The translations under genes were made by a program, and so were the position numbers. Shown here piece after piece: positions 1 to 64,000 of a DNA stretch of 64,000 bases; position 1 is the stretch's first letter; each line of letters begins with the position of its first letter. Source of the stretch: Pseudomonas azadiae (GTDB taxonomy: Bacteria; Pseudomonadota; Gammaproteobacteria; Pseudomonadales; Pseudomonadaceae); contig NZ_JAHSTY010000001.1 in the NCBI RefSeq assembly GCF_019145355.1, positions 1,178,001 through 1,242,000 on the forward strand, written 5' to 3'. Below the pieces are notes generated by a model, which was given only the letters and a program-made list of their open reading frames with translations, was not told the DNA's origin and did no database searches.

Positions 1-665
1 TAGATGTCTATGCCCTCGGAGCACGCCTGGGCCAACTCATCGGCAAACTCGGCGCTCTTGTGGTCGATACAGGCATCAAAGCCCAATTCGTCCACCACGT
101 AGCGGCACTTGTCGGCGCCACCCGCAATACCGATCACCCGCAGGCCTTTGAGCTTGGCCACTTGCCCCACCACCGAGCCCACTGCACCGGACGCGGCCGC
201 GACCACCAGGGTTTCGCCGGTCTTGGGCTGGCCGATGTCCATCAAGCCCATATAGGCGGTCATGCCCGGCATGCCCAGCACACCCAACGCCATCGACGGA
301 CTGGCCAAACCCTTGGGCACTGGCATCAAGTTGCGCCCATCTGAAATGCTGTGGCTCTGCCAGCCGGTCGAGCCGACCACCAGGTCGCCCACTTCAAATT
401 TCGGATTACGCGACTGTTCAATACGGCTGACAGCGCCACCGGTCATCACATCGTCGATTTCCACCGGCGCGGCGTAGGACGGTGCGTCGCTCATGCGTCC
501 GCGCATGTAGGGGTCGAGGGACAGGTAGAGCGTCTTGAGCAGGACCTGGCCGTCGGCCAATTCCGGCAGATTCACACGTTCCAGGCGGAAGTTTTCCGGC
601 GTCGGTGCGCCTTGGGGGCGTGAGACCAGGACGATGCGCTGGTTCAGTGTCGGTTCTTGAGGCAT
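1..665 (-). CDS. NADP-dependent medium-chain oxidoreductase (3' end outside window)
   Basis: Reading the minus strand from the ATG at 663-665 gives an uninterrupted frame of 221 codons to the window edge, so the C-terminus is missing. The protein begins MPQEPTLNQRIVLVSRP and contains a Rossmann-type nucleotide-binding turn (AASGAVGSVVGQVAKLKG) in its second half, preceded by a GroES-like part. This matches the zinc-independent NADP-dependent oxidoreductases of the YncB/CurA/leukotriene B4 dehydrogenase type, which reduce alpha,beta-unsaturated carbonyls. The substrate cannot be told from the sequence. It follows ybaB on the same strand but lies beyond a strong terminator, so it is probably a separate transcript. 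Confidence 0.85.
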   Translation of the reverse strand, partial: MPQEPTLNQRIVLVSRPQGAPTPENFRLERVNLPELADGQVLLKTLYLSLDPYMRGRMSDAPSYAAPVEIDDVMTGGAVSRIEQSRNPKFEVGDLVVGSTGWQSHSISDGRNLMPVPKGLASPSMALGVLGMPGMTAYMGLMDIGQPKTGETLVVAAASGAVGSVVGQVAKLKGLRVIGIAGGADKCRYVVDELGFDACIDHKSAEFADELAQACSEGIDI

Positions 666-767
666 GAAGGGCTCCTTTAACGAATGCATCGGTATAGGGT
701 GCAGACCATCAGCGGGCGGTTGGGGTTCAGATCGATAGCGTGGGAACGGTCAACACCGAGTTGTCCG

Positions 768-791
768 CATCGCAGGCAAACCAGCTCCCAC
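768..791. repeat. single REP sequence (GCATCGCAGGC class)
   Basis: An imperfect single copy of the REP core found as inverted pairs elsewhere in the window (for example 24144-24216). Here it reads GCATCGCAGGCAAACC followed by AGCTCCCA, with one base changed from the common form. It lies between the oxidoreductase gene and the ybaB terminator. Confidence 0.75.
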
Positions 792-809
792 AGTTGCTCC
801 GTTACGCCC

Positions 810-841
810 AAAAAAAATGCCAGGCATCAAGCCTGGCATTT
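810..841 (-). terminator. Rho-independent terminator after ybaB
   Basis: On the minus strand the arms AATGCCAGGC and GCCTGGCATT enclose a short loop and run directly into a stretch of eight T. It lies just downstream of the ybaB stop, so the dnaX-ybaB transcript should end here. Confidence 0.85.
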
Positions 842-862
842 GAGTCTAGGTGCGTCCAACGA

Positions 863-1201
863 TCAGAACGGCAGCTTCATGCCCGGTGGCAGTTGCATGC
901 CGGCGGTCACGCCACCCATTTTTTCCTGGCTGCTGGCTTCGATCTTGCGCACCGCGTCGTTGACCGCGGCGGCGAACAAGTCTTCCAGCACTTCACGGTC
1001 GTCATCGCTGACGCCCTCAAGCAGGCTTGGATCGATGCTCACACGCTTGATGTCGTGACGACCGGTCATCACCACACTGACCATATCGCCACCGGCTTTA
1101 CCGGTGACTTCGGCGTTGGCCAGTTCTTCCTGCATCTTGGCCATCTTTTCCTGCATCTGCTGCGCCTGCTTCATCAGGCCGGCCATGCCACCTTTCATCA
1201 T
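863..1201 (-). CDS. ybaB: YbaB/EbfC family nucleoid-associated protein
   Basis: 112 residues, starting [17 protein letters not shown]. This methionine-rich amphipathic start followed by [12 protein letters not shown] is typical of YbaB/EbfC, a small dimeric DNA-binding protein that coats the nucleoid. The ATG at 1199-1201 is chosen because a GAGGTGA Shine-Dalgarno lies five bases upstream; an in-frame GTG at 1208-1210 would overlap that ribosome site. The gene follows dnaX with a 33-bp gap in the usual dnaX-ybaB order. The usual third gene, recR, is replaced here by a terminator. Confidence 0.95.
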
Positions 1202-1234
1202 GGGAATCACCTCAAAAGTACGTGGATCAATTAG

Positions 1235-3310
1235 TTAGTAGCCCGGTTCATGACGCTTGGGCACCGGGACGTCGACAGGTTCAATAGTATCGTGACGGAC
1301 GACCGCACCGAACTGTTGCATCATTTGCTGGATGAGCGGATCACCCTGGATCGAGTCCTCGGCCTCGCGCTGGCGGTTGATACGCCGGCGCGTCGCGGCC
1401 TGGGCCGGGGTTTCCTGCTCGGGCTTGATCAGCTCGATGGTGATGGTCAGCGTGCGCCCATGGTACTGGTTCAGCGCATCGTTCAGGCGGCGTTGCTGGG
1501 TGGCGTTGAACAGGGCGCTATGGGCCGGGTCCAGGTGCAGCAGCCAATGGTCGCCTTCGATGGAAATCAAGGTGCAGTTGGCGGCGATGCTGCCGGTCAT
1601 GCCGGAAATCGGCAGTTTCGGGAACAATTCCAGCCATTGCAGAGCCAGGCCGGTGGCCGGGGCCGCCGCGGGTTCCACCTCGGGCTCGGGGGCCGGCTCG
1701 GCGGTGTGTTCGCTGGCCAGATCATCCAGATAGCTGTAGGCCGAATCCATGTCCGGCTCGATGTAGTCTTCGTCCAGCGGCGGCTCGTCGTCGAGGTCGA
1801 TGCCTGGGGTGGCGGCCTCCACCTGGGCCACGGTGGGCTCCGGGACAGGCGCAGAGGCCCATTCCGGGGCGTCGGGCACCACGCTGTCCGGGGTCGGCGT
1901 GGGCATCGGCGTCAGCTCGGGCTGCTCGCCGCTGGTTTCCAGCATCGGCTCGACGGCAGGCGCCTGCTCGACTTCGGCTTGCGCGTCTGCCGGATCGTTC
2001 CATGGCAGGTCAACGACCGGCTCAGGCTCATTGACCGGCTCGGGCTCGACCACGGGCGCAGCGGCCACAGGCTCCGGCACCGGCTGCACCTGCGCAGTCA
2101 CCACTGGCGCAGGTGCAGCCACCACTGGTGCAGTCACCGCCGCGCCAGCCACTGGTTTGGCGGAATCAACTGTGGCCTGGCTGATCCCCACTGGCTTTAG
2201 CGGTTGTCTCGGCGCGTCCGTTGAATCGGCGGGCCGGAAGGCCAGCATCCGCAGCAGCACCATTTCAAAGCCGCCGCGCGGGTCCGGCGCCAGCGGCAAG
2301 TCGCGGCGGCCGATCAGGCCCATCTGGTAGTAGAACTGCACATCTTCGGCCGGCAACGCCTGGGCCAGTGCCAACACGCGGTCACGGTCGCCATGGCCAT
2401 TATCGACCCCTTCAGGCAGGGCCTGGGCGATGGCGACGCGGTGCAGCACATTGAGGATTTCCGAGAGCACGCCGTTCCAGTCCGGGCCCTGCTCCGACAG
2501 GTGCCGCACCGCTTCAAGCAACGCCTTGGCGTCACCTTCGATCAGCGCATGCAGTACGTCGAACACCTGGCCGTGGTCCAGGGTGCCGAGCATGGCGCGC
2601 ACATCGGCGGCCATGACCTTGCCTTCACCAAAGGCGATGGCCTGGTCGGTGAGGCTCATGGCGTCACGCATCGAACCATCGGCGGCGCGGCCGAGCAGCC
2701 AGAGCGCGTCGTCTTCGAACGGTACGTTCTCGACGCCCAGCACGTGGGTCAAATGCTCGACCACCCGCTCAGGCGTCATGTTTTTCAGGGAGAACTGCAG
2801 GCACCGCGACAGAATCGTTGCAGGAAGTTTCTGCGGGTCGGTGGTGGCCAGGATGAATTTGACGTAGGGCGGCGGCTCTTCCAGGGTTTTCAACAGCGCG
2901 TTGAAGGAATGGCTGGACAGCATGTGCACTTCGTCGATCAGGTAGACCTTGAAGCGGCCGCGGCTGGGCGCGTACTGCACGTTGTCGAGCAACTCGCGGG
3001 TGTCTTCGACCTTGGTGCGGCTCGCGGCGTCGATCTCGATCAAGTCGACGAAACGCCCTTCGTCGATTTCCTTGCACACCGAACAGGTGCCGCACGGCGT
3101 CGACGTGATGCCGGTTTCACAGTTCAGGCATTTGGCGATGATGCGCGCAATGGTGGTCTTGCCCACGCCCCGCGTACCGGTAAACAGGTAGGCGTGGTGC
3201 AGCCGCTGGCTGTCCAAGGCATTGATCAGAGCCTTGAGCACATGGGTCTGGCCGACCATTTCGCGGAACGAGCGCGGGCGCCATTTACGTGCAAGAACCT
3301 GATAACTCAT
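1235..3310 (-). CDS. dnaX: DNA polymerase III subunits gamma and tau
   Basis: 691 residues from MSYQVLARKWRPRSF. The N-terminal third is the AAA+ clamp-loader ATPase with Walker A GTRGVGKTT and a four-cysteine zinc module (CLNC..CGTCSVC). It is followed by a long Pro/Ala/Glu/Val-rich linker from about residue 390 to 600, then a C-terminal domain that in tau binds the polymerase alpha subunit and DnaB. The ORF could extend 30 codons upstream, but the conserved MSYQVLARKWRP start is certain. It is the clamp loader of the replicative polymerase. Whether a shorter gamma form is made by frameshifting was not worked out. Operon with ybaB. Confidence 0.97.
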   Translation of the reverse strand: MSYQVLARKWRPRSFREMVGQTHVLKALINALDSQRLHHAYLFTGTRGVGKTTIARIIAKCLNCETGITSTPCGTCSVCKEIDEGRFVDLIEIDAASRTKVEDTRELLDNVQYAPSRGRFKVYLIDEVHMLSSHSFNALLKTLEEPPPYVKFILATTDPQKLPATILSRCLQFSLKNMTPERVVEHLTHVLGVENVPFEDDALWLLGRAADGSMRDAMSLTDQAIAFGEGKVMAADVRAMLGTLDHGQVFDVLHALIEGDAKALLEAVRHLSEQGPDWNGVLSEILNVLHRVAIAQALPEGVDNGHGDRDRVLALAQALPAEDVQFYYQMGLIGRRDLPLAPDPRGGFEMVLLRMLAFRPADSTDAPRQPLKPVGISQATVDSAKPVAGAAVTAPVVAAPAPVVTAQVQPVPEPVAAAPVVEPEPVNEPEPVVDLPWNDPADAQAEVEQAPAVEPMLETSGEQPELTPMPTPTPDSVVPDAPEWASAPVPEPTVAQVEAATPGIDLDDEPPLDEDYIEPDMDSAYSYLDDLASEHTAEPAPEPEVEPAAAPATGLALQWLELFPKLPISGMTGSIAANCTLISIEGDHWLLHLDPAHSALFNATQQRRLNDALNQYHGRTLTITIELIKPEQETPAQAATRRRINRQREAEDSIQGDPLIQQMMQQFGAVVRHDTIEPVDVPVPKRHEPGY

Positions 3311-3442
3311 CGAAAACCGTCGCAACTGGGAAGCGGAAGCCGGTAATGCTAGCGGAGCAAGGGGGAAATTGCATCCGGCACGCTCGCCTAATCTGATCAA
3401 GCGCTTCTGGTTTGTCCTGAAAAGACGGGCAGATTGCCCGGA

Positions 3443-4333
3443 TTAACAGCCTGTATAGCGCCTCTCCAGGCTGATCGCGGCCACGCTGGCCAGCACGATC
3501 CCACCGCCCAGCACCACCTGCAGAGCGATGTGCTCACCCAGCAGCGTCGCCGCCAGGGCCATGGCCACGGGCGGGATCAGGTACATCGCCACCGACGCGC
3601 GGCTGACTTCGACATGCTTTAACACATAGCCCCAGGCCAGGTACGCCAAGGCACTGGGGAAAATGCCGAGCACCAGCATCGCCAGGTTGTCCGCCCACGG
3701 CGCCTGCGCCACGGCAGCGGGCAAGCCTGGCAGGTTCACGCAGAGCATCAAGGTGCCCGCCCACACCATGTAGCAGGCCATCGTCAGCGGGCTGTAACGA
3801 TGGGCATAGTGTTTCTGGATGGCGAAGTAGAGGCTCCACGACACCGCCGCCAGCAGGATCAGCAAGCCACGCGGGTCGATATCGCCCACGCCCTGGTCGC
3901 CCCAGATCACCACCATCACGCCAAGCAAACCGAGCAGCACGCAGCTCCAGCGCCAGAAGCTGACCCGCTCCTTCAAGCAGAAAAACGCGATCAACACACT
4001 GAACAACGGCGCCGATTGTGCCAGTACGCTGGACGCCGCCGCCGTCACGAACTGCTGCCCGTAGTTAAGGCTGCTGTGATGCAGGAACACCCCGAAAAAA
4101 CTCAACACCAGCAACCACGGCACATCCCCAAGACGCGGCCGACCAATGCCCATCGCCAGCGCCACACCGGTCATGAACAGCGAGGCAATCAGGAACCGCA
4201 GCAGCGCGACGTGGCCAGGGCTGTAGCTGCGCAACCCCAGGTGCACACCAATCGGCGAATAGGCCCAACAGAGGATGACGCCGGCGATGACTAGCGTAAG
4301 CTTCAGGCGTGACGGGGTATTCATCGAAGGCAT
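3443..4333 (-). CDS. EamA/DMT family transporter
   Basis: About 296 residues with ten hydrophobic segments and the twofold EamA repeat seen in drug/metabolite exporters (first half starting near LVIAGVILCWAYSPIGVHLGL, second near LLAAVSWSLYFAIQKHYAHR). Proteins of this family export amino acids, metabolites or drugs; the substrate here is unknown. Two ATGs (4333 and 4324) are possible and neither has a strong ribosome site. It is divergently transcribed from the LysR gene at 4427, which is probably its regulator. Confidence 0.88.
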   Translation of the reverse strand: MPSMNTPSRLKLTLVIAGVILCWAYSPIGVHLGLRSYSPGHVALLRFLIASLFMTGVALAMGIGRPRLGDVPWLLVLSFFGVFLHHSSLNYGQQFVTAAASSVLAQSAPLFSVLIAFFCLKERVSFWRWSCVLLGLLGVMVVIWGDQGVGDIDPRGLLILLAAVSWSLYFAIQKHYAHRYSPLTMACYMVWAGTLMLCVNLPGLPAAVAQAPWADNLAMLVLGIFPSALAYLAWGYVLKHVEVSRASVAMYLIPPVAMALAATLLGEHIALQVVLGGGIVLASVAAISLERRYTGC

Positions 4334-4426
4334 CCGGAAACTGAGAAGGAATGCCGTCAGTCTTGGCCCGCCCAACGCGTAGGACAATTAAGCGTTTCTG
4401 ACTTCTGAAATCATTGGAACTGAGCA

Positions 4427-5290
4427 ATGGAACTGGCCCAACTGAACATGGTGCGAGCCGTGGCGCAAACCGGCAGCGTGGCCCAGGCCGCCCTGCGGTT
4501 GCACTGTGTGCCGTCCAACATCACCATGCGGATCAAGCAACTGGAAGCCGAGTTGGGCACACCGCTGTTCATCCGCGCCGGGCGTGGGCTGGCGATCAGT
4601 GCGGCGGGCGAGATTTTCCTGGAGTATTGCGAACGCATCCTGGCGCTGGTGGAGGAGTCCAAACGCGCCGTCGACGCTACGGCCATTCCCCGGGGTACCC
4701 TGCGTATCGGCGCGGTGGAGTCCAGCGCCAGCGGCCGTCTGCCGCCACTGTTGGCGGAATATCACCGGCGTTACCCGGATGTCAGCCTGGAACTGGTGAC
4801 CGGCGCCTGGAGCGAGCTGCTCGACGATCTGCAACACCACCGCCTGGATGTGGCGTTGGTGGCCGCCGGCAACAAACGCGCGAAGCTCGAACACAGCGTG
4901 GTCTACAGCGAACGCCTGGTGCTGATCGCCAGCGCCTGCAGCGAACCGATCCACAGCGCCGCAGACCTTGCGGGCCGCACGCTGCTGGTATGGCCGCCTG
5001 GCTGCCCTTACCGTGCGGCGCTGGAGAACTGGCTCAAGCCGCATACTTTCCAGCCGGCCGTTGCCAGCTATGCCAGCTGGGGCACCATCATCGGTTGCGT
5101 CAGCGCAGGCATCGGCGTGGCGTTGGCGCCTGAAGGCATCCTGGCCCGCTATGAGCAGACCAATCAGCTGGTGTCTTACCGGTTTGACGAACTGAAGGCG
5201 GTGGACAACCTGCTGTTCTGGCATTCAGACACCCGACGGCATCTGGCGCGGGATGCGTTTGCCGGGTTGTTGCGCGAGACCTTCGGCTGA
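4427..5290 (+). CDS. LysR family transcriptional regulator
   Basis: 287 residues. The N-terminal winged helix-turn-helix is clear (AQTGSVAQAALRLHCVPSNI followed by IKQLEAELGTPLFIRAGRG), and the rest matches a LysR effector-binding domain from about residue 90. It is divergent from the EamA exporter with about 90 bp between the start codons, the classical arrangement for a LysR protein controlling its neighbour. The inducer is not predictable from sequence. Confidence 0.93.
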   Translation: MELAQLNMVRAVAQTGSVAQAALRLHCVPSNITMRIKQLEAELGTPLFIRAGRGLAISAAGEIFLEYCERILALVEESKRAVDATAIPRGTLRIGAVESSASGRLPPLLAEYHRRYPDVSLELVTGAWSELLDDLQHHRLDVALVAAGNKRAKLEHSVVYSERLVLIASACSEPIHSAADLAGRTLLVWPPGCPYRAALENWLKPHTFQPAVASYASWGTIIGCVSAGIGVALAPEGILARYEQTNQLVSYRFDELKAVDNLLFWHSDTRRHLARDAFAGLLRETFG

Positions 5291-5377
5291 TGTCTGTCCA
5301 GGAAAATGTGGGGCTGCCTGCGATAGTTATCGGTCAGTGAACATATCTTGGCGGGCATACCAATAGAGGGTTGTGGC

Positions 5378-6176
5378 TAGAGAGCTTGTTGCCGTGGCGG
5401 CCTTTGGGTCGACCAGGCTGTTGGAGTTGAGCGGGTACATATCCGTTATTTGGGTAGCGGCGGCTATTGGTTCCGCCCTCACTCCGGCTTGAATCCGTGG
5501 GCCGCCGTCATGGGCCATCCTTGGCCCAGGACGGCTAACCCGGCGTCCTGCCGGGTTACCCACGGATTCAAGCCTGCGTTCGGCCAGCGTGGTTGACGGG
5601 GCGCCTGAGATCAAAATCAAAAGCCAGATCAAAGCTAAAGCACAGCCAGAGCCAGAGCCAGAGCAGGCTAGGTGGCACTCCACCGATCTGCTTTTCTGTG
5701 GGAGCTGGCTTGCCTGCGATGCAGACAACTCGGTACATCAGGTACACCCAGTTGATGCTATCGCAGGCAAGCCAGCTCCCACATTGAACCGGGATCGACT
5801 CACATTATCGGTCGGCTCTAAGGCCGCCGCGCTCTGGCTTTTGATCTGCAATCGCCCCGTCAACCACGCTGGCCGGAATTCGACAGTGATTTGGGGGGTA
5901 AACCGGCAAGGATGCCGGTTTAGCCGCCCCCGCGCCAAGGATGGCGCGTGGGCGGCGGCCCCCCAAATCAGTGTCGAATTACGGGCACACCGAGCCTAAG
6001 CGAGGTGCCGAGTGGTGGGGCGAGGACTTTTTGGTTACTTTTTGGTCCTTCAAAAAGTGACCCGCTGTAAGAGCGGAACCGCCAGCCGCCGTTACCCAAA
6101 TAACGGATATGTACACCGTCAACAACAACAACAACAACAACCCGGCCGGCCCAAAGGCCGCCACAGCAGCAACCGC
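5378..6176. repeat. ~800-bp nested palindromic repeat element
   Basis: This gene-free stretch is built as nested inverted repeats. Outer arms lie at about 5378-5476 and 6073-6176; the strongest part is the TACATATCCGTTATTTGGGT block starting at 5436, which recurs inverted ending at 6113. A perfect 22-bp inverted pair lies at 5582-5603 and 5853-5874, and a REPIN sits in the middle (5698-5782). Each flank has its own hairpin: GAATCCGTGG at 5491-5500 with its complement at 5560-5569, and 5877-5898 with 5959-5980. A run of CAA/AAC triplets lies at about 6119-6141. The right end abuts the stop codon of the next gene. It resembles the long dispersed intergenic repeats reported for P. fluorescens genomes; no transposase is encoded. 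Confidence 0.8.
5698..5782. repeat. REPIN, GTGGGAGCTGGC class
   Basis: Two inverted copies of the REP core, GTGGGAGCTGGCTTGCCTGC at 5698 and its complement ending at 5782, about 35 bp apart. It sits at the centre of the large palindromic element, so that element either captured it or was built around it. Confidence 0.9.
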
Positions 6177-6184
6177 TATTAAGA

Positions 6185-6775
6185 TCAGCTTCCGGGCACC
6201 ACCAAACGGCCGTACTGATCCTGGCTGATCCAGCCGGTAAACGAACGGTCCTCAGCATTGATAAACTCAACCTGCGCCCAGCCGTCCTTGAAAGCCAGCA
6301 CACCGACAACGTCATTCTTGACGATATATGGACGCTTGCCAGCCTTGGCACTTGGGTTCTTCAGCAGGTAAGCCTTATCGGCGGAGACTTTCACCAAGCC
6401 GATCCACTGCTTGCTGGCCGTCTGGGTCAGGTCCAGGCCCGTGGCGATCTCCGGCATCAGCACATTGAGGCAACCGGGGTGTTGACGACCCTGCTCCACC
6501 GTCAGGGTCACGCCGTCCGACGAAGGTGCCACGCTGCCGGGGTAGGTTTCGTCCTGCCACGTGGTCAACGCGGCGGGCTTGCCTTGCAGGTAGAACGTGC
6601 AACCGCGCGTCACGCCCTCGCCCATGGTTTGCGAGTAGTAGCCTTCGACCTGGCGCTGCGGTGTCACCGCCAGCATCAGCCCTTCGTACTTGCCTGAATG
6701 CAGCGCGGGCGAACCGGCAAAGGCAGGCGCTACGGCGCACAACGACAACACGCCCATCGCTAGAAAACGCATCAT
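6185..6775 (-). CDS. periplasmic SH3-like protein, candidate immunity protein
   Basis: 196 residues from ATG 6775, preceded by AAGGGA. It begins with a clear Sec signal (MMRFLAMGVLSLCAVAPAFA, cleavage after AFA), so the mature protein is periplasmic. The C-terminal ~65 residues (KVSADKAYLLKNPS through the GWISQDQYGR region) look like a bacterial SH3 fold. The gene starts one base after the stop of the muramidase gene upstream, indicating translational coupling. A secreted partner placed directly behind a signal-less muramidase is the usual layout of a toxin with its immunity protein, but that role is inferred. No closer family is recognised. Confidence 0.8.
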   Translation of the reverse strand: MMRFLAMGVLSLCAVAPAFAGSPALHSGKYEGLMLAVTPQRQVEGYYSQTMGEGVTRGCTFYLQGKPAALTTWQDETYPGSVAPSSDGVTLTVEQGRQHPGCLNVLMPEIATGLDLTQTASKQWIGLVKVSADKAYLLKNPSAKAGKRPYIVKNDVVGVLAFKDGWAQVEFINAEDRSFTGWISQDQYGRLVVPGS

Positions 6776-6776
6776 T

Positions 6777-7823
6777 TCATTTTTTCCCTTCAAGTTTCTC
6801 GTAGGCTTTTTGCATAAGGACGTCATAGTTGCCGTAGTCCTCGCCGTTATAATTGAACGCCATGGAAGTGAAGTCCTTGGCTTTCATGGCCTTCATCAGC
6901 GCCGGGCTCTTGCTGCAAAAGCCTAGGAATGCCTTTAGTTGACTGCCGGCATTCACTTTCAAGGCCGCGACCAACTCGAACACCGTCTTGTAACCGCATG
7001 ACCCGTAGTTGAACCCCATGACCTGGAACATGCCCCAGGATGCCGACATCAGCGCAGCTTCCTGGTCCAAGGCAAAGGCAGTAGCCATGGTTTCCCAGGC
7101 CTTGATCTGGTCCTTGTTGTTGACTTGCCACTGCGGCCCGGCCTTTTTCTTGTAGGGGTAAGACAGCAGCGGGTGCGCCTGGTCGTAGATGTTCTTGGTG
7201 TACTTGCGAAACACGTGCCCTTCAAACGCAATCACCGGCAGCCTGGCCGGGCCGAAGCCCGAACGGCCGCCGGATTCCACGGTGGCGAAGGCCTTGATGA
7301 TATTCACCGCAATTCCCCCACCCAGCTGCGTGGCAGCGTTTTGAAAGTCCGTCTCGCTGAGGGTCATGCCCCCATCGCACGTGGCCTGGAGCATCAATTG
7401 GCGATTGCGGCGCTCGGCCTCGATCATTGCGCGCATGCGGTCCAGGTACACATTGACAGTGGCCTGCACGGCGTCCCCCGAGTTGTTGCCGAACGTATTC
7501 AGAAAGCTTGGGATACGCGTGTTTGGGAAAGCCTTTACCGGCACCTTCACGGCCTCTTCAATCAGGCTGTTGAACGTGCGGCCGGTGGGGTCAATCACTC
7601 CATCGGGGTGGGCATATTTAAGATGACGGAACTGGTACTGGCTGATGCACTGCACCAACTGGCCATCGCATTTACCGTTTTCGGCCAGCGGAAACCCCAG
7701 CTTGGGGATGATCAGATTGAACAGATACTGGATGCACTGCACATCGGCGGGCAAGTTGCGGGCTTTCCCAGGTGCGCCTACCGAAGCACTGATAAGACGG
7801 GGCAACCCTTGCAGGCTTTTCAT
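6777..7823 (-). CDS. N-acetylmuramidase-family peptidoglycan hydrolase, candidate type VI effector
   Basis: 348 residues. Residues ~15-90 resemble a peptidoglycan-binding domain. Residues ~150-345 match the N-acetylmuramidase family, with FATVESGGRSGF (E183 the likely catalytic acid), AFEGHVF, SWGMFQVMGFNY and the C-terminal AFNYNGEDYGNYD. No signal peptide is present, so export must use a dedicated route such as type VI secretion. The ATG at 7823 is chosen because AAGGA lies eight bases upstream; the ATG at 7832 touches that site. The gene has its own promoter candidate (7842-7870) and is coupled to a periplasmic partner. No secretion apparatus, VgrG or Hcp gene is in the window. Confidence 0.85.
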   Translation of the reverse strand: MKSLQGLPRLISASVGAPGKARNLPADVQCIQYLFNLIIPKLGFPLAENGKCDGQLVQCISQYQFRHLKYAHPDGVIDPTGRTFNSLIEEAVKVPVKAFPNTRIPSFLNTFGNNSGDAVQATVNVYLDRMRAMIEAERRNRQLMLQATCDGGMTLSETDFQNAATQLGGGIAVNIIKAFATVESGGRSGFGPARLPVIAFEGHVFRKYTKNIYDQAHPLLSYPYKKKAGPQWQVNNKDQIKAWETMATAFALDQEAALMSASWGMFQVMGFNYGSCGYKTVFELVAALKVNAGSQLKAFLGFCSKSPALMKAMKAKDFTSMAFNYNGEDYGNYDVLMQKAYEKLEGKK

Positions 7824-7841
7824 CACAGACATCCTTGTTAG

Positions 7842-7870
7842 TTAATAAAGTGATAGCACTTCGATATCAA
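7842..7870 (-). promoter_or_regulatory. candidate sigma-70 promoter of the muramidase gene
   Basis: On the minus strand, TTGATA (7865-7870) and TATTAA (7842-7847) are separated by exactly 17 bases. This predicts a leader of only about a dozen bases before the ATG at 7823, and makes the muramidase pair independent of the helicase unit upstream. Confidence 0.5.
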
Positions 7871-7981
7871 CCTGACGCCCTTGTCATACTCTGAAACAAG
7901 CGGCTGGCGGAAACTAACAAGGTGGATTTAGGTTGTCCAGAACGACCGGTGAAAGTTGTGAAACAGCCACATCAATAAAAA

Positions 7982-9934
7982 TCAGTAACCGTGGGATTCA
8001 CGGGTTTTCTGATACTTGTGAAAATCAATCCACTCGACCACATCGTACGGCAGGTAAAGCTGCACCCGGGCCCGGGAAATGGCGATGTACACCGCGCAAA
8101 GTCGCTGGTCGAACGCGTAGGCGTCCTTGAACTTGACGTTGGTCAGCAGCTCAGGCGTGAGCAGCACCCGATCGAATTCCATGCCGCCCGCCTCTTGCGC
8201 CTGCATCAGCAGACAGCGCTTGCCGGGGGCACCGCTCAGCCGGTTCAAGCGTGTGATATCGGCAACGTTGAAGCCTTTCTCCAGCTCACTCTCGACCCAC
8301 AGGAACGACTCATCGAACTGGCTGGCCTCGCGCACCTGGTGCCAGTCGTCCATGTCGCTGAAATAGGCATGCGCGCCGGTATCAAAGTACTCGTTGCTGT
8401 AGAAGTCGGGTTTGAACAACGCAATGACGCTGGTCATGAAGCGTTCGAGATCCTGCTGCGCCGGGTTGTCGACGAAACCGAACGGGCAGTTGGCCCGCTG
8501 CAACTGGATGGCCCATTTCATCGTGTCCCAATGCGAGGCGGTCAGCACCACGCAGCCTTCCGGCGGCACAAAACCCTGGGGGTAATGTTCGATGCCGACG
8601 TCGGCATCCCGGGCGCCTTCGAAGGGGGTCTTGCACTTTTGCGAGTGCACGCTGATCAGTGGGTTGACCAGGCGCTCGACGTTGCGTCCCGAGCGCACGG
8701 AATAACTGATGTCGGTATGCCGGACTTCGCGCTTTCGCCTGACCATCGTCCCACTGGCCAGTTGGTACTCATCGCCGAGGGTAATCAGCACCTGGCGGCC
8801 GCGCTCGATGATCTGCAACAACGACGGCGGGATGTCCTGGCTTTCATCGATCAATACATGCGTATACCGGGGCGGCACCACGCACCCTTCGAGGCTGGCG
8901 CGCTTGATCAGCCACAATGCCGCGAAACCGGTCTGGGCGGCCCAATGCGGGTTCGCGTCGAGGTACGTCCACACGCGGCTGGAATACTCCAGCAGCGCCT
9001 GGGCATCCACGCTGGATAACGGCTGTTTGAAATGCGGCAAGTGCCGGGCCGACAGCGCGTGATGGCCGGAGTGGCAATAGCGTTCGAGCACCTTGAGGCA
9101 GACATCGAATGTTGCCTGGCCATCGTGACCGCGCCAACCGTGGATATCCAGGGTCTGCGCCACTACATGTTTGCCGGGCAATCGGGGCGGGACGCCCTGC
9201 GTGACGGGGCGCGGCCCCTGCAACAGGGCCTTGGCGAAGGCGGCAAACGTCGAGCCGGCCTTGGGCAGGCCCATGCGCTCGCGAAGAGTCGCCAGTTTGG
9301 CCCCGGTGCGTGCCAGTACCAGGGTCTTTTCAGGCCGCAGGCACTCCATCAAGGCGCCGAGCAAGTGGCTTTTGCCGATGCCGGCATAGCCTTGCACATG
9401 CAGGTCTTCGATGAGGTTGGCGCGAAAGGTGCGCACCAGCTTGTCCTGGGCCGGGCTTAGCCAGCGTTCACGGTGCCGGGGCGTAACCATCTGCTGGCTG
9501 AACGGGTCATTGCTGCGCAGGTGGCGGACCTTGTAGCCGATATCCCATTTGCCTGTAGGCAGCAGGTAATCCCGCGCCGCGACTTCTTCAGCCGACAGCA
9601 GGCGCAGGTTCACATTTTTGAGTGCATTAAAACCGAAGTACAACTTGCGCGGATCAAACAGCCGCCGGGCTTCGGACAGCAACGTCGCAGCGCCTGATGG
9701 CGAAGCGTCCACCGCCCAATCGATCAGCTTGGTCAGGACGCGCTCGGCGCCCGCGCAAGTCAGGTCTTTTTCTGCGGTCTGGGCCAGGTTCTGGATGACC
9801 AGTACTGCAGCCAGTTCCGGGTCTGTCAGGCCGACAAGGGCCTTGGCGCCGTCCGCGCCGAGCAGGGCCGTGCAGGTTTCATCCGTGACGGGCAGGAAGA
9901 CGGGGCTGGTTAAATCAAAGTGTTCCGGTTGCAT
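7982..9934 (-). CDS. UvrD-like superfamily 1 helicase/ATPase
   Basis: 650 residues. Residues 1-155 match nothing I recognise. From ~159 the SF1 helicase motifs appear in order: Q motif LSPAQDKLVR, Walker A GYAGIGKS (182-189), Walker B LIDESQD (361-367, the DExQD form of UvrD/Rep/PcrA), motif III LGDEYQ (387-391), a motif V-like AQEAGGMEFDRVLL (579-592) and motif VI YIAISRAR (616-623). ATP-driven translocation on DNA or RNA is therefore likely; the role is unknown. A GAGGAA ribosome site precedes the ATG. It follows a 155-residue unknown gene by 38 bp, suggesting a two-gene operon. Stand-alone SF1 helicases with a small partner occur in repair and in anti-phage systems. Confidence 0.85.
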   Translation of the reverse strand: MQPEHFDLTSPVFLPVTDETCTALLGADGAKALVGLTDPELAAVLVIQNLAQTAEKDLTCAGAERVLTKLIDWAVDASPSGAATLLSEARRLFDPRKLYFGFNALKNVNLRLLSAEEVAARDYLLPTGKWDIGYKVRHLRSNDPFSQQMVTPRHRERWLSPAQDKLVRTFRANLIEDLHVQGYAGIGKSHLLGALMECLRPEKTLVLARTGAKLATLRERMGLPKAGSTFAAFAKALLQGPRPVTQGVPPRLPGKHVVAQTLDIHGWRGHDGQATFDVCLKVLERYCHSGHHALSARHLPHFKQPLSSVDAQALLEYSSRVWTYLDANPHWAAQTGFAALWLIKRASLEGCVVPPRYTHVLIDESQDIPPSLLQIIERGRQVLITLGDEYQLASGTMVRRKREVRHTDISYSVRSGRNVERLVNPLISVHSQKCKTPFEGARDADVGIEHYPQGFVPPEGCVVLTASHWDTMKWAIQLQRANCPFGFVDNPAQQDLERFMTSVIALFKPDFYSNEYFDTGAHAYFSDMDDWHQVREASQFDESFLWVESELEKGFNVADITRLNRLSGAPGKRCLLMQAQEAGGMEFDRVLLTPELLTNVKFKDAYAFDQRLCAVYIAISRARVQLYLPYDVVEWIDFHKYQKTRESHGY

Positions 9935-9972
9935 AGTTCCTCGCAGCCAGGGGCCGACGTACGTCGCAAAAG

Positions 9973-10440
9973 TCAGGCATTGTCGTGGCCGTTCAGCTCG
10001 AATCGATATTCGCCCAGCGAGCCCGACATACCGCCGCGACTCGCTTGGGCCAAAGGCACCATTGCGTTGATCTGTTGCTGGAGTTCGAAGACGGCCATGT
10101 CGAGCAGCCTGCGCAAGTCTTCGACACTCTGCGCCGCCACGTTCAATTGCAGCGTGCAGGCGCCCGTAAGCGGTGGCGCCGCCTGCTCTGCGCCTGGCAC
10201 GGGGTCATCGTTCACGTCAGCTGCACGGATCATCTCAGCCTGGCTGAGGATCTCAGCATGCTCGTCGTCCATGAGGTCCAGCACCTTCGACAACTCCAGG
10301 GTCTGCTCGGGGTGCGATTGAATACGGTCCTTGATCTGCAGGCGCCGCATCTGCCACTCGCGCAGCTTTTCGCGGGTGAGGTCGTCCACTTTTTCCACGG
10401 GTACTGTCTCCGAATGCCGGGCACTGGAGTATGCCGCCAT
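9973..10440 (-). CDS. hypothetical protein, partner of the SF1 helicase
   Basis: 155 residues from ATG 10440 (MAAYSSARHSETVPVEKVDD). The open frame runs further upstream, but that part lies in the SRP RNA gene and is not coding. The protein is acidic and helical, with a heptad-like stretch DDLTREKLREWQMRRLQIKD and a helix VEDLRRLLDMAVFELQQQIN; no catalytic motif, signal or membrane segment is seen. It is 38 bp upstream of the helicase gene on the same strand and is probably co-transcribed and functionally linked. I do not recognise the family. Confidence 0.7.
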   Translation of the reverse strand: MAAYSSARHSETVPVEKVDDLTREKLREWQMRRLQIKDRIQSHPEQTLELSKVLDLMDDEHAEILSQAEMIRAADVNDDPVPGAEQAAPPLTGACTLQLNVAAQSVEDLRRLLDMAVFELQQQINAMVPLAQASRGGMSGSLGEYRFELNGHDNA

Positions 10441-10520
10441 GAACCGCCCGATGGCAGATGGCGTGAAAGCATTTTTTGAATTGAATTTGAAGGAGGTGTT
10501 GCAAGGAAGAGCGTTATGGA

Positions 10521-10630
10521 GGCAACCCCACCAGCCACACCCCGGCACACAATGTTCCCGCTGTGGCTGCTGCCTTCCGGCTCTGACCAGGTTCACGGGT
10601 AATCGTTGCGGGGGGACCGATGGGGTCACC
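10521..10630 (-). ncRNA. ffs: 4.5S signal recognition particle RNA
   Basis: The minus strand carries the conserved SRP RNA apical domain (GGTCAGAGCCGGAAGGCAGC, the Ffh-binding loop). The ends, GGTGACCCCATC and GGTGGGGTTGCC, form a continuous 12-bp terminal helix including G-U pairs, giving about 110 nt, close to E. coli 4.5S RNA. It binds Ffh and targets membrane proteins to the Sec translocon. A near-consensus promoter 33 bp upstream predicts a short 5' leader that would be removed by RNase P, as in E. coli. Position near ligA and dnaX agrees with the Pseudomonas gene order I recall. Confidence 0.96.
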
Positions 10631-10662
10631 ATAACGACGCCTGCCTCTCGGCAAGCGGGGCC

Positions 10663-10690
10663 ATTGTACCGATCTCATCGGAAGTTACAA
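10663..10690 (-). promoter_or_regulatory. sigma-70 promoter of ffs
   Basis: Minus strand TTGTAA (10685-10690), 16 bases, TACAAT (10663-10668). The start would fall near 10656, leaving about 25 nt of leader before the mature SRP RNA. Confidence 0.75.
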
Positions 10691-10743
10691 CCGTTGGCGC
10701 CGGATAAAAAATATGAAGGGGCTCAAGCACTTGTTGAGGCTCT

Positions 10744-10875
10744 GTAGTGAGCGGGCTTGCCCCGCGCTGGGTGGCGAAGCCGCCCCAACCGGAACGCCGC
10801 AGTGTGTCAGATAAAACCAGGCGCCTGGTTCTGGGGCGGCTTCGCCACCCAGCGCGGGGCAAGCCCGCTCACTAC
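10744..10875. repeat. REPIN, GTAGTGAGCGGGC class, copy 1
   Basis: A 132-bp imperfect palindrome: GTAGTGAGCGGGCTTGCCCC at the left and the exact complement at the right, with the arms continuing through CGCGCTGGGTGGCGAAGCCG and a divergent centre. Copies 2 (12147-12279) and 3 (47146-47292) share the arms. It lies between ffs and the metallopeptidase stop. Confidence 0.95.
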
Positions 10876-10895
10876 AGTCGATCGCCGGGTACGGG

Positions 10896-12062
10896 TCACT
10901 GCGCTTGTATCACTTCATCCGCGCGGCCGCCCTCCTCCTGAATCACCAGGTGAATGAAGTGCAGCTTGGCGACGACCGCCGGTGGCAGCACGAAGGGGTA
11001 GAAGTCCGGCTGGCCCATGCTGCGCGACAGTTCGTTGAGCATGCCGGCCAGTTCGATCCAGGCGTTGACGAACGAAAGGAATGCGACGCCGCCGGGGTGC
11101 TCCGGGTCATAGAGCGTGCTCAGCGGGAATGGCGGGTAGTCCAGGTCCATCGCGCGGGCGCTCATGCCGAAGCCCAGGGCGGTGTCGACGGCGTCCATCA
11201 TGTGCAGGTAATGGGCCCAGGTTTCGGCCCAGTCCTCCCAGGGGTGCATGGTGGCGTAGGCGCTGACGCAGGTTTGCTGCCAGTCGGGGCGTGGGCCGTT
11301 CTGGTAGTACTGGTCGAGGGCCTCGGCGTAGCTGGCGCGTTCGTCGCCGAACAGGCTGCGAAACGGTTCGAGCCAGTGGGTATTGGCAATGAGGCGGTCC
11401 CAGTAGTAGTGGCCGACTTCATGGCGGAAATGGCCGAGCAGGGTGCGATAGGGTTCGCGCATCTGTGCGCGGACCTTCTCGCGGTGGGCGTCGTCGGCTT
11501 CCTTGATGTCGAGGGTGATCAGGCCATTGGCGTGGCCAGTCATGGGCGCGTTGCCTTGCAGGTCGATGCCGACGAAGTCAAAGGCCAGCCCGTTATGCTC
11601 GTCGACGCTCTTGGGCACCACGTGCAGGCCCAGGCTGATCAGTTGCGCGACCAGGCGGCGCTTGGCGGTTTCGACCTTACGCCAGCGTTCGTGGTTTTCC
11701 GCGATCGACAGATCGGGAATGGTGCGGTTCAGGCTGCAGGCGGCGCACAGCGGTGCCGTGCTGTGGGCCGGTATCAGCCAGTTGCAGGCAGCCGGGGTGT
11801 CAAGGTTGGCGCAGCGGCGGAAGGCGCCGGCGTCGAGGTTGTCGTCCTGCAGCCAAGTGCCTTCGACCGGGCCGGGCTGCAGGGAGGACAGGCGGCTTTG
11901 TTGCGGCAGGTAACCCAGCAACGCCTGGCAGGCCAGGCACTGGCTGTTGCGAAAGAACAGGGACTGCCCGCAACGGCACTGCCACACCTTGCTGTCGCGC
12001 GACGTGCCGGCTACGAAAGGTGCAGCGATGCGCGAACTGAGTTGCTCGAAGTAGCGGAACAT
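10896..12062 (-). CDS. putative zinc-binding metallopeptidase with zinc ribbon
   Basis: 388 residues from ATG 12062 (MFRYFEQLSSR), with GGGAGAGA upstream; the frame runs further only by reading into a REPIN. The N-terminus has a zinc ribbon (C29, C31, C42, C45) and further Cys pairs near residues 84-109. The centre carries the gluzincin motif HEVGH at 214-218 followed by YYWDRL. This is the architecture of the putative zinc-binding metallopeptidase family common in Pseudomonas near ligA. It has no signal peptide and is probably cytoplasmic. Substrate unknown. Confidence 0.88.
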   Translation of the reverse strand: MFRYFEQLSSRIAAPFVAGTSRDSKVWQCRCGQSLFFRNSQCLACQALLGYLPQQSRLSSLQPGPVEGTWLQDDNLDAGAFRRCANLDTPAACNWLIPAHSTAPLCAACSLNRTIPDLSIAENHERWRKVETAKRRLVAQLISLGLHVVPKSVDEHNGLAFDFVGIDLQGNAPMTGHANGLITLDIKEADDAHREKVRAQMREPYRTLLGHFRHEVGHYYWDRLIANTHWLEPFRSLFGDERASYAEALDQYYQNGPRPDWQQTCVSAYATMHPWEDWAETWAHYLHMMDAVDTALGFGMSARAMDLDYPPFPLSTLYDPEHPGGVAFLSFVNAWIELAGMLNELSRSMGQPDFYPFVLPPAVVAKLHFIHLVIQEEGGRADEVIQAQ

Positions 12063-12146
12063 GGCGATCTCTCCCTGGGTGACTGAGACTAGATCATTTG
12101 CCTGACAGGATCGTTCCCACGCTTCGCACATAGGGACCGAGCACTT

Positions 12147-12279
12147 GTAGTGAGCGGGCTTGCCCCGCGCTGGGTGGCGAAGCCGCCCCAACCGGAACGC
12201 CGCAGTGTGTCAGGTAAAACCAGGCGGCCTGGTTCTGGGGCGGCTTCGCCACCCAGCGCGGGGCAAGCCCGCTCACTAC
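12147..12279. repeat. REPIN, GTAGTGAGCGGGC class, copy 2
   Basis: Nearly identical to copy 1 at 10744-10875, including much of the centre (CCGGAACGCCGCAGTGTGTC). The two copies therefore flank the metallopeptidase gene as ~130-bp direct repeats about 1.4 kb apart, so recombination between them could delete that gene. Confidence 0.95.
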
Positions 12280-12289
12280 ATGTGGATAA

Positions 12290-14665
<2,376 letters not shown>

Positions 14666-14741
14666 TCAAAAGCAAAAGAGCAGCCGAAGCTGCTCAAATG
14701 GTAGTGCGCTTATTCTATCCGACAACGCCGAGGCGCAATCC

Positions 14742-15605
14742 TCAGCGTTTTTGTGTCAGGGCGCGACGCTCGAACTCGACGATGCGCTGACGGTAGTGTT
14801 CGATGGTTTGCGCGGTCAGGACGCTGCGCTGATCGTCCTTGAGCTCGCCGTTGAGTTCCTGGGACAGCTTGCGCGCTGCGGCCACCATCACGTCGAATGC
14901 TTGCTTGGGATGACGCGGGCCTGGCAGACCCAGGAAGAAACTCACGGCCGGCGTGCTGAACAGGTCGATATCGTCCAGGTCGAAGGTGCCCGGCTTGACC
15001 GCATTGGCCATCGAGAACAGCACTTCGCCATTACCGGCCATGCTTTCGTGGCGGTGGAAGATGTCCATCTCGCCAAAGCGCAGGCCGCTTTCCAGAATGT
15101 TCTGCAACAGCGCCGGGCCCTTGAACCCGGCGGCGTCGCGACAGATCACGCTGATCACCAGTACTTCTTCGGCGGCAGGCTGATCGTTGACCGACTGGCG
15201 CGGCGCGTTCTTGCCGGCGTTTTCATCCGGGAAATCATCGTCGCGGCTGCTGAAGCTCGGGCCTTCGTCGACGTCGAGGTTCAAGTCGCCCTGATGCGGC
15301 TCGGCGCCAGCGGCGCTGCCGCGCTTGCCACGCTTGGACGACGGCTCGCGGGCTTCACGCAGCGGCGCGCTCATCGACGGCAGGTCGTGCTCGTCCAACT
15401 GCGGTTCTTTATGGGTATCCAGCACACGGGGCGGCCCCAGCAGCTCGGCGCTGCCGTCGTCGTCGGGCAAGTTGGACAGGTTGCGGTCCAGACGGAATTT
15501 GAGCTTGCCCTTGCCACCGCGCATGCGGCGCCAGCCATCAAAAAGAATACCGGCAATGACAATAATGCCGATGACGATCAGCCACTCGCGCAGACCGATT
15601 TCCAT
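14742..15605 (-). CDS. zipA: cell division protein ZipA
   Basis: 287 residues from [20 protein letters not shown]. An N-terminal membrane anchor is followed by a basic stretch ([13 protein letters not shown]), a charged Pro-containing linker and a C-terminal FtsZ-binding domain ([21 protein letters not shown] onward). ZipA tethers FtsZ to the inner membrane at midcell. The ORF could extend 19 codons upstream, but the anchor fixes the start. It is separated from smc by 259 bp, so it may have its own promoter. Confidence 0.95.
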
Positions 15606-15864
15606 GTAATCCCGTGCCTCTAATAAAAAATGCTGAAAAATAAGGGGCTTAGCACCGTGCAAACCGCTTTAAAACGTGGCGCCAACTCTATGTTCTGACT
15701 GACGTTTTGCCCACGCATACGAAAATTTGACATTAAACTAGCACGACCAAAGATAACTTTACACCGTCTGTCAAAATGCCTTGAACAAATATGTCCATTT
15801 GCCACTTTCACCAGAGCGGTAAAGCCTCTTACCGCGCGCTATGAAAATTCGCTGCGGGCAGGGT

Positions 15865-18800
15865 TCAAGACTCCACCATCGCCATCGCTTCTTCCACATC
15901 CACCGCCACCAAACGCGAACAGCCCGGTTCATGCATCGTGACCCCCATCAACTGATCAGCCATTTCCATGGCGATCTTGTTGTGGGTGATATAGATGAAC
16001 TGCACAGTCTGGGACATCTCCTTGACCAGGCGCGCATAGCGCCCAACGTTAGCGTCATCCAGCGGTGCGTCAACTTCATCGAGCATGCAGAACGGCGCCG
16101 GGTTCAACTTGAAGATGGCAAATACCAGGGCCAATGCGGTCAGGGCTTTTTCGCCGCCGGACAACAAATGGATGGTGCTGTTCTTCTTGCCCGGAGGCCG
16201 CGCCATGATCGTCACCCCTGTATCGAGTAGATCTTCGCCCGTCAGTTCCAAGTAAGCGCTGCCACCGCCGAAAACTTTTGGGAATAAGGCCTGTAAACCG
16301 CCATTAATCTGATCAAAGGTATCCTTGAAGCGGTTGCGGGTTTCCTTGTCGATCTTGCGGATCACGTTTTCCAGGGTGTCCAGGGCCTCCACCAGGTCGG
16401 CGTTCTGGGCATCCAGGTAACGTTTGCGTTCGGACTGCTGCTGGTATTCGTCGATGGCCGCCAAGTTGATCGCGCCAAGTCGCTGGATACGCGCGGCAAT
16501 GCGTTCGAGTTCTTCTTCGGCGTCTTTCTCGTTGGCCTCGGCGGTCAAGGTATTGAGCACGCCGTGCAGGTCGTAGCCATCTTCCAGCAACTGGTCTTGC
16601 AGGGTCTTGCGGCGCACGGTCAGGGCTTGCCATTCCATGCGTTGTTGCTCGAGCTGGCCGCGAATCAATTGGGACTGCTGCTCGGCCTGGGTCCGACGTT
16701 TTTCGGCGTCACGCAATTCACGGTCGGCGTCTTCCAGGGCGATCTGCGCGGTCTTGAGTTCTTCGTCGACGGTCATGCGTTTGTCGAGCAACTCTTCGAG
16801 CTTGAGGCGCAACTCTTCCAGTGGCGCTTCGCCCTCTTCCAGGTTGAGGCTCAGTTGCTCGCGTTTTTCGGTGAGGCGTTCGGATTGCATCTCCAGGCGT
16901 TCAAGGGCCTGGGCCGTGGAATTGTGTTGGGCGCGCAGGGAGCCGAGGCGCACCGCGAGCTGGTGTGCATGATCCTTGTGCTGGCGGGCCTCCTGGCGCA
17001 CGCGGTCGAGGCGTTCACGCAGGCTGTCGCGCTGGGCCAGCAGCAGTTCGCGTTGCTCGGTGTCGAGGGCCATGCTGTCGAGGGCTTCCTGCAGTTGCAG
17101 GCGCGCTTCGCCGATCTGTTCGTGTTCCAGCGCACGCTGCTCGCCCATTTCGGCGACTTCTTCGTCGAGACGGGTGCGGCGCAGGGTCAGTTGTTCGGCC
17201 TTGGCTTTGCTCGCCGAGAGCTGAGCCTTCAATTCGCCTTGCTGGCGCGCTTCGTCCTGCAACAGGCGGCGCAGGTGTTCGCGGCCGGTCTCTTGCTGGC
17301 GCTGGGTGGCGCGCAGGGTTTGCAGTTCGGTTTCCAGGCTGTCGAGGGTCGCCTCGCGCTCTTCACGTTCGGCGCTGAGGTTGACGATTTCCTGGCCACG
17401 GGCCAATACGCCGCTTTCGGCTTCACTGGCACGGCGAACGCGCAGGAAGTGGCGGCCGACCCAGAAGCCGTCGCGGCTGATCAGGCTCTCACCGGCGCCC
17501 AGTTGACCGCGCAGGGCCAGGGCCTGCTCAAGTGACTCGACCGGCTTGACCTGGCCCAGCCACGGCGCCAGGTCAATCGCCGCCTCGACCTTGTCCAGCA
17601 GGCTGCCCGGCACACGCGCGCCATCGGCGGCGGGGCTGAGCAAACGCAAGTCGCCCTGGGCAAAACCGGCCAGGTCGAAGCCGCCGAAATCATCCACCAG
17701 CACCGCTTGCAGGTCGGCGCCCAGTACGGTTTCGACCGCCAGTTCCCAGCCTGCCTCCACCTTCAAGCCTTCGGCCAGGCGCGGGCGCTCGGCCAGGTGC
17801 TGATCGCGCAGCCATGCGGCCGTGCCAGTGCCGGGGTCGAGCGCGGCTTGCTGCAAGGCTTCAAGGGAGGCCAGGCGACCGTTGAGCCGCTGCAAATCGC
17901 CCTGCGCCTGCTGCTGCGCCTGGGTCGCCTGTTGCAGGTGCTGACGCAGTTGCTCCAGGCGCTCCACTTGCTGGTCTTCGCTGGCTTCCAGCTCTTCAAG
18001 CGTCATTTCGCTTTCAGCCAGTTGCTCGCTCAATGCCATGATCGCCGCGTCTTCCGGGTCGGCGGCGAGCAATACGCGCTCTTCCTGCAGACGGCGCTGG
18101 CGCTCGGCCAGGCGCTCCATGCTGGTTTCCAACTGCTGAATACGCGACTGCTGTACCTCCGCCTGGCGACGTGGCTCGGCGGATTGCAGGTTGAAGGTGT
18201 CCCACTGTTCCTGCCACGCGTGCATGGTAGTTTCGGCTTCTTCCAGGGCGGCGGCGGCCTCTTCGGCGGCGGCGCTGGTGACTTCCTGCTCGGGGGTGAG
18301 CATGTCCAGCTCTTCGCCGAGGGTCAGCAGCAAGGTGCGATCATGGCCCAGGTGCGATTCGGTTTCCAGGCGCGCGCGTTCGGCTTCCTTCAAGTCATCC
18401 TGCAACTGGCGCAGACGCTGCTGGCCGTGCTGGATGCTCTGTTCCACGCGGGCAATATCGCCGCCCACCGAATAGAACCGGCCCTGCACCAGATTGAAGC
18501 GCTCTGACAAATCGTGGTGCCCGTCACGCAAGCGCTCGATGCTGGCGTCGGCGTTGCGCTGTTCGGCCACCAGCGCTTCAAAGCTGATTTCCTGGGTGCC
18601 GATGATCGCTTCGCGCTGGCCGACCTGATCATTGAGCGCCTGCCAGCGCAGGGCCGACAATTGCGCCTTGAGCTGACGTTCTTCGCCCTTGTATTCCTGG
18701 TACTTCTCGGCGGCCTGGGCCTGGCGGTGCAGGCGCTCCAACTGGCGCTCCAGCTCTTCGCGCAGGTCGGTCAGGCGGGCGAGGTTCTCGTGGGTGCGGC

Positions 18801-19353
18801 GGATGCGGTTTTCGGTCTCGCGACGGCGCTCCTTGTATTTGGAGATGCCGGCGGCTTCTTCGATAAAGTTGCGCAGGTCTTCGGGCTTGGCTTCGATCAG
18901 CTTGGAGATCATGCCCTGCTCGATGATCGAATAGCTGCGCGGGCCCAGGCCTGTGCCGAGGAAAATGTCGGTGATGTCGCGACGCCGGCACTTGGTGCCG
19001 TTGAGGAAGTAACTGTTCTGGCTGTCGCGCGTGACTTTGCGGCGAATGGAGATTTCCGCGTAGGCGGCGTATTCGCCGACCAGGGTGCCGTCAGAGTTGT
19101 CGAACACCAATTCGATGCTGGCCTGGCTCACCGGCTTGCGGCTGGTGGAGCCGTTGAAGATGACGTCGGTCATCGACTCGCCGCGCAGGTTTTTTGCCGA
19201 GCTCTCGCCCATCACCCAACGGACGGCGTCGATGATATTCGACTTGCCGCAACCATTGGGCCCGACCACGGCCGCCATGTTACTGGGGAAGTTCACCGTG
19301 GTCGGGTCGACGAAGGATTTGAACCCCGCCAGTTTGATGCACTTGAGCCGCAC
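15865..19353 (-). CDS. smc: chromosome segregation protein SMC
   Basis: 1162 residues from a GTG start (MRLKCIKLAGFKSF). It has the Walker A motif GPNGCGKSNIIDAV, two long coiled coils, a central hinge near residues 500-650, and C-terminal signature LSGGEKALTALALVFAI with Walker B FCMLDEVDAPLDD. It is the ATPase of the condensin complex that organises and segregates the chromosome. It starts two bases after the GntR stop codon, so the two are transcribed together. Confidence 0.98.
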   Translation of the reverse strand: MRLKCIKLAGFKSFVDPTTVNFPSNMAAVVGPNGCGKSNIIDAVRWVMGESSAKNLRGESMTDVIFNGSTSRKPVSQASIELVFDNSDGTLVGEYAAYAEISIRRKVTRDSQNSYFLNGTKCRRRDITDIFLGTGLGPRSYSIIEQGMISKLIEAKPEDLRNFIEEAAGISKYKERRRETENRIRRTHENLARLTDLREELERQLERLHRQAQAAEKYQEYKGEERQLKAQLSALRWQALNDQVGQREAIIGTQEISFEALVAEQRNADASIERLRDGHHDLSERFNLVQGRFYSVGGDIARVEQSIQHGQQRLRQLQDDLKEAERARLETESHLGHDRTLLLTLGEELDMLTPEQEVTSAAAEEAAAALEEAETTMHAWQEQWDTFNLQSAEPRRQAEVQQSRIQQLETSMERLAERQRRLQEERVLLAADPEDAAIMALSEQLAESEMTLEELEASEDQQVERLEQLRQHLQQATQAQQQAQGDLQRLNGRLASLEALQQAALDPGTGTAAWLRDQHLAERPRLAEGLKVEAGWELAVETVLGADLQAVLVDDFGGFDLAGFAQGDLRLLSPAADGARVPGSLLDKVEAAIDLAPWLGQVKPVESLEQALALRGQLGAGESLISRDGFWVGRHFLRVRRASEAESGVLARGQEIVNLSAEREEREATLDSLETELQTLRATQRQQETGREHLRRLLQDEARQQGELKAQLSASKAKAEQLTLRRTRLDEEVAEMGEQRALEHEQIGEARLQLQEALDSMALDTEQRELLLAQRDSLRERLDRVRQEARQHKDHAHQLAVRLGSLRAQHNSTAQALERLEMQSERLTEKREQLSLNLEEGEAPLEELRLKLEELLDKRMTVDEELKTAQIALEDADRELRDAEKRRTQAEQQSQLIRGQLEQQRMEWQALTVRRKTLQDQLLEDGYDLHGVLNTLTAEANEKDAEEELERIAARIQRLGAINLAAIDEYQQQSERKRYLDAQNADLVEALDTLENVIRKIDKETRNRFKDTFDQINGGLQALFPKVFGGGSAYLELTGEDLLDTGVTIMARPPGKKNSTIHLLSGGEKALTALALVFAIFKLNPAPFCMLDEVDAPLDDANVGRYARLVKEMSQTVQFIYITHNKIAMEMADQLMGVTMHEPGCSRLVAVDVEEAMAMVES

Positions 19354-19355
19354 GT

Positions 19356-20015
19356 TTAGGCGTCCGCCAACGCGGCGATGACCAGCGAGCTGCTGCGCTG
19401 GCAGTAGGCCGACAGCACGTTGCGAATCTGTACCAGGTCACGGGCCAATACGGCGGCGAGCAGTTGTTCGAACAGCGCCAGGTATTCGCTCATCGACGCC
19501 TTGCGTTGATCCAGGGCCAGGTAATAGGCGCGGTTCATCGCCGGCTGCAGGTTCTCGACGGTCTCCTGCAGATACGGGTTGTTGGCGAAGGGGTACGCGG
19601 CGCGCATCACGTTGAAGCTTTCTTCAACGAAGGCGCGAATGTCCTCGCGCTCATAGCTGACCTGCAGGCGCTGCTGGATCTGCAGGAACGGCGCCATGTC
19701 GGCCTGGCTCTGCCAGCCTTCGGCGACCGCATTGCCGAGCAGGATGTACATTTCGCCCATCAGCGTACACAGGCTTTGCACTTTGTGCGCCGTCAGCTCG
19801 GTAACGTGGGCGCCCCGGCGCGGCAGGATCGCGATCAGGTGACGACGTTCGAGGATCAGCAAGGCTTCGCGCACGGAACCACGGCTGACATTGAGTGCCA
19901 GCGTGACCTTCTGCTCCTGGATCCGCTCCCCAGGCTTGAGATCGCCGCGAATGATGCGTTCGGCGAGGTGGTGAGCGATTTGCTCGGCGAGACTGTCCGG
20001 CGCCTTGAACGTCAT
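19356..20015 (-). CDS. GntR/FCD family regulator, likely of the xdh operon
   Basis: 219 residues. An N-terminal GntR winged helix (EQIAHHLAERIIRGDLKPGE..VSRGSVREALLILERR) is followed by an all-helical FCD effector domain. It is divergent from xdhA, and a 25-bp palindrome lies just upstream of the xdhA promoter, which suggests control of purine catabolism. It also shares a transcript with smc, two bases downstream, an arrangement recalled from other Pseudomonas. The ligand, perhaps a purine or urate, is inferred. Confidence 0.88.
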   Translation of the reverse strand: MTFKAPDSLAEQIAHHLAERIIRGDLKPGERIQEQKVTLALNVSRGSVREALLILERRHLIAILPRRGAHVTELTAHKVQSLCTLMGEMYILLGNAVAEGWQSQADMAPFLQIQQRLQVSYEREDIRAFVEESFNVMRAAYPFANNPYLQETVENLQPAMNRAYYLALDQRKASMSEYLALFEQLLAAVLARDLVQIRNVLSAYCQRSSSLVIAALADA

Positions 20016-20193
20016 GTTTTCCCTTCAAAATCTTCTATCGGTACAAGCGCGGCAGTGTAGCGCATTGGCCCGCTGATGGCGCTACGCCCACGGTGGCGAA
20101 TTTGGCACGGAATAAGCAGCGCCTGCCGTGTATCAGCCTGCAAAAACACCGGTTTCAGAAGACTGGACCATAATTGAAAGTGTTGTAACTGGG

Positions 20194-20218
20194 TTTTCTT
20201 GACCTTCTGGTCAGAAAA
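20194..20218. promoter_or_regulatory. candidate operator upstream of xdhA
   Basis: A palindrome with arms TTTTCTTGACC and GGTCAGAAAA around a short centre, followed by a degenerate second copy (TTGACCGAAAAGTCAG) that overlaps the xdhA promoter. FadR-type GntR proteins bind such symmetrical GT/AC-containing sites. The divergent GntR gene at 19356-20015 is the obvious candidate to bind. Confidence 0.5.
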
Positions 20219-20221
20219 TCG

Positions 20222-20250
20222 TTGACCGAAAAGTCAGACATGACTAGATT
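20222..20250 (+). promoter_or_regulatory. sigma-70 promoter of xdhA
   Basis: TTGACC (20222-20227), 17 bases, TAGATT (20245-20250), with about 40 bp from the predicted start to the xdhA GTG. The operator candidate abuts the -35 box. Confidence 0.6.
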
Positions 20251-20295
20251 CGGCGCAAAGCGGTTAACAACAATAATGAGTCTGCGAGGCCTTCC

Positions 20296-21744
20296 GTGAT
20301 CCAGTTTTTACTCAACCAGGAACTCCGTAGCGAGCACGCCCTGGACCCCAACCTGACCGTGCTCAACTATCTGCGCGAGCACCTGGGCAAGCCCGGTACC
20401 AAAGAAGGCTGCGCCAGCGGCGACTGCGGCGCGTGCACCGTGGTGGTCGGCGAGCTGCACACCAATGACCAGGGCGCCGAGCAGATCCGCTATCGCAGCC
20501 TCAATTCGTGCCTGACCTTCGTCTCCTCGTTGCACGGCAAACAACTGATCAGCGTCGAAGACCTCAAGCACCAGGGCCAACTGCACAGCGTGCAACAGGC
20601 CATGGTCGAGTGCCACGGCTCGCAATGCGGCTTTTGTACCCCAGGCTTTGTGATGTCGCTGTTCGCCCTGCAAAAGAACAGCGACGCCCCCGACAGCCAG
20701 AAAGCCCATGAAGCCCTGGCCGGCAACCTGTGCCGTTGCACCGGTTATCGTCCGATCCTCGCCGCTGCCGAACAGGCCTGCTGCAACAAGCCGCAGGACC
20801 AGTTCGACAGCCGCCAGGCCGACACCATCGCCCGCCTCAAAGCCATCGCGCCGACGCAAACCGGTGAACTCAACAGCGGCGACAAACGCTGCCTGGTGCC
20901 CTTGACCGTCGCCGACCTGGCCGACCTCTATGATGCTTACCCGCAGGCCCGGCTGCTGGCAGGCGGCACCGACCTGGCGCTGGAAGTTACCCAGTTCCAC
21001 CGCACGCTGCCGGTGATGATTTATGTCGGCAACATTGCAGACATGAAGCGCATCGACGATTTTGACGATCGCCTGGAAATCGGCGCCGCCACCGCCCTCT
21101 CCGACTGCTATACCGCGCTGCACCAGGCTTACCCGGACTTCGGCGAGCTGCTGCAGCGTTTTGCCTCCCTGCAGATCCGCAACCAGGGCACACTCGGCGG
21201 CAATATCGGCAACGCCTCGCCGATCGGCGATTCGCCGCCGCTGCTGATCGCCCTCGGTGCGCAGATTGTGCTGTGCAAGGGCGAAACCCGCCGTACCCTG
21301 GCCCTGGAAGACTACTTCATCGACTACCGCGTCACCGCGCGCCAGGGCAGCGAATTCATCGAGAAAATCATCGTGCCGAAGGGCCACGCGCTGTTTCGCG
21401 CCTACAAGGTTTCCAAGCGCCTGGACGACGATATTTCCGCCGTTTGCGCCGCCTTTAACCTGAAACTCGACAACGGTGTGATCCGTGACGCGCGCGTCGC
21501 CTTCGGCGGCATGGCCGCCACGCCAAAACGCGCCAAACACTGCGAAACGGTATTGATCGGCGCCACCTGGAATGCCGCTACCGTCGAGCAAGCCTGCGCC
21601 GCGCTGGCCGAGGACTTCACCCCGCTCTCGGACTTTCGCGCGAGCAAGGAATACCGCCTGCTCAGCGCGCAGAACCTGCTGCGCAAATACTTCATCGAAC
21701 TGCAAACGCCGCACATCGAGACTCGGGTGACCGCTTATGTCTAA
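20296..21744 (+). CDS. xdhA: xanthine dehydrogenase small subunit (2Fe-2S, FAD)
   Basis: 482 residues from a GTG at 20296, with GAGG seven bases upstream. The plant-type 2Fe-2S domain has CASGDCGAC. A second, helical 2Fe-2S domain has CGFCTPG and CRCTGYR. An FAD domain of the CO-dehydrogenase type follows (RLLAGGTDLALEVTQ, TLGGNIGNASPIGD). It passes electrons from the molybdenum subunit to NAD+ in the oxidation of hypoxanthine and xanthine to urate. Its stop overlaps the start of xdhB by 8 bp. Confidence 0.97.
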   Translation: MIQFLLNQELRSEHALDPNLTVLNYLREHLGKPGTKEGCASGDCGACTVVVGELHTNDQGAEQIRYRSLNSCLTFVSSLHGKQLISVEDLKHQGQLHSVQQAMVECHGSQCGFCTPGFVMSLFALQKNSDAPDSQKAHEALAGNLCRCTGYRPILAAAEQACCNKPQDQFDSRQADTIARLKAIAPTQTGELNSGDKRCLVPLTVADLADLYDAYPQARLLAGGTDLALEVTQFHRTLPVMIYVGNIADMKRIDDFDDRLEIGAATALSDCYTALHQAYPDFGELLQRFASLQIRNQGTLGGNIGNASPIGDSPPLLIALGAQIVLCKGETRRTLALEDYFIDYRVTARQGSEFIEKIIVPKGHALFRAYKVSKRLDDDISAVCAAFNLKLDNGVIRDARVAFGGMAATPKRAKHCETVLIGATWNAATVEQACAALAEDFTPLSDFRASKEYRLLSAQNLLRKYFIELQTPHIETRVTAYV

Positions 21745-24130
21745 CCATCACGCCGTGGTAAAAACCCAGGCCGAACTGGCCGAGCTGTTCGCCCAGGACC
21801 TGACCTCCGGGGTCGGCCGCAGCGTCAAGCATGACAGTGCCGCCAAGCACGTCAGCGGTGAGGCGCAGTACATCGACGACCGCCTCGAATTTCCCAACCA
21901 ACTGCACCTGTATGCGCGCCTGTCCGACCGCGCCCACGCAAAAATCCTCAGCATCGATACCGCGCCCTGCTACGCCTTCGACGGCGTGCGCATCGTGATT
22001 ACCCACGAAGACGTGCCGGGTCTGAAAGACATCGGACCGCTGCTGCCCGGCGATCCGTTGCTGGCCATCGATACCGTGCAGTTCGTCGGCCAAGTGGTGC
22101 TGGCGGTGGCTGCGTGCGACCTGGAAATCGCGCGCAAGGCGGCGATGGCGGCGATCATCGAATACGAAGACCTGGAACCGGTGCTCGACGTGGTCGAGGC
22201 CTACCGCAACAAGCATTTCGTGCTCGACAGCCACACCCACCAGCGCGGTGATTCGGCCGGCGCGTTGGCCACGGCGAAACATCGCATCCAGGGCACCCTG
22301 CACATTGGCGGCCAGGAACACTTCTACCTGGAGACCCAGATCTCCTCGGTGATGCCCACCGAAGACGGCGGCATGATCGTCTACTGCTCCACGCAGAACC
22401 CCACCGAAATCCAGAAACTGGTGGCCGAAGTGCTCGACGTATCGATGAACAAGATTGTCGTGGACATGCGCCGCATGGGCGGCGGTTTCGGCGGCAAGGA
22501 AACCCAGGCCGCCAGCCCGGCGTGCCTGTGCGCCGTAGTCGCGCGCCTCACTGGCCAGCCGACCAAGATGCGCCTGCCGCGTGTGGAAGACATGCTGATG
22601 ACCGGCAAGCGCCACCCCTTCTATATCGAATACGACGTGGGTTTCGACGACAGCGGGCGCCTGCACGGGATCAATCTGGAACTGGCGGGTAACTGCGGCT
22701 GTTCGCCGGACCTGTCCAACTCGATTGTCGACCGTGCGATGTTCCACGCCGACAATTCGTATTACCTGGGCGATGCCACGGTGAACGGCCATCGCTGCAA
22801 GACCAACACCGCGTCCAACACGGCCTACCGCGGCTTCGGCGGCCCGCAAGGCATGGTCGCCATCGAGGAAGTGATGGACGCCATCGCCCGCCACCTGGCG
22901 CTGGACCCGCTGGCCGTGCGCAAGGCCAATTACTATGGCAAGACCGAGCGCAACGTCACTCATTACTACCAGACCGTCGAGCACAACCTGCTCGAAGAGA
23001 TGACCGCCGAGCTTGAGGCCAGCAGCCAATACGCCGAGCGCCGCGAAGCCATTCGCCGGTACAACGCCCACAGCCCGATCCTGAAAAAAGGCCTGGCGCT
23101 GACGCCGGTTAAATTCGGCATTTCGTTTACCGCCAGCTTTCTCAACCAGGCCGGGGCGCTGATCCACATCTACACCGACGGCAGCATCCACCTCAACCAC
23201 GGCGGCACCGAGATGGGCCAGGGTTTGAACACCAAGGTGGCGCAAGTGGTGGCCGAAGTGTTCCAGGTGGAGATCGACCGCGTACAGATCACGGCGACCA
23301 ACACCGACAAAGTCCCGAACACCTCACCGACCGCCGCCTCCAGCGGCGCCGACCTTAATGGCAAGGCCGCGCAGAACGCCGCCGAAACCATCAAGCAGCG
23401 CCTGGTGGAATTCGCCGCGCGCAAGTACGAAGTGAGTGAAGCGGATGTGCAGTTCCGCAACGGCCATGTGCGCGTGCGTGAGCAGATCCTGACCTTTGAG
23501 GCGTTGATCCAGCAGGCGTATTTCGCTCAGGTTTCGCTGTCGAGCACCGGGTTCTACAAAACCCCGAAGATCTTCTACGACCGCAGCCAGTCGCGTGGCC
23601 GGCCGTTCTACTACTTCGCGTTCGGCGCGGCCTGCTGCGAAGTGATCGTCGACACCTTGACCGGCGAATACAAGATGCTGCGCACCGATATCCTCCACGA
23701 CGTGGGTGCCTCGTTGAACCCGGCCATCGACATTGGCCAGGTGGAAGGCGGGTTTATCCAGGGCATGGGCTGGCTGACCATGGAAGAATTGGTGTGGAAT
23801 AACAAAGGCAAGCTGATGACCAATGGCCCGGCCAGTTACAAGATCCCGGCCGTGGCCGACATGCCGCTGGACCTGCGGGTGAAGCTGGTGGAGAACCGCA
23901 AGAACCCGGAAGACACGGTGTTCCATTCCAAGGCCGTGGGCGAGCCGCCGTTCATGCTCGGGATTGCGTCGTGGTGCGCGATCAAGGATGCGGTGGCGAG
24001 TTTGGGTGACTATCGGCATCAGCCCAGGATCGACGCGCCGGCGACGCCGGAGCGGGTGTTGTGGGGGTGTGAGCAGATGCGCCAGTTGCAGACGGTGAAA
24101 GCGGCTGAAACCGAGATGGCTTCGCTCTAG
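21737..24130 (+). CDS. xdhB: xanthine dehydrogenase large subunit (molybdopterin)
   Basis: 797 residues. It has the aldehyde oxidase/xanthine dehydrogenase a/b hammerhead and the molybdopterin-binding domain: RRMGGGFGGKETQ, the AYRGFGGPQGM segment, HGGTEMGQGLNTK and the C-terminal KAVGEPPFMLG, whose Glu is the catalytic base of this family. It binds the molybdenum cofactor and hydroxylates purines. It is translationally coupled to xdhA. Confidence 0.97.
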   Translation: MSNHHAVVKTQAELAELFAQDLTSGVGRSVKHDSAAKHVSGEAQYIDDRLEFPNQLHLYARLSDRAHAKILSIDTAPCYAFDGVRIVITHEDVPGLKDIGPLLPGDPLLAIDTVQFVGQVVLAVAACDLEIARKAAMAAIIEYEDLEPVLDVVEAYRNKHFVLDSHTHQRGDSAGALATAKHRIQGTLHIGGQEHFYLETQISSVMPTEDGGMIVYCSTQNPTEIQKLVAEVLDVSMNKIVVDMRRMGGGFGGKETQAASPACLCAVVARLTGQPTKMRLPRVEDMLMTGKRHPFYIEYDVGFDDSGRLHGINLELAGNCGCSPDLSNSIVDRAMFHADNSYYLGDATVNGHRCKTNTASNTAYRGFGGPQGMVAIEEVMDAIARHLALDPLAVRKANYYGKTERNVTHYYQTVEHNLLEEMTAELEASSQYAERREAIRRYNAHSPILKKGLALTPVKFGISFTASFLNQAGALIHIYTDGSIHLNHGGTEMGQGLNTKVAQVVAEVFQVEIDRVQITATNTDKVPNTSPTAASSGADLNGKAAQNAAETIKQRLVEFAARKYEVSEADVQFRNGHVRVREQILTFEALIQQAYFAQVSLSSTGFYKTPKIFYDRSQSRGRPFYYFAFGAACCEVIVDTLTGEYKMLRTDILHDVGASLNPAIDIGQVEGGFIQGMGWLTMEELVWNNKGKLMTNGPASYKIPAVADMPLDLRVKLVENRKNPEDTVFHSKAVGEPPFMLGIASWCAIKDAVASLGDYRHQPRIDAPATPERVLWGCEQMRQLQTVKAAETEMASL

Positions 24131-24143
24131 ACCGAGGCGCTGC

Positions 24144-24216
24144 CATCGCAGGCAAGCCAGCTCCCACATTGGATTTGTGAACACATTCAAGTGTGGGAGC
24201 TGGCTTGCCTGCGATA
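24144..24216. repeat. REPIN, GTGGGAGCTGGC class
   Basis: CATCGCAGGCAAGCCAGCTC at 24144 and its complement ending at 24216, 73 bp in all, form a hairpin inside the xdh operon between xdhB and xdhC. As folded RNA it could protect the xdhAB message or lower expression of the distal genes. Confidence 0.9.
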
Positions 24217-24251
24217 GCGGTCAAACTGACAACAGAGATGTTGAGGTAGAC

Positions 24252-25091
24252 ATGAACAACTGGATCAGTGCCCTCGCCCACCTGCAAGACAGCGGCGAAC
24301 CCTGCGTACTCGTCACCATCATCGAAGAGCTCGGCTCTACGCCGCGCAACGCCGGCTCCAAGATGGTGATCAGCGCCGCGCAAACCTTCGATACCATCGG
24401 CGGCGGCCACCTGGAATACAAGGCGATGCAGATCGCCCGCGACATGCTCGCCTGTGGCCAGCAGACCACCCATCTGGAACGCTTCAGCCTCGGCGCCAGC
24501 CTGGGCCAGTGCTGCGGTGGCGTCACCGTATTGCTGTTCGAACCCATGGGCCAGGTGCAGGCGCAGATCGCGGTGTTTGGCGCCGGCCATGTCGGCCGAG
24601 CGCTGGTGCCGTTGCTGGCGAGCCTGCCGTGCCGGGTGCGCTGGATCGATTCGCGCGAACAGGAGTTTCCGGAACATATCCCACAGGGCGTGCGTAAAAT
24701 CGTCAGCGAAGAGCCGGTCGACGAAATTGCCGACCTGCCGGCGGGCAGTTACTGCATCGTGATGACCCACAATCACGCGCTGGACCTGGAACTCAGCGCG
24801 GCCTTGCTCAAACGCAATGACTTCGCCTACTTCGGCCTGATCGGCTCGAAAACCAAACGGGTCAAGTTCGAACATCGCCTGCGGGATCGCGGCTTTGATG
24901 CCGCGCAGTTGCAACGCATGCGCTGCCCGATGGGCCTCACTGAGGTGAAGGGCAAATTGCCGGTGGAGATCGCCATCTCCATCGCCGGCGAAATCATCGC
25001 CACCTATAACGCCCATTTCGGCCAGCACGCTGCGGGCGCCGAACCTATTGCCAAACTGCTGCCGGCTTCGCGTCGCAGCCAAGCCATCTGA
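24252..25091 (+). CDS. xdhC: xanthine dehydrogenase accessory protein XdhC
   Basis: 279 residues from MNNWISALAHLQDSGEPCVL, ATG 24252, with GAGG upstream; the longer frame reads out of a REPIN. The XdhC/CoxI N-terminal motif (VTIIEELGSTPRNAGSKMVI) precedes a Rossmann domain (FGAGHVGRALVPLL). XdhC binds the molybdenum cofactor, promotes its sulfuration and inserts it into XdhB. It sits between xdhB and guaD in the purine cluster. Confidence 0.95.
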   Translation: MNNWISALAHLQDSGEPCVLVTIIEELGSTPRNAGSKMVISAAQTFDTIGGGHLEYKAMQIARDMLACGQQTTHLERFSLGASLGQCCGGVTVLLFEPMGQVQAQIAVFGAGHVGRALVPLLASLPCRVRWIDSREQEFPEHIPQGVRKIVSEEPVDEIADLPAGSYCIVMTHNHALDLELSAALLKRNDFAYFGLIGSKTKRVKFEHRLRDRGFDAAQLQRMRCPMGLTEVKGKLPVEIAISIAGEIIATYNAHFGQHAAGAEPIAKLLPASRRSQAI

Positions 25092-25103
25092 ATTGAGAAA
25101 ACC

Positions 25104-26408
25104 ATGCCTTTGACTCGCAAAGCCTACCGTGCCGCCATTCTGCACAGCATCGCCGACCCCGCTGAAGTGGGTATCGAAGCGTCCTATGCGTATTTCGCAG
25201 ATGGTTTGCTGGTGATCGAGAACGGCCAGATCAGCGCTGTCGGCCATGCCGGGGATTTGCTGCCGACCCTGCCCGCCGATATCGACATCACCCATTATCA
25301 GGACGCGCTGATCACGCCCGGCCTGATCGACACCCACATTCACCTGCCGCAGACCGGCATGGTCGGCGCCTATGGCGAGCAGTTGCTGGACTGGCTCAAC
25401 ACCTACACCTTCCCCTGCGAGAGCCAGTTCGCCGACAAAGCCCATGCCGAGGAAGTCGCGGATATTTTCATCAAGGAACTGCTGCGCAACGGCACCACCA
25501 CCGCACTGGTGTTCGGCAGTGTGCACCCGCAATCGGTGAACGCGTTTTTTGAAGCGGCCGAGAAGCGCGACCTGCGCATGATCGCCGGCAAAGTGATGAT
25601 GGACCGCAACGCGCCGGACTACCTGACCGACACCGCCGAATCCGGCTACCAGGAGAGCAAGGCGCTGATCGAGCGCTGGCACGGCAAGGGCCGCCTGCAC
25701 TATGCGGTCACGCCGCGTTTTGCACCGACCAGCACGCCGGAGCAATTGGCACTGGCCGGGCAACTGCTGGGCGAGTATCCAGATTTGTACCTGCAGACCC
25801 ACATCAGCGAGAACAAGCAGGAAATCGAGTGGGTAAAAGCGCTGTTCCCGGAGCGCAACGGTTACCTGGATGTATACGACCACTACCAATTGCTCGGCGA
25901 GCGCTCGGTGTTTGCCCACGGCGTGCATCTGTGTGAGGAAGAGTGCGCGCGGCTGGCGCAAACCGGTTCGGCGGTCGCGTTCTGTCCCACGTCGAACCTG
26001 TTCCTGGGCAGTGGATTGTTCAACCTGCCGATGGCCGAGAAGCACAAATTGAATGTGGGCCTGGGCACCGACGTGGGCGGCGGCACCAGTTTCTCGCTGC
26101 TGCAAACCCTGAACGAAGCCTACAAGGTCATGCAGTTGCAGGGCGCGCGGTTGAGCCCGTTCAAGTCGCTGTACCTGGCAACACTGGGCGGCGCACGGGC
26201 GCTGCGGCTGGAGGACAAGATCGGTACGTTGCAGCCGGGCACGGATGCGGACTTTTTGGTGCTGGATTACAACGCCACGCCGCTGCTGAGCTATCGCTTG
26301 AAGCAGGCCAAGGATATTGCCGAGACGTTATTTGTGTTGATGACGCTGGGGGATGATCGGACGGTGTTGCAGACGTATGCGGCGGGTAATCTGGTGCACC
26401 AGCGCTGA
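25104..26408 (+). CDS. guaD: guanine deaminase
   Basis: 434 residues of the amidohydrolase superfamily. Metal-binding motifs are DTHIHLPQTG near residue 74, the conserved LQTHISENKQE, the FAHGVHL histidine and the C-terminal aspartate in GLGTDVGGGTS. It hydrolyses guanine to xanthine, which feeds the XdhABC enzyme encoded upstream. It begins 12 bp after xdhC, so it is in the same operon. Confidence 0.96.
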   Translation: MPLTRKAYRAAILHSIADPAEVGIEASYAYFADGLLVIENGQISAVGHAGDLLPTLPADIDITHYQDALITPGLIDTHIHLPQTGMVGAYGEQLLDWLNTYTFPCESQFADKAHAEEVADIFIKELLRNGTTTALVFGSVHPQSVNAFFEAAEKRDLRMIAGKVMMDRNAPDYLTDTAESGYQESKALIERWHGKGRLHYAVTPRFAPTSTPEQLALAGQLLGEYPDLYLQTHISENKQEIEWVKALFPERNGYLDVYDHYQLLGERSVFAHGVHLCEEECARLAQTGSAVAFCPTSNLFLGSGLFNLPMAEKHKLNVGLGTDVGGGTSFSLLQTLNEAYKVMQLQGARLSPFKSLYLATLGGARALRLEDKIGTLQPGTDADFLVLDYNATPLLSYRLKQAKDIAETLFVLMTLGDDRTVLQTYAAGNLVHQR

Positions 26409-26450
26409 TTCCAGATACACCAAAAAAGCAAATGTGAAAGCTGGGTTTAT

Positions 26451-26535
26451 GTGGGAGCTGGCTTGCCTGCGATAGCATCACTGCGGTGTAACTGATACAC
26501 CTCAGTGCCCGCATCGCAGGCAAGCCAGCTCCCAC
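26451..26535. repeat. REPIN, GTGGGAGCTGGC class
   Basis: Inverted REP cores 85 bp end to end, between the convergent guaD and GntR genes. The centre has a further small palindrome around GCGGTGTAACTGATACACC. Confidence 0.9.
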
Positions 26536-26574
26536 ACAAGCCCCACATTTTTAATCCCAGGTGTGCCAGGGAAA

Positions 26575-27339
26575 TTACAGTTTGACGGAGGAGCGCCCCG
26601 GCTTCTTGGTCTGCAGCAAATGCGAGAACACCGCATGCAAATCATCCGATGCGCTCTCTTCATCGAGGTTGAGCTTGCTGTCGATGTGATCCATGTGATG
26701 CATCATCAAATTCACCGCCAACGCCACGTCCCGTGCTTCGATCGCATCGATCAGCTGGGTGTGCTCATCGTAGGAACAGTGCGAGCGGTTGCCGCTTTCG
26801 TACTGGGCGATGATCAAGGAGGTCTGGGACACCAGGCTGCGCTGGAAGCTGATCAGCGGCGCATTCTTCGCCGCTTCGGCCAGCTTGAGGTGGAATTCGC
26901 CGGAGAGGCGGATGCCGGCACCGCGATCGCCACGGGAAAAACTGTCGCGTTCGTCGTTGACCATCTGGCGCAGCTCGGCCAGTTGCTCGGCCGTGGCGTG
27001 TTGCACCGCCAGCTCGGTAATCGCCCGCTCCACCAGACGCCGTGCGAGGAACACCTGGCGTGCTTCTTCGACACTCGGGCTGGCCACTACCGCGCCGCGA
27101 TTGGGCCGCAGCAGCACCACACCTTCATGGGCCAGGCGCGACAGCGCGCGGCGGATGATGGTGCGGCTGACGCCGAAAATTTCGCCCAGGGCCTCTTCAC
27201 TCAATTTGGTACCGGGTGCCAGGCGTTGTTCGAGGATCGCCTCGAAGATATGCGCGTAGACGATATCGTCCTGGGTTCCGCTGCGAGCGGCCTTGCCGGC
27301 TCGCGGTTGTTTCTTGAGAGGTTGCAACTGTTCGTTCAT
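26575..27339 (-). CDS. GntR/FCD family regulator
   Basis: 254 residues from ATG 27339 (an in-frame GTG two codons upstream is possible). A GntR winged helix (VYAHIFEAILEQRLAPGTKL..VSRTIIRRALSRLAHEG) is followed by a FadR-type FCD domain with the metal-site histidines (EFHLKLAE..HTQLIDAIE..HHMDHI). It is divergent from the BenE-type transporter and next to guaD, so it probably responds to a purine-related compound and controls the transporter. The ligand is inferred only. Confidence 0.88.
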   Translation of the reverse strand: MNEQLQPLKKQPRAGKAARSGTQDDIVYAHIFEAILEQRLAPGTKLSEEALGEIFGVSRTIIRRALSRLAHEGVVLLRPNRGAVVASPSVEEARQVFLARRLVERAITELAVQHATAEQLAELRQMVNDERDSFSRGDRGAGIRLSGEFHLKLAEAAKNAPLISFQRSLVSQTSLIIAQYESGNRSHCSYDEHTQLIDAIEARDVALAVNLMMHHMDHIDSKLNLDEESASDDLHAVFSHLLQTKKPGRSSVKL

Positions 27340-27372
27340 GGGCACTCGGGTTTGGAGAACGGCGGCGAATTA

Positions 27373-27456
27373 ACGGTAATACAGTGACTTTACGGTAATA
27401 CGGCAACAGCGGGTCGCTGGCAAGTATCACCTGAAAACACGGCACATTGTACACAA
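27373..27456. promoter_or_regulatory. candidate GntR operator region
   Basis: ACGGTAATAC occurs as a direct repeat at 27373-27382 and 27392-27401, 19 bp apart. Further downstream ATTGTACACAA (27446-27456) has the TGTACA core typical of GntR-family sites. All lie between the divergent GntR gene and the transporter. Confidence 0.35.
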
Positions 27457-27585
27457 CCGGATGCGCCAACACACTGTACGGCTGTTTGCGCCGACGGCTG
27501 TATTGCAACGGGTCATCCGGTTTGAGTTTAGGCTTGAATCCGCGCCTTCATCGGTAAACGCCTCAGGTAAAAGGAACACCTTTGC

Positions 27586-28776
27586 ATGACCCACGCCACC
27601 CAAACGCCGTTGCGTCCGTTGGCCGACACTTCGTTCTCGGCGGTTGTCGCCGGTTTTATCGCCATGATGACCGGCTACACCAGCTCCCTGGTGCTGATGT
27701 TCCAGGCAGGCCAGGCGGCGGGGTTGACCACGGCGCAGATTTCGTCGTGGATCTGGGCATTGTCCATCGGCATGGCGGTGTGCAGCATCGGCCTGTCATT
27801 GCGCTATCGCACGCCGATAACCATTGCCTGGTCGACGCCGGGCGCCGCGCTGCTGATCACCAGCCTTGGCGGTGTGAGCTATGGCGAGGCCATCGGAGCC
27901 TACATCACCTGTGCGGTGCTGGTGACGATTTGCGGGTTGACCGGCAGCTTTGAAAAACTCGTCAAGCGCATCCCGGCATCACTGGCGGCCGCCTTGCTCG
28001 CGGGGATTCTGTTCAAGATCGGCAGCGAGATCTTCGTCGCCGCGCAACACCGTACCGCCCTGGTGCTGGGCATGTTCTTCACCTACCTGATCATTAAACG
28101 GTTGTCGCCGCGTTATGCGGTGCTGGCCGCATTGGTGATCGGCACCGCGCTGTCCGGGTTGATGGGGCTGCTGGACTTCAGCGGTTTTCACCTGGAACTG
28201 GCGACGCCGGTCTGGACCACGCCGCATTTCTCATTGGCGGCGACCATCAGCATCGGTATCCCGTTGTTCGTGGTGGCGATGACCTCGCAGAACATGCCCG
28301 GCATCGCGGTGCTGCGGGCCGACGGCTACAGCGTGCCCGCCTCGCCCCTGATCACCGCCACCGGCCTGGCCTCGCTGGTGCTGTCGCCGTTTGGCTCCCA
28401 CGGCATCAACCTGGCCGCGATCAGCGCAGCGATCTGCACCGGGCCCCACGCCCATGAGGATCGGAACAAGCGTTATACCGCCGCGGTATGGTGCGGGGTG
28501 TTCTACGGAATTGCCGGGGTATTCGGCGCGACATTGGCGGCCTTGTTCGCAGCCTTGCCCAAGGAACTGGTGCTGTCGATTGCAGCCCTGGCGTTGTTTG
28601 GCTCGATCATCAATGGCTTGAGTATCGCCATGAATGAACCAAAGGAACGGGAAGCGGCGCTGATCACCTTTATGGTCACTGCGTCTGGCTTGACGCTGTT
28701 TTCCATTGGGTCGGCGTTCTGGGGGATTGTGGCGGGGGTGTTGACACTGTTGATTCTGAATGGACGCAAGGCATAA
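27586..28776 (+). CDS. BenE/YdcO family benzoate/H+ symporter-type transporter
   Basis: 396 residues with about 11-12 hydrophobic segments. The N-terminus (FSAVVAGFIAMMTGYTSSLVLMF) and centre (TSQNMPGIAVLRADGYSVPA) match the BenE family, which is related to nucleobase transporters. In this setting, next to guanine deaminase and a GntR regulator and in the PAO1-like purine cluster, a purine-related substrate is as likely as benzoate. It is followed by a strong bidirectional terminator. Confidence 0.9.
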   Translation: MTHATQTPLRPLADTSFSAVVAGFIAMMTGYTSSLVLMFQAGQAAGLTTAQISSWIWALSIGMAVCSIGLSLRYRTPITIAWSTPGAALLITSLGGVSYGEAIGAYITCAVLVTICGLTGSFEKLVKRIPASLAAALLAGILFKIGSEIFVAAQHRTALVLGMFFTYLIIKRLSPRYAVLAALVIGTALSGLMGLLDFSGFHLELATPVWTTPHFSLAATISIGIPLFVVAMTSQNMPGIAVLRADGYSVPASPLITATGLASLVLSPFGSHGINLAAISAAICTGPHAHEDRNKRYTAAVWCGVFYGIAGVFGATLAALFAALPKELVLSIAALALFGSIINGLSIAMNEPKEREAALITFMVTASGLTLFSIGSAFWGIVAGVLTLLILNGRKA

Positions 28777-28811
28777 AAAAACGGCGACCCTGTTCAGGTC
28801 GCCGTTTTTTT
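28775..28811. terminator. bidirectional terminator between transporter and yggL
   Basis: AAAAAAACGGCGACC and GGTCGCCGTTTTTTT enclose a short loop, giving a U-tract on either strand. It serves the two convergent genes. Confidence 0.92.
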
Positions 28812-28816
28812 CAGTA

Positions 28817-29161
28817 TCACTTGGCCGCGTTGATCGGCTTTTCCGGATACCACACGTCCAGCAACGGGCTGACTTCAGCCTTGGTCAGCTCGGAACGGGT
28901 TTTCAGCCAGGCTTCGACAGCAGCGCGCTGCTCTTCGGAAACCGAGCCACGCTTCTGCAGGCAAACCAGACCGTAGTCATCGCCGCCGACATAGCCCAGA
29001 CCGTTGGCTTCCATGGCTTCTTTAATGAATGCTTCGAGGAAAGCGTCGGTCGCTTCTTCACTCAGGCCTTCTTTGAAGTCCAGGTTCAGTTCGAAACCCA
29101 GCTCTTGAAATTCATCAACGCACAGTTTTTTGCGCAGACGCTGGGAACGGTTAGTCGCCAT
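28817..29161 (-). CDS. yggL: YggL family 50S ribosome-associated protein
   Basis: 114 residues from MATNRSQRLRKKLCVDEFQE, ATG 29161, with AGGA eight bases upstream; the ATG at 29176 overlaps that ribosome site. The basic start followed by an acidic DUF469 domain (LGFELNLDFKEGLSEEATDAF..DYGLVC) is diagnostic. Family members associate with the large ribosomal subunit; the exact role is unclear. It is divergent from dacB, as recalled for PAO1. Confidence 0.92.
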   Translation of the reverse strand: MATNRSQRLRKKLCVDEFQELGFELNLDFKEGLSEEATDAFLEAFIKEAMEANGLGYVGGDDYGLVCLQKRGSVSEEQRAAVEAWLKTRSELTKAEVSPLLDVWYPEKPINAAK

Positions 29162-29399
29162 TGGAACAATCCTCATAAGTAATAACGGGCGGCACTTTAG
29201 CAGTTTAAGGCGGCGATTGCCCGACTCTCTGGGACAGGCGGCATATTGCCTGCAAAAAAAACGCCGATTAGCAGCGATGGTTCAGCTACAAGTGGGCTCA
29301 CCTTGGGGCATAATGCCGACACTTTCATGACCATTGAGGGATTTTTCTTATTTACCCCTCGCCTTTTTCACCCTCCTCAGCAGTAGGGTTTTACTTCTT

Positions 29400-30860
29400 A
29401 TGATCAAATCTTTGCGTTCAGTATTTTTCGCCGGTCTTATTTGGCCACTGGCCTTTTCCGCCACCGCTGCCCCCGTCAACACCACCCTGCCACCGAACGT
29501 GCAGCAGGCACTCTCAAAAGCCAAACTGCAGAACACGGCGCTGTCCCTGGTGATGATCCCGCTGAACGGCCCGGGCACGCCTACCGTATTCAATGCCGAC
29601 GTCTCGGTGAACCCGGCGTCCACCATGAAGCTGGTCACCACGTACGCGGCCCTGGAAATGCTCGGTCCCAACCACCAGTGGAAGACCGAGTTCTACACCG
29701 ACGGCACCCTCAGCGGTGGCGTGTTGCACGGCAACCTGTACCTCAAGGGTGGCGGCGACCCCAAGCTGAACATGGAAAAACTCTGGCTGCTGATGCGCGA
29801 CCTGCGCGCCAACGGCGTGCAGCAAGTGACCGGCGACCTGGTGCTCGACCGCGGCTTCTTCCTGCAACCGCAACTGCCCGAATTCAATGACGATGGCAAC
29901 GACGAGAACAAGCCGTTCCTGGTCAAGCCGGACGCGCTGCTGGTCAACCTCAAGGCGCTGCGTTTCGTGACGCGCAATGATTCGGGCCGGGTGCTGGTAT
30001 CAGTTGAGCCGCCGATTGCCAGTATCCGCATCGACAACCAGGTCAAGGTCTCCAACGCCAAGCAGTGCACCGGTGACGTGCGCTATAACCCCGTCACTGC
30101 CGCTGATGGCAGCGTGACGGTAACCGTCAGCGGCCAATTGGCCGAAGGCTGCAGCTCGCAGACTTACCTGTCGTTGCTCGACCACGCCACCTACACCGCC
30201 GGCGCCGTCCGGGCGATCTGGCAGGAGCTGGGCGGTACCATCCAGGGCCGAAACCTGCAGGCTGCGGTGCCAAAAGATGCGAAGGTGCTCGCCCGGGCGT
30301 TCTCGCCGGACCTGGCGGAGATCATCCGCGACATCAATAAATACAGTAACAACACCATGGCCCAGCAGCTGTTCCTGAGCCTGGGCGCGCAGTTTCGCAA
30401 CGATGCCGACGGCGACGATGCCAAGGCGGCGCAACGCGTGGTGCGCCAGTGGCTGGCTAAGAAAGGCATTACCGCGCCGCACCTGGTGATGGAAAACGGC
30501 TCCGGCCTGTCCCGCGCCGAACGCGTCAGCGCCCGCGAGATGGCGGCCATGCTGCAAGCCGCCTGGAAAAGCCCCTACGCGGCCGAGTACATCAGTTCCA
30601 TGCCGATCGCAGGCACCGACGGCACCATGCGCAAACGCTTGAAAACCACCGCCATGCGCGGCGAAGCCCACGTCAAGACTGGTACCTTGAACACCGTGCG
30701 CGCCATCGCCGGGTTCAGCCGCGATAACAACGGCAACACTTGGGCGGTGGTGGCGATCCTCAACGATCCGAAGCCATGGGGCGCTTCGTCGGTGCTGGAT
30801 CAAGTGCTGCTGGACCTGTATCGGCAGCCGAAATTGGCGGCGGTTGCCCCGGTGCTTTAA
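29400..30860 (+). CDS. dacB: D-alanyl-D-alanine carboxypeptidase/endopeptidase (PBP4)
   Basis: 486 residues from MIKSLRSVFFAGLIWPLAFS, with a Sec signal cleaved near ATAA. Penicillin-binding motifs are SxxK in NPASTMKLVT, SxN in KYSNNTMAQQ and KTG in AHVKTGTLN, with the large insert domain typical of PBP4 between the first two. It trims and cleaves D-Ala cross-links in the periplasm. The longer open frame upstream would put a second hydrophobic stretch before the signal and is unlikely. Confidence 0.95.
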   Translation: MIKSLRSVFFAGLIWPLAFSATAAPVNTTLPPNVQQALSKAKLQNTALSLVMIPLNGPGTPTVFNADVSVNPASTMKLVTTYAALEMLGPNHQWKTEFYTDGTLSGGVLHGNLYLKGGGDPKLNMEKLWLLMRDLRANGVQQVTGDLVLDRGFFLQPQLPEFNDDGNDENKPFLVKPDALLVNLKALRFVTRNDSGRVLVSVEPPIASIRIDNQVKVSNAKQCTGDVRYNPVTAADGSVTVTVSGQLAEGCSSQTYLSLLDHATYTAGAVRAIWQELGGTIQGRNLQAAVPKDAKVLARAFSPDLAEIIRDINKYSNNTMAQQLFLSLGAQFRNDADGDDAKAAQRVVRQWLAKKGITAPHLVMENGSGLSRAERVSAREMAAMLQAAWKSPYAAEYISSMPIAGTDGTMRKRLKTTAMRGEAHVKTGTLNTVRAIAGFSRDNNGNTWAVVAILNDPKPWGASSVLDQVLLDLYRQPKLAAVAPVL

Positions 30861-30911
30861 GGCCCCATGTCCTTGATGAGCAGATCGAGTGCGCTCACCG
30901 ATCTGCTTTGT

Positions 30912-30935
30912 GTGGGAGCTGGCTTGCCTGCGATG
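30912..30935. repeat. single REP, GTGGGAGCTGGC class
   Basis: One REP core (GTGGGAGCTGGCTTGCCTGC) without an inverted partner nearby, 52 bp after dacB and just before the tandem array. Confidence 0.8.
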
Positions 30936-30978
30936 GCCATAGATAGCTACACGGTTTTCAGAAGCTGACAAGTCTACC

Positions 30979-31614
30979 TGTGGGAGCTGCCGAGCTTCAG
31001 CGAGGCTGCGGCGGGTCAGGCGATGAAAATGCCAGCAGTGCCGCCGCCTTCGCAGCCTCGCCGGGGCTCGACAGCTCCCACAGTTGAGCTGCGCTGCTGC
31101 ACAGATTACGTCCGCAGGCACAACCGAGATTCAGCCGACACAGCCGATCCCCTGTGGGTGCTCCCGAGCTTTAGCGAGGCCGCGATAGCGGCGGGTCAGG
31201 CGATAAAAATGCCTGCAGTGCCGCCGCCTTCGAAGCCTCGCTGGGGCTCGACAGCTCCCACAGTTGAGCTGCGCTGCTGCAAGGATCGTGTTGGCAGGCA
31301 CAACCGAGATTCAGCCGACACAGCCGATCCCCTGTGGGAGCTCCCGAGCTTTAGCGAGGCTGCGATAGCGGCGGGTCAGGCGATGAAAATGCCAGCAGTG
31401 CCGCCGCCTTCGCAGCCTCGCCGGGGCTCGACAGCTCCCACAGTTGAGCTGCGCTGCTGCACAGATTACGTCCGCAGGCACAACCGAGATTCAGCCGACA
31501 CAGCCGATCCCCTGTGGGAGCTCCCGAGCTTTAGCGAGGCTGCGATAGCGGTGGGTCAGGCGATGAAAATGCCAGCAGTGCCGCCGCCTTCGCAGCCTCG
31601 CCGGGGCTCGATAC
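30979..31614. repeat. 180-bp tandem REPIN array (about 3.5 units)
   Basis: The sequence repeats with an exact 180-bp period: the GATGAAAATGCC or GATAAAAATGCC block begins at 31023, 31203, 31383 and 31563. Each unit holds an inverted REP pair, CTGTGGGAGCTCCCGAGCTT toward one end and CGGGGCTCGACAGCTCCCAC at the other, plus a ~70-bp spacer. Units 1 and 3 share the spacer ACAGATTACGTCCGCAGGC, while unit 2 has AAGGATCGTGTTGGCAGGC. The first unit lacks about six bases in its left REP. It fills the gap between dacB and the diguanylate cyclase gene. An open frame crosses it only because 180 is divisible by three. Confidence 0.95.
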
Positions 31615-31635
31615 ACACATTTAATGCATCGCAGG

Positions 31636-34062
31636 TCAATTGGTTGATATACCGCCATCGCGGGCAAGCCCGCTCCCGCAGGTTTCAACTCGGTCCCTAC
31701 CCGCCTGCTTGGCCACGTACACCGCTGAGTCGGCGCGCAGCAACAGCCCATCGACACCTTCGTCCACTCGCCGGCTGGCCACGCCAAAGCTGGCGGTAAC
31801 AATGCCGACCGTCTCCATCGGTGCGTTGCGCAGCGATGACCACAACTCCATTGCCAAGATGTAAGCCTGCGCGCCATCGGTTTGCGGGCACAGCACCATG
31901 AATTCCTCGCCGCCCAGGCGGCAGAACACATCGGTGCGGCGCAGGCGCTGGCTGATGCGCTTGCACAGCTCCTGCAAGACCCCGTCGCCGACGGCATGCC
32001 CATGCCTGTCGTTGATGCGCTTGAAGTGATCGATATCCAGCATGATCACCGACAAGGCCCCCGACGTGCGGTTGAGCCGCACCATCTCGATCTTGAGCCG
32101 ATCCTGGAAATAGCGGCGGTTGTGAATCCCGGTCAGGGAGTCGGTAATGGAGAGCGCGCGCAGCTCTTCTTCCACCCGTTTGAGATCGGAAATATCCGAC
32201 ACATAGCCATGCCACAACGTACCGCCTGCGGGTAATTCTTCCGGGGTCGCTTCGCCGCGAATCCAGCGCAGGCCCCGTTGCGGCAACAGCACCCGGTACT
32301 CTTCACGCCAATGGCTCAACTGCAGCGCCGACAAGCGAATAGACGCACGCACCCGTTCCGCATCCAGCGGATGAATACGCTCGAAAACCTTCTTCGCATC
32401 CTGCTGCAATAGGCCGGGATCGATTTCATAAATGTCACGCATGCCATCGCTGGCATAGATGAATTTCCAGTTGTCCCTGGGTTCCAGGGTGAACTGGAAG
32501 ATGCCGCCGGGCACATGGGCGCTGAGTTTCTTGAGCAGGCGGTCCCTGGCAGCCAAGGCCTCATAAGCACGCTTTTGCTCGGTGATGTCCAGGTAGATCG
32601 CCAGGTGGCCGATCCACAAACCATGGTCGTCGAGCAATACCGTGGCCAGCATGTTCACGGTCAGTTGGCTGCCGTCCTGGCGGATCAGGCTCCATTCGCG
32701 GGCTTCGTGCAGGTTGTCCGGGCTTTCCACCAGCATCGCCTGGCTCGCGGGGATCCGCTTGCCCAAGGCGACACTCAGGCTGGTGGAGCGCGCTTCCAGT
32801 TCCGACGCCAAGTGCAGGCTTTCCAGGGTGTGGGCGCCCACCACTTGCTCGGCCTTGAAGCCCAGCATTCGTTCGGCGCCGGCGTTGAAGGTGTTGATGA
32901 CACCGCGCAGGTCGGTGGCAATGATGGCGACCTGGGTGGCTGCGTTGAGCACGCTGCGCAATTGACCATGGGCGCCGCGCAACTCCTGTTCGCGCATACG
33001 CAGTTGCACGGTACGTTGCTCCACCAGCTTCAACGCGCGCTGGCGTTGGCTCACGAGCACATAGAGCAAGGCGCTGAGCAGCAGGCTGAGCAGGCCGCCC
33101 ATGGTCAGGATGGTGCTCAGCGAGGAATGGTTGGCCTGGTCGAACACCTGGCTCGGGCGCAGGTCAAGGGCGTACACATGGTCGCCCAGGGACAGGCGGC
33201 GCGCACCGACAAGGTCACGGTCGGACGCGACCGTACCGGACTCGAAGAGCACACGTTTTTGCACGTCGGACGTATCGACCAGCTGCATCACCAGGTTGTC
33301 CCGGTCCGGCTTGGGCAGCCCTTCGGCCACCAACTGGCGCATGCTGATCACCGCCATCACGTAGCCGTAGGGCTCGCTCTGGGGCTGTCCGGCAGTGGGC
33401 GCGTGGCTCACCGGCGCGACCAGTAAAACCCCGGTGGCATAAGCCGGTTCCAAACCGACCAATTGCATCGGCTGAGACACCGCCGGCTTGCCGGTCAAGC
33501 GCGCACGCTCAAGGGCCGAACGTCGCAGCGGCTGGGCCAGCAGGTCAAAGCCGAGCGGCGTGCCCAGCAGGCTTTGGGTCTGGCTGTACAGCACCGGGAT
33601 ATATTCATCGCGCTCGGCCGCAGGGACCAACTGGCCTGCCGAATTCAGCTCACGGATAACAAAGGGCGTGCCGCGCTGGTCGGACTCGTGCTGTTCAAAC
33701 TGGCTGCGCTGCCCGCGAGACACCCGAGGCGCCCAGGAGTAGGCGCGGGCGCGCAACAACAAGGGCTCGGCGAAGCCGTCGAACTCTTCGCGGGACACGT
33801 CATCGGAATTGACGAAGAAACGCCGCAGGCTGTTCAGCCGCTGCTCCTGGTCTTCGAAACGTTCCTGCAGACGGGTGTAGCGCTCATTGACCAGCAGTTG
33901 GAAGCGCTGGCGCACCTGTTGCTGATAGAGGTCGGCGGCCGCCCACGCGACGATCGCCGTCAGTGCGCAACCTGCCAGCAACACCACCAATGCCACCAGC
34001 CAAGCCGACGCCTGCTCACTGATAAAGCCTAGGATCTTGGGGCGAACAGCTTGTAACGGCAT
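31636..34062 (-). CDS. membrane diguanylate cyclase with CHASE, PAS and GGDEF domains
   Basis: 808 residues from ATG 34062. The N-terminal membrane helix (WLVALVVLLAGCALTAIVAW) is followed by a periplasmic CHASE sensor to about residue 310 and a second helix near 320-340. Two PAS domains with the DITEQKRAYEAL and DISDLKRVEEEL boundaries lead to a GGDEF domain (SITDSLTGIHNRRYF). The active site is GGEEF near residue 717, with an RxxD inhibitory site (RRTD) five residues before it, so it should make cyclic-di-GMP under product inhibition. The last ~14 residues (CGSGLARDGG and beyond) are encoded by a REP sequence. Confidence 0.93.
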   Translation of the reverse strand: MPLQAVRPKILGFISEQASAWLVALVVLLAGCALTAIVAWAAADLYQQQVRQRFQLLVNERYTRLQERFEDQEQRLNSLRRFFVNSDDVSREEFDGFAEPLLLRARAYSWAPRVSRGQRSQFEQHESDQRGTPFVIRELNSAGQLVPAAERDEYIPVLYSQTQSLLGTPLGFDLLAQPLRRSALERARLTGKPAVSQPMQLVGLEPAYATGVLLVAPVSHAPTAGQPQSEPYGYVMAVISMRQLVAEGLPKPDRDNLVMQLVDTSDVQKRVLFESGTVASDRDLVGARRLSLGDHVYALDLRPSQVFDQANHSSLSTILTMGGLLSLLLSALLYVLVSQRQRALKLVEQRTVQLRMREQELRGAHGQLRSVLNAATQVAIIATDLRGVINTFNAGAERMLGFKAEQVVGAHTLESLHLASELEARSTSLSVALGKRIPASQAMLVESPDNLHEAREWSLIRQDGSQLTVNMLATVLLDDHGLWIGHLAIYLDITEQKRAYEALAARDRLLKKLSAHVPGGIFQFTLEPRDNWKFIYASDGMRDIYEIDPGLLQQDAKKVFERIHPLDAERVRASIRLSALQLSHWREEYRVLLPQRGLRWIRGEATPEELPAGGTLWHGYVSDISDLKRVEEELRALSITDSLTGIHNRRYFQDRLKIEMVRLNRTSGALSVIMLDIDHFKRINDRHGHAVGDGVLQELCKRISQRLRRTDVFCRLGGEEFMVLCPQTDGAQAYILAMELWSSLRNAPMETVGIVTASFGVASRRVDEGVDGLLLRADSAVYVAKQAGRDRVETCGSGLARDGGISTN
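31655..31680. repeat. REP (CGGGCAAGCCCGCTC class) within the cyclase 3' end
   Basis: CATCGCGGGCAAGCCCGCTC is a REP core of a further class. It overlaps the final codons of the diguanylate cyclase, where it encodes CGSGLARDG on the minus strand. Confidence 0.75.
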
Positions 34063-34157
34063 AGGCAACACTCAAGACGCCAGCCTGCGGGGGTGTCACG
34101 TTGGCCAGGCCTTAAGTTATAGCCATCGACCCAAGGTTTGACCAGCGCAAAACTACT

Positions 34158-34253
34158 GTAGGAGCGAGCTTGCTCGCGAAAACTAAGGAGCGCCACGTTT
34201 CTTCGGGATAAACGCGGCGCTCTCGGGGTTTTCGCGAGCAAGCTCGCTCCTAC
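34158..34253. repeat. REPIN, GTAGGAGCGAGCTTGC class
   Basis: GTAGGAGCGAGCTTGCTCGC at 34158 and its complement ending at 34253, with an inner inverted pair GGAGCGCC/GGCGCTC. It lies between the start of the cyclase gene and the end of rlmL. Confidence 0.92.
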
Positions 34254-34265
34254 AAGGTGCGGTAA

Positions 34266-36530
34266 TCAGCGAGCCGTGATTTTCCACGCCCGATGGATCT
34301 TCGCGTTACGCGCGAAATCCGGGTCGATGGTCTTGTCGCTGATTTCCTCGACTGCGTAGCGTTCGCTGAGGTTGTCCTCCAGCGCGAACTTGCGGAAGTT
34401 GTTCGAGAAGTACAGCACGCCGCCCGGTGCCAGGCGCGCCATGGCCAGGTCGAGCAACTGCACGTGGTCGCGTTGTACGTCGAAGATGCCTTCCATGCGC
34501 TTGGAGTTGGAGAAGGTCGGCGGGTCGATGAAAATCATGTCGAACTCATCGCGGCTGGCCTCCAGCCAGGCCATCACGTCACCCTGCTCCAGGCGGTTCT
34601 TGTCGGAGAAACCGTTGAGGGAAAAGTTGCGACGCGCCCAGTCCAGGTAAGTCTTGGACAGGTCGACACTGGTGGTGCTGCGCGCGCCGCCCTTGGCCGC
34701 ATGCACACTGGCGGTGGCGGTGTAGCAATAGAGATTGAGGAAGCGCTTGCCGGCCGCTTCTTTCTGGATGCGCATGCGCATCGGCCGATGGTCGAGGAAC
34801 AGGCCGGTGTCCAGGTAGTCGGTGAGGTTGACCAGCAGCTTGACGCCGCCTTCGCTGACTTCGGTGAACTTGCCCTGGGCGCTCTGGCGCTCGTACTGCT
34901 TGGTGCCGCTCTGACGCTCGCGACGCTTGACCACCACGCGGCTCTTGTCGATGTTCAACGCTTGGGGAATCGCGGCCAGGGCATCGAACATGCGCGCGGA
35001 AGCTTTTTCCGGGTCGATGGACTTGGGCGCGACGTATTCCTGCACGTGGACCCAATCGTGGTACAGGTCGATGGCCATGGAGTATTCCGGCATGTCGGCG
35101 TCGTACACGCGGTAGCAATCCACGCCTTCGCGCTTGGCCCATTTGCCCAGCAGCTTGAGGTTCTTTTGCAGGCGGTTGGCGAACATCTGCCCGCCTTCAC
35201 TCAGGCGCGCCTGCTCGATCACCGGGGCTGGGGCGGGTTTGATCGGGTTGCCGTTCTTGTTGTACTGGCGTTCCTGCGGCTCGGCCGGCGCCTGATCGTA
35301 AGCGGCTTGCTCGCGTTCGGCCTGGCGTTGCTCCGGGGTGCGGCGCTCGCCGGTGACGAACTGATCCGGGTTGACCTTGATCAGCAGCAGTTTGCACGGC
35401 AACGCGCCGTTCCAGAACGAATACTGCTTGTGGCTGCGAATGCCCATGCGCTTGCCCAGGTCCGGCGCGCCGGTGAACACCGCCGCTTCCCAGCCCATGC
35501 ACGCCTGGCGCAGACGCTCGCCGAGGTTCTGGTACAGGTACAACAGGCTGGCTTCGTCACCCAGGCGCTCGCCGTACGGCGGGTTGCAGATGACCAGGCC
35601 TTTCTGGTTCTGGTCCGGGCGCGGCTCGAAGGTGCCGACTTCGCCCTGGTACACCTTGATCCAGTGGCTCAGGCCGGCGCGCTCGATGTTGTTGCGCGCG
35701 GGCTGGATAAGACGGGGGTCGGCTTCGTAGCCGCGAATCCACAGCGGCGGCTTGTTCATGCCAATGGCGGCACGTTCGGTGGCTTCGGCGTGCAGTTTCT
35801 TCCACAGGGCCGGGACGTGACCGAGCCAAGTGGTGAAACCCCACAGTTCGCGGTTCAGGTTGGGCGCCATGTCGGCGGCGATCATCGCGCCTTCCACCAG
35901 GAAGGTGCCCACGCCGCACATCGGGTCACTCAGCGCGCCGCCTTCGGCAGCGATGCGCGGCCAGCCGGCGCGGATCAGGATCGCGGCGGCGAGGTTTTCC
36001 TTCAACGGTGCCGCGCCCTGCTGCAGGCGGTATCCGCGCTGGTGCAGGCTGTGACCGGAGAGGTCGAGGGACAGGATGGCTTCGCCACGGTCCAGGCGCA
36101 GGTGGATGCGCAGGTCCGGGTTGATCTTGTCGATGGACGGACGTTCGCCGGTCGGCGTGCGCAGCTTGTCGACAATCGCATCCTTGACCTTCAGCGCGCC
36201 GAAGTGGGTGTTGTCGATGCCCGAGCCGTGGCCGCTGAACTCAACCGCCAGGCTGCCGTCGCTGACCATGTGGTCGGCCCATTCGATATCCAGTACACCG
36301 TGGTAGAGGTCTTCGGCGTCCTTCATCGGGAAGCGCTTGAGCACCAGCAGCACGCGGTTGGCCAGGCGCGACCAGAGGCACAGGCGGTAGGCGGTTTCCA
36401 TGTCGGCCATGCCGCGCACGGCCGAGGTGTGCTCGCGGGCGTCCTCAAGGCCAAGCCCGACGGCTTCCTCGATCAGCAGGCCTTCGAGGCCCTTGGGGCA
36501 AGTGAGGAAGAGTTCAAAACGGTCCGACAT
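34266..36530 (-). CDS. rlmL: bifunctional 23S rRNA methyltransferase RlmKL
   Basis: 754 residues from MSDRFELFLTCPKGLEGLL. A THUMP domain is followed by the RlmL-type methyltransferase (LSDPMCGVGTFLVEGAMIAAD and CNPPYGERLGDE, the NPPY motif), then the RlmK half (FLDHRPMR, FLNLYCYTATASVHAAKGGA, DPPTFSNSKRM). The N-terminal enzyme makes m2G2445 and the C-terminal m7G2069 in 23S rRNA. The frame extends further upstream, but the conserved start is clear. Confidence 0.96.
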   Translation of the reverse strand: MSDRFELFLTCPKGLEGLLIEEAVGLGLEDAREHTSAVRGMADMETAYRLCLWSRLANRVLLVLKRFPMKDAEDLYHGVLDIEWADHMVSDGSLAVEFSGHGSGIDNTHFGALKVKDAIVDKLRTPTGERPSIDKINPDLRIHLRLDRGEAILSLDLSGHSLHQRGYRLQQGAAPLKENLAAAILIRAGWPRIAAEGGALSDPMCGVGTFLVEGAMIAADMAPNLNRELWGFTTWLGHVPALWKKLHAEATERAAIGMNKPPLWIRGYEADPRLIQPARNNIERAGLSHWIKVYQGEVGTFEPRPDQNQKGLVICNPPYGERLGDEASLLYLYQNLGERLRQACMGWEAAVFTGAPDLGKRMGIRSHKQYSFWNGALPCKLLLIKVNPDQFVTGERRTPEQRQAEREQAAYDQAPAEPQERQYNKNGNPIKPAPAPVIEQARLSEGGQMFANRLQKNLKLLGKWAKREGVDCYRVYDADMPEYSMAIDLYHDWVHVQEYVAPKSIDPEKASARMFDALAAIPQALNIDKSRVVVKRRERQSGTKQYERQSAQGKFTEVSEGGVKLLVNLTDYLDTGLFLDHRPMRMRIQKEAAGKRFLNLYCYTATASVHAAKGGARSTTSVDLSKTYLDWARRNFSLNGFSDKNRLEQGDVMAWLEASRDEFDMIFIDPPTFSNSKRMEGIFDVQRDHVQLLDLAMARLAPGGVLYFSNNFRKFALEDNLSERYAVEEISDKTIDPDFARNAKIHRAWKITAR

Positions 36531-36966
36531 GGGGCATTCCAGGCTTTTCAGCAATAAATGAACGGGCGACGCATCGCCGGTTCGGTTTTCAATCAAGCAC
36601 TTTTCTTGAAGAGTGCTCGCGTGGCACGAATGTGCCGTCCCACCCCGTCTGCCAGGCACCGGGCCTTTATTGACGGGGCAGAAAGAACTTTTAACAACAA
36701 AACTCGCAACAAAAAGAAATATTCCGACCCTTCGTCGAATAATAACCGACTGCAACAGGCGGGAATTCTCACTAAAGGATCAAAGCCATTCGCTGTGAAG
36801 GCTGCATCATAGCTGGCTTTGCCCGATAAAAGGGACGAAAAGCCATCCCAGCTTATGGCTATAGCATCGTTATCGTTACGTGCTTATGACAAAACGATCA
36901 TTGAATCCATGTGACCTATTGGTTAGAAATCAACACAGGTCGGCGCCGTTACGGTTCCGACACATA
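36531..36966. other. gene-free region between rlmL and rmf
   Basis: No credible gene is seen. Two long open frames on the plus strand here lack ribosome sites and resemble no family. A weak sigma-70 promoter for rmf may be TTGAAT (36901-36906), 17 bases, TAGAAA (36924-36929), predicting a leader of about 135 nt. The rest is AT-richer than the flanks. Confidence 0.5.
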
Positions 36967-37071
36967 GGCTCGCCACGCCGGCAGCGAGCCCACCAACGGC
37001 AGAAAAACTCTGCCCGGCCCCACACGGGGCCGAAGGATATCAAGACAGTCAACAAGTGAGGGCAACACCCT
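36967..37071 (+). promoter_or_regulatory. structured 5' leader of rmf
   Basis: Three hairpins in a row: GGCTCGC/GCGAGCC (36967-36990), GGCAGA/TCTGCC (36998-37014) and GGCCCC/GGGGCC (37016-37031). Immediately before the ATG, AGGG (37059-37062) can pair with CCCT (37068-37071). This would hide the GAGGG ribosome site in a small stem and suggests translational control of rmf. Confidence 0.6.
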
Positions 37072-37287
37072 ATGAGAAGACTTAAGCGTGATCCGTTGGA
37101 AAGAGCGTTTTTACGCGGATATCAATATGGCGTTCATGGCAAATCCCGTGAGCTTTGCCCATTTACTCTACCGTCGGTGCGCCAAGCCTGGATCAACGGC
37201 TGGCGAGAAGGACGCGGCGACAACTGGGACGGTATGACTGGCACTGCGGGAATCCACAGACTCAACGAACTTCGCGCCGTCGGCTAA
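37072..37287 (+). CDS. rmf: ribosome modulation factor
   Basis: 71 residues, MRRLKRDPLERAFLRGYQYG, with the conserved YQYGVHGKSRELCPF and RQAWINGWREGR. RMF is a basic protein that dimerises 70S ribosomes into inactive 100S particles in stationary phase. It lies between rlmL and pyrD as recalled for PAO1, has a structured leader and is followed at once by a terminator. Confidence 0.97.
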   Translation: MRRLKRDPLERAFLRGYQYGVHGKSRELCPFTLPSVRQAWINGWREGRGDNWDGMTGTAGIHRLNELRAVG

Positions 37288-37375
37288 TCAAGGGCAAACA
37301 ATTCCGACATCACTACCTTTGAATATGTAACGACTCACCATGCACGCCCCATCCGGGCGGCGGGCTTCGGCCCAG

Positions 37376-37400
37376 GGGCTCCTTTAAGGAGCCCTTTTTA
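37376..37400 (+). terminator. rmf terminator
   Basis: GGGCTCCTT and AAGGAGCCC form a near-perfect stem followed by TTTTTATT. Confidence 0.92.
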
Positions 37401-37433
37401 TTGGGCGGAGCAAAAGGGCCCTTTGTAGGAGCA

Positions 37434-38453
37434 TCAGCGCAAGGCAGCGATCGCATCCACCGACTGGCGAATCAGCGCCGGCCCCTTGTAGATAAAGCCG
37501 GAGTACAACTGCACCAGGCTGGCGCCGGCGGCGATTTTTTCCGCCGCATGCTTGCCTTCGGTGATGCCGCCTGCGGCGATGATTGGCAAACGCCCGGCCA
37601 GCTCGGCGGCCAGCACCTTGACGATATGGGTGCTCTGCTCACGCACCGGCGCACCCGACAGACCGCCCGCCTCGTCACCATTGGCCAGGCCTTCGACACC
37701 CACGCGACTGAGCGTGGTGTTGGTGGCGATCACCGCATCCATTCCCGAATCCAGCAGGGCCTGGGCGACCAGCACGGTTTCTTCGTCGCTCATGTCCGGG
37801 GCAATCTTGATCGCCAAGGGCACGCGTTTGCCATGGCGCACCGCCAAGTCTTCCTGACGCTGGCGCAAGGCTTCGAGCAGTTGCTTGAGGGAGTCGCCGA
37901 ACTGCAGGCTGCGCAGGCCCGGCGTGTTGGGCGAGCTGACGTTGACCGTCACGTAACTGGCGTGGGCGTAGACCTTGTCCAGGCAGATCAGGTAGTCATC
38001 CACCGCACGCTCGACCGGCGTGTCGAAGTTCTTGCCGATATTGATGCCCAGGATGCCCTTGTACTTCGCTGCCTGTACCCGCGATAACAGATGGTCAACA
38101 CCCAGGTTATTAAAGCCCATGCGGTTGATGATCGCCCAGGCTTCGGGCAGACGGAAGATGCGCGGCTTGGGGTTGCCCGGTTGTGGACGCGGGGTCACGG
38201 TGCCGATTTCGACAAAACCGAACCCCAGCTGTGCAAAACCATCAATGGCTGCACCGTTCTTGTCCAGGCCGGCCGCCAGCCCGACCGGGTTGGGGAAGTC
38301 GAGCCCCATGACGGATACCGGCATTTTCGCCGGCGCCTTGCATACCAGGCCATTGAGCCCCAAGCGGCCACCCGCGCCGATCAGGTCCAGGGACAGGTCG
38401 TGTGAGGTTTCCGGGGAGAGTTTGAACAACAGCTGGCGGGCCAGGGTATACAT
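37434..38453 (-). CDS. pyrD: dihydroorotate dehydrogenase (quinone), class 2
   Basis: 339 residues. The N-terminal membrane-association helix ([18 protein letters not shown]) precedes the FMN barrel with [13 protein letters not shown], the catalytic-loop [12 protein letters not shown] and the C-terminal [11 protein letters not shown] phosphate-binding segment. It oxidises dihydroorotate to orotate in pyrimidine synthesis and passes electrons to quinone. Convergent with rmf. Confidence 0.97.
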
Positions 38454-38539
38454 GGGCGGGCTAGACTCGGATGGCGGCGAAAGGTGGCGGCGATTATAGC
38501 CGGGGTGACAGGGAGCGCGCGAGGCGTGAACCTCAATCG

Positions 38540-39001
38540 TCAGTTGCGATGCGCAACCAATTGCTCATAAACCGCCCAGATTTTTTGCGCATACTGCAGC
38601 CGCAACGCCTCACGTTCGGGCCCGGAGCCCATCCCTACGTTGTAGGAACCTACCGCCGTCCAGTTATAGCCAAAACGCTTGATGAACTCGGCGAGGATCG
38701 AAGCCCCCACCTCAACCGACAGGCATGGCTCATTGAGCAACCGATCTTCGGTAATACCCTGTTTGAGCAGCCGCGGCAGGTGAATGCTGTTGATCTGCAT
38801 CAGGCCGATATCACGGCTGCCGTTGCGGTTGGCGTGATTCATCGCTGGCGCACGATGACCGGACTCAACGACGGCAATTGCTTGCAGCAACTCCGGCTCG
38901 ATGTTGAAGCGGCTCGCAGCGTCCTCCCAGCAATAGGCCAGCGCCTGGTTACTGGCCATCAGCAGGCTTAACGCCAGGCCCTTACTCCAGAAACTAGCCA
39001 C
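38540..39001 (-). CDS. specialised lytic transglycosylase (IagB/VirB1 type)
   Basis: 153 residues from a GTG. A Sec signal ([22 protein letters not shown]) is followed by an SLT domain with [15 protein letters not shown] (catalytic Glu), [11 protein letters not shown] and the VGSYNVGMG segment. Such small transglycosylases cut peptidoglycan to let secretion machines through. The start overlaps the stop of the winged-helix gene by 8 bp. In Salmonella SPI-1, iagB follows the regulator gene hilA in the same way, and a type III secretin lies next door here, so it is assigned to a type III locus. Confidence 0.88.
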
Positions 39002-39401
39002 GATTTACGGCTCCCGGACTGACTTGACCGCAGGCCGAACACACGTTGCCCCTGAATGCCGAGGCATGGCCCCCTGCCCTGACCGCACAGGTGAAGCGGT
39101 ACCCTTGGCCGTAAATCGTCTTGATAAACCCCTTGTCGACGCCAAGGTACTTGCGCAGCGAGTAAATACAGCGCGTCAACGACTCTTCGGCGACCTCTCC
39201 TTGCGGCCACGCCAACTCCAGCAAGCGATCCTTGGTCATCAACGTTCCACCGCAAAGCAGCAGCTGCCGCAGCACCTGCCGTTCCTTAGGCGGTAACTGA
39301 ACATCCGAATCCTCGCCGATCAGGCGGCCATCGTCGTGCAGGATCCAATGCCCAAAAAAGAGGGAAGTCGTCGTCCCTCCATCATCCATGACGGCCATCA
39401 T
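38994..39401 (-). CDS. OmpR/HilA-type winged-helix regulator
   Basis: About 135 residues. Only a C-terminal-type winged helix is present: LPPKERQVLRQLLLCGGTLM, then RLLELAWP, EESLTRCIYSLRKYLG and the wing KTIYGQGYRFTC. It has neither a phosphoreceiver domain nor the tetratricopeptide region of HilA, so the DNA-binding part stands alone, followed by a short Cys-containing tail. It overlaps the transglycosylase gene by 8 bp. The start could be the second of two adjacent ATGs, which has GAGGT at better spacing. It is likely to regulate the neighbouring secretion remnants. Confidence 0.85.
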   Translation of the reverse strand: MMAVMDDGGTTTSLFFGHWILHDDGRLIGEDSDVQLPPKERQVLRQLLLCGGTLMTKDRLLELAWPQGEVAEESLTRCIYSLRKYLGVDKGFIKTIYGQGYRFTCAVRAGGHASAFRGNVCSACGQVSPGAVNRG

Positions 39402-39548
39402 TACCTCGGTACCCGCCTACTGACATTAAAATCCTCATTCGCATCGCGTGGTTCATGCGCACCACTATAAGAAAGCTGCCTCATGCCTCACGCTAGGAAA
39501 AATCTGATACATCCAGCGACTTCCGACTCAGCGCCGTCAGGTATTTCG

Positions 39549-39773
39549 CTATTCGCCTCCCCCCGGCAGCCACGCCTGATACACCTCATGCAGCTCAACC
39601 CCCAACCGGTCCTCCAACTGCACCAGTTCGCCCAAGGCCAATAATTTCCCGTTCACCCGAACTTCCACGCAATGAATGACCTGCGGCGTCAACGGCAACA
39701 CCTTTCCGGGCGCGAAGGCTGCCAGGCGCCTGCGGCTGATCAGTTGTTCCTGTAGAAGAATTTCCAGATGCAT
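39549..39773 (-). CDS. SpoA-domain protein, type III C-ring (SctQ C-terminal) type
   Basis: 74 residues. The sequence LTPQVIHCVEVRVNGKLLALGELVQLEDRLGVELHEV matches a FliN/YscQ SpoA (SPOA2) domain. In type III systems this domain is the C-terminal part of SctQ, or a separate short product of about this size (HrcQb, SpaO-S) that builds the cytoplasmic sorting platform. It starts 14 bp after the secretin stop on the same strand. No N-terminal SctQ part, ATPase or export gate is present, so this is either a remnant or a stand-alone piece. Confidence 0.82.
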   Translation of the reverse strand: MHLEILLQEQLISRRRLAAFAPGKVLPLTPQVIHCVEVRVNGKLLALGELVQLEDRLGVELHEVYQAWLPGGGE

Positions 39774-39787
39774 GGGTAACGCCTTAT

Positions 39788-41227
39788 TTACGGTGGGAGA
39801 TCGCGTTTCGGGCGTACAAACGCACGTTGCACTTGTTCATATTGCGTAGCCGTCAAGGGAGGCGGCTCTGTGCCCTGCCCCTTCAACTCGCTGCCCACGG
39901 CTCTGGCCTGAATCACAAACAGACGCACCTGAGGCGCAGGTCCAGCCCCCCGCACGTCAGGCCCCCGTGGAAACGCGCCCAGCCATAGGCGTCTACCCTG
40001 AGGTACACGTACCACGCTGTTGACGCCGACTCGTCCCACCGCCGCATTTTTTTCGCGGCGCCTCGCCTCAGTCAGTTGGCGACCTTCTTCAACCTCAAGG
40101 CGCATCTCGACCTGGTTAGCCTCGACAAAACGCGGCAGTACGCTGACCTGGGTGCCATAACGCAGCGGTTTCCAGTCGGTCTGGTCGCCTCCGGGCGGTG
40201 GAAGATAGAACGTGTGGTTATCCTGAAAAACCGCCGGCACATTTTCTTGGGTGAGAATCACCGGCAAGGTCGTCACTCGTGCGCGTCGACGGCGTTCCAA
40301 AGCGCCGATTCTGGCCATCAGGTGGCTGTCATCCAGCGGGGCAAGGACTCGCGTAGTCGACACCTGCGTATCCCCGTCCAGGCCGAGTTTTTTCAGTTCG
40401 TCGCGCTCTACATCCACCAACCACAACGAAACCTCGATTGCGCGTTTGGGTATGTCGAGTTCCGCCACCAGTTTCTGGATGAAACTCACCTGGGCCGGCC
40501 TGCCCTTGATCAGCAGGCTGTTGCTATCCGGGTAGGCGATCACGCCAAGGTTTTTGTCGGTCAGCAACCCCTTGTGCTCACTGGCCAGCAGAGTTTCGAT
40601 CATCGAGGCCATCCCGGGGACGGTCACCGGGCTGTCGCGTGTGCCGTACTGACGGTCCGCCACGTCGGTGTTGAGCACCTGGACGACACCGAATGCCTGC
40701 GCCCCCAGCCGCAAGTCGGCCCTCTGCCGGTCCATCAACTGGGCCAGGCGCAGCACCTGGTCGACATAGTTCGGCGGGCCGGACACGTAGAATGTTCGCC
40801 CTGCACTTTCACGCAGCGGATAGCGTGACTCATCGAGGCCCGAGCGGCGCATGAGGGCGCGCAGCCTGTCGACAGATATATGCCGCAAGGTCACCGCCGA
40901 GCTTTTCGCCTCGCTCGCGTCATACACATAAAGCGCTTGACCGTCGCTGTACCAGATCAACCCTTGTTGCAGAGCGAGCGTCTCGAGGGCCAGTTGCGGC
41001 GTATCGAAGTCGAGCGCTGCGGTGAGTCGCTTGCGTGCCACTTCGCGACTGACAACGATGGCCAAGCCCAAGGGTTGCGAGAGGGCGGTAAACACGGTGT
41101 GCAGGCTTTCCTCCCGTGCCTGGTAGAGGTTGCCCTCGCCAAGCGCACTTTGCGACACCAACGCGGCAAACAGTGCGGCAAAGAAAAGCCTGAGGCAGCG
41201 CATCGTTGCAAGCAAGTCGGCATACAC
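39788..41227 (-). CDS. type III secretion outer-membrane secretin (SctC/InvG type)
   Basis: About 479 residues from a GTG at 41227 with AGGAAA seven bases upstream; an ATG at 41203 is also possible. A signal peptide (MRCLRLFFAALFAALVSQSALG) is followed by N0/N1 domains (SLHTVFTALSQPLGLAIVVS; YPLRESAGRTFYVSGPPNYV), an N3 domain (VIAYPDSNSLLIKGRPAQV) and a secretin barrel with VTTLPVILTQENVPAVFQDN. It is shorter than InvG (~560) or YscC (~600) as I recall them. The pore it would form needs a type III base that this window does not encode. The much longer upstream frame is antisense to nasS and spurious. Confidence 0.88.
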   Translation of the reverse strand: MYADLLATMRCLRLFFAALFAALVSQSALGEGNLYQAREESLHTVFTALSQPLGLAIVVSREVARKRLTAALDFDTPQLALETLALQQGLIWYSDGQALYVYDASEAKSSAVTLRHISVDRLRALMRRSGLDESRYPLRESAGRTFYVSGPPNYVDQVLRLAQLMDRQRADLRLGAQAFGVVQVLNTDVADRQYGTRDSPVTVPGMASMIETLLASEHKGLLTDKNLGVIAYPDSNSLLIKGRPAQVSFIQKLVAELDIPKRAIEVSLWLVDVERDELKKLGLDGDTQVSTTRVLAPLDDSHLMARIGALERRRRARVTTLPVILTQENVPAVFQDNHTFYLPPPGGDQTDWKPLRYGTQVSVLPRFVEANQVEMRLEVEEGRQLTEARRREKNAAVGRVGVNSVVRVPQGRRLWLGAFPRGPDVRGAGPAPQVRLFVIQARAVGSELKGQGTEPPPLTATQYEQVQRAFVRPKRDLPP

Positions 41228-41332
41228 CGTGGAGTTTCCTGGGCGGTTGGGCGTTGAGAGTGCGGCCATACTGAAAGGCCGTTCGGTTTCAATCTTGATG
41301 GAAAGTTGACGGCAACGCGGCCTACCCGTGCG

Positions 41333-41349
41333 TGGCATGTGCCTTGCTA
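41333..41349 (+). promoter_or_regulatory. sigma-54 promoter of the nas locus
   Basis: TGGCATGTGCCTTGCTA matches the -24/-12 consensus, with GG and GC exactly ten bases apart. It lies about 130 bp before nasS. NtrC-dependent sigma-54 control is usual for nitrate assimilation. Confidence 0.65.
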
Positions 41350-41476
41350 TGGACTCTGTATCAGAGCACGTGCCAACGGCGGCGCGAGCTACGGACAAAG
41401 GCGTCGTTACCCGCATTGGCCTATAGCGCCATCTGAGGAAACGACGCTTTTTTTTGGAAAGAAAAGGTAGGTGTTG

Positions 41477-42703
41477 ATGAACGATTCGGTTGGCAGCAGC
41501 CCGATGAACGACCCGCTGGCTTGGGTCAACGGCAGTGATGCCCCGGAAAAGAGCGGCCTGGACCTTGGCTTCATGGCCTTGAGCGATTGCGCCTCGATGG
41601 TGGTGGCCGCCACCCAGGGCTTCGCGCAGCCCTACGGACTGACCTTGAACCTCAAGCGCCAATCGTCCTGGGCCAACCTGCGCGATAAACTGGTCAGTGG
41701 TGAACTGGACGCCGCCCACAGCCTGTATGGGCTGATCTATGCCGTGCACCTGGGCATCGGCGGCGTCGCGCCCATCGACATGGCCGTCCTGATGGGGCTC
41801 AACCAGAATGGCCAGAGCATCAACCTGTCCCACGGTTTGCAACAACAAGGGGTGGTCACTCCTGAGGCACTGGACCGCCACGTGCACCAAAGCCGAACAA
41901 AACTGACCTTCGCCCAGACCTTTCCCACAGGTACCCACGCCATGTGGCTGTATTACTGGCTGGCAAGCCAAGGTATCCACCCGTTGCAGGATGTGGACAG
42001 CGTGGTGGTCCCGCCGCCGCAAATGGTTGCGCACCTGCAAGCCGGACGCATCGACGGGTTTTGCGTCGGCGAACCCTGGAGCGCCAGCGCAGTGCAGCAA
42101 AACCAGGGGTTTACCTTGGCGACGACCCAGGCGATCTGGCCGAACCATCCAGAGAAGGTACTCGGCTGCACCCAGGCGTTCGTGGACCAGTACCCCAACA
42201 CCGCGCGGATACTGGTGATGGCCATTCTGGAAGCCAGTCGGTTTATCGAGCAAAGCACCGAAAACCGCCGCTCCACCGCGCAGTTGCTCAGTGGCCGTGA
42301 GTACCTCGACGCGCCGCTCGACTGCATCGAGCCGCGCCTGCTGGGCGCCTACGACGATGGGCTGGGCAATCAGTGGCAGGACCCTCACGCCCTGCGTTTT
42401 TTCGCCGATGGCAAGGTGAACCTGCCCTACTTGTCTGACGGCATGTGGTTCATGACCCAATTCCGGCGCTGGGGGCTTTTGCGCGAAGACCCGGACTATC
42501 TTGCCGTTGCGCGCCAGGTGCAGCAATTGGCGCTGTATCGCCAGGCAGCCGATGCGCTGGGTATCCCAGCCACAGATCAGGATATGCGCAGCAGCCAGTT
42601 GATCGACGGCAAGACCTGGGACGGTTCCGACCCTGCCGGTTATGCCCGCAGCTTCCGCCTGCACGCCCTGGCCGCAACTACCCACCGCCAAGCTTCGCGC
42701 TGA
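41477..42703 (+). CDS. nasS: nitrate sensor NasS (NrtA-like, cytoplasmic)
   Basis: 408 residues with no signal peptide. The protein matches the NrtA/NasS ligand-binding family (LDLGFMALSDCASMVVAATQ, QTFPTGTHAMWLYYWLASQG, FCVGEPWSASAVQQNQGF). In the NasS/NasT system of Azotobacter, Paracoccus and Pseudomonas, NasS holds NasT inactive until nitrate or nitrite is bound. The ATG at 41477 is preferred over the in-frame GTG at 41471. It has a sigma-54 promoter upstream and nasT directly behind. Confidence 0.93.
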   Translation: MNDSVGSSPMNDPLAWVNGSDAPEKSGLDLGFMALSDCASMVVAATQGFAQPYGLTLNLKRQSSWANLRDKLVSGELDAAHSLYGLIYAVHLGIGGVAPIDMAVLMGLNQNGQSINLSHGLQQQGVVTPEALDRHVHQSRTKLTFAQTFPTGTHAMWLYYWLASQGIHPLQDVDSVVVPPPQMVAHLQAGRIDGFCVGEPWSASAVQQNQGFTLATTQAIWPNHPEKVLGCTQAFVDQYPNTARILVMAILEASRFIEQSTENRRSTAQLLSGREYLDAPLDCIEPRLLGAYDDGLGNQWQDPHALRFFADGKVNLPYLSDGMWFMTQFRRWGLLREDPDYLAVARQVQQLALYRQAADALGIPATDQDMRSSQLIDGKTWDGSDPAGYARSFRLHALAATTHRQASR

Positions 42704-42716
42704 CAGGAGGACTTCC

Positions 42717-43292
42717 ATGCTGCGAATCCTGCTGATCAATGATACCCCGCGCAAGGTCGGGCGCCTGCGCACGGCGCTGGTCGAAGCGGGCTTTGACGTG
42801 ATCGATGAGTCCGGCTTGATCATCGACCTGCCGGCACGCGTCGAAACGGTGCGCCCGGACGTGATCCTGATCGATACCGAGTCACCGGGGCGCGATGTGA
42901 TGGAGCAAGTGGTCCTGGTCAGCCGTGACCGACCCCGGCCCATCGTAATGTTCACCGATGAGCATGACCCGGACGTGATGCGCCAAGCGATCAAATCCGG
43001 AGTCAGCGCCTACATCGTCGAAGGCATCCAGGCCCAGCGCCTGCAACCGATCCTGGATGTGGCCATGGCCCGCTTCGAAAGCGACCAGGCCCTGCGCGCC
43101 CAGCTTCAGGCGCGAGACCAGCAATTGGCCGAGCGCAAGCGCATCGAGTTGGCCAAGGGCATGCTGATGAAAATGAAAGCCTGCAATGAAGAAGAGGCCT
43201 ACACCCTGATGCGCCGCCAGGCCATGAGCCGCCAGCAGAAACTGATTCAGGTGGCGGAGCAGATTATCGCCATGAGCGAACTGCTTGGCTGA
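42717..43292 (+). CDS. nasT: antiterminator NasT (ANTAR domain)
   Basis: 191 residues from ATG 42717 with a perfect AGGAGG ribosome site. A receiver-like domain (MLRILLINDTPRKVGRLRTA; VILIDTESPGRD) is followed by the RNA-binding ANTAR domain (ERKRIELAKGMLMKMKACNEEEAYTLMRRQAMSRQQKL). It binds leader RNA and prevents termination when released by NasS. Its target is very likely the leader immediately downstream at 43325-43405. Confidence 0.95.
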   Translation: MLRILLINDTPRKVGRLRTALVEAGFDVIDESGLIIDLPARVETVRPDVILIDTESPGRDVMEQVVLVSRDRPRPIVMFTDEHDPDVMRQAIKSGVSAYIVEGIQAQRLQPILDVAMARFESDQALRAQLQARDQQLAERKRIELAKGMLMKMKACNEEEAYTLMRRQAMSRQQKLIQVAEQIIAMSELLG

Positions 43293-43324
43293 TGTGGCGT
43301 AGCTTTTGCTAAGTAAACCTCACA

Positions 43325-43405
43325 GGTAGCCAACGGCGGTTGCCCTCCACGACAAAGACGTCGCACACCCGGTTTGCCCTCGCGAACCCGGTGGCGGCGT
43401 TTTTT
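43325..43405 (+). promoter_or_regulatory. NasT-responsive leader: ANTAR hairpin and intrinsic terminator
   Basis: The hairpin GGTAGCC-AACGGC-GGTTGCC (43325-43344) has a six-base loop with A at position 1 and G at position 4, the hallmark of ANTAR targets. Fifteen bases on, CGTCGC-CACC and GGTG-GCGGCG (43359-43399, with a bulged A and a mismatch) form a terminator stem running into TTTTTT (43400-43405). A clear first ANTAR hairpin upstream was not found. The whole leader lies between nasT and nasA. Confidence 0.75.
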
Positions 43406-43470
43406 CGTTTTGGCCCCAGTCAGTGGGGCCCCAAGGCTTTCTTACAAGACCCCAACCGTTGAGGTGCGTG

Positions 43471-44682
43471 ATGAAATCAAGCTTCTGGAAATCCGGGCAC
43501 ACCCCGACCCTGTTTGCCGCGTTCCTGTATTTCGACCTGAGCTTCATGGTCTGGTACCTGCTGGGGCCGCTGGCGATTCAAATCGCCGCCGATCTGCACT
43601 TGACCACCCAGCAGCGCGGGTTGATGGTCGCGACGCCCATCCTCGCCGGTGCGATATTGCGCTTCCTGATGGGCATGCTGGCCGACAAGCTGTCGCCCAA
43701 GACCGCTGGGCTGATCGGCCAGGTGATCGTGATTTGTGCGCTGTTCGGCGCCTGGAAACTGGGGATTCACACTTACGAGCAAGCCTTGCTGCTGGGCCTG
43801 TTCCTCGGCATGGCCGGCGCATCGTTCGCCGTCGCGCTGCCGCTGGCATCCCAGTGGTACCCGGCCGAACACCAGGGCAAGGCGATGGGCATCGCCGGCG
43901 CGGGGAACTCCGGCACCGTGTTCGCCGCGTTGCTGGCGCCTGTATTGGCGGCCGCATTCGGTTGGAGCAACGTGTTCGGCTTTGCGCTGATCCCACTGGT
44001 GCTGACCCTGATCGTGTTTGCCTGGCTGGCGCGCAATGCCCCTGAACGGCCAAAAGCCAAATCCATGGCCGACTATTTCAAAGCCTTGGGCGACCGTGAC
44101 AGCTGGTGGTTCATGCTCTTCTACAGCGTGACCTTCGGCGGCTTCATCGGCCTGGCGAGCGCCCTGCCCGGTTACTTCAACGACCAGTACGGCCTGAGCC
44201 CGGTGACCGCCGGTTATTACACCGCCGCCTGTGTGTTCGGCGGCAGCCTGATGCGTCCCTTGGGCGGCGCGCTGGCGGACCGCTTTGGTGGAATCCGTAC
44301 CTTGCTGGGCATGTACAGCGTGGCAGCGATCTGCATCGCGGCGGTGGGTTTCAACTTGCCGAGTTCATACGCCGCGCTGGCCTTGTTCGTCTGCACCATG
44401 CTAGGCCTGGGGGCCGGGAATGGCGCGGTATTCCAACTGGTGCCCCAGCGTTTCCGTCGCGAAATCGGCGTGATGACCGGCCTGATCGGCATGGCCGGCG
44501 GTATTGGCGGCTTCGCCCTGGCGGCGGGCATGGGTGCGATCAAGCAAAGCACCGGCAGCTATCAAATGGCGCTCTGGCTGTTTGCCAGCCTTTGTGTGCT
44601 GGCCTGGTTCGGCCTGCATGGCGTGAAGCGCCGCTGGAGAACCACCTGGGGCTCGGCTGCCGTGACGGCTGCGCGGGTCTGA
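43471..44682 (+). CDS. nasA: nitrate/nitrite MFS transporter
   Basis: 403 residues, twelve membrane segments. The NarK/NasA nitrate signatures are visible: AGAGNSGTVFAALLAPVL in the first half and GLGAGNGAVFQLVPQRF in the second. It takes up nitrate for assimilation. A ribosome site GAGGTG precedes ATG 43471. Expression should depend on NasT antitermination in the leader. Its stop overlaps the next start (ATGA). Confidence 0.95.
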   Translation: MKSSFWKSGHTPTLFAAFLYFDLSFMVWYLLGPLAIQIAADLHLTTQQRGLMVATPILAGAILRFLMGMLADKLSPKTAGLIGQVIVICALFGAWKLGIHTYEQALLLGLFLGMAGASFAVALPLASQWYPAEHQGKAMGIAGAGNSGTVFAALLAPVLAAAFGWSNVFGFALIPLVLTLIVFAWLARNAPERPKAKSMADYFKALGDRDSWWFMLFYSVTFGGFIGLASALPGYFNDQYGLSPVTAGYYTAACVFGGSLMRPLGGALADRFGGIRTLLGMYSVAAICIAAVGFNLPSSYAALALFVCTMLGLGAGNGAVFQLVPQRFRREIGVMTGLIGMAGGIGGFALAAGMGAIKQSTGSYQMALWLFASLCVLAWFGLHGVKRRWRTTWGSAAVTAARV

Positions 44683-46352
44683 TGAGCCTGCAACTGAGCG
44701 CCGCCCAGGCCAGCGCCATCGGGCCGCGCACGGAAAACCAGGACGCGCTGCGGGTCGTCACACCCGTGGCCGAACTGGCGGCGAGCAAAGGTTATCTGTG
44801 CGCCATGGCGGACGGCGTGAGCCAGTGCGCCGACGGTGGCCTGGCTGCGCGCTCGACCTTGCAGGCCCTGGCCCTGGATTACTACGCCACGCCGCAAACC
44901 TGGGGCGTGGCCCAGGCCCTGGAACGTTTGCTGCTGGCACAAAATCGCTGGCTGCAGGCCAATGGCGGTGGCCAACCGTTGCTCACTACCCTTAGCGCGC
45001 TGGTGTTTCGTGGCCAGCGTTTTACCCTGGCGCATGTCGGCGATTGCCGTGCCTATCGCTGGTTCGACGACCAATTGCAGCGCATCAGTGAAGACCACGT
45101 GTGGGAGCAACCGGGCATGCAGCATGTGCTCAAGCGCGCCCTCGGCCTGGATCAGCACTTGGTGGTGGATTTTCTTGATGGCCAATTACGCGAAGGCGAA
45201 TGTTTCCTGCTGCTCAGTGACGGTGTGTGGGCGACCCTTGGCGACCACAGCATCCGTGGGATTTTGCGCGAACAAACGGACTTGGCGCTGGCGGTCAACA
45301 CGCTGGTAAGCGCCGCACACCTGGCCGGCAGCCAGGACAATGCCAGCGCCCTGCTCATACGCGTCGACATGCTTGGCGCCGCCACGCTCGGCGATGCCTT
45401 GGTGCAGCTGCAACAATGGCCGTTGCCACCGCTGCTCAAAGCCGGGCAACACTTTGAAGGCTGGCAGGTGGAAAGCGTTCTGGCGCAAAGCCGGCAGTCG
45501 TTGCTGTACCGGGTGCGGGATGCCCAGCAGCAGCCTTGGCTGCTGAAAACCCTGCCGTTGAGCCACGACGACGACCGCGAAGCCGGCCAGGCATTGCTGT
45601 CGGAGGAATGGTTTCTACGCCGGGTTGCCGGGCGGGCGTTTCCTGAAGTGCATGTCGGCAGCGGTCGCCAGCATTTGTACTACGTGATGCGTGAGTATGC
45701 CGGCCAGACCCTGGCCGAACTGTTCGAGCGCGAAGGCCCGTTGTCCCTGGCGCAATGGCAGTCGGTGGCCGAACGCTTGCTAAGGGCGGTGGGCATGCTG
45801 CACCGGCGGCAGATCCTGCACCGCGATATCAAGCCGGAAAACCTGTTGCTGGGCGACGATGGCGAATTGCGGGTGCTGGATTTCGGCCTGGCGTACTGCC
45901 CAGGCCTGTCGCAGGACCACGATCATGAGCTGCCGGGCACGCCAAGCTTTATCGCACCTGAGGCATTCAATGGCGACCGACCTACGGCCCAACAGGATTT
46001 ATATAGCGTCGGCGTCACCCTGTATTACCTGCTGACCGGCCATTACCCCTACGGTGAAATCGAAGCCTTCCAACGGCCAAGGTTCACCCAGCCCGTCAGC
46101 GCCAGCCGTTACCGCCCCGATCTGCCAGACTGGCTGCCCCTCAGCCTGGAGCGCGCCGTGGCCGCGCAGCCTGGGCATCGCTATGAGACCGCCGAAGAAT
46201 GGCTGCTTGTGCTTGAACAGGCTGACCGGCAGGAGCTGAGCGTGCGCCCCAGGCCGCTGCTGGAGCGTGAACCCCTGAAGGTCTGGCGCGCGCTGGGGTT
46301 GATCTCGATGCTGATCAACCTGGTGCTGTTGTATTCACTTTTTCACAGCTGA
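44682..46352 (+). CDS. fused PP2C phosphatase and Ser/Thr protein kinase
   Basis: 556 residues. Residues ~1-235 form a PP2C phosphatase (SAIGPRTENQDALRV, AMADGVSQCADGG, HVGDCRAYRW, LLLSDGVW, GSQDNASALLIRV). Residues ~265-520 form a Hanks-type kinase (HRDIKPENLLL near 380, VLDFGLAY, GTPSFIAPEAFNGD). A C-terminal membrane helix (ALGLISMLINLVLLYSLF) anchors it. It overlaps nasA by four bases. The same fusion sits in the nitrate locus of P. aeruginosa as I recall it, between nasA and nirB; its substrates are unknown to me. Confidence 0.94.
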   Translation: MSLQLSAAQASAIGPRTENQDALRVVTPVAELAASKGYLCAMADGVSQCADGGLAARSTLQALALDYYATPQTWGVAQALERLLLAQNRWLQANGGGQPLLTTLSALVFRGQRFTLAHVGDCRAYRWFDDQLQRISEDHVWEQPGMQHVLKRALGLDQHLVVDFLDGQLREGECFLLLSDGVWATLGDHSIRGILREQTDLALAVNTLVSAAHLAGSQDNASALLIRVDMLGAATLGDALVQLQQWPLPPLLKAGQHFEGWQVESVLAQSRQSLLYRVRDAQQQPWLLKTLPLSHDDDREAGQALLSEEWFLRRVAGRAFPEVHVGSGRQHLYYVMREYAGQTLAELFEREGPLSLAQWQSVAERLLRAVGMLHRRQILHRDIKPENLLLGDDGELRVLDFGLAYCPGLSQDHDHELPGTPSFIAPEAFNGDRPTAQQDLYSVGVTLYYLLTGHYPYGEIEAFQRPRFTQPVSASRYRPDLPDWLPLSLERAVAAQPGHRYETAEEWLLVLEQADRQELSVRPRPLLEREPLKVWRALGLISMLINLVLLYSLFHS

Positions 46353-46378
46353 CGTCATCCCTGGACAAGGAAAAACCC

Positions 46379-47122
46379 ATGAACGCAAAAGTCTGGCTGG
46401 TAGGTGCAGGTCCTGGCGACCCGGAGCTGCTGACCCTCAAGGCTGTACGCGCCCTGCGCGAAGCCGACGTGGTGCTGATCGACGACCTGGTCAACCCGGC
46501 TGTGCTGGAACACTGCGTTGAAGCGCGGGTGATCACCGTGGGAAAACGCGGCGGCTGTCGCTCGACCCCGCAGGATTTTATCCACCGCTTGATGCTGCGG
46601 TATGCGCGCCAGGGCAAGTGCGTGGTGCGCCTCAAAGGCGGGGACCCGTGCATTTTCGGACGCGGTGGCGAAGAAGCCCTGTGGTTGCGTGAACGCGGCG
46701 TCGAGGTGGAGTTGGTCAACGGGATTACCGCAGGGCTGGCGGGGGCTACTAATTGCGCTGTGCCACTGACCCTGCGCGGGGTAAGTCGTGGCGTGACGCT
46801 GGTCACGGCGCATACCCAGGACGATAGCAGCCTGAATTGGCGCGCCTTGGCAGAGGGCGGGACGACCCTGGTGGTGTACATGGGCGTGGCGAAACTGGAG
46901 GAAATTCGCCAGCAATTGCTGGACGGCGGGATGGCGGCGGACATGCCGGTAGCCATGATCGAAAATGCGTCGTTGCCCCAGCAGAGGGAATGCCGTAGCG
47001 AACTGTCGCGCCTGTACGAAGATGCGCAGGCGTTTGCCTTGAAAAGCCCGGCCATCCTGGTGATCGGCCGCGTCGCCGCGCCTGGACAAGTCGCCTGCCT
47101 GGCGCAAGCCGCCAGCGCCTGA
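46379..47122 (+). CDS. cobA: uroporphyrinogen-III C-methyltransferase
   Basis: 247 residues of the SUMT family: WLVGAGPGDPELLTLKAVRA, VVRLKGGDPCIFGRGGEEA and the SAM-binding GITAGLAGATNCAVPLTLRG. It makes precorrin-2 from uroporphyrinogen III for sirohaem, the cofactor of NirB, and also for B12. It starts 26 bp after the kinase gene. In PAO1, as I recall it, nirB, nirD and nasC lie between these two genes; here they do not. Confidence 0.95.
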   Translation: MNAKVWLVGAGPGDPELLTLKAVRALREADVVLIDDLVNPAVLEHCVEARVITVGKRGGCRSTPQDFIHRLMLRYARQGKCVVRLKGGDPCIFGRGGEEALWLRERGVEVELVNGITAGLAGATNCAVPLTLRGVSRGVTLVTAHTQDDSSLNWRALAEGGTTLVVYMGVAKLEEIRQQLLDGGMAADMPVAMIENASLPQQRECRSELSRLYEDAQAFALKSPAILVIGRVAAPGQVACLAQAASA

Positions 47123-47145
47123 GGCACAAATATCTACACAACTCT

Positions 47146-47292
47146 GTAGTGAGCGGGCTTGCCCCGCGCTGGGTGGCGAAGCCGCCCCAGTAAAGACACC
47201 GCCGAGTTCCAGATAAAACCGAGTCGCCTGGTTTGGGGCGGCTTCGCCACCCAGCGCGGGCGGTGCGACGATTCGACAAGCCCGCTCACTAC
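47146..47292. repeat. REPIN, GTAGTGAGCGGGC class, copy 3, with insert
   Basis: Same arms as copies 1 and 2, but the right arm carries about 16 extra bases (CGGTGCGACGATTCGA) between GCGCGGG and CAAGCCCGCTC. Its centre differs from the other copies (GTAAAGACACCGCCGAGTTC). A degenerate single REP follows at about 47303-47323. The whole lies between cobA and oprF. Confidence 0.92.
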
Positions 47293-47390
47293 AAATGCTC
47301 CTGCATCGCAGGCAAGCCAGCGCCGGCAGATAAGCCGATCGGCGCAATGCCACACCGATCAATGCATGCACCTGAGGCAAATTGCAGACG

Positions 47391-47422
47391 AAAAAAAGCC
47401 CGGCCTGAGCCGGGCTTTTTTC
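47391..47422. terminator. oprF terminator
   Basis: AAAAAAAGCCCGGC and GCCGGGCTTTTTT around CTGA, with a U-tract on either strand. It ends oprF on the minus strand. Confidence 0.93.
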
Positions 47423-47435
47423 TACTACTCAGTAA

Positions 47436-48416
47436 TTACTGAGCTTGAGCTTCAACCGACGCTTCTACGCGACGGTTAACAGCACGGCCAGCTTCAGTTG
47501 CGTTGTCAGCAACTGGGCGGGATTCGCCGTAACCTACAGCAGTTACACGGCTAGGAGCGACGCCGTCTTTAACCAGGACTTGCTTAACAGCGTCAGCACG
47601 ACGCTGGGACAGCTTCTGGTTGTAAGCGTCTGGACCTACGGAGTCAGTGTGACCAGCAACTTCTACGTTGGTAGCTGGGTACTGAGCCATGAAGTCGGCC
47701 AGGTTTTTCACGTCGCCGTAGCTGTTAGGCTTAACAACGGCCTTGTCGAAGTCGAACTTAACGTCCAGCTCAACACGTACAACCTGAGCAACTGGAGCTT
47801 CTGGCTCTGGAGTTGGCTCTGGAGCTGGTGCTGGGGTAGGAGCTGGAGCAGCTGCGCCAGCGTTACCGCCGAAGTTCACGCCCAGGCCGACCAGTGCGGA
47901 GTAGTCCCACTTGCCGTTGTCCAGACCGTAGTCAGCTTCAACACCGGCACGAGCGTACAGGTTGTTGGTGAAGTAGTACTTCACGCCAGTACCGACGGTA
48001 GCGAAGGTAGTGTGGTCGCGACCGCTGTGGCCGTCAGCCAGCACGTTGGTACGGCTCTGGTGACCGAAACCGCCTTCTACGTATGGACGCAGGCTGTCTA
48101 CGCCAGCTTGACCGAAGTGATACTGGGCAACGAGGCTGCCGGTATCGCCTTTGATCTTCTGGTTACCAGTACCGTCGTTCGAACGGGTGTGGTTGGTTTT
48201 GTCGTAGGACAGGTTCAAGGACAGGTCGTCGGTCAGGAAGTAACCGATGCGAGCGCCAGGATTGAAGCCGTCTTCGATGTGCTTGACGCTATCGTTGTAC
48301 TGCTTCTTGTAGAACAGCTCGCCTTCAACTGCGCCTTGGCCTTGTGCCAGAACGCCGAAAGAAGTAGCGGCAATAAGAGAACCAATGGCCAAGCCCAAGG
48401 TGTTTTTCAGTTTCAT
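47436..48416 (-). CDS. oprF: major outer-membrane porin OprF
   Basis: 326 residues with a signal peptide (MKLKNTLGLAIGSLIAATSFGVLA). An eight-stranded OmpA-like barrel is followed by a Pro/Ala/Glu hinge (APAPTPAPAPEPTPEPEAP) and a C-terminal peptidoglycan-binding OmpA domain (VEVAGHTDSVGPDAYNQKLS). It is the main structural porin of Pseudomonas. It follows sigX on the same strand, and SigX is known to drive part of oprF expression. Confidence 0.98.
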   Translation of the reverse strand: MKLKNTLGLAIGSLIAATSFGVLAQGQGAVEGELFYKKQYNDSVKHIEDGFNPGARIGYFLTDDLSLNLSYDKTNHTRSNDGTGNQKIKGDTGSLVAQYHFGQAGVDSLRPYVEGGFGHQSRTNVLADGHSGRDHTTFATVGTGVKYYFTNNLYARAGVEADYGLDNGKWDYSALVGLGVNFGGNAGAAAPAPTPAPAPEPTPEPEAPVAQVVRVELDVKFDFDKAVVKPNSYGDVKNLADFMAQYPATNVEVAGHTDSVGPDAYNQKLSQRRADAVKQVLVKDGVAPSRVTAVGYGESRPVADNATEAGRAVNRRVEASVEAQAQ

Positions 48417-48523
48417 CCGTTAAATCCCCATCTGGTGATTGTAAAGCAGTCCCACAAACCGGGGGACAACTCGGCGACAAGTCTAACAGAACTTGCCTAC
48501 ACGTAAGAGATATTTGCCACGCA

Positions 48524-49114
48524 CTAAGTTTCAGTCTCGCACGCAAATTTCTCACGTAATTTATCTAGAGCACGCTTGTAGCGCATTTTTGTAGCACTCA
48601 AACCCATGTGCATGATGTCAGCGATTTCCTGAAATTCCAGCTCTGCGACAAAACGTAGCACCAGAATCTCGCGGTCAATCGGGTTCACATACACCAGCCA
48701 GCGATCAAGTCCGCCCTTGTCCTCGGGTGCCGGCGCCTTTTCTTCAGACGCCTCCTCAAGGGGGTCCAGACTCAAGGCGTCCATCAAGCGACGCTTTCGC
48801 CGTTCCTTGCGATACTGCGTGATGCACTCGTTGTACGTGATGCTGTAGAGCCAGGTCTTGAACTTCGATTTGCCCTCGAAGTTCTTCAGGCCGTACAACA
48901 CCTTGAGCATCACTTCCTGACAGACATCGTCCGCATCTCTATCGTTCCCTAAATACCTTGAACAAACGTTGAACAGAGTGCGTTGATACCTGCGCATCAA
49001 TTCTTCGTACGCGCGAGTGATGTGAAACAGCTCAGTGTGCGCGCGCGCGACCAACTCCTCATCAGAGAGCTCACGGGGGTCATAGCGCGTGGACAGCGTT
49101 TGGGCTTTATTCAA
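48524..49114 (-). CDS. sigX: ECF sigma factor SigX
   Basis: 196 residues. Region 2 (YQRTLFNVCSRYLGNDRDAD, DVCQEVMLKVLYGLKNFEGK) and region 4 (DREILVLRFVAELEFQEIADIMHM) are clear. SigX responds to envelope and membrane-fluidity stress in Pseudomonas, and the order cmpX-sigX-oprF is diagnostic. No anti-sigma gene is adjacent, as usual for SigX. Confidence 0.97.
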   Translation of the reverse strand: MNKAQTLSTRYDPRELSDEELVARAHTELFHITRAYEELMRRYQRTLFNVCSRYLGNDRDADDVCQEVMLKVLYGLKNFEGKSKFKTWLYSITYNECITQYRKERRKRRLMDALSLDPLEEASEEKAPAPEDKGGLDRWLVYVNPIDREILVLRFVAELEFQEIADIMHMGLSATKMRYKRALDKLREKFACETET

Positions 49115-49199
49115 AACAAGTCGTGCCGACAGTCAGGTCAATGTCCGCCACAGCCCGGTCAGCCGGGCTCGCGGCGGCGTACATTAGCAGGGTGCCGGG

Positions 49200-50024
49200 T
49201 CAGCGGCTACTGACCTGCTGTTCAAGGAGAACCCGATTGGACAGCGACACCAGTTCGCCATCATCGGTCAGCACCGTCGTCTTGACTGTGCCGATCTCCT
49301 CGATTTGCCCTTCGACCTCGCCCACACGCACCTGCTGGCCCACTTGGTACAACTCACGCACATAGATTCCCGCAAGGATCTGACCGGCAATTTGCCGGCT
49401 CCCCAAGCCCATGGCCAGCGCAACTGCCAGACCAACGGTAATCAAAACGATCACGATCACATGGTTGAGCAGGTCAGTCTTGACCTCCAACTGGCTGATC
49501 GCGACCGAAATACTGATGATAATGACCAGCCCCTGGGCAATGCGTCCCAAGCCCGCTGCGTAGTCCAACCCAACGCCTTCGGCCGCGCCGCGCACCAGCC
49601 CATTGGCCAGTTGCGCCAGCAAAACGCCTACCAGCAGTACCAGCGCGCCGCCGAAAACCTTCGGCAAATACAGCGCCAGCATGTCGAGCGTAGCTGAAAC
49701 TCGCTCAAGTCCAAGGGACTGAGCCGCGGAAACCAGGAAAATCAGCAAAACAAACCAATAAACGATCTTGCCGATCAATGTGGAGATCGGCACTTGCAGC
49801 CCGGCGCGACCGAGCAGCTTGGTCAGGCCAGTGCCTGCCATCAAGCGGTCAAGGCCCAGTTTGGCCAGCAATTTGGACAACAGGGTGTCGAGCAGCTTGG
49901 CCACGACAAAGCCCAACAGCACCAGTACCAGGGCACCAAACAGGTTGGGAATGAAATTCGCCACCTTGGTCCACAATGCGGTCATCGCGGTGACCAGGCT
50001 CTGGGTCCAGAGATCAAGTTCCAT
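49200..50024 (-). CDS. cmpX: mechanosensitive-channel-like membrane protein CmpX
   Basis: 274 residues from ATG 50024 (MELDLWTQSLVTAMTALWTK); a TTG two codons upstream is less likely. N-terminal TM-helix repeats (FGALVLVLLGFVVAKLLDTL; FGGALVLLVGVLLAQLANGL) precede an MscS-like beta domain (VGEVEGQIEEIGTVKTTVLT). It acts at the inner membrane and in PAO1 influences SigX activity. It starts two bases after the crfX stop. Confidence 0.93.
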   Translation of the reverse strand: MELDLWTQSLVTAMTALWTKVANFIPNLFGALVLVLLGFVVAKLLDTLLSKLLAKLGLDRLMAGTGLTKLLGRAGLQVPISTLIGKIVYWFVLLIFLVSAAQSLGLERVSATLDMLALYLPKVFGGALVLLVGVLLAQLANGLVRGAAEGVGLDYAAGLGRIAQGLVIIISISVAISQLEVKTDLLNHVIVIVLITVGLAVALAMGLGSRQIAGQILAGIYVRELYQVGQQVRVGEVEGQIEEIGTVKTTVLTDDGELVSLSNRVLLEQQVSSR

Positions 50025-50026
50025 AT

Positions 50027-50272
50027 TCAATCAGCCTTATCAGCAGTGCGAGCAAGAGGTTTACGGCGGGAAACAGGCGATACGTGGGCTGAACCGTTGT
50101 TCAAGGCCATCATCAACGCCGGCAACCAGCGGCCGAGCAGACCGAACAGATCTCCCGCCCCCACCTGACGGTTGGCGGTTTTCAATACGCGGCCCAGGCA
50201 GGCATCGTCGTCGCGGTTGGACGGCGAGGCATTGAGCATGTCACGCAAAGACTGTTCGAACGGATCGTGCAT
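50027..50272 (-). CDS. crfX: small protein CrfX
   Basis: 81 residues from ATG 50272 with GAGAGG five bases upstream (MHDPFEQSLRDMLNASPSN). It has a conserved acidic start and a short hydrophobic helix (LFGLLGRWLPALMMALNNG). The position between cmaX and cmpX is that of crfX in other Pseudomonas. Biochemical function is unknown. Confidence 0.88.
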   Translation of the reverse strand: MHDPFEQSLRDMLNASPSNRDDDACLGRVLKTANRQVGAGDLFGLLGRWLPALMMALNNGSAHVSPVSRRKPLARTADKAD

Positions 50273-50358
50273 AAAGACCTCTCGCAAGTGATTTAAAAGA
50301 CGAGGGTAAAATTCTTGGGGTCACATAAGACCCTTCCTACGTTCAGCTCATATTCAGC

Positions 50359-51354
50359 TCAAACCCAGCGCAAACGTCGAAACAGCCACCATTGTCCGAG
50401 CGCCACCGAGGCCATCAACAGGCACGCAACCATGAATCCATAGGGGCTGTCGGAGAACGGAATACCGCCCACATTTATACCCAACAGGCCGGTGAGAAAG
50501 CTCATCGGCAGAAAGATCCCGGTGATGATCCCGAAGCGGTACATGGTGCGGTTCATGCGCACGCTCAAGCGCCGGTCTTCGGCCTCCAGCACAAGCCCCA
50601 CGCGCTCTCGGGTCAATTCGAGCTCTTCCAGGTAGCGGGTCAGGCTGTTGTTCAATTCGTTCCAGTAATCGGCATCGTCGTCACAGAACCACGGCAACTT
50701 GATGCGCGTCAGCTGGGCAAAAATATCGCGCTGCGGGGCGAGGAATCGCTTCAGCCCGGCCGCTCGTCGACGGATCTGTAGAATGCTGCCGTGTTCCGGG
50801 GTATACCGTTCGTCGGTATCGAGTTTTTCTTCTTCGGTATCGACGATTTCGGACAGGTCGGAGACCAGATCCTGCACTTTATTGGTCAGGTATTGCGCCA
50901 TATAAAGGATGAGTTCAGACGCGGTTCTGGGCCCCTTGCCGTCCGCCAGTTGCACCAGCAACTCATCGGTGGCGCGCAACGGGCGCAGCCGCAGGGAGAT
51001 CACACGGCTGGCTGCGGCGAAGATGCGCACGGAAACCATATCTTCCGGTTCAGCCCCCGGGTTGAGGTTGATCCCGCGCAGAAACAGCAGCAATTGCGAC
51101 TCCGGCAACGGCAACAGACGCGGCCGGGTGTTCTCCTCCAGCAACAGGTCGCAGGCAAACTCGCTCAGCCCGCTGGATTTGCGCAGCCAGGTCTGGGTTT
51201 GCGGGTGGCTGCGATCCCAATGCAGCCACAGGCTTTCCTGGGGCTGCAGTTGCAGTTCGTCAAGTTCAGTCCGGGCAATCGAACGCGCACCGCCTTTACC
51301 GTCCAGCACGAGGGCATGCACCAGCCCCCATTGCGCGTTTTCTTCCTCGAACAT
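50359..51354 (-). CDS. cmaX: CorA/ZntB-family metal transporter CmaX
   Basis: 331 residues from ATG 51354. A long soluble N-terminal domain is followed by two C-terminal membrane helices around the channel loop (FGIITGIFLPMSFLTGLLGI, then NVGGIP). The signature is GIN rather than the GMN of CorA, pointing to the ZntB-like branch. In the sigX-cmpX-crfX-cmaX cluster it is a conserved inner-membrane cation transporter. Confidence 0.92.
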   Translation of the reverse strand: MFEEENAQWGLVHALVLDGKGGARSIARTELDELQLQPQESLWLHWDRSHPQTQTWLRKSSGLSEFACDLLLEENTRPRLLPLPESQLLLFLRGINLNPGAEPEDMVSVRIFAAASRVISLRLRPLRATDELLVQLADGKGPRTASELILYMAQYLTNKVQDLVSDLSEIVDTEEEKLDTDERYTPEHGSILQIRRRAAGLKRFLAPQRDIFAQLTRIKLPWFCDDDADYWNELNNSLTRYLEELELTRERVGLVLEAEDRRLSVRMNRTMYRFGIITGIFLPMSFLTGLLGINVGGIPFSDSPYGFMVACLLMASVALGQWWLFRRLRWV

Positions 51355-51379
51355 CCTCACCCCTGTCGGCTATTGCGGT

Positions 51380-51871
51380 TTATTCAGGCATTTTCAGCGG
51401 GCTTGGCGAGACGATCACACCATTGTTGTCGGCGTAGATGTACTCACCCGGTCGGAACGTCACGCCGGCAAAAGTGACCACTACGTTCAGGTCGCCAATA
51501 CCCCGTTTGTCGGTCTTCATCGGGTGACTGGCCAAGGCCTGCACCCCCAGATCGGTCTGGGCGATCACGTCGACGTCACGCACGCAACCGTAGATCACCA
51601 GCCCTTCCCAACCGTTTTTCGCGGCTTTCTCGGCGATCATGTCACCGAGCAACGCGCGGCGCAGGGAGCCACCGCCGTCCACCACCAGCACTTTGCCGGC
51701 GCCAGGCTGGTCGGCCTGTTCCTTGACCAGGGAATTATCTTCGAAGCATTTAATGGTGACTATTTCGCCACCGAAGGAATCTCGGCCGCCGAAATTGCTG
51801 AACATCGGCTCCAGCACCTGCACAAGATCCGGGTAGGCGTCGCACAGGTCGGGGGTCACGTAATGGTTCAT
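51380..51871 (-). CDS. rraA: ribonuclease E activity regulator RraA
   Basis: 163 residues from [20 protein letters not shown], with AAGGAA upstream; the frame extends further but without support. The RraA core ([40 protein letters not shown]) is intact. RraA-like proteins inhibit RNase E, though related folds are aldolases. Located between cmaX and the hydrolase. Confidence 0.93.
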
Positions 51872-52059
51872 TGAAAAATTCCTTTCTGTCAAAGAGGTGT
51901 CTTTCGAAAGAAGCGCCCGCCAGGGCAGGTGCGAAACATCCCATCCGCTGCGCCGCAACGCAAGAGCGACGAAGCGACTGAATATGACCAGAAGCGTTTA
52001 ACGCGTCATAGCTTAGCCGCAACCACACCGGAGCGAAACGCCCTTGGTAGAGCGCTGCC

Positions 52060-53049
52060 TCAAACCGTGGCCAACACCTCTTCTCGCGTGCCGAACAGCG
52101 GTGTGAGCGGATCGTTCAGCCAATTCGCCACCAATGGCCACACCTCGGCCTGGGCGGCTTTGCTGACCAGCATTTCCACGTGCCCGAAATCCCCGGTGAA
52201 ACCCTGTTGACGGCCCAGGCACAGGTATTGGCGATGCTCGGAACCCACCTGTTCGAACAACTTGCGGCACGCCCAGTCCGGGTCTTGATGATCGCCGGCG
52301 GCACTGACGGCCAGCAGCGGTACCTCGACTTCGGCCAAGCCCTTCCACCAATCGTGCTTACCTTCGCCAAAGCGGCCAAACAGGCCATTCCAGCGCATCG
52401 CTTCGATCAACACGCCCGCCGGTTCGTCTTCGGGCCCGCGCTTGAAACGCGAGCCGGACAGCTCGCCGAAACGTTTCAACAGCAAGCGCCCCGTCCATTC
52501 CACCGGTGGCAGTTTCAACGGCCAATGGGTGCGGCTGACCTGGCAGCCAAACAGCGCCACGGAAGCCACCGCCGGCGCGCCAAGATGGCGCCCACCCAAG
52601 GCTGCGGCCAAGCTTATGCCGCCCAGGGAATGGCCGATCCAGTGGGGAACCTGCGCACTTTGTTCGCGCACAAACGCGCCAATGGCCGGCAAATCGTAAC
52701 GGGCGTAGTCGGCGACACGGTTGCGAACGTAGTCATGATTGCGCTTGGACAGGCCATGACCGCGCATTTCCGGGATCCATACATCAAACCCCAAGCGCGC
52801 CAGGAAGGCCCCCAGGCCAATGCCCTTGGGTGAGTACCAGAAGCGCCGATTGGAAAAACTGCCGTGCAACAGAATAACCGGGATGCCCCGGTTTTCCGGA
52901 ACGTCGGCCAAGCCCAGACGGGTAACCGCCAGCTCGACGGTGCCGTCGGGGCTGTTACCGGGTTTGAGGCGGTACACATCTTCACTCAGGTCGCCACGAC
53001 GTTCAGCGCTGATCAGGGCGACGGGGAACAGGTTGCTGCTGCTTTGCAT
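52060..53049 (-). CDS. alpha/beta hydrolase
   Basis: 329 residues from ATG 53049 (a TTG five codons upstream is possible). The oxyanion-loop motif VILLHGSFSNRRFW, the nucleophile elbow GHSLGG, a late Asp and a final His near DFGHVEML support a serine hydrolase. It sits between rraA and ppsA as the putative esterase does in PAO1. Substrate unknown. Confidence 0.9.
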   Translation of the reverse strand: MQSSSNLFPVALISAERRGDLSEDVYRLKPGNSPDGTVELAVTRLGLADVPENRGIPVILLHGSFSNRRFWYSPKGIGLGAFLARLGFDVWIPEMRGHGLSKRNHDYVRNRVADYARYDLPAIGAFVREQSAQVPHWIGHSLGGISLAAALGGRHLGAPAVASVALFGCQVSRTHWPLKLPPVEWTGRLLLKRFGELSGSRFKRGPEDEPAGVLIEAMRWNGLFGRFGEGKHDWWKGLAEVEVPLLAVSAAGDHQDPDWACRKLFEQVGSEHRQYLCLGRQQGFTGDFGHVEMLVSKAAQAEVWPLVANWLNDPLTPLFGTREEVLATV

Positions 53050-53107
53050 AATGCTCTTGCACAAAAAAGGGCGGCGTCCGCAAGGATTCCCGCCCTGTAC
53101 AGATAAG

Positions 53108-53142
53108 AATGCCGGCCACCCTCAATAGGTGGCCGGCACTTT
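53108..53142 (-). terminator. ppsA terminator
   Basis: TGCCGGCCACC and GGTGGCCGGCA form an 11-bp stem around a seven-base loop, right after the ppsA stop. The minus-strand tail is only moderately T-rich (TTCTTATCTG). Confidence 0.7.
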
Positions 53143-53155
53143 TGACGTAGCGGCG

Positions 53156-55531
53156 TTAGGCGGACGCTTGGCCTTCCGCCAGGAAGAACCAGGTTTCCAG
53201 CACGGAATCGGGGTTCAGCGAGACGCTTTCGATGCCCTGTTCCATCAGCCATTTGGCCAGGTCCGGGTGATCGGAAGGGCCTTGGCCGCAGATACCGATG
53301 TACTTGCCGGCCTTGTTACAGGCCTGGATCGCGTTGGCCAGGAGCTTCTTGACCGCAGGATTTCGCTCATCGAACAGGTGCGCGATGATCCCCGAATCAC
53401 GGTCCAGGCCCAGGGTCAGCTGGGTCAGGTCGTTGGAGCCGATGGAGAAACCGTCGAAGAACTCCAGGAATTCTTCGGCCAGGATCGCGTTGGACGGCAA
53501 TTCGCACATCATGATGACGCGCAGGCCGTTTTCGCCACGGGACAGGCCGTTTTCCGCCAGCAGGTCGACGACCTGGCTCGCTTCGCCCAGGGTGCGCACG
53601 AACGGCACCATGATCTCGACGTTGGTCAGGCCCATCTCGTTGCGCACGCGCTTGAGGGCGCGGCACTCGAGCTCGAAGCAGTCACGGAACGCTTCGCTGA
53701 TGTAGCGCGAGGCGCCACGGAAGCCCAGCATCGGGTTTTCTTCTTCCGGCTCGTAGAGCTTGCCGCCGATCAGGTTGGCGTATTCGTTGGACTTGAAGTC
53801 CGACAGGCGCACGATGACCTTTTTCGGGTAGAACGCCGCCGCCAGGGTGCTGATGCCTTCCACCAGCTTCTCGACATAGAAGCCCACCGGGTCGTTGTAG
53901 CCGGCGATGCGCTTGTCGACGCTTTCCTTGATGTCCGGCGGCAGGCCGTCGTAGTTCAACAGGGCTTTGGGGTGCACGCCGATCATGCGGTTGATGATGA
54001 ACTCCAGGCGGGCCAGGCCCACGCCGGCGTTCGGCAACTGTGCGAAGTCAAAGGCGCGGTCCGGGTTGCCGACGTTCATCATGATCTTGAACGGCAGGTC
54101 GGGCATGGCGTCGATGGAGTTTTGCTTGATATCGAAGCCCAGCTCACCCTCAAAGATGAAACCGGTGTCGCCTTCGGCGCAGGACACCGTCACGCCCTGG
54201 CCATCCTTGAGCAACTGGGTGGCGTTGCCGCAGCCCACTACCGCGGGAATCCCCAGTTCACGGGCGATGATCGCCGCGTGGCAGGTACGCCCGCCACGGT
54301 TGGTGACGATGGCGCTGGCGCGTTTCATCACCGGCTCCCAGTCCGGGTCGGTCATGTCGGACACCAGGACGTCGCCTGGCTGGACTTTGTCCATTTCCGA
54401 CACGTCCTTGATGATCCGCACCTTGCCGGCGCCGATGCGCTGGCCGATGGCACGGCCTTCCACCAGCACGGTACCGGTTTCCTTGAGCAGGTAGCGTTCC
54501 ATGACGTTGGCCGAGGTGCGGCTCTTAACCGTCTCGGGACGGGCCTGCACGATGTACAGCTTGCCGTCGTCGCCGTCCTTGGCCCATTCGATGTCCATCG
54601 GGCACTGGTAGTGCTTTTCGATGATCATCGCTTGCTTGGCCAGTTCGCTGACTTCCGCGTCGCTCAGGCAGAAACGCGCGCGCTCGGCTTTGTCGACTTC
54701 AACGGTCTTGACCGAACGACCGGCCTTGGCCTCGTCGCCGTAGATCATCTTGATCGCCTTGCTGCCCAGGTTGCGGCGCAGGATGGCCGGGCGCCCGGCT
54801 TCGAGGGTGTGCTTGTGGACGTAGAATTCGTCCGGGTTGACCGCGCCTTGTACGACGGTTTCGCCCAGGCCGTAGGCGCCGGTGATGAACACCACGTCAC
54901 GGAAGCCCGATTCGGTGTCGAGGGTGAACATCACGCCGGCGGTGCCGGTTTCCGAACGCACCATGCGCTGCACGCCGGCAGACAGGGCCACCAGCTTGTG
55001 GTCGAAACCTTGGTGTACGCGGTAGGAAATGGCGCGGTCGTTGAACAGCGAGGCGAACACTTCCTTGGCCGCGCGGATCACGTTTTCCACGCCGCGGATG
55101 TTCAGGAAGGTTTCCTGCTGGCCGGCGAAGGAGGCGTCGGGCAGGTCTTCGGCGGTGGCCGAGGAGCGTACGGCGACCGCCATGTCCGGGTTGCCCGCCG
55201 ACAGGGTAGCGAAGGCGGTACGGATTTCTTCGTTGAGCTTTTCGGGGAACTCGGCTTCCATGATCCATTGACGGATCTGGGCGCCGGTCTTGGCCAGGGC
55301 ATTGACGTCATCGACGTCCAGGGCATCCAGCGCAGCGTGGATCTGGTTGTTGAGGCCGCTCAGCTCGAGGAAGTCACGGTAAGCCTGGGCCGTGGTGGCG
55401 AAACCACCGGGCACCGACACACCAGCGCCTGCAAGATTACTGATCATCTCGCCGAGGGATGCGTTCTTGCCCCCTACGTGCTCTACATCATGGACGCCGA
55501 GCTTATCGAGGGAAACTACGTACTCTACCAA
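53156..55531 (-). CDS. ppsA: phosphoenolpyruvate synthase
   Basis: 791 residues. The N-terminal ATP-grasp domain ([20 protein letters not shown]) is followed by the swivelling phosphohistidine domain ([20 protein letters not shown], catalytic His) and the PEP/pyruvate barrel ([20 protein letters not shown]; the CGQGPSD segment near the end). It converts pyruvate to PEP with ATP for gluconeogenesis. It is divergent from ppsR, which controls its activity. Confidence 0.98.
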
Positions 55532-55709
55532 GGTGATCTCTCCACTTTCTGTGTTGGAAAAGCTCAGGACGCCGGCTGCTCAGTAGGAGCTTACGCCAGC
55601 GCTTGTGGCCTGGACCTGGAAAATAAGTGAGAATGCGGCCCACTGCGGGACGGCAAAATCGCGCCTATCATATCCAAGATTCGCCATCAGCTTAAGGCCC
55701 AGGGCTCAA

Positions 55710-56528
55710 ATGAAACGATCTGCTTTCTTTATCTCCGACGGCACCGGCATCACGGCCGAAACACTGGGTCAAAGCCTGCTCGCGCAGTTCGAAAACATTA
55801 CCTTCGCCAAATTCACGCGGCCCTATATCGACAGCGTGGATAAAGCGCGGGCCATGGTACAACAAATCAATCTGGCGGCCGAAAAAGACGGCTTTCGGCC
55901 GATCATTTTCGACACCATCGTCAACCAGGACATTCGTGAGATTCTCGCAACGTCGAATGGTTTCATGATTGATATCTTCTCGACCTTCCTGGCACCGCTG
56001 GAGCAAGAGTTGAGCGAGCACTCCTCGTATTCGGTCGGAAAGTCCCATTCCATCGGCCACAACTCCAACTATATGGAGCGTATCGAGGCGGTGAACTTCG
56101 CCCTCGACAATGACGACGGCGCCCGCACCCATTACTACGACAAGGCCGACCTGATCCTGGTGGGCGTGTCCCGCTGCGGCAAGACCCCGACGTGCCTGTA
56201 CATGGCCATGCAATTCGGCATCCGTGCGGCCAACTACCCGCTGACCGAAGACGACATGGAGCACCTGACGCTGCCCGCCGCCCTGCGCGCGCACTCCAAC
56301 AAGCTGTTCGGCCTGACCATCGACCCGGACCGGCTGACCGCGATCCGCAACGAACGCAAGCCCAACAGCCGCTATTCCAGCTACGCGCAGTGTGAGTTCG
56401 AAGTGCGCGAAGTGGAAAACCTATTCCGTCGCGAGAATATTGCGCACATCAATTCCACGCATTTTTCGGTGGAAGAGATTTCGGCGAAGATTTTGGTGGA
56501 GAAAGGCGTGGAGCGTAGATTCAAGTAG
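55710..56528 (+). CDS. ppsR: PEP synthase regulatory kinase/pyrophosphorylase
   Basis: 272 residues from [20 protein letters not shown]; the longer open frame upstream overlaps the ppsA promoter region. The DUF299 P-loop is [15 protein letters not shown]. It inactivates PEP synthase by ADP-dependent threonine phosphorylation and reactivates it by phosphate-dependent pyrophosphorolysis. Divergent from its target ppsA. Confidence 0.96.
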
Positions 56529-56548
56529 TGTGTTGCTTGAACGGGCCC

Positions 56549-56621
56549 CATCGCAGGCAAGCCAGCTCCCACACTTGAGGGTGTTCACAAATCAAATGTG
56601 GGAGCTGGCTTGCCTGCGATG
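56549..56621. repeat. REPIN, GTGGGAGCTGGC class
   Basis: CATCGCAGGCAAGCCAGCTC and its complement, 73 bp end to end, between the convergent ppsR and MocR genes. Its centre (GTGTTCACAAATCAAATG) closely matches the inverted centre of the copy at 24144-24216. Confidence 0.92.
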
Positions 56622-56636
56622 AACGATAACGCGGTC

Positions 56637-58061
56637 TCACAGTTGAAACCGCCCCCCGCCCTGCCCCAGCGCCGTCGCCAATGCATCAAAACCCGCCCGC
56701 AATAGCTGATCATCCCCGGATGTATTGCAGATACTTGCCCGAATAAACTGCGGCACCGCCGTCTGCCCCACGGCAAACGCCTCGGCGGTGGCGATCAGGT
56801 AGTTATTCTGTTTGAGTTCCGCCTCGATTTCCGACGCGCGCCACGGTTCCGGCACTTCAATCCAGAAATGCGGGCTGTTGGGATGGGTGCGGTATGCCAG
56901 GCCGGCCAGCAGGTCGCGCACCAGGTCTTTGCGCCGGCTGATCTCGTTGATCTGCTGGCGCAGCAGGTATTGCGCCGTGCCGTTTTCGATCCATTGGGTG
57001 GCCAGTTCAAGGGTGACCGGCGTGGCCATCCAGCAGGTCGAACGCAAGGCCGCCGATATGCGGCTGACCAGCGCCGGTGGCGCATGCACATAGCCCACAC
57101 GCAGCCCGGCCGACACGGCCTTGCTCAGGCTGCTGATCAAAATCGTACGCTCGGGAGCGAAATGGCTGAGGGGCGGCGGTCGGTCTTCGACCAGCACACC
57201 GTGGGCTTCGTCTTCGAGAATCAGCAGGTTATGTTCGCGGCACACTTTGGCCAACGCTTCGCGACGCGCCACCGAAAGCACCGCCGTCGTCGGGTTCTGG
57301 ATGGTCGGCGTGCAATACAGCGCTGAAATGCGGTGATTGCGACAGACTTCGTCCAACGCACCCGGCAGCACACCTTCCTCGTCCATTTCCAGGCCGATCA
57401 GCCGGATGCCCAGCATGCGCGCCGCGGTAATCAAACCGGGATACGTCAGCTGTTCGGTGACTACGGTATCGCCAGCCCGCAACAGCGCCATCATCGAGCA
57501 CAGCAAACCGTGCTGTCCGCCATTGACGCAGATGACTTGCTCGGGGATCGGATGAAAATCACGCTGCACCAGCCATTGCGCGCCGGCTTCACGGTAGCGC
57601 GGCAGGCCGGCGTCCGGGGTGTAGGCGCTGATGTCCTGCAGGAACTTGGCGTTGCTCGACAGGGTTTGGAAGCTCTGGGCCAGAAACGCCGTCTCCTGCC
57701 CCGGAATGTGCATGTTGCGGCTCATGTCGAAGTACTGACGCGGCTCCTCGCTGAAGTTGCGAAAGCCTTCATCGCGCTGACGCTCCATCCCACGCTTGCG
57801 CACGAACGTGCCGTCACCCACCCGAGCCACAACCAGCCCCAAGCGTTCCAGCTCTCCGTAGGCCCGACTGATAGTGCCGATGGTGACGCCAAGATTGTCG
57901 GAAAGCACCCGATGGGGCGGCAGTTTTCGTCCCGGTTCAATCAAGCCTTCAAGGATGCCCCGTTCCATGACATCGGACAGGCGCTTGTACTTCACGCCCT
58001 GCCCGCTGGACAACCCCTCACGCATAATTGACACCATGTCAATATTTGTTTTGACAGTCAT
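56637..58061 (-). CDS. MocR-type PLP-dependent regulator
   Basis: 474 residues. A GntR winged helix (YKRLSDVMERGILEGLIEPG, GTISRAYGELERLGL) is fused to a fold-type I aminotransferase domain (GGQHGLLCSMMALLRAGD, CTPTIQNPTTAVLS, the PLP lysine in SSLSKAVSAGLRVGYV). MocR proteins sense PLP adducts or amino acids and regulate adjacent genes. It is divergent from the EamA-sulfur operon, so an amino acid made or exported by that operon is the likely signal. Confidence 0.93.
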   Translation of the reverse strand: MTVKTNIDMVSIMREGLSSGQGVKYKRLSDVMERGILEGLIEPGRKLPPHRVLSDNLGVTIGTISRAYGELERLGLVVARVGDGTFVRKRGMERQRDEGFRNFSEEPRQYFDMSRNMHIPGQETAFLAQSFQTLSSNAKFLQDISAYTPDAGLPRYREAGAQWLVQRDFHPIPEQVICVNGGQHGLLCSMMALLRAGDTVVTEQLTYPGLITAARMLGIRLIGLEMDEEGVLPGALDEVCRNHRISALYCTPTIQNPTTAVLSVARREALAKVCREHNLLILEDEAHGVLVEDRPPPLSHFAPERTILISSLSKAVSAGLRVGYVHAPPALVSRISAALRSTCWMATPVTLELATQWIENGTAQYLLRQQINEISRRKDLVRDLLAGLAYRTHPNSPHFWIEVPEPWRASEIEAELKQNNYLIATAEAFAVGQTAVPQFIRASICNTSGDDQLLRAGFDALATALGQGGGRFQL

Positions 58062-58089
58062 CTTTCGCCCTAATAGTGTGCTTTTACGG

Positions 58090-58140
58090 GTTCAATCGCC
58101 GAATTTTACAACTCATTACAAGCTCAATATAGAGTTCAAT
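58090..58140. promoter_or_regulatory. candidate MocR operator (direct repeats)
   Basis: GTTCAAT occurs at 58090-58096 and 58134-58140, with GCTCAAT at 58122-58128 in the same orientation, within the ~100-bp gap between the divergent MocR and EamA genes. MocR proteins usually bind direct repeats. Confidence 0.4.
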
Positions 58141-58164
58141 TTCGGCCCAGGGAAGCAATAAACG

Positions 58165-59115
58165 ATGCCAATGTCCGCCGTTATCGAAAATCCAGCCAAG
58201 ACAAAGTCCCAAAAACAGTGGTTGGCCGGGCTGGTCACCAGCCTGATGTTCCTGATCGTGTGCCTGAGCTGGGGCACCACCTGGCTCGGCATCAAGATCG
58301 CAGTGGAGAGCGTTCCACCCCTGACCTCCGCCGGTCTGCGCTTCCTGATCGCCTTCCCGCTGTTCCTGTGTTTTGCGATGGTGCGTCGCGAGCCGATCCT
58401 GTTCCCGCGTGAAAGTCGCTGGTTCTTCGTGTTCGTGACCCTGTCCTATTTCAGCGTTCCCTATTACCTGCTCAACTATGGCGAGATGCATGTCTCGTCC
58501 GGCCTCACCGCCCTGCTGTTCAGCTGCATGCCGGTATTCATCCTGATTTTTTCCGCGCTGTTCCTGCGCGAGCGCATCTACCTTTCCCAAGTGGTCGGTA
58601 TCGGCATCGGTTTCGGCAGTCTCTACATGATCATCAAGAGCCAGGGCCTGCACCTGGACCATGCCGAGTTCTTCGGCGTACTGGCGATCCTGACGGCCGC
58701 GATCATGCATGCCTTGTGCTACGTGATCACCAAGCAGAAAGGCAGCGCCATCAGCGTGATTACCTACAACACCCTGCCCATCGGCATTGCCGGCCTGATG
58801 CTGTTCGTCGCCGGCCTGTGGTTCGAAGCGCCCGCCTTCGCAGACATCACCCTGCGTTCCTGGAGCGCGCTGTTCTACCTGGGGCTGGTGGCCTCGGTGG
58901 GCGGGTTCATCGTGTATTTCATGCTGCTCAAGCGCTTGAGCCCGATCATCCTGTCGTTCGTGTTCATCATCTTCCCGGTGTTCGCGGTGATCATCGGCGC
59001 CTGGTACGAAGGCCTATCAATTTCCCGCGACCTGATGCTGTACTCGGCCATCCTGCTGGCCGGTTTTGCCATCACCAAGTTGCCGGTTGAAAAACTCCTG
59101 GCCAAGAAAAATTGA
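58165..59115 (+). CDS. EamA/DMT family exporter
   Basis: 316 residues, ten membrane segments with the two EamA repeats (LVTSLMFLIVCLSWGTTWLG and LAILTAAIMHALCYVITKQK). Family members such as YdeD/EamA export cysteine pathway metabolites. As the first gene of an operon with cysteine-type biosynthetic enzymes, export of cysteine, O-acetylserine or the operon product is the natural guess. It ends 35 bp before the next start. Confidence 0.9.
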   Translation: MPMSAVIENPAKTKSQKQWLAGLVTSLMFLIVCLSWGTTWLGIKIAVESVPPLTSAGLRFLIAFPLFLCFAMVRREPILFPRESRWFFVFVTLSYFSVPYYLLNYGEMHVSSGLTALLFSCMPVFILIFSALFLRERIYLSQVVGIGIGFGSLYMIIKSQGLHLDHAEFFGVLAILTAAIMHALCYVITKQKGSAISVITYNTLPIGIAGLMLFVAGLWFEAPAFADITLRSWSALFYLGLVASVGGFIVYFMLLKRLSPIILSFVFIIFPVFAVIIGAWYEGLSISRDLMLYSAILLAGFAITKLPVEKLLAKKN

Positions 59116-59150
59116 CCCTTCCGACTATCCAACAGCAACGCGAGAGAAAC

Positions 59151-61013
59151 ATGGACGTGCTCCGCCCTACCGCCCTGGAACAGATCTACGCCCACGCCAG
59201 CCGCAGCTATCCCGAGGAATGCTGTGGTTTCGTCTTCGCCGACGGCAGTGTGTACCTGGGCAGCAACATCCAGAATGAGCTGCACCGCAAGAACCCGCAG
59301 ATGTACCCGCGCAGCGCGGCCAACGGCTACACCTTCTCGGTGGCCGATACCCTGCTGCTGAACAAGGCGTTTCGCAGCGACAACCCGGTGGTGGTGATCT
59401 ACCACTCCCATCCGGATGTCGGTGCCTACTTCAGCGACGAAGACCAGGACAAGGCGCTGTTCATGGGCGAACCGATCTACCCCGTCAGCTACCTGGTCGT
59501 CGACGTCCGCCAGGGCCAGGCCCTCGGCGCCAAGCTGTTTGCCTGGGATGGCAAGCATTTCGCCCTTAAACCTTTCAACGACCTGCACACGGAGTTGTCC
59601 ATGAACGCTGTTTCTTTCCCCGACATTCTGGTTCGTGTGGCCAAGCTGCCGGAATCGACCCTCGAGGGCACCGGATCGACATTGCGCGAAGTCATTGAAA
59701 ACCTCTGCACCGGCCACCCGCAACTGCGCCCGCATCTGTTCCACGAAAACAACAACCAGCTCAAGGAACACTTCCTGTTTACCGCTGGCGAAGAGCTGGT
59801 CAATGCCGATGAACCATTGCCGGAAAACGCCCGGATCGAAGTGCTGCTGGCCACGTCCGGCGGCATGGATGTCGATAGCCTGAGCAATGAAGAAGTACAA
59901 CGTTATGTGCGCCACATCACCCTGCCGGGCGTCGGTCGCGCAGGCCAACTGAACCTGAAGAAAGCCAAGGTACTGATCATCGGCACCGGCGGCCTGGGTT
60001 CGCCCATCAGCCTGTACCTGGCCGCAGCCGGCATCGGCACCCTGGGCCTGGTGGACTTCGACGTGGTGGAAAGCAGCAACCTGCAACGCCAGATCGTGCA
60101 TGGCAACAGTACGTTGGGCATGCCCAAGGTCGAATCCGCCAAGCAGCGCCTGCAGGACCTCAACCGCCATATCCGGATCAACGCCCACGACACCGCCCTG
60201 ACGGCCGACAACGCCCTGGAGCTGGTGGGCGCCTACGACCTGGTGATCGACGGTACCGACAATTTCGACACCCGCTACCTCGTCAACGATGCCTGTGTGC
60301 AGCTGGGCAAGCCCTTGGTGTACGGCGCCATCTACCGCTTCGACGGGCAGATCAGCGTGCTCAACCATAAAGGTGGGCCGTGCTACCGCTGCCTGTTTCC
60401 CAGCGCGCCGCCCGCCGAACTGGCACCCAACTGCAGCGCCGGAGGCGTGATCGGCGTGTTGCCCGGTGTGGTCGGGATGATCCAGGCGACCGAGGCCATC
60501 AAGCTATTGATCGGCATCGGCGAACCGTTGTCCGGCCGCTTGATGCGTTTTGATGCGCTGGCCATGAAGTTCAGCGAGATCCGCTTCAAGCGTCGCGCCG
60601 ATTGCCCATGCTGTTCGCCGTCACGCCACACCCAACCCCAGGCGCCCGCCGTCTGCGCGGATGCCGTACCGGCCCAACCGTCCCTGGCCGCAGAACGCTA
60701 CATCAAGCCTCGGGTCCTCAAGCAACTGCTCGAACACCCAAGCAGTGCCGATGTGCTGCTGGACGTGCGCGACGCCAGCGAACTGGAGGTGTGCCAGTTG
60801 CCGGGCGTGGTGCATATCCCCCTGGCTGAATTGGACGGGCAACTCGACCGCCTCAGCCGGGACAATACTCACTACCTGATCTGCTACGCCGGGACCCGCG
60901 CCGAGCAAGCCGCCAGCACCTTGCTGGCCGCCGGCTTCGCCAACACCAAAGTCCTGCAGGGCGGCATGAAACATTGGGTTCGCGACGTCGAACCCGACAT
61001 GCCGTTGTATTGA
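59151..61013 (+). CDS. four-domain JAMM / ubiquitin-like / E1-ThiF / rhodanese protein
   Basis: 620 residues. Residues ~1-140: JAMM metalloprotease with a Glu in PEECCGF and H85-S-H87, S95, D98 in HSHPDVGAYFSDED. Residues ~152-238: MoaD/ThiS/CysO-like fold ending in Gly237-Gly238. Residues ~245-490: E1/ThiF/MoeB domain with GTGGLGSP (278), DGTDNFDTRYLVND (367), a Cys near 428 (PNCSAGG) and zinc pairs CYRC (411/414) and CPCC (485/488). Residues ~515-620: rhodanese with Cys578 in ICYAGTR. It should activate and sulfurate a carrier and use a JAMM domain to release the product. A GGAG site and ATG at 59601 could start a second, shorter product at the ubiquitin-like domain. Confidence 0.9.
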   Translation: MDVLRPTALEQIYAHASRSYPEECCGFVFADGSVYLGSNIQNELHRKNPQMYPRSAANGYTFSVADTLLLNKAFRSDNPVVVIYHSHPDVGAYFSDEDQDKALFMGEPIYPVSYLVVDVRQGQALGAKLFAWDGKHFALKPFNDLHTELSMNAVSFPDILVRVAKLPESTLEGTGSTLREVIENLCTGHPQLRPHLFHENNNQLKEHFLFTAGEELVNADEPLPENARIEVLLATSGGMDVDSLSNEEVQRYVRHITLPGVGRAGQLNLKKAKVLIIGTGGLGSPISLYLAAAGIGTLGLVDFDVVESSNLQRQIVHGNSTLGMPKVESAKQRLQDLNRHIRINAHDTALTADNALELVGAYDLVIDGTDNFDTRYLVNDACVQLGKPLVYGAIYRFDGQISVLNHKGGPCYRCLFPSAPPAELAPNCSAGGVIGVLPGVVGMIQATEAIKLLIGIGEPLSGRLMRFDALAMKFSEIRFKRRADCPCCSPSRHTQPQAPAVCADAVPAQPSLAAERYIKPRVLKQLLEHPSSADVLLDVRDASELEVCQLPGVVHIPLAELDGQLDRLSRDNTHYLICYAGTRAEQAASTLLAAGFANTKVLQGGMKHWVRDVEPDMPLY

Positions 61014-61029
61014 GCAGAGGATTTAAGTG

Positions 61030-61944
61030 ATGTTGCATAACTCCATTCTCGACGTGATCGGCCACACCCCCATCGTGCGCCTGGCACAGTTTTCCGAAGA
61101 CCTCGGCATCGAGGTCTACGCCAAGCTGGAATCACTCAACCCCGGCGGCAGCCACAAGGCGCGCATCGCCTTGGGCATGATCCTCGATGCCGAGCGCCGC
61201 GGCGTGCTGATCCGCGATTCCGGGCAAACCATCATCGAGCCCAGCGGCGGCAACACCGGCATTGGCCTGGTGATGGCTGGCAATGTGCTGGGCTACAAGG
61301 TCGTGCTGGTAATCCCCGACAACTACAGCCCGGAAAAACAGAAGTTGCTGCGCCTGTACGGCGCCAAGGTGGTGCTGTCGGACAGCCGCCTGGGCAATAA
61401 TTCCCACGGCGAAAAGTGCATGGAACTGCAGTTGGAAAACCCCAGCTACGTGATGCTCAACCAACAGCGCAACGGCGCCAACCCACAGACCCATCGCGAC
61501 ACCACCGCGCCGGAAATCCTGCGCGATTTCGGTGATTTGCGTGCTGACTACTTCGTCAGCGGCATCGGCACCGGCGGGCATATCACCGGCATCGGCGAAA
61601 CCCTCAAGGCCGCCTGGCCGCAACTGCGCGTGCTGGGCGTGGAGCCGGAAGAATGCGACCTGCTCAAAGACCAGCACGCGCCGCATCATATCCAGGGCCT
61701 GTCGATCGGCCTGATCCCGAGCATCCTCAATCTGGCGGTGATCGACGGCATGCTCAAGGTCTCACGCCAGGACTGCATCGACATGATGAAACGTATCATG
61801 CGCACCGACGCCATCAGCCTGGGTCTGTCTTCCGCCGCCAACATGGCGGCCATCGCCCAACTTGCCCCCGAACTGCCGCCCGAAACGGTGGTACTGACCC
61901 TGGTTTACGACAATGCCGACAGCTACCTGCCCAGTTTCGAATAA
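61030..61944 (+). CDS. cysteine synthase family protein (CysK/CysM-like)
   Basis: 304 residues from ATG 61030 (a GTG one codon earlier is possible), with AGAGGA upstream. Fold-type II PLP enzyme: Lys43 in NPGGSHKARIALG, substrate loop PSGGNTG (71-77) and phosphate cup GTGGH (180-184). It would join a sulfur donor to O-acetylserine or O-phosphoserine. Directly behind the thiocarboxylate-type carrier protein and before a serine acetyltransferase, it is placed like CysM in the mycobacterial CysO/Mec pathway. Confidence 0.93.
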   Translation: MLHNSILDVIGHTPIVRLAQFSEDLGIEVYAKLESLNPGGSHKARIALGMILDAERRGVLIRDSGQTIIEPSGGNTGIGLVMAGNVLGYKVVLVIPDNYSPEKQKLLRLYGAKVVLSDSRLGNNSHGEKCMELQLENPSYVMLNQQRNGANPQTHRDTTAPEILRDFGDLRADYFVSGIGTGGHITGIGETLKAAWPQLRVLGVEPEECDLLKDQHAPHHIQGLSIGLIPSILNLAVIDGMLKVSRQDCIDMMKRIMRTDAISLGLSSAANMAAIAQLAPELPPETVVLTLVYDNADSYLPSFE

Positions 61945-61981
61945 CCGGTTTTCCAACCATCCAGAACGCAGGGGGGCCTCC

Positions 61982-62974
61982 ATGGGCGGCTTTATCGACA
62001 TGCAACAGCTGCACGATGAGTTGCTGACCCACCTCATCAAGACCCTCACGCCCGAACAAATGAAACAGCTGGAACCGCACCTGGCATCGCTGATCCAGAA
62101 TGCCGCCCAGGCAGTGGCCGAGGACCTGATCGCCTATGCCTACCGCGATCCAGCCTCCCGCGGGCGCGGCGAACTGATCCTGGAGTCCTACGCCTCGTTC
62201 AAGGCGGTGCTGTATTACCGCCTGGCGCATCAGGTATGGCATTTTCCGGACCAGACCAACGGCGTGTTTTCCCGCATCGCCCTCAAGCTCAGCAACCAGG
62301 GCAAGGTGCTGTCCGGCGCCGAGATCCACCCGGCGGCGCGTATCGGTCGACGCTTCGTGCTCGATCACGGCTACGGCACGGTGATCGGCGAAACCTGCGA
62401 GATCGGCAACGACTGCTACATCCTCTGCGGCGTCACCCTGGGCGCCCGCGGCATCGCCAACAACCCCGATGGCAAGCGCCACCCGCGCCTGGGCAACAAC
62501 GTCGAGGTCGGCTCCGGTGCCCGCGTGCTGGGCTATGTGCTGATTGGCGACAACGTGTTTATCAGCCCCTCGTGCGTGATTACCCAGGACGTCCCCGCCG
62601 GCACCAAGGTGAAGGTGGTGAACCAGATCCAGCTGCAAAAAAATGACGAGTCGGACAGCAGCAATTACCTCGGTGCCTTCGCCCTGGACGAGCGGCTGCA
62701 CGTGGTCGGCGAGATCAATGCAAGCCACAAAGTCACAGTGCTGGACGCCGACTTCCACCCTCTGCAAGGGCTGATGCTGGAGCCGACGGCGAAAGAGCGT
62801 CACCACCTGCAATTTCGCCTGCACCGTGTCGAGTCGGGTCACCACTTGCCGCGCCTGCCGCTGAACCTGAAGGTCTGCGGCCCGGAATTTGAAATCACCC
62901 TGCTCTCCCCCCCTGGCTTGAGCGCAATGGTGCGGTCCCTGCTGCAAGCCAGCCCACTGATCGTCGGAGGTTGA
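61982..62974 (+). CDS. serine O-acetyltransferase-like protein with long C-terminal extension
   Basis: 330 residues from ATG 61982. The N-terminal helical part and left-handed beta-helix are those of CysE: GAEIHPAARIGRRFVLDHGY with Asp128-His129, VIGETCEIGNDCYILCGVTL, and GNNVEVGSGARVLGYVLIGD. It would acetylate serine to O-acetylserine. Normal CysE ends soon after the helix with a peptide that binds CysK. Here about 115 more residues follow (from ~215), of no family I recognise. The end of the gene carries the GGAGG ribosome site for alaX, two bases before its ATG. Confidence 0.9.
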   Translation: MGGFIDMQQLHDELLTHLIKTLTPEQMKQLEPHLASLIQNAAQAVAEDLIAYAYRDPASRGRGELILESYASFKAVLYYRLAHQVWHFPDQTNGVFSRIALKLSNQGKVLSGAEIHPAARIGRRFVLDHGYGTVIGETCEIGNDCYILCGVTLGARGIANNPDGKRHPRLGNNVEVGSGARVLGYVLIGDNVFISPSCVITQDVPAGTKVKVVNQIQLQKNDESDSSNYLGAFALDERLHVVGEINASHKVTVLDADFHPLQGLMLEPTAKERHHLQFRLHRVESGHHLPRLPLNLKVCGPEFEITLLSPPGLSAMVRSLLQASPLIVGG

Positions 62975-62976
62975 AC

Positions 62977-63705
62977 ATGTCTGTGCATACCATGGAAACC
63001 CTGGCGCTGTTCGACAGCGCGCCCTACCAGAATGCCTTCAACGCGCGGGTGATTGCCGTGAGCGAACACGGCGTTGCCCTGGAGCACACGCTGTTCTATC
63101 CCACCGGCGGCGGGCAACCGGGCGATACCGGGCACCTCACACTGGCCGACGGTACGCGGGTCGACGTGACCGGCACGGTGCGCGACCCGGTGCTGCGCTC
63201 GATCATCTGGCACCAGGTGGAACACTGCCCCGAGCAGTTGACAGCGGGCGTGCAAGTGGACGCCGGCCTCGACTGGGACCGGCGCTATCAACACATGAAA
63301 ATGCACACCTGCCTGCACCTGCTGTGCTCGATCATCGACGCGCCGGTCACGGGATGCAGCATCAGCGCCGACAAAGGCCGCCTGGATTTCGACCTGCCGG
63401 AAATGACCCTGGATAAAGACAGTATTACCCGCGACCTCAACGCGCTGATCGAACAGGCGCACGCGGTGAAAACCTTGTCGATGCCAGCGTCGGAGTACGC
63501 CACCTTGCTGCAGATCACCCGCACCCAGGCGGTGGCGCCGCCGGTGGTTCAAGGCTCGGTGCGGGTGATTGAAATCGCCGGCATTGATATCCAGCCGTGT
63601 GGCGGCACCCATGTGATCAATACGGAGGAAATCGGCCGGGTGTTCTGCGAGAAAATCGAGAAGAAGAGCAAGCATAACCGCCGGGTGATTTTGCGGTTTG
63701 AATGA
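62977..63705 (+). CDS. AlaX-type alanyl-tRNA editing hydrolase
   Basis: 242 residues from ATG 62977 with GGAGG upstream. It matches the free-standing AlaX-M editing domain: FYPTGGGQPGDTG, zinc ligands in HMKMHTCLHLL (HxxxH) and CGGTHV (CxxxH). Such proteins hydrolyse wrongly charged Ser- or Gly-tRNA(Ala). Its place at the end of the amino-acid operon suggests it removes a tRNA mischarged by the operon product or its precursor. Confidence 0.93.
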   Translation: MSVHTMETLALFDSAPYQNAFNARVIAVSEHGVALEHTLFYPTGGGQPGDTGHLTLADGTRVDVTGTVRDPVLRSIIWHQVEHCPEQLTAGVQVDAGLDWDRRYQHMKMHTCLHLLCSIIDAPVTGCSISADKGRLDFDLPEMTLDKDSITRDLNALIEQAHAVKTLSMPASEYATLLQITRTQAVAPPVVQGSVRVIEIAGIDIQPCGGTHVINTEEIGRVFCEKIEKKSKHNRRVILRFE

Positions 63706-63725
63706 GACGGCAAGCAGGTAGCGGC

Positions 63726-63758
63726 CAATATGGAACAGGGGTGCCTTGTCCATATTGA
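63726..63758. terminator. palindrome between convergent genes, possible terminator
   Basis: CAATATGGA and TCCATATTG are inverted around a GC-rich centre after alaX. There is no U-tract on either strand, so a weak terminator or a protein-binding site are both possible. Confidence 0.35.
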
Positions 63759-63772
63759 CCTGGATGTCACCT

Positions 63773-64000
63773 TTAACCCTGCGCGGCTTTGGCTTCAAGC
63801 CGGGCACTTATCTGCTCAATTTGCAGCTTCAGTTCCAAGATGACCTTTGTGCACTGTTCGACCATTTCTTTTATACGGTCCCGCAGCTTGCCGTTATCAA
63901 GTAGCAGATCATCAACTGTGCGGGTTTGTGGTGAAGTGGTCTCGCTGGCCTGAGGGGGCGAAATGGCTTCACGGGTGTCGGGCGTCGGTGCAACCGATGG
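63773..64000 (-). CDS. C-terminal part of an unknown coiled-coil protein (start outside window)
   Basis: The minus strand is open from the window edge to TAA at 63773-63775, giving 75 residues. A Pro/Thr/Ser-rich stretch (VAPTPDTREAISPPQ) is followed by a helical heptad region (LLLDNGKLRDRIKEMVEQCT, LELKLQIEQISARLEAKAAQ). No family is recognised. It is convergent with alaX. Confidence 0.65.
   Translation of the reverse strand, partial: PSVAPTPDTREAISPPQASETTSPQTRTVDDLLLDNGKLRDRIKEMVEQCTKVILELKLQIEQISARLEAKAAQG

What the first reader, a model, noticed from the sequence alone, without database searches (positions are those of the whole stretch)
58165..63705. Self-contained ubiquitin-like sulfur-carrier operon: exporter, JAMM-UBL-E1-rhodanese, CysM-like, SAT, AlaX
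Seen: one 620-residue protein carries four domains that normally act as separate proteins, JAMM (HSH..S..D), a MoaD/CysO-like fold ending in Gly-Gly, an E1/ThiF domain and a rhodanese with its Cys. It is followed by a cysteine-synthase paralogue, a serine acetyltransferase, AlaX, and preceded by an EamA exporter under a divergent MocR regulator. Known: in Mycobacterium, MoeZ (E1+rhodanese) sulfurates CysO, CysM adds it to O-phosphoserine and the JAMM protease Mec frees cysteine; in P. fluorescens, QbsC/D/E use the same logic for a siderophore. Fused JAB/ThiS/E1/rhodanese proteins have, as I recall, been noted in comparative genomics. Inference: this operon is a one-piece protein-thiocarboxylate route to cysteine or a cysteine-like amino acid, with export and tRNA proofreading for an amino acid that would otherwise be misincorporated.
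Basis: partly seen in the sequence, partly recalled or inferred. Interest (0 to 1): 0.88.

Follow-up and report, generated by a model that had tools for sequence, protein, structure and literature searches.

The report
Self-processing sulfur-carrier operon in Pseudomonas
A compact Pseudomonas gene set appears to load sulfur onto a small ubiquitin-like protein and use it to build cysteine or a close relative, and that carrier is made as part of a larger protein from which a protease domain probably has to cut it free.

Summary
Window 58165-63705 encodes an EamA exporter, a 620-residue JAMM-UBL-E1-rhodanese protein, a cysteine-synthase paralogue, a serine acetyltransferase with an extra beta domain, and AlaX, beside a divergent MocR regulator. 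In 89 related loci (at least 5 repeats, most of them close kin) the core order and the main catalytic residues are kept. The JAMM fusion is a local event; the constant unit is UBL-E1-rhodanese, with JAMM a separate gene in more distant relatives and, by published annotation, in P. aeruginosa (PA2100-PA2106).

New here: the UBL ends in a conserved SGG that lies inside the polypeptide, before a variable spacer and the E1. An E1 needs a free glycine, so the protein should be a precursor cut after GG. JAMM proteases make this cut elsewhere, and the only other Prok-JAB match in this genome is RadC. The fused gene also keeps the ancestral ribosome site and ATG of UBL-E1-rhodanese, so it probably makes two products.

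Best reading: a CysO/CysM/Mec-like cysteine module run on O-acetylserine. The product is unproven: four cassette-specific synthase residues, the exporter and AlaX leave a non-standard amino acid possible. The core set was predicted in 2006: a variant, not a new kind.

The parts
56637..58061 (-). MocR-family (GntR + aminotransferase-like) regulator, divergent; corresponds in position to PA2100/MdrR2
   Evidence: Pfam/NCBIfam; beside EamA in 88 of 89 loci
58062..58164 (.). divergent intergenic region with TCAAT-type repeats (58089-58096, 58124-58128, 58134-58140), candidate MocR sites
   Evidence: alignment of 13 regions (window and 12 chosen of the 89 loci); coordinates checked; function inferred only
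58165..59115 (+). EamA/DMT-family exporter (316 aa)
   Evidence: Pfam EamA 2e-42; conserved
59151..61013 (+). JAMM-UBL-E1-rhodanese protein, 620 aa
59151..59600 (+). JAMM/MPN+ protease domain (residues 1-150), E23 H85 H87 S95 D98
   Evidence: Pfam; these five residues in 89 of 89 loci; sequence match to PDB 2kcq 7e-9
59591..59603 (+). retained internal ribosome site GGAG (59591-59594) and ATG (59601-59603) that would start a 470-aa UBL-E1-rhodanese product
   Evidence: GGAG + ATG in 64 of 64 intact fused loci; duplex energy -6.1 against -3.0 for the full-length start
59601..59864 (+). ThiS/MoaD/CysO-like ubiquitin-like domain ending ATSGG (residues 151-238)
   Evidence: ThiS hits in 18 of 47 members (37 with a UBL); SGG in 88 of 89 loci
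59865..59879 (+). variable 5-residue spacer after GG; predicted JAMM cut between 59864 and 59865
   Evidence: no invariant residue 239-243; pLDDT under 50; cut site inferred
59880..60626 (+). MoeB/ThiF/Uba4-type E1 adenylation domain; C428 aligns with a Uba4 cysteine (recalled as its thioester cysteine)
   Evidence: PDB 1jw9, 6yub; C428 in 89 of 89 loci
60690..61010 (+). rhodanese domain, C578 in CYAGTR loop
   Evidence: Pfam; C578 in 89 of 89 loci
61030..61944 (+). O-acetylserine-sulfhydrylase-like PLP enzyme (CysK/CysM family paralogue), K43; cassette-specific H42, G73, Q146, H184 (a GTG start at 61027 is also possible)
61982..62974 (+). serine acetyltransferase (330 aa) with C-terminal beta domain (about residues 224-322)
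   Evidence: D56 D128 H129 R166 H167 in 89 of 89 loci
62977..63705 (+). AlaX-type trans-editing protein with zinc ligands H110 H114 C208 H212
   Evidence: ligands in 89 of 89 loci

Best explanation
It is a self-contained protein-thiocarboxylate module that turns serine into cysteine. Step 1 (inferred): translation gives the 620-aa protein and, from the retained internal start, a 470-aa UBL-E1-rhodanese. Step 2 (inferred, strong precedent): JAMM cuts after the internal Gly-Gly, giving a carrier with a free C-terminal glycine and a MoeZ-like E1-rhodanese enzyme. Step 3 (inferred from family): the E1 adenylates the glycine and the rhodanese cysteine delivers a sulfane sulfur, giving UBL-COSH. Step 4 (inferred): the operon's serine acetyltransferase makes O-acetylserine; the PLP enzyme makes aminoacrylate and adds it to UBL-COSH; the thioester rearranges to UBL-Cys. 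Step 5 (inferred): JAMM releases cysteine and frees the carrier. EamA may export surplus product, MocR controls the set, AlaX guards tRNA-Ala. It duplicates normal cysteine synthesis, so it probably serves stress or an unusual sulfur source.
For: Linked set with catalytic residues kept. GG conserved though internal: in 59 aligned proteins 4 of the last 5 UBL residues are invariant against 8 of the other 83 and 0 of the 5 spacer residues (Fisher p 0.001, sequences not independent). HvJAMM1 cuts a SAMP1-MoaE linear fusion exactly after the glycine and no cut is seen without GG (PMC4443979, passages); MoaX is cut Gly82|Ser83 (PMC4326299, passages); QbsD uncaps a GG carrier (PMC6006322, passages). 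The other Prok-JAB match in the genome is RadC and the other two ThiS matches lie in short frames of 89 and 121 aa. MoeZ sulfurates CysO, CysM adds the serine-derived part, Mec releases cysteine (PMC3227635, passages). P. aeruginosa without cysK and cysM regains growth late, and the authors suggest PA2104 and/or PA1061 (PMC12800425, passages). PA2100-PA2103 rise with N-acetylcysteine; PA2101-PA2104 and PA2106 stand at 2.2- to 4.3-fold in a table of genes induced by RpoH.
Against: No biochemistry on these proteins was found. The synthase differs from CysK and CysM at four positions near the active site, and its best PDB hit is O-ureidoserine synthase, though by a small margin (232 against 227 bits for a cysteine synthase). 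The genome already has CysE, CysK, CysM and MoeB. The P. aeruginosa double mutant is a cysteine auxotroph on solid medium, this operon notwithstanding. AlaX and export are not explained by a plain cysteine route. The wide conservation counts rest mostly on close relatives.
Confidence: 0.58

Rival explanations
1. Same carrier chemistry, but the product is not cysteine: a beta-substituted alanine or other thio amino acid made for export or as a building block, with AlaX protecting tRNA-Ala from it.
For: H42, G73, Q146, H184 in 89 of 89 synthases, where the genome's CysK and CysM have V, S, F, T; EamA exporter and AlaX in the set; in one gammaproteobacterial MAG the core cassette is followed by an NRPS gene with condensation and AMP-binding domains; canonical cysteine genes are present anyway.
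Against: A single NRPS neighbour, in a MAG with broken frames in the same operon; the flanks of the Pseudomonas cassettes were not examined for biosynthetic genes; SAT plus OASS fold plus carrier is enough for cysteine.
Confidence: 0.27
2. A redundant molybdopterin or thiamine E1 (database names say MoeB) whose neighbours are incidental.
For: Automatic names say MoeB and the protein scores 445 against a cut-off of 449 for a rhodanese-type MoeB model (NF006444); mycobacterial MoeZ serves MoaD as well as CysO.
Against: The genome has another MoeB-like E1 and two further ThiS-family proteins; linkage to synthase, SAT and AlaX kept in 89 of 89 loci.
Confidence: 0.04
3. A protein-modification (ubiquitin-like conjugation) system: UBL is attached to target proteins and removed by JAMM; synthase and SAT are separate.
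For: E1 keeps a cysteine aligned with Uba4's (C428); the archaeal SAMP/HvJAMM1 system conjugates as well.
Against: No E2-like gene among the operon genes (the genome was not searched for one); rhodanese cysteine kept in 89 of 89 loci; synthase and SAT always adjacent.
Confidence: 0.06
4. The internal GG is a relic: the UBL-E1 fusion is never cut and the UBL only regulates the E1.
For: No cleavage data were found for this family.
Against: SGG is conserved in a UBL that varies to about 50% identity, next to a spacer that varies in sequence and, in three loci, in length.
Confidence: 0.05

Closest known systems
MoeZ-CysO-CysM-Mec cysteine route of Mycobacterium
   Same: E1-rhodanese, CysO-like carrier, cysteine-synthase fold, JAMM; same logical steps
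   Different: Here the carrier is the N-terminal part of the E1-rhodanese polypeptide with internal GG; SAT and AlaX in the operon; CysK-like IQG motif suggests O-acetylserine
PA2100-PA2106 of P. aeruginosa PAO1; Iyer 2006 table row 4c
   Same: Same gene set by published annotation; row 4c names ThiS/MoaD, E1-rhodanese, JAB and cysteine synthase for P. aeruginosa
   Different: JAMM (PA2102) is a separate gene there; row 4c does not mention SAT, AlaX, EamA, MocR or a carrier fused to the E1. PAO1 proteins were not aligned here
Qbs (thioquinolobactin) and PDTC cassettes
   Same: GG carrier, E1-rhodanese and JAMM; QbsD exposes a capped GG
   Different: Described caps are one or two residues, not an enzyme; products are thiocarboxylate siderophores
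MoaX of M. tuberculosis and SAMP1-MoaE with HvJAMM1
   Same: Carrier followed in cis by a partner enzyme; cleavage after GG needed for function
   Different: Partner is MoaE, not the activating E1; no JAMM in cis

Membership tests
CysO/CysM/Mec-type protein-thiocarboxylate cysteine route | E1-rhodanese, UBL with GG, OASS-fold enzyme and JAMM encoded together | tested here: met
CysO/CysM/Mec-type protein-thiocarboxylate cysteine route | UBL with free C-terminal GG as encoded | tested here: not met
   GG is followed in frame by spacer and E1 in the intact loci; could be met after cleavage
CysO/CysM/Mec-type protein-thiocarboxylate cysteine route | thiocarboxylate on UBL and UBL-Cys intermediate | not testable with these tools
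   needs mass spectrometry
CysO/CysM/Mec-type protein-thiocarboxylate cysteine route | O-phosphoserine as acceptor (CysM) | tested here: inconclusive
   SAT in operon and IQG motif as in own CysK point to O-acetylserine; mycobacterial CysM was not compared
JAMM/MPN+ metalloprotease | E..HxH-x7-S-x2-D motif (recalled) | tested here: met
   89 of 89 loci
Canonical CysK or CysM | score over curated NCBIfam cut-off | tested here: not met
   292 against 351 (cysK), 223 against 394 (cysM); the genome's CysK and CysM pass on the matched stretch
Canonical CysE | score over curated NCBIfam cut-off | tested here: not met
   149 against 211; the genome's CysE passes on the matched stretch; catalytic residues kept nevertheless
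MoeB | score over curated NCBIfam cut-off | tested here: inconclusive
   Equivalog TIGR02355 236 against 377, NF006444 445 against 449, subfamily NF004281 passed; the stretch of the genome's other MoeB also misses TIGR02355 (284), so the test does not discriminate

The most novel reading that the evidence does not exclude
A sulfur-carrier polyprotein: the E1 that activates the carrier is made as the carrier's own C-terminal cap, and the JAMM that uncaps and recycles it is its N-terminal neighbour, so one gene plus a dedicated SAT and synthase form a complete serine-to-product machine; the altered synthase makes an exported non-standard sulfur amino acid.
Probability: 0.25. Interest if true: 0.78.

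Novelty: new variant of a known kind. Interest (0 to 1): 0.57.

Why it matters
It gives a concrete candidate for the unexplained residual cysteine synthesis of Pseudomonas, corrects proteins now named MoeB, and predicts a carrier whose maturation by its own operon's JAMM can be read on a gel. It would extend the capped-carrier idea from a one- or two-residue cap to a whole enzyme.

Tried and rejected
A meaningful C-terminal GG on the serine acetyltransferase: the window protein ends VGG, but only 38 of 85 long homologues examined end in GG, so not claimed.

A natural gene split exactly at GG: genome G544 matched only up to the UBL end, but that locus is a frame-broken copy lacking the second glycine (L120), not a split.

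First structure alignment A2 placed the stand-alone JAMMs wrongly; remade as A4. The fold comparison of the 620-mer was filled by E1 structures and that of the SAT by SAT and other acyltransferase structures, so JAMM, UBL, rhodanese and the SAT C-terminal domain were not tested by fold. No coordinates were available, so reach of the GG to either active site was not measured.

A first count of fused loci (73 of 80) was too loose, because open frames upstream by chance were counted; the counts replace it.

The order search around G001 covered only 3 genomes and found no second copy. A 2026 P. aeruginosa O-acetylserine sulfhydrylase paper (PMC12895370) does not mention PA2104 in its main text.

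Paper searches: in the listings and passages I saw there is no description of the SAT/AlaX/EamA linkage or of the internal-GG fusion. Most subscription papers are not held, and I read passages only, so this does not prove absence.
Full report
What is there. The window is Pseudomonas chromosome (closest named locus P. cedrina DSM 17516, 97-100% in the parts). A MocR regulator (minus strand) is followed by five plus-strand genes: EamA, a 620-aa JAMM-UBL-E1-rhodanese protein, a PLP synthase of the CysK/CysM family, a serine acetyltransferase and AlaX. The UBL is the weakest call in the single protein (ThiS E 0.001, below cut-off), but 18 of 47 members scanned (37 of them with a UBL) hit ThiS, best 3.5e-9, and in the window protein the match ends at the Gly-Gly.

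Conservation. I compared 80 named loci (the best 80 of 93) and 9 unnamed ones chosen from the genus and class searches. At least five of the nine repeat named loci, judged by equal contig length, so about 84 are distinct, and most are close relatives. All 89 have matches to JAMM, UBL, E1, rhodanese, synthase, SAT and AlaX in the same order; 88 also have MocR and EamA, the exception being a gammaproteobacterial MAG, L121. In 89 of 89: JAMM E23, H85, H87, S95, D98; E1 C428; rhodanese C578; synthase K43; SAT D128, H129, R166, H167; the AlaX zinc ligands. Not quite invariant among tested positions: UBL G238 (88 of 89) and E1 K326 (88, one R). The cassette is sporadic: 49 of 298 genomes of the genus, 25 of 248 of the family, 2 of 369 of the class, 6 of 398 of the phylum, all six in the genus; the window's genome is included in each.

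Fusion. JAMM and UBL-E1-rhodanese are one open frame in 68 of the 89 loci; JAMM is apart in 15 (one of these, L105, is a broken copy of the fused form); six have other broken or split frames. Fused loci carry names mostly of P. fluorescens-group species; P. alcaligenes, P. otitidis, Vreelandella, Verminephrobacter and two isolates labelled P. fluorescens (L106, L108) have JAMM apart. Among the 120 best database hits of 8000 scored, proteins of about 619 aa come from Pseudomonas wherever an organism is named, while relatives at about 60-80% identity are mostly 470-aa UBL-E1-rhodanese proteins. Stand-alone JAMM genes carry the same motif. So the constant unit is UBL-E1-rhodanese, and the JAMM fusion looks like a later, local event.

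The old start survives. In unfused loci the 470-aa protein mostly starts behind AAAGGAGTTTGGCT-like sites. In all 64 intact fused loci tested GGAG and ATG are still there, and the codons around them are among the most conserved of the JAMM-UBL stretch (the site's window is one of the top 11 of 231, and six of those eleven lie at the site). Its pairing energy with the ribosome is -6.1 against -3.0 for the full-length start; but 17% of 534 other in-frame ATGs score as well, so conservation and homology carry the argument, not the energy. I infer two products.

The internal Gly-Gly. In 59 aligned proteins the UBL ends A-[T/A]-S-G-G, followed by variable residues and then the E1. Four of the last five UBL residues are invariant against eight of the other 83 (Fisher p 0.001; the sequences are related, so p is indicative). 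Three loci (L097, L124, L125) have 6 extra residues in the spacer. The model gives the junction pLDDT under 50. E1 enzymes of this type act on a free C-terminal glycine, and fused carriers are predicted inactive until cut (PMC4326299, PMC4443979, passages). The precedent is direct: HvJAMM1 cuts a SAMP1-MoaE linear fusion exactly after the glycine and no cut is seen when GG is removed; MoaX is cut at Gly82 by an unidentified protease; QbsD uncaps a carrier. In this genome the other Prok-JAB match is RadC (other JAMM models were not searched) and the other two ThiS matches lie in short frames. I did not show that this JAMM makes the cut.

Which acceptor, which product. The operon has its own SAT, and the synthase keeps the IQG motif of the genome's CysK where its CysM has IRR, so O-acetylserine is the likely substrate. 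Yet H42, G73, Q146 and H184 are in 89 of 89 loci where the genome's CysK and CysM have V, S, F, T. These lie beside the PLP lysine, in the loop taken to bind the substrate carboxylate and in the PLP-phosphate loop; those roles are recalled from the family. They may mean a bulky protein nucleophile, or another product. In L121 the core set is followed by an NRPS gene with condensation and AMP-binding domains: one case, in a MAG with broken frames. CysE, CysK and CysM of the genome pass NCBIfam cut-offs on their matched stretches, and a second MoeB-type E1 passes the MoeB subfamily model, so the cassette is an addition.

Literature (passages only). Iyer 2006 listed for P. aeruginosa an operon with ThiS/MoaD, E1-rhodanese, JAB and cysteine synthase and suggested coupling to cysteine. 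The published annotation of PA2100-PA2106 matches this cassette; I did not align the PAO1 proteins. PA2100-PA2103 rise on N-acetylcysteine exposure, and PA2101-PA2104 and PA2106 stand at 2.2- to 4.3-fold in a table whose other members the text calls RpoH-induced. A 2025 study found late growth recovery of a cysK cysM double mutant and named PA2104 and/or PA1061 as candidates, though the mutant was auxotrophic on plates. A 2026 study noted PA2105 next to PA2104 and worked on PA3816 instead.

Verdict. Real, conserved, and so far only predicted. The overall logic is known from Mycobacterium; new are the precursor architecture, the two-product fusion and the dedicated SAT with AlaX. Shown: sequence, linkage, conservation. 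Inferred: cleavage, thiocarboxylate, product, export and editing roles.

Noticed in passing
window 62651-62971: C-terminal all-beta domain of about 100 residues on the serine acetyltransferase, beyond the part that matches solved SATs (residues 38-223); confident in the model (mostly pLDDT about 90). Its fold was not tested on its own.
   Followed up: partly
L121 13427-16375 (same gene L129 428-3376): NRPS-like gene (condensation, AMP-binding) directly after a distant copy of the cassette in a gammaproteobacterial MAG.
   Followed up: partly
L120, L168, L052, L094, L105, L111: Broken or partly deleted copies of the operon in some Pseudomonas and a Verminephrobacter, suggesting the cassette is dispensable; some may be assembly errors.
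   Followed up: partly
window 58089-58140: TCAAT-type motifs repeated three times between the MocR and EamA genes, partly kept in other loci; candidate regulator sites.
   Followed up: partly
L097, L124, L125: Six-residue insertion in the spacer shortly after the UBL Gly-Gly.
   Followed up: no
window 53156-56528: Two genes named by recall as PEP synthase and its regulatory protein adjoin the operon; the regulatory gene is found in the fetched flank of 72 of 89 loci (some contigs end too soon), so the copies near the window's share a site and others lie elsewhere.
   Followed up: partly
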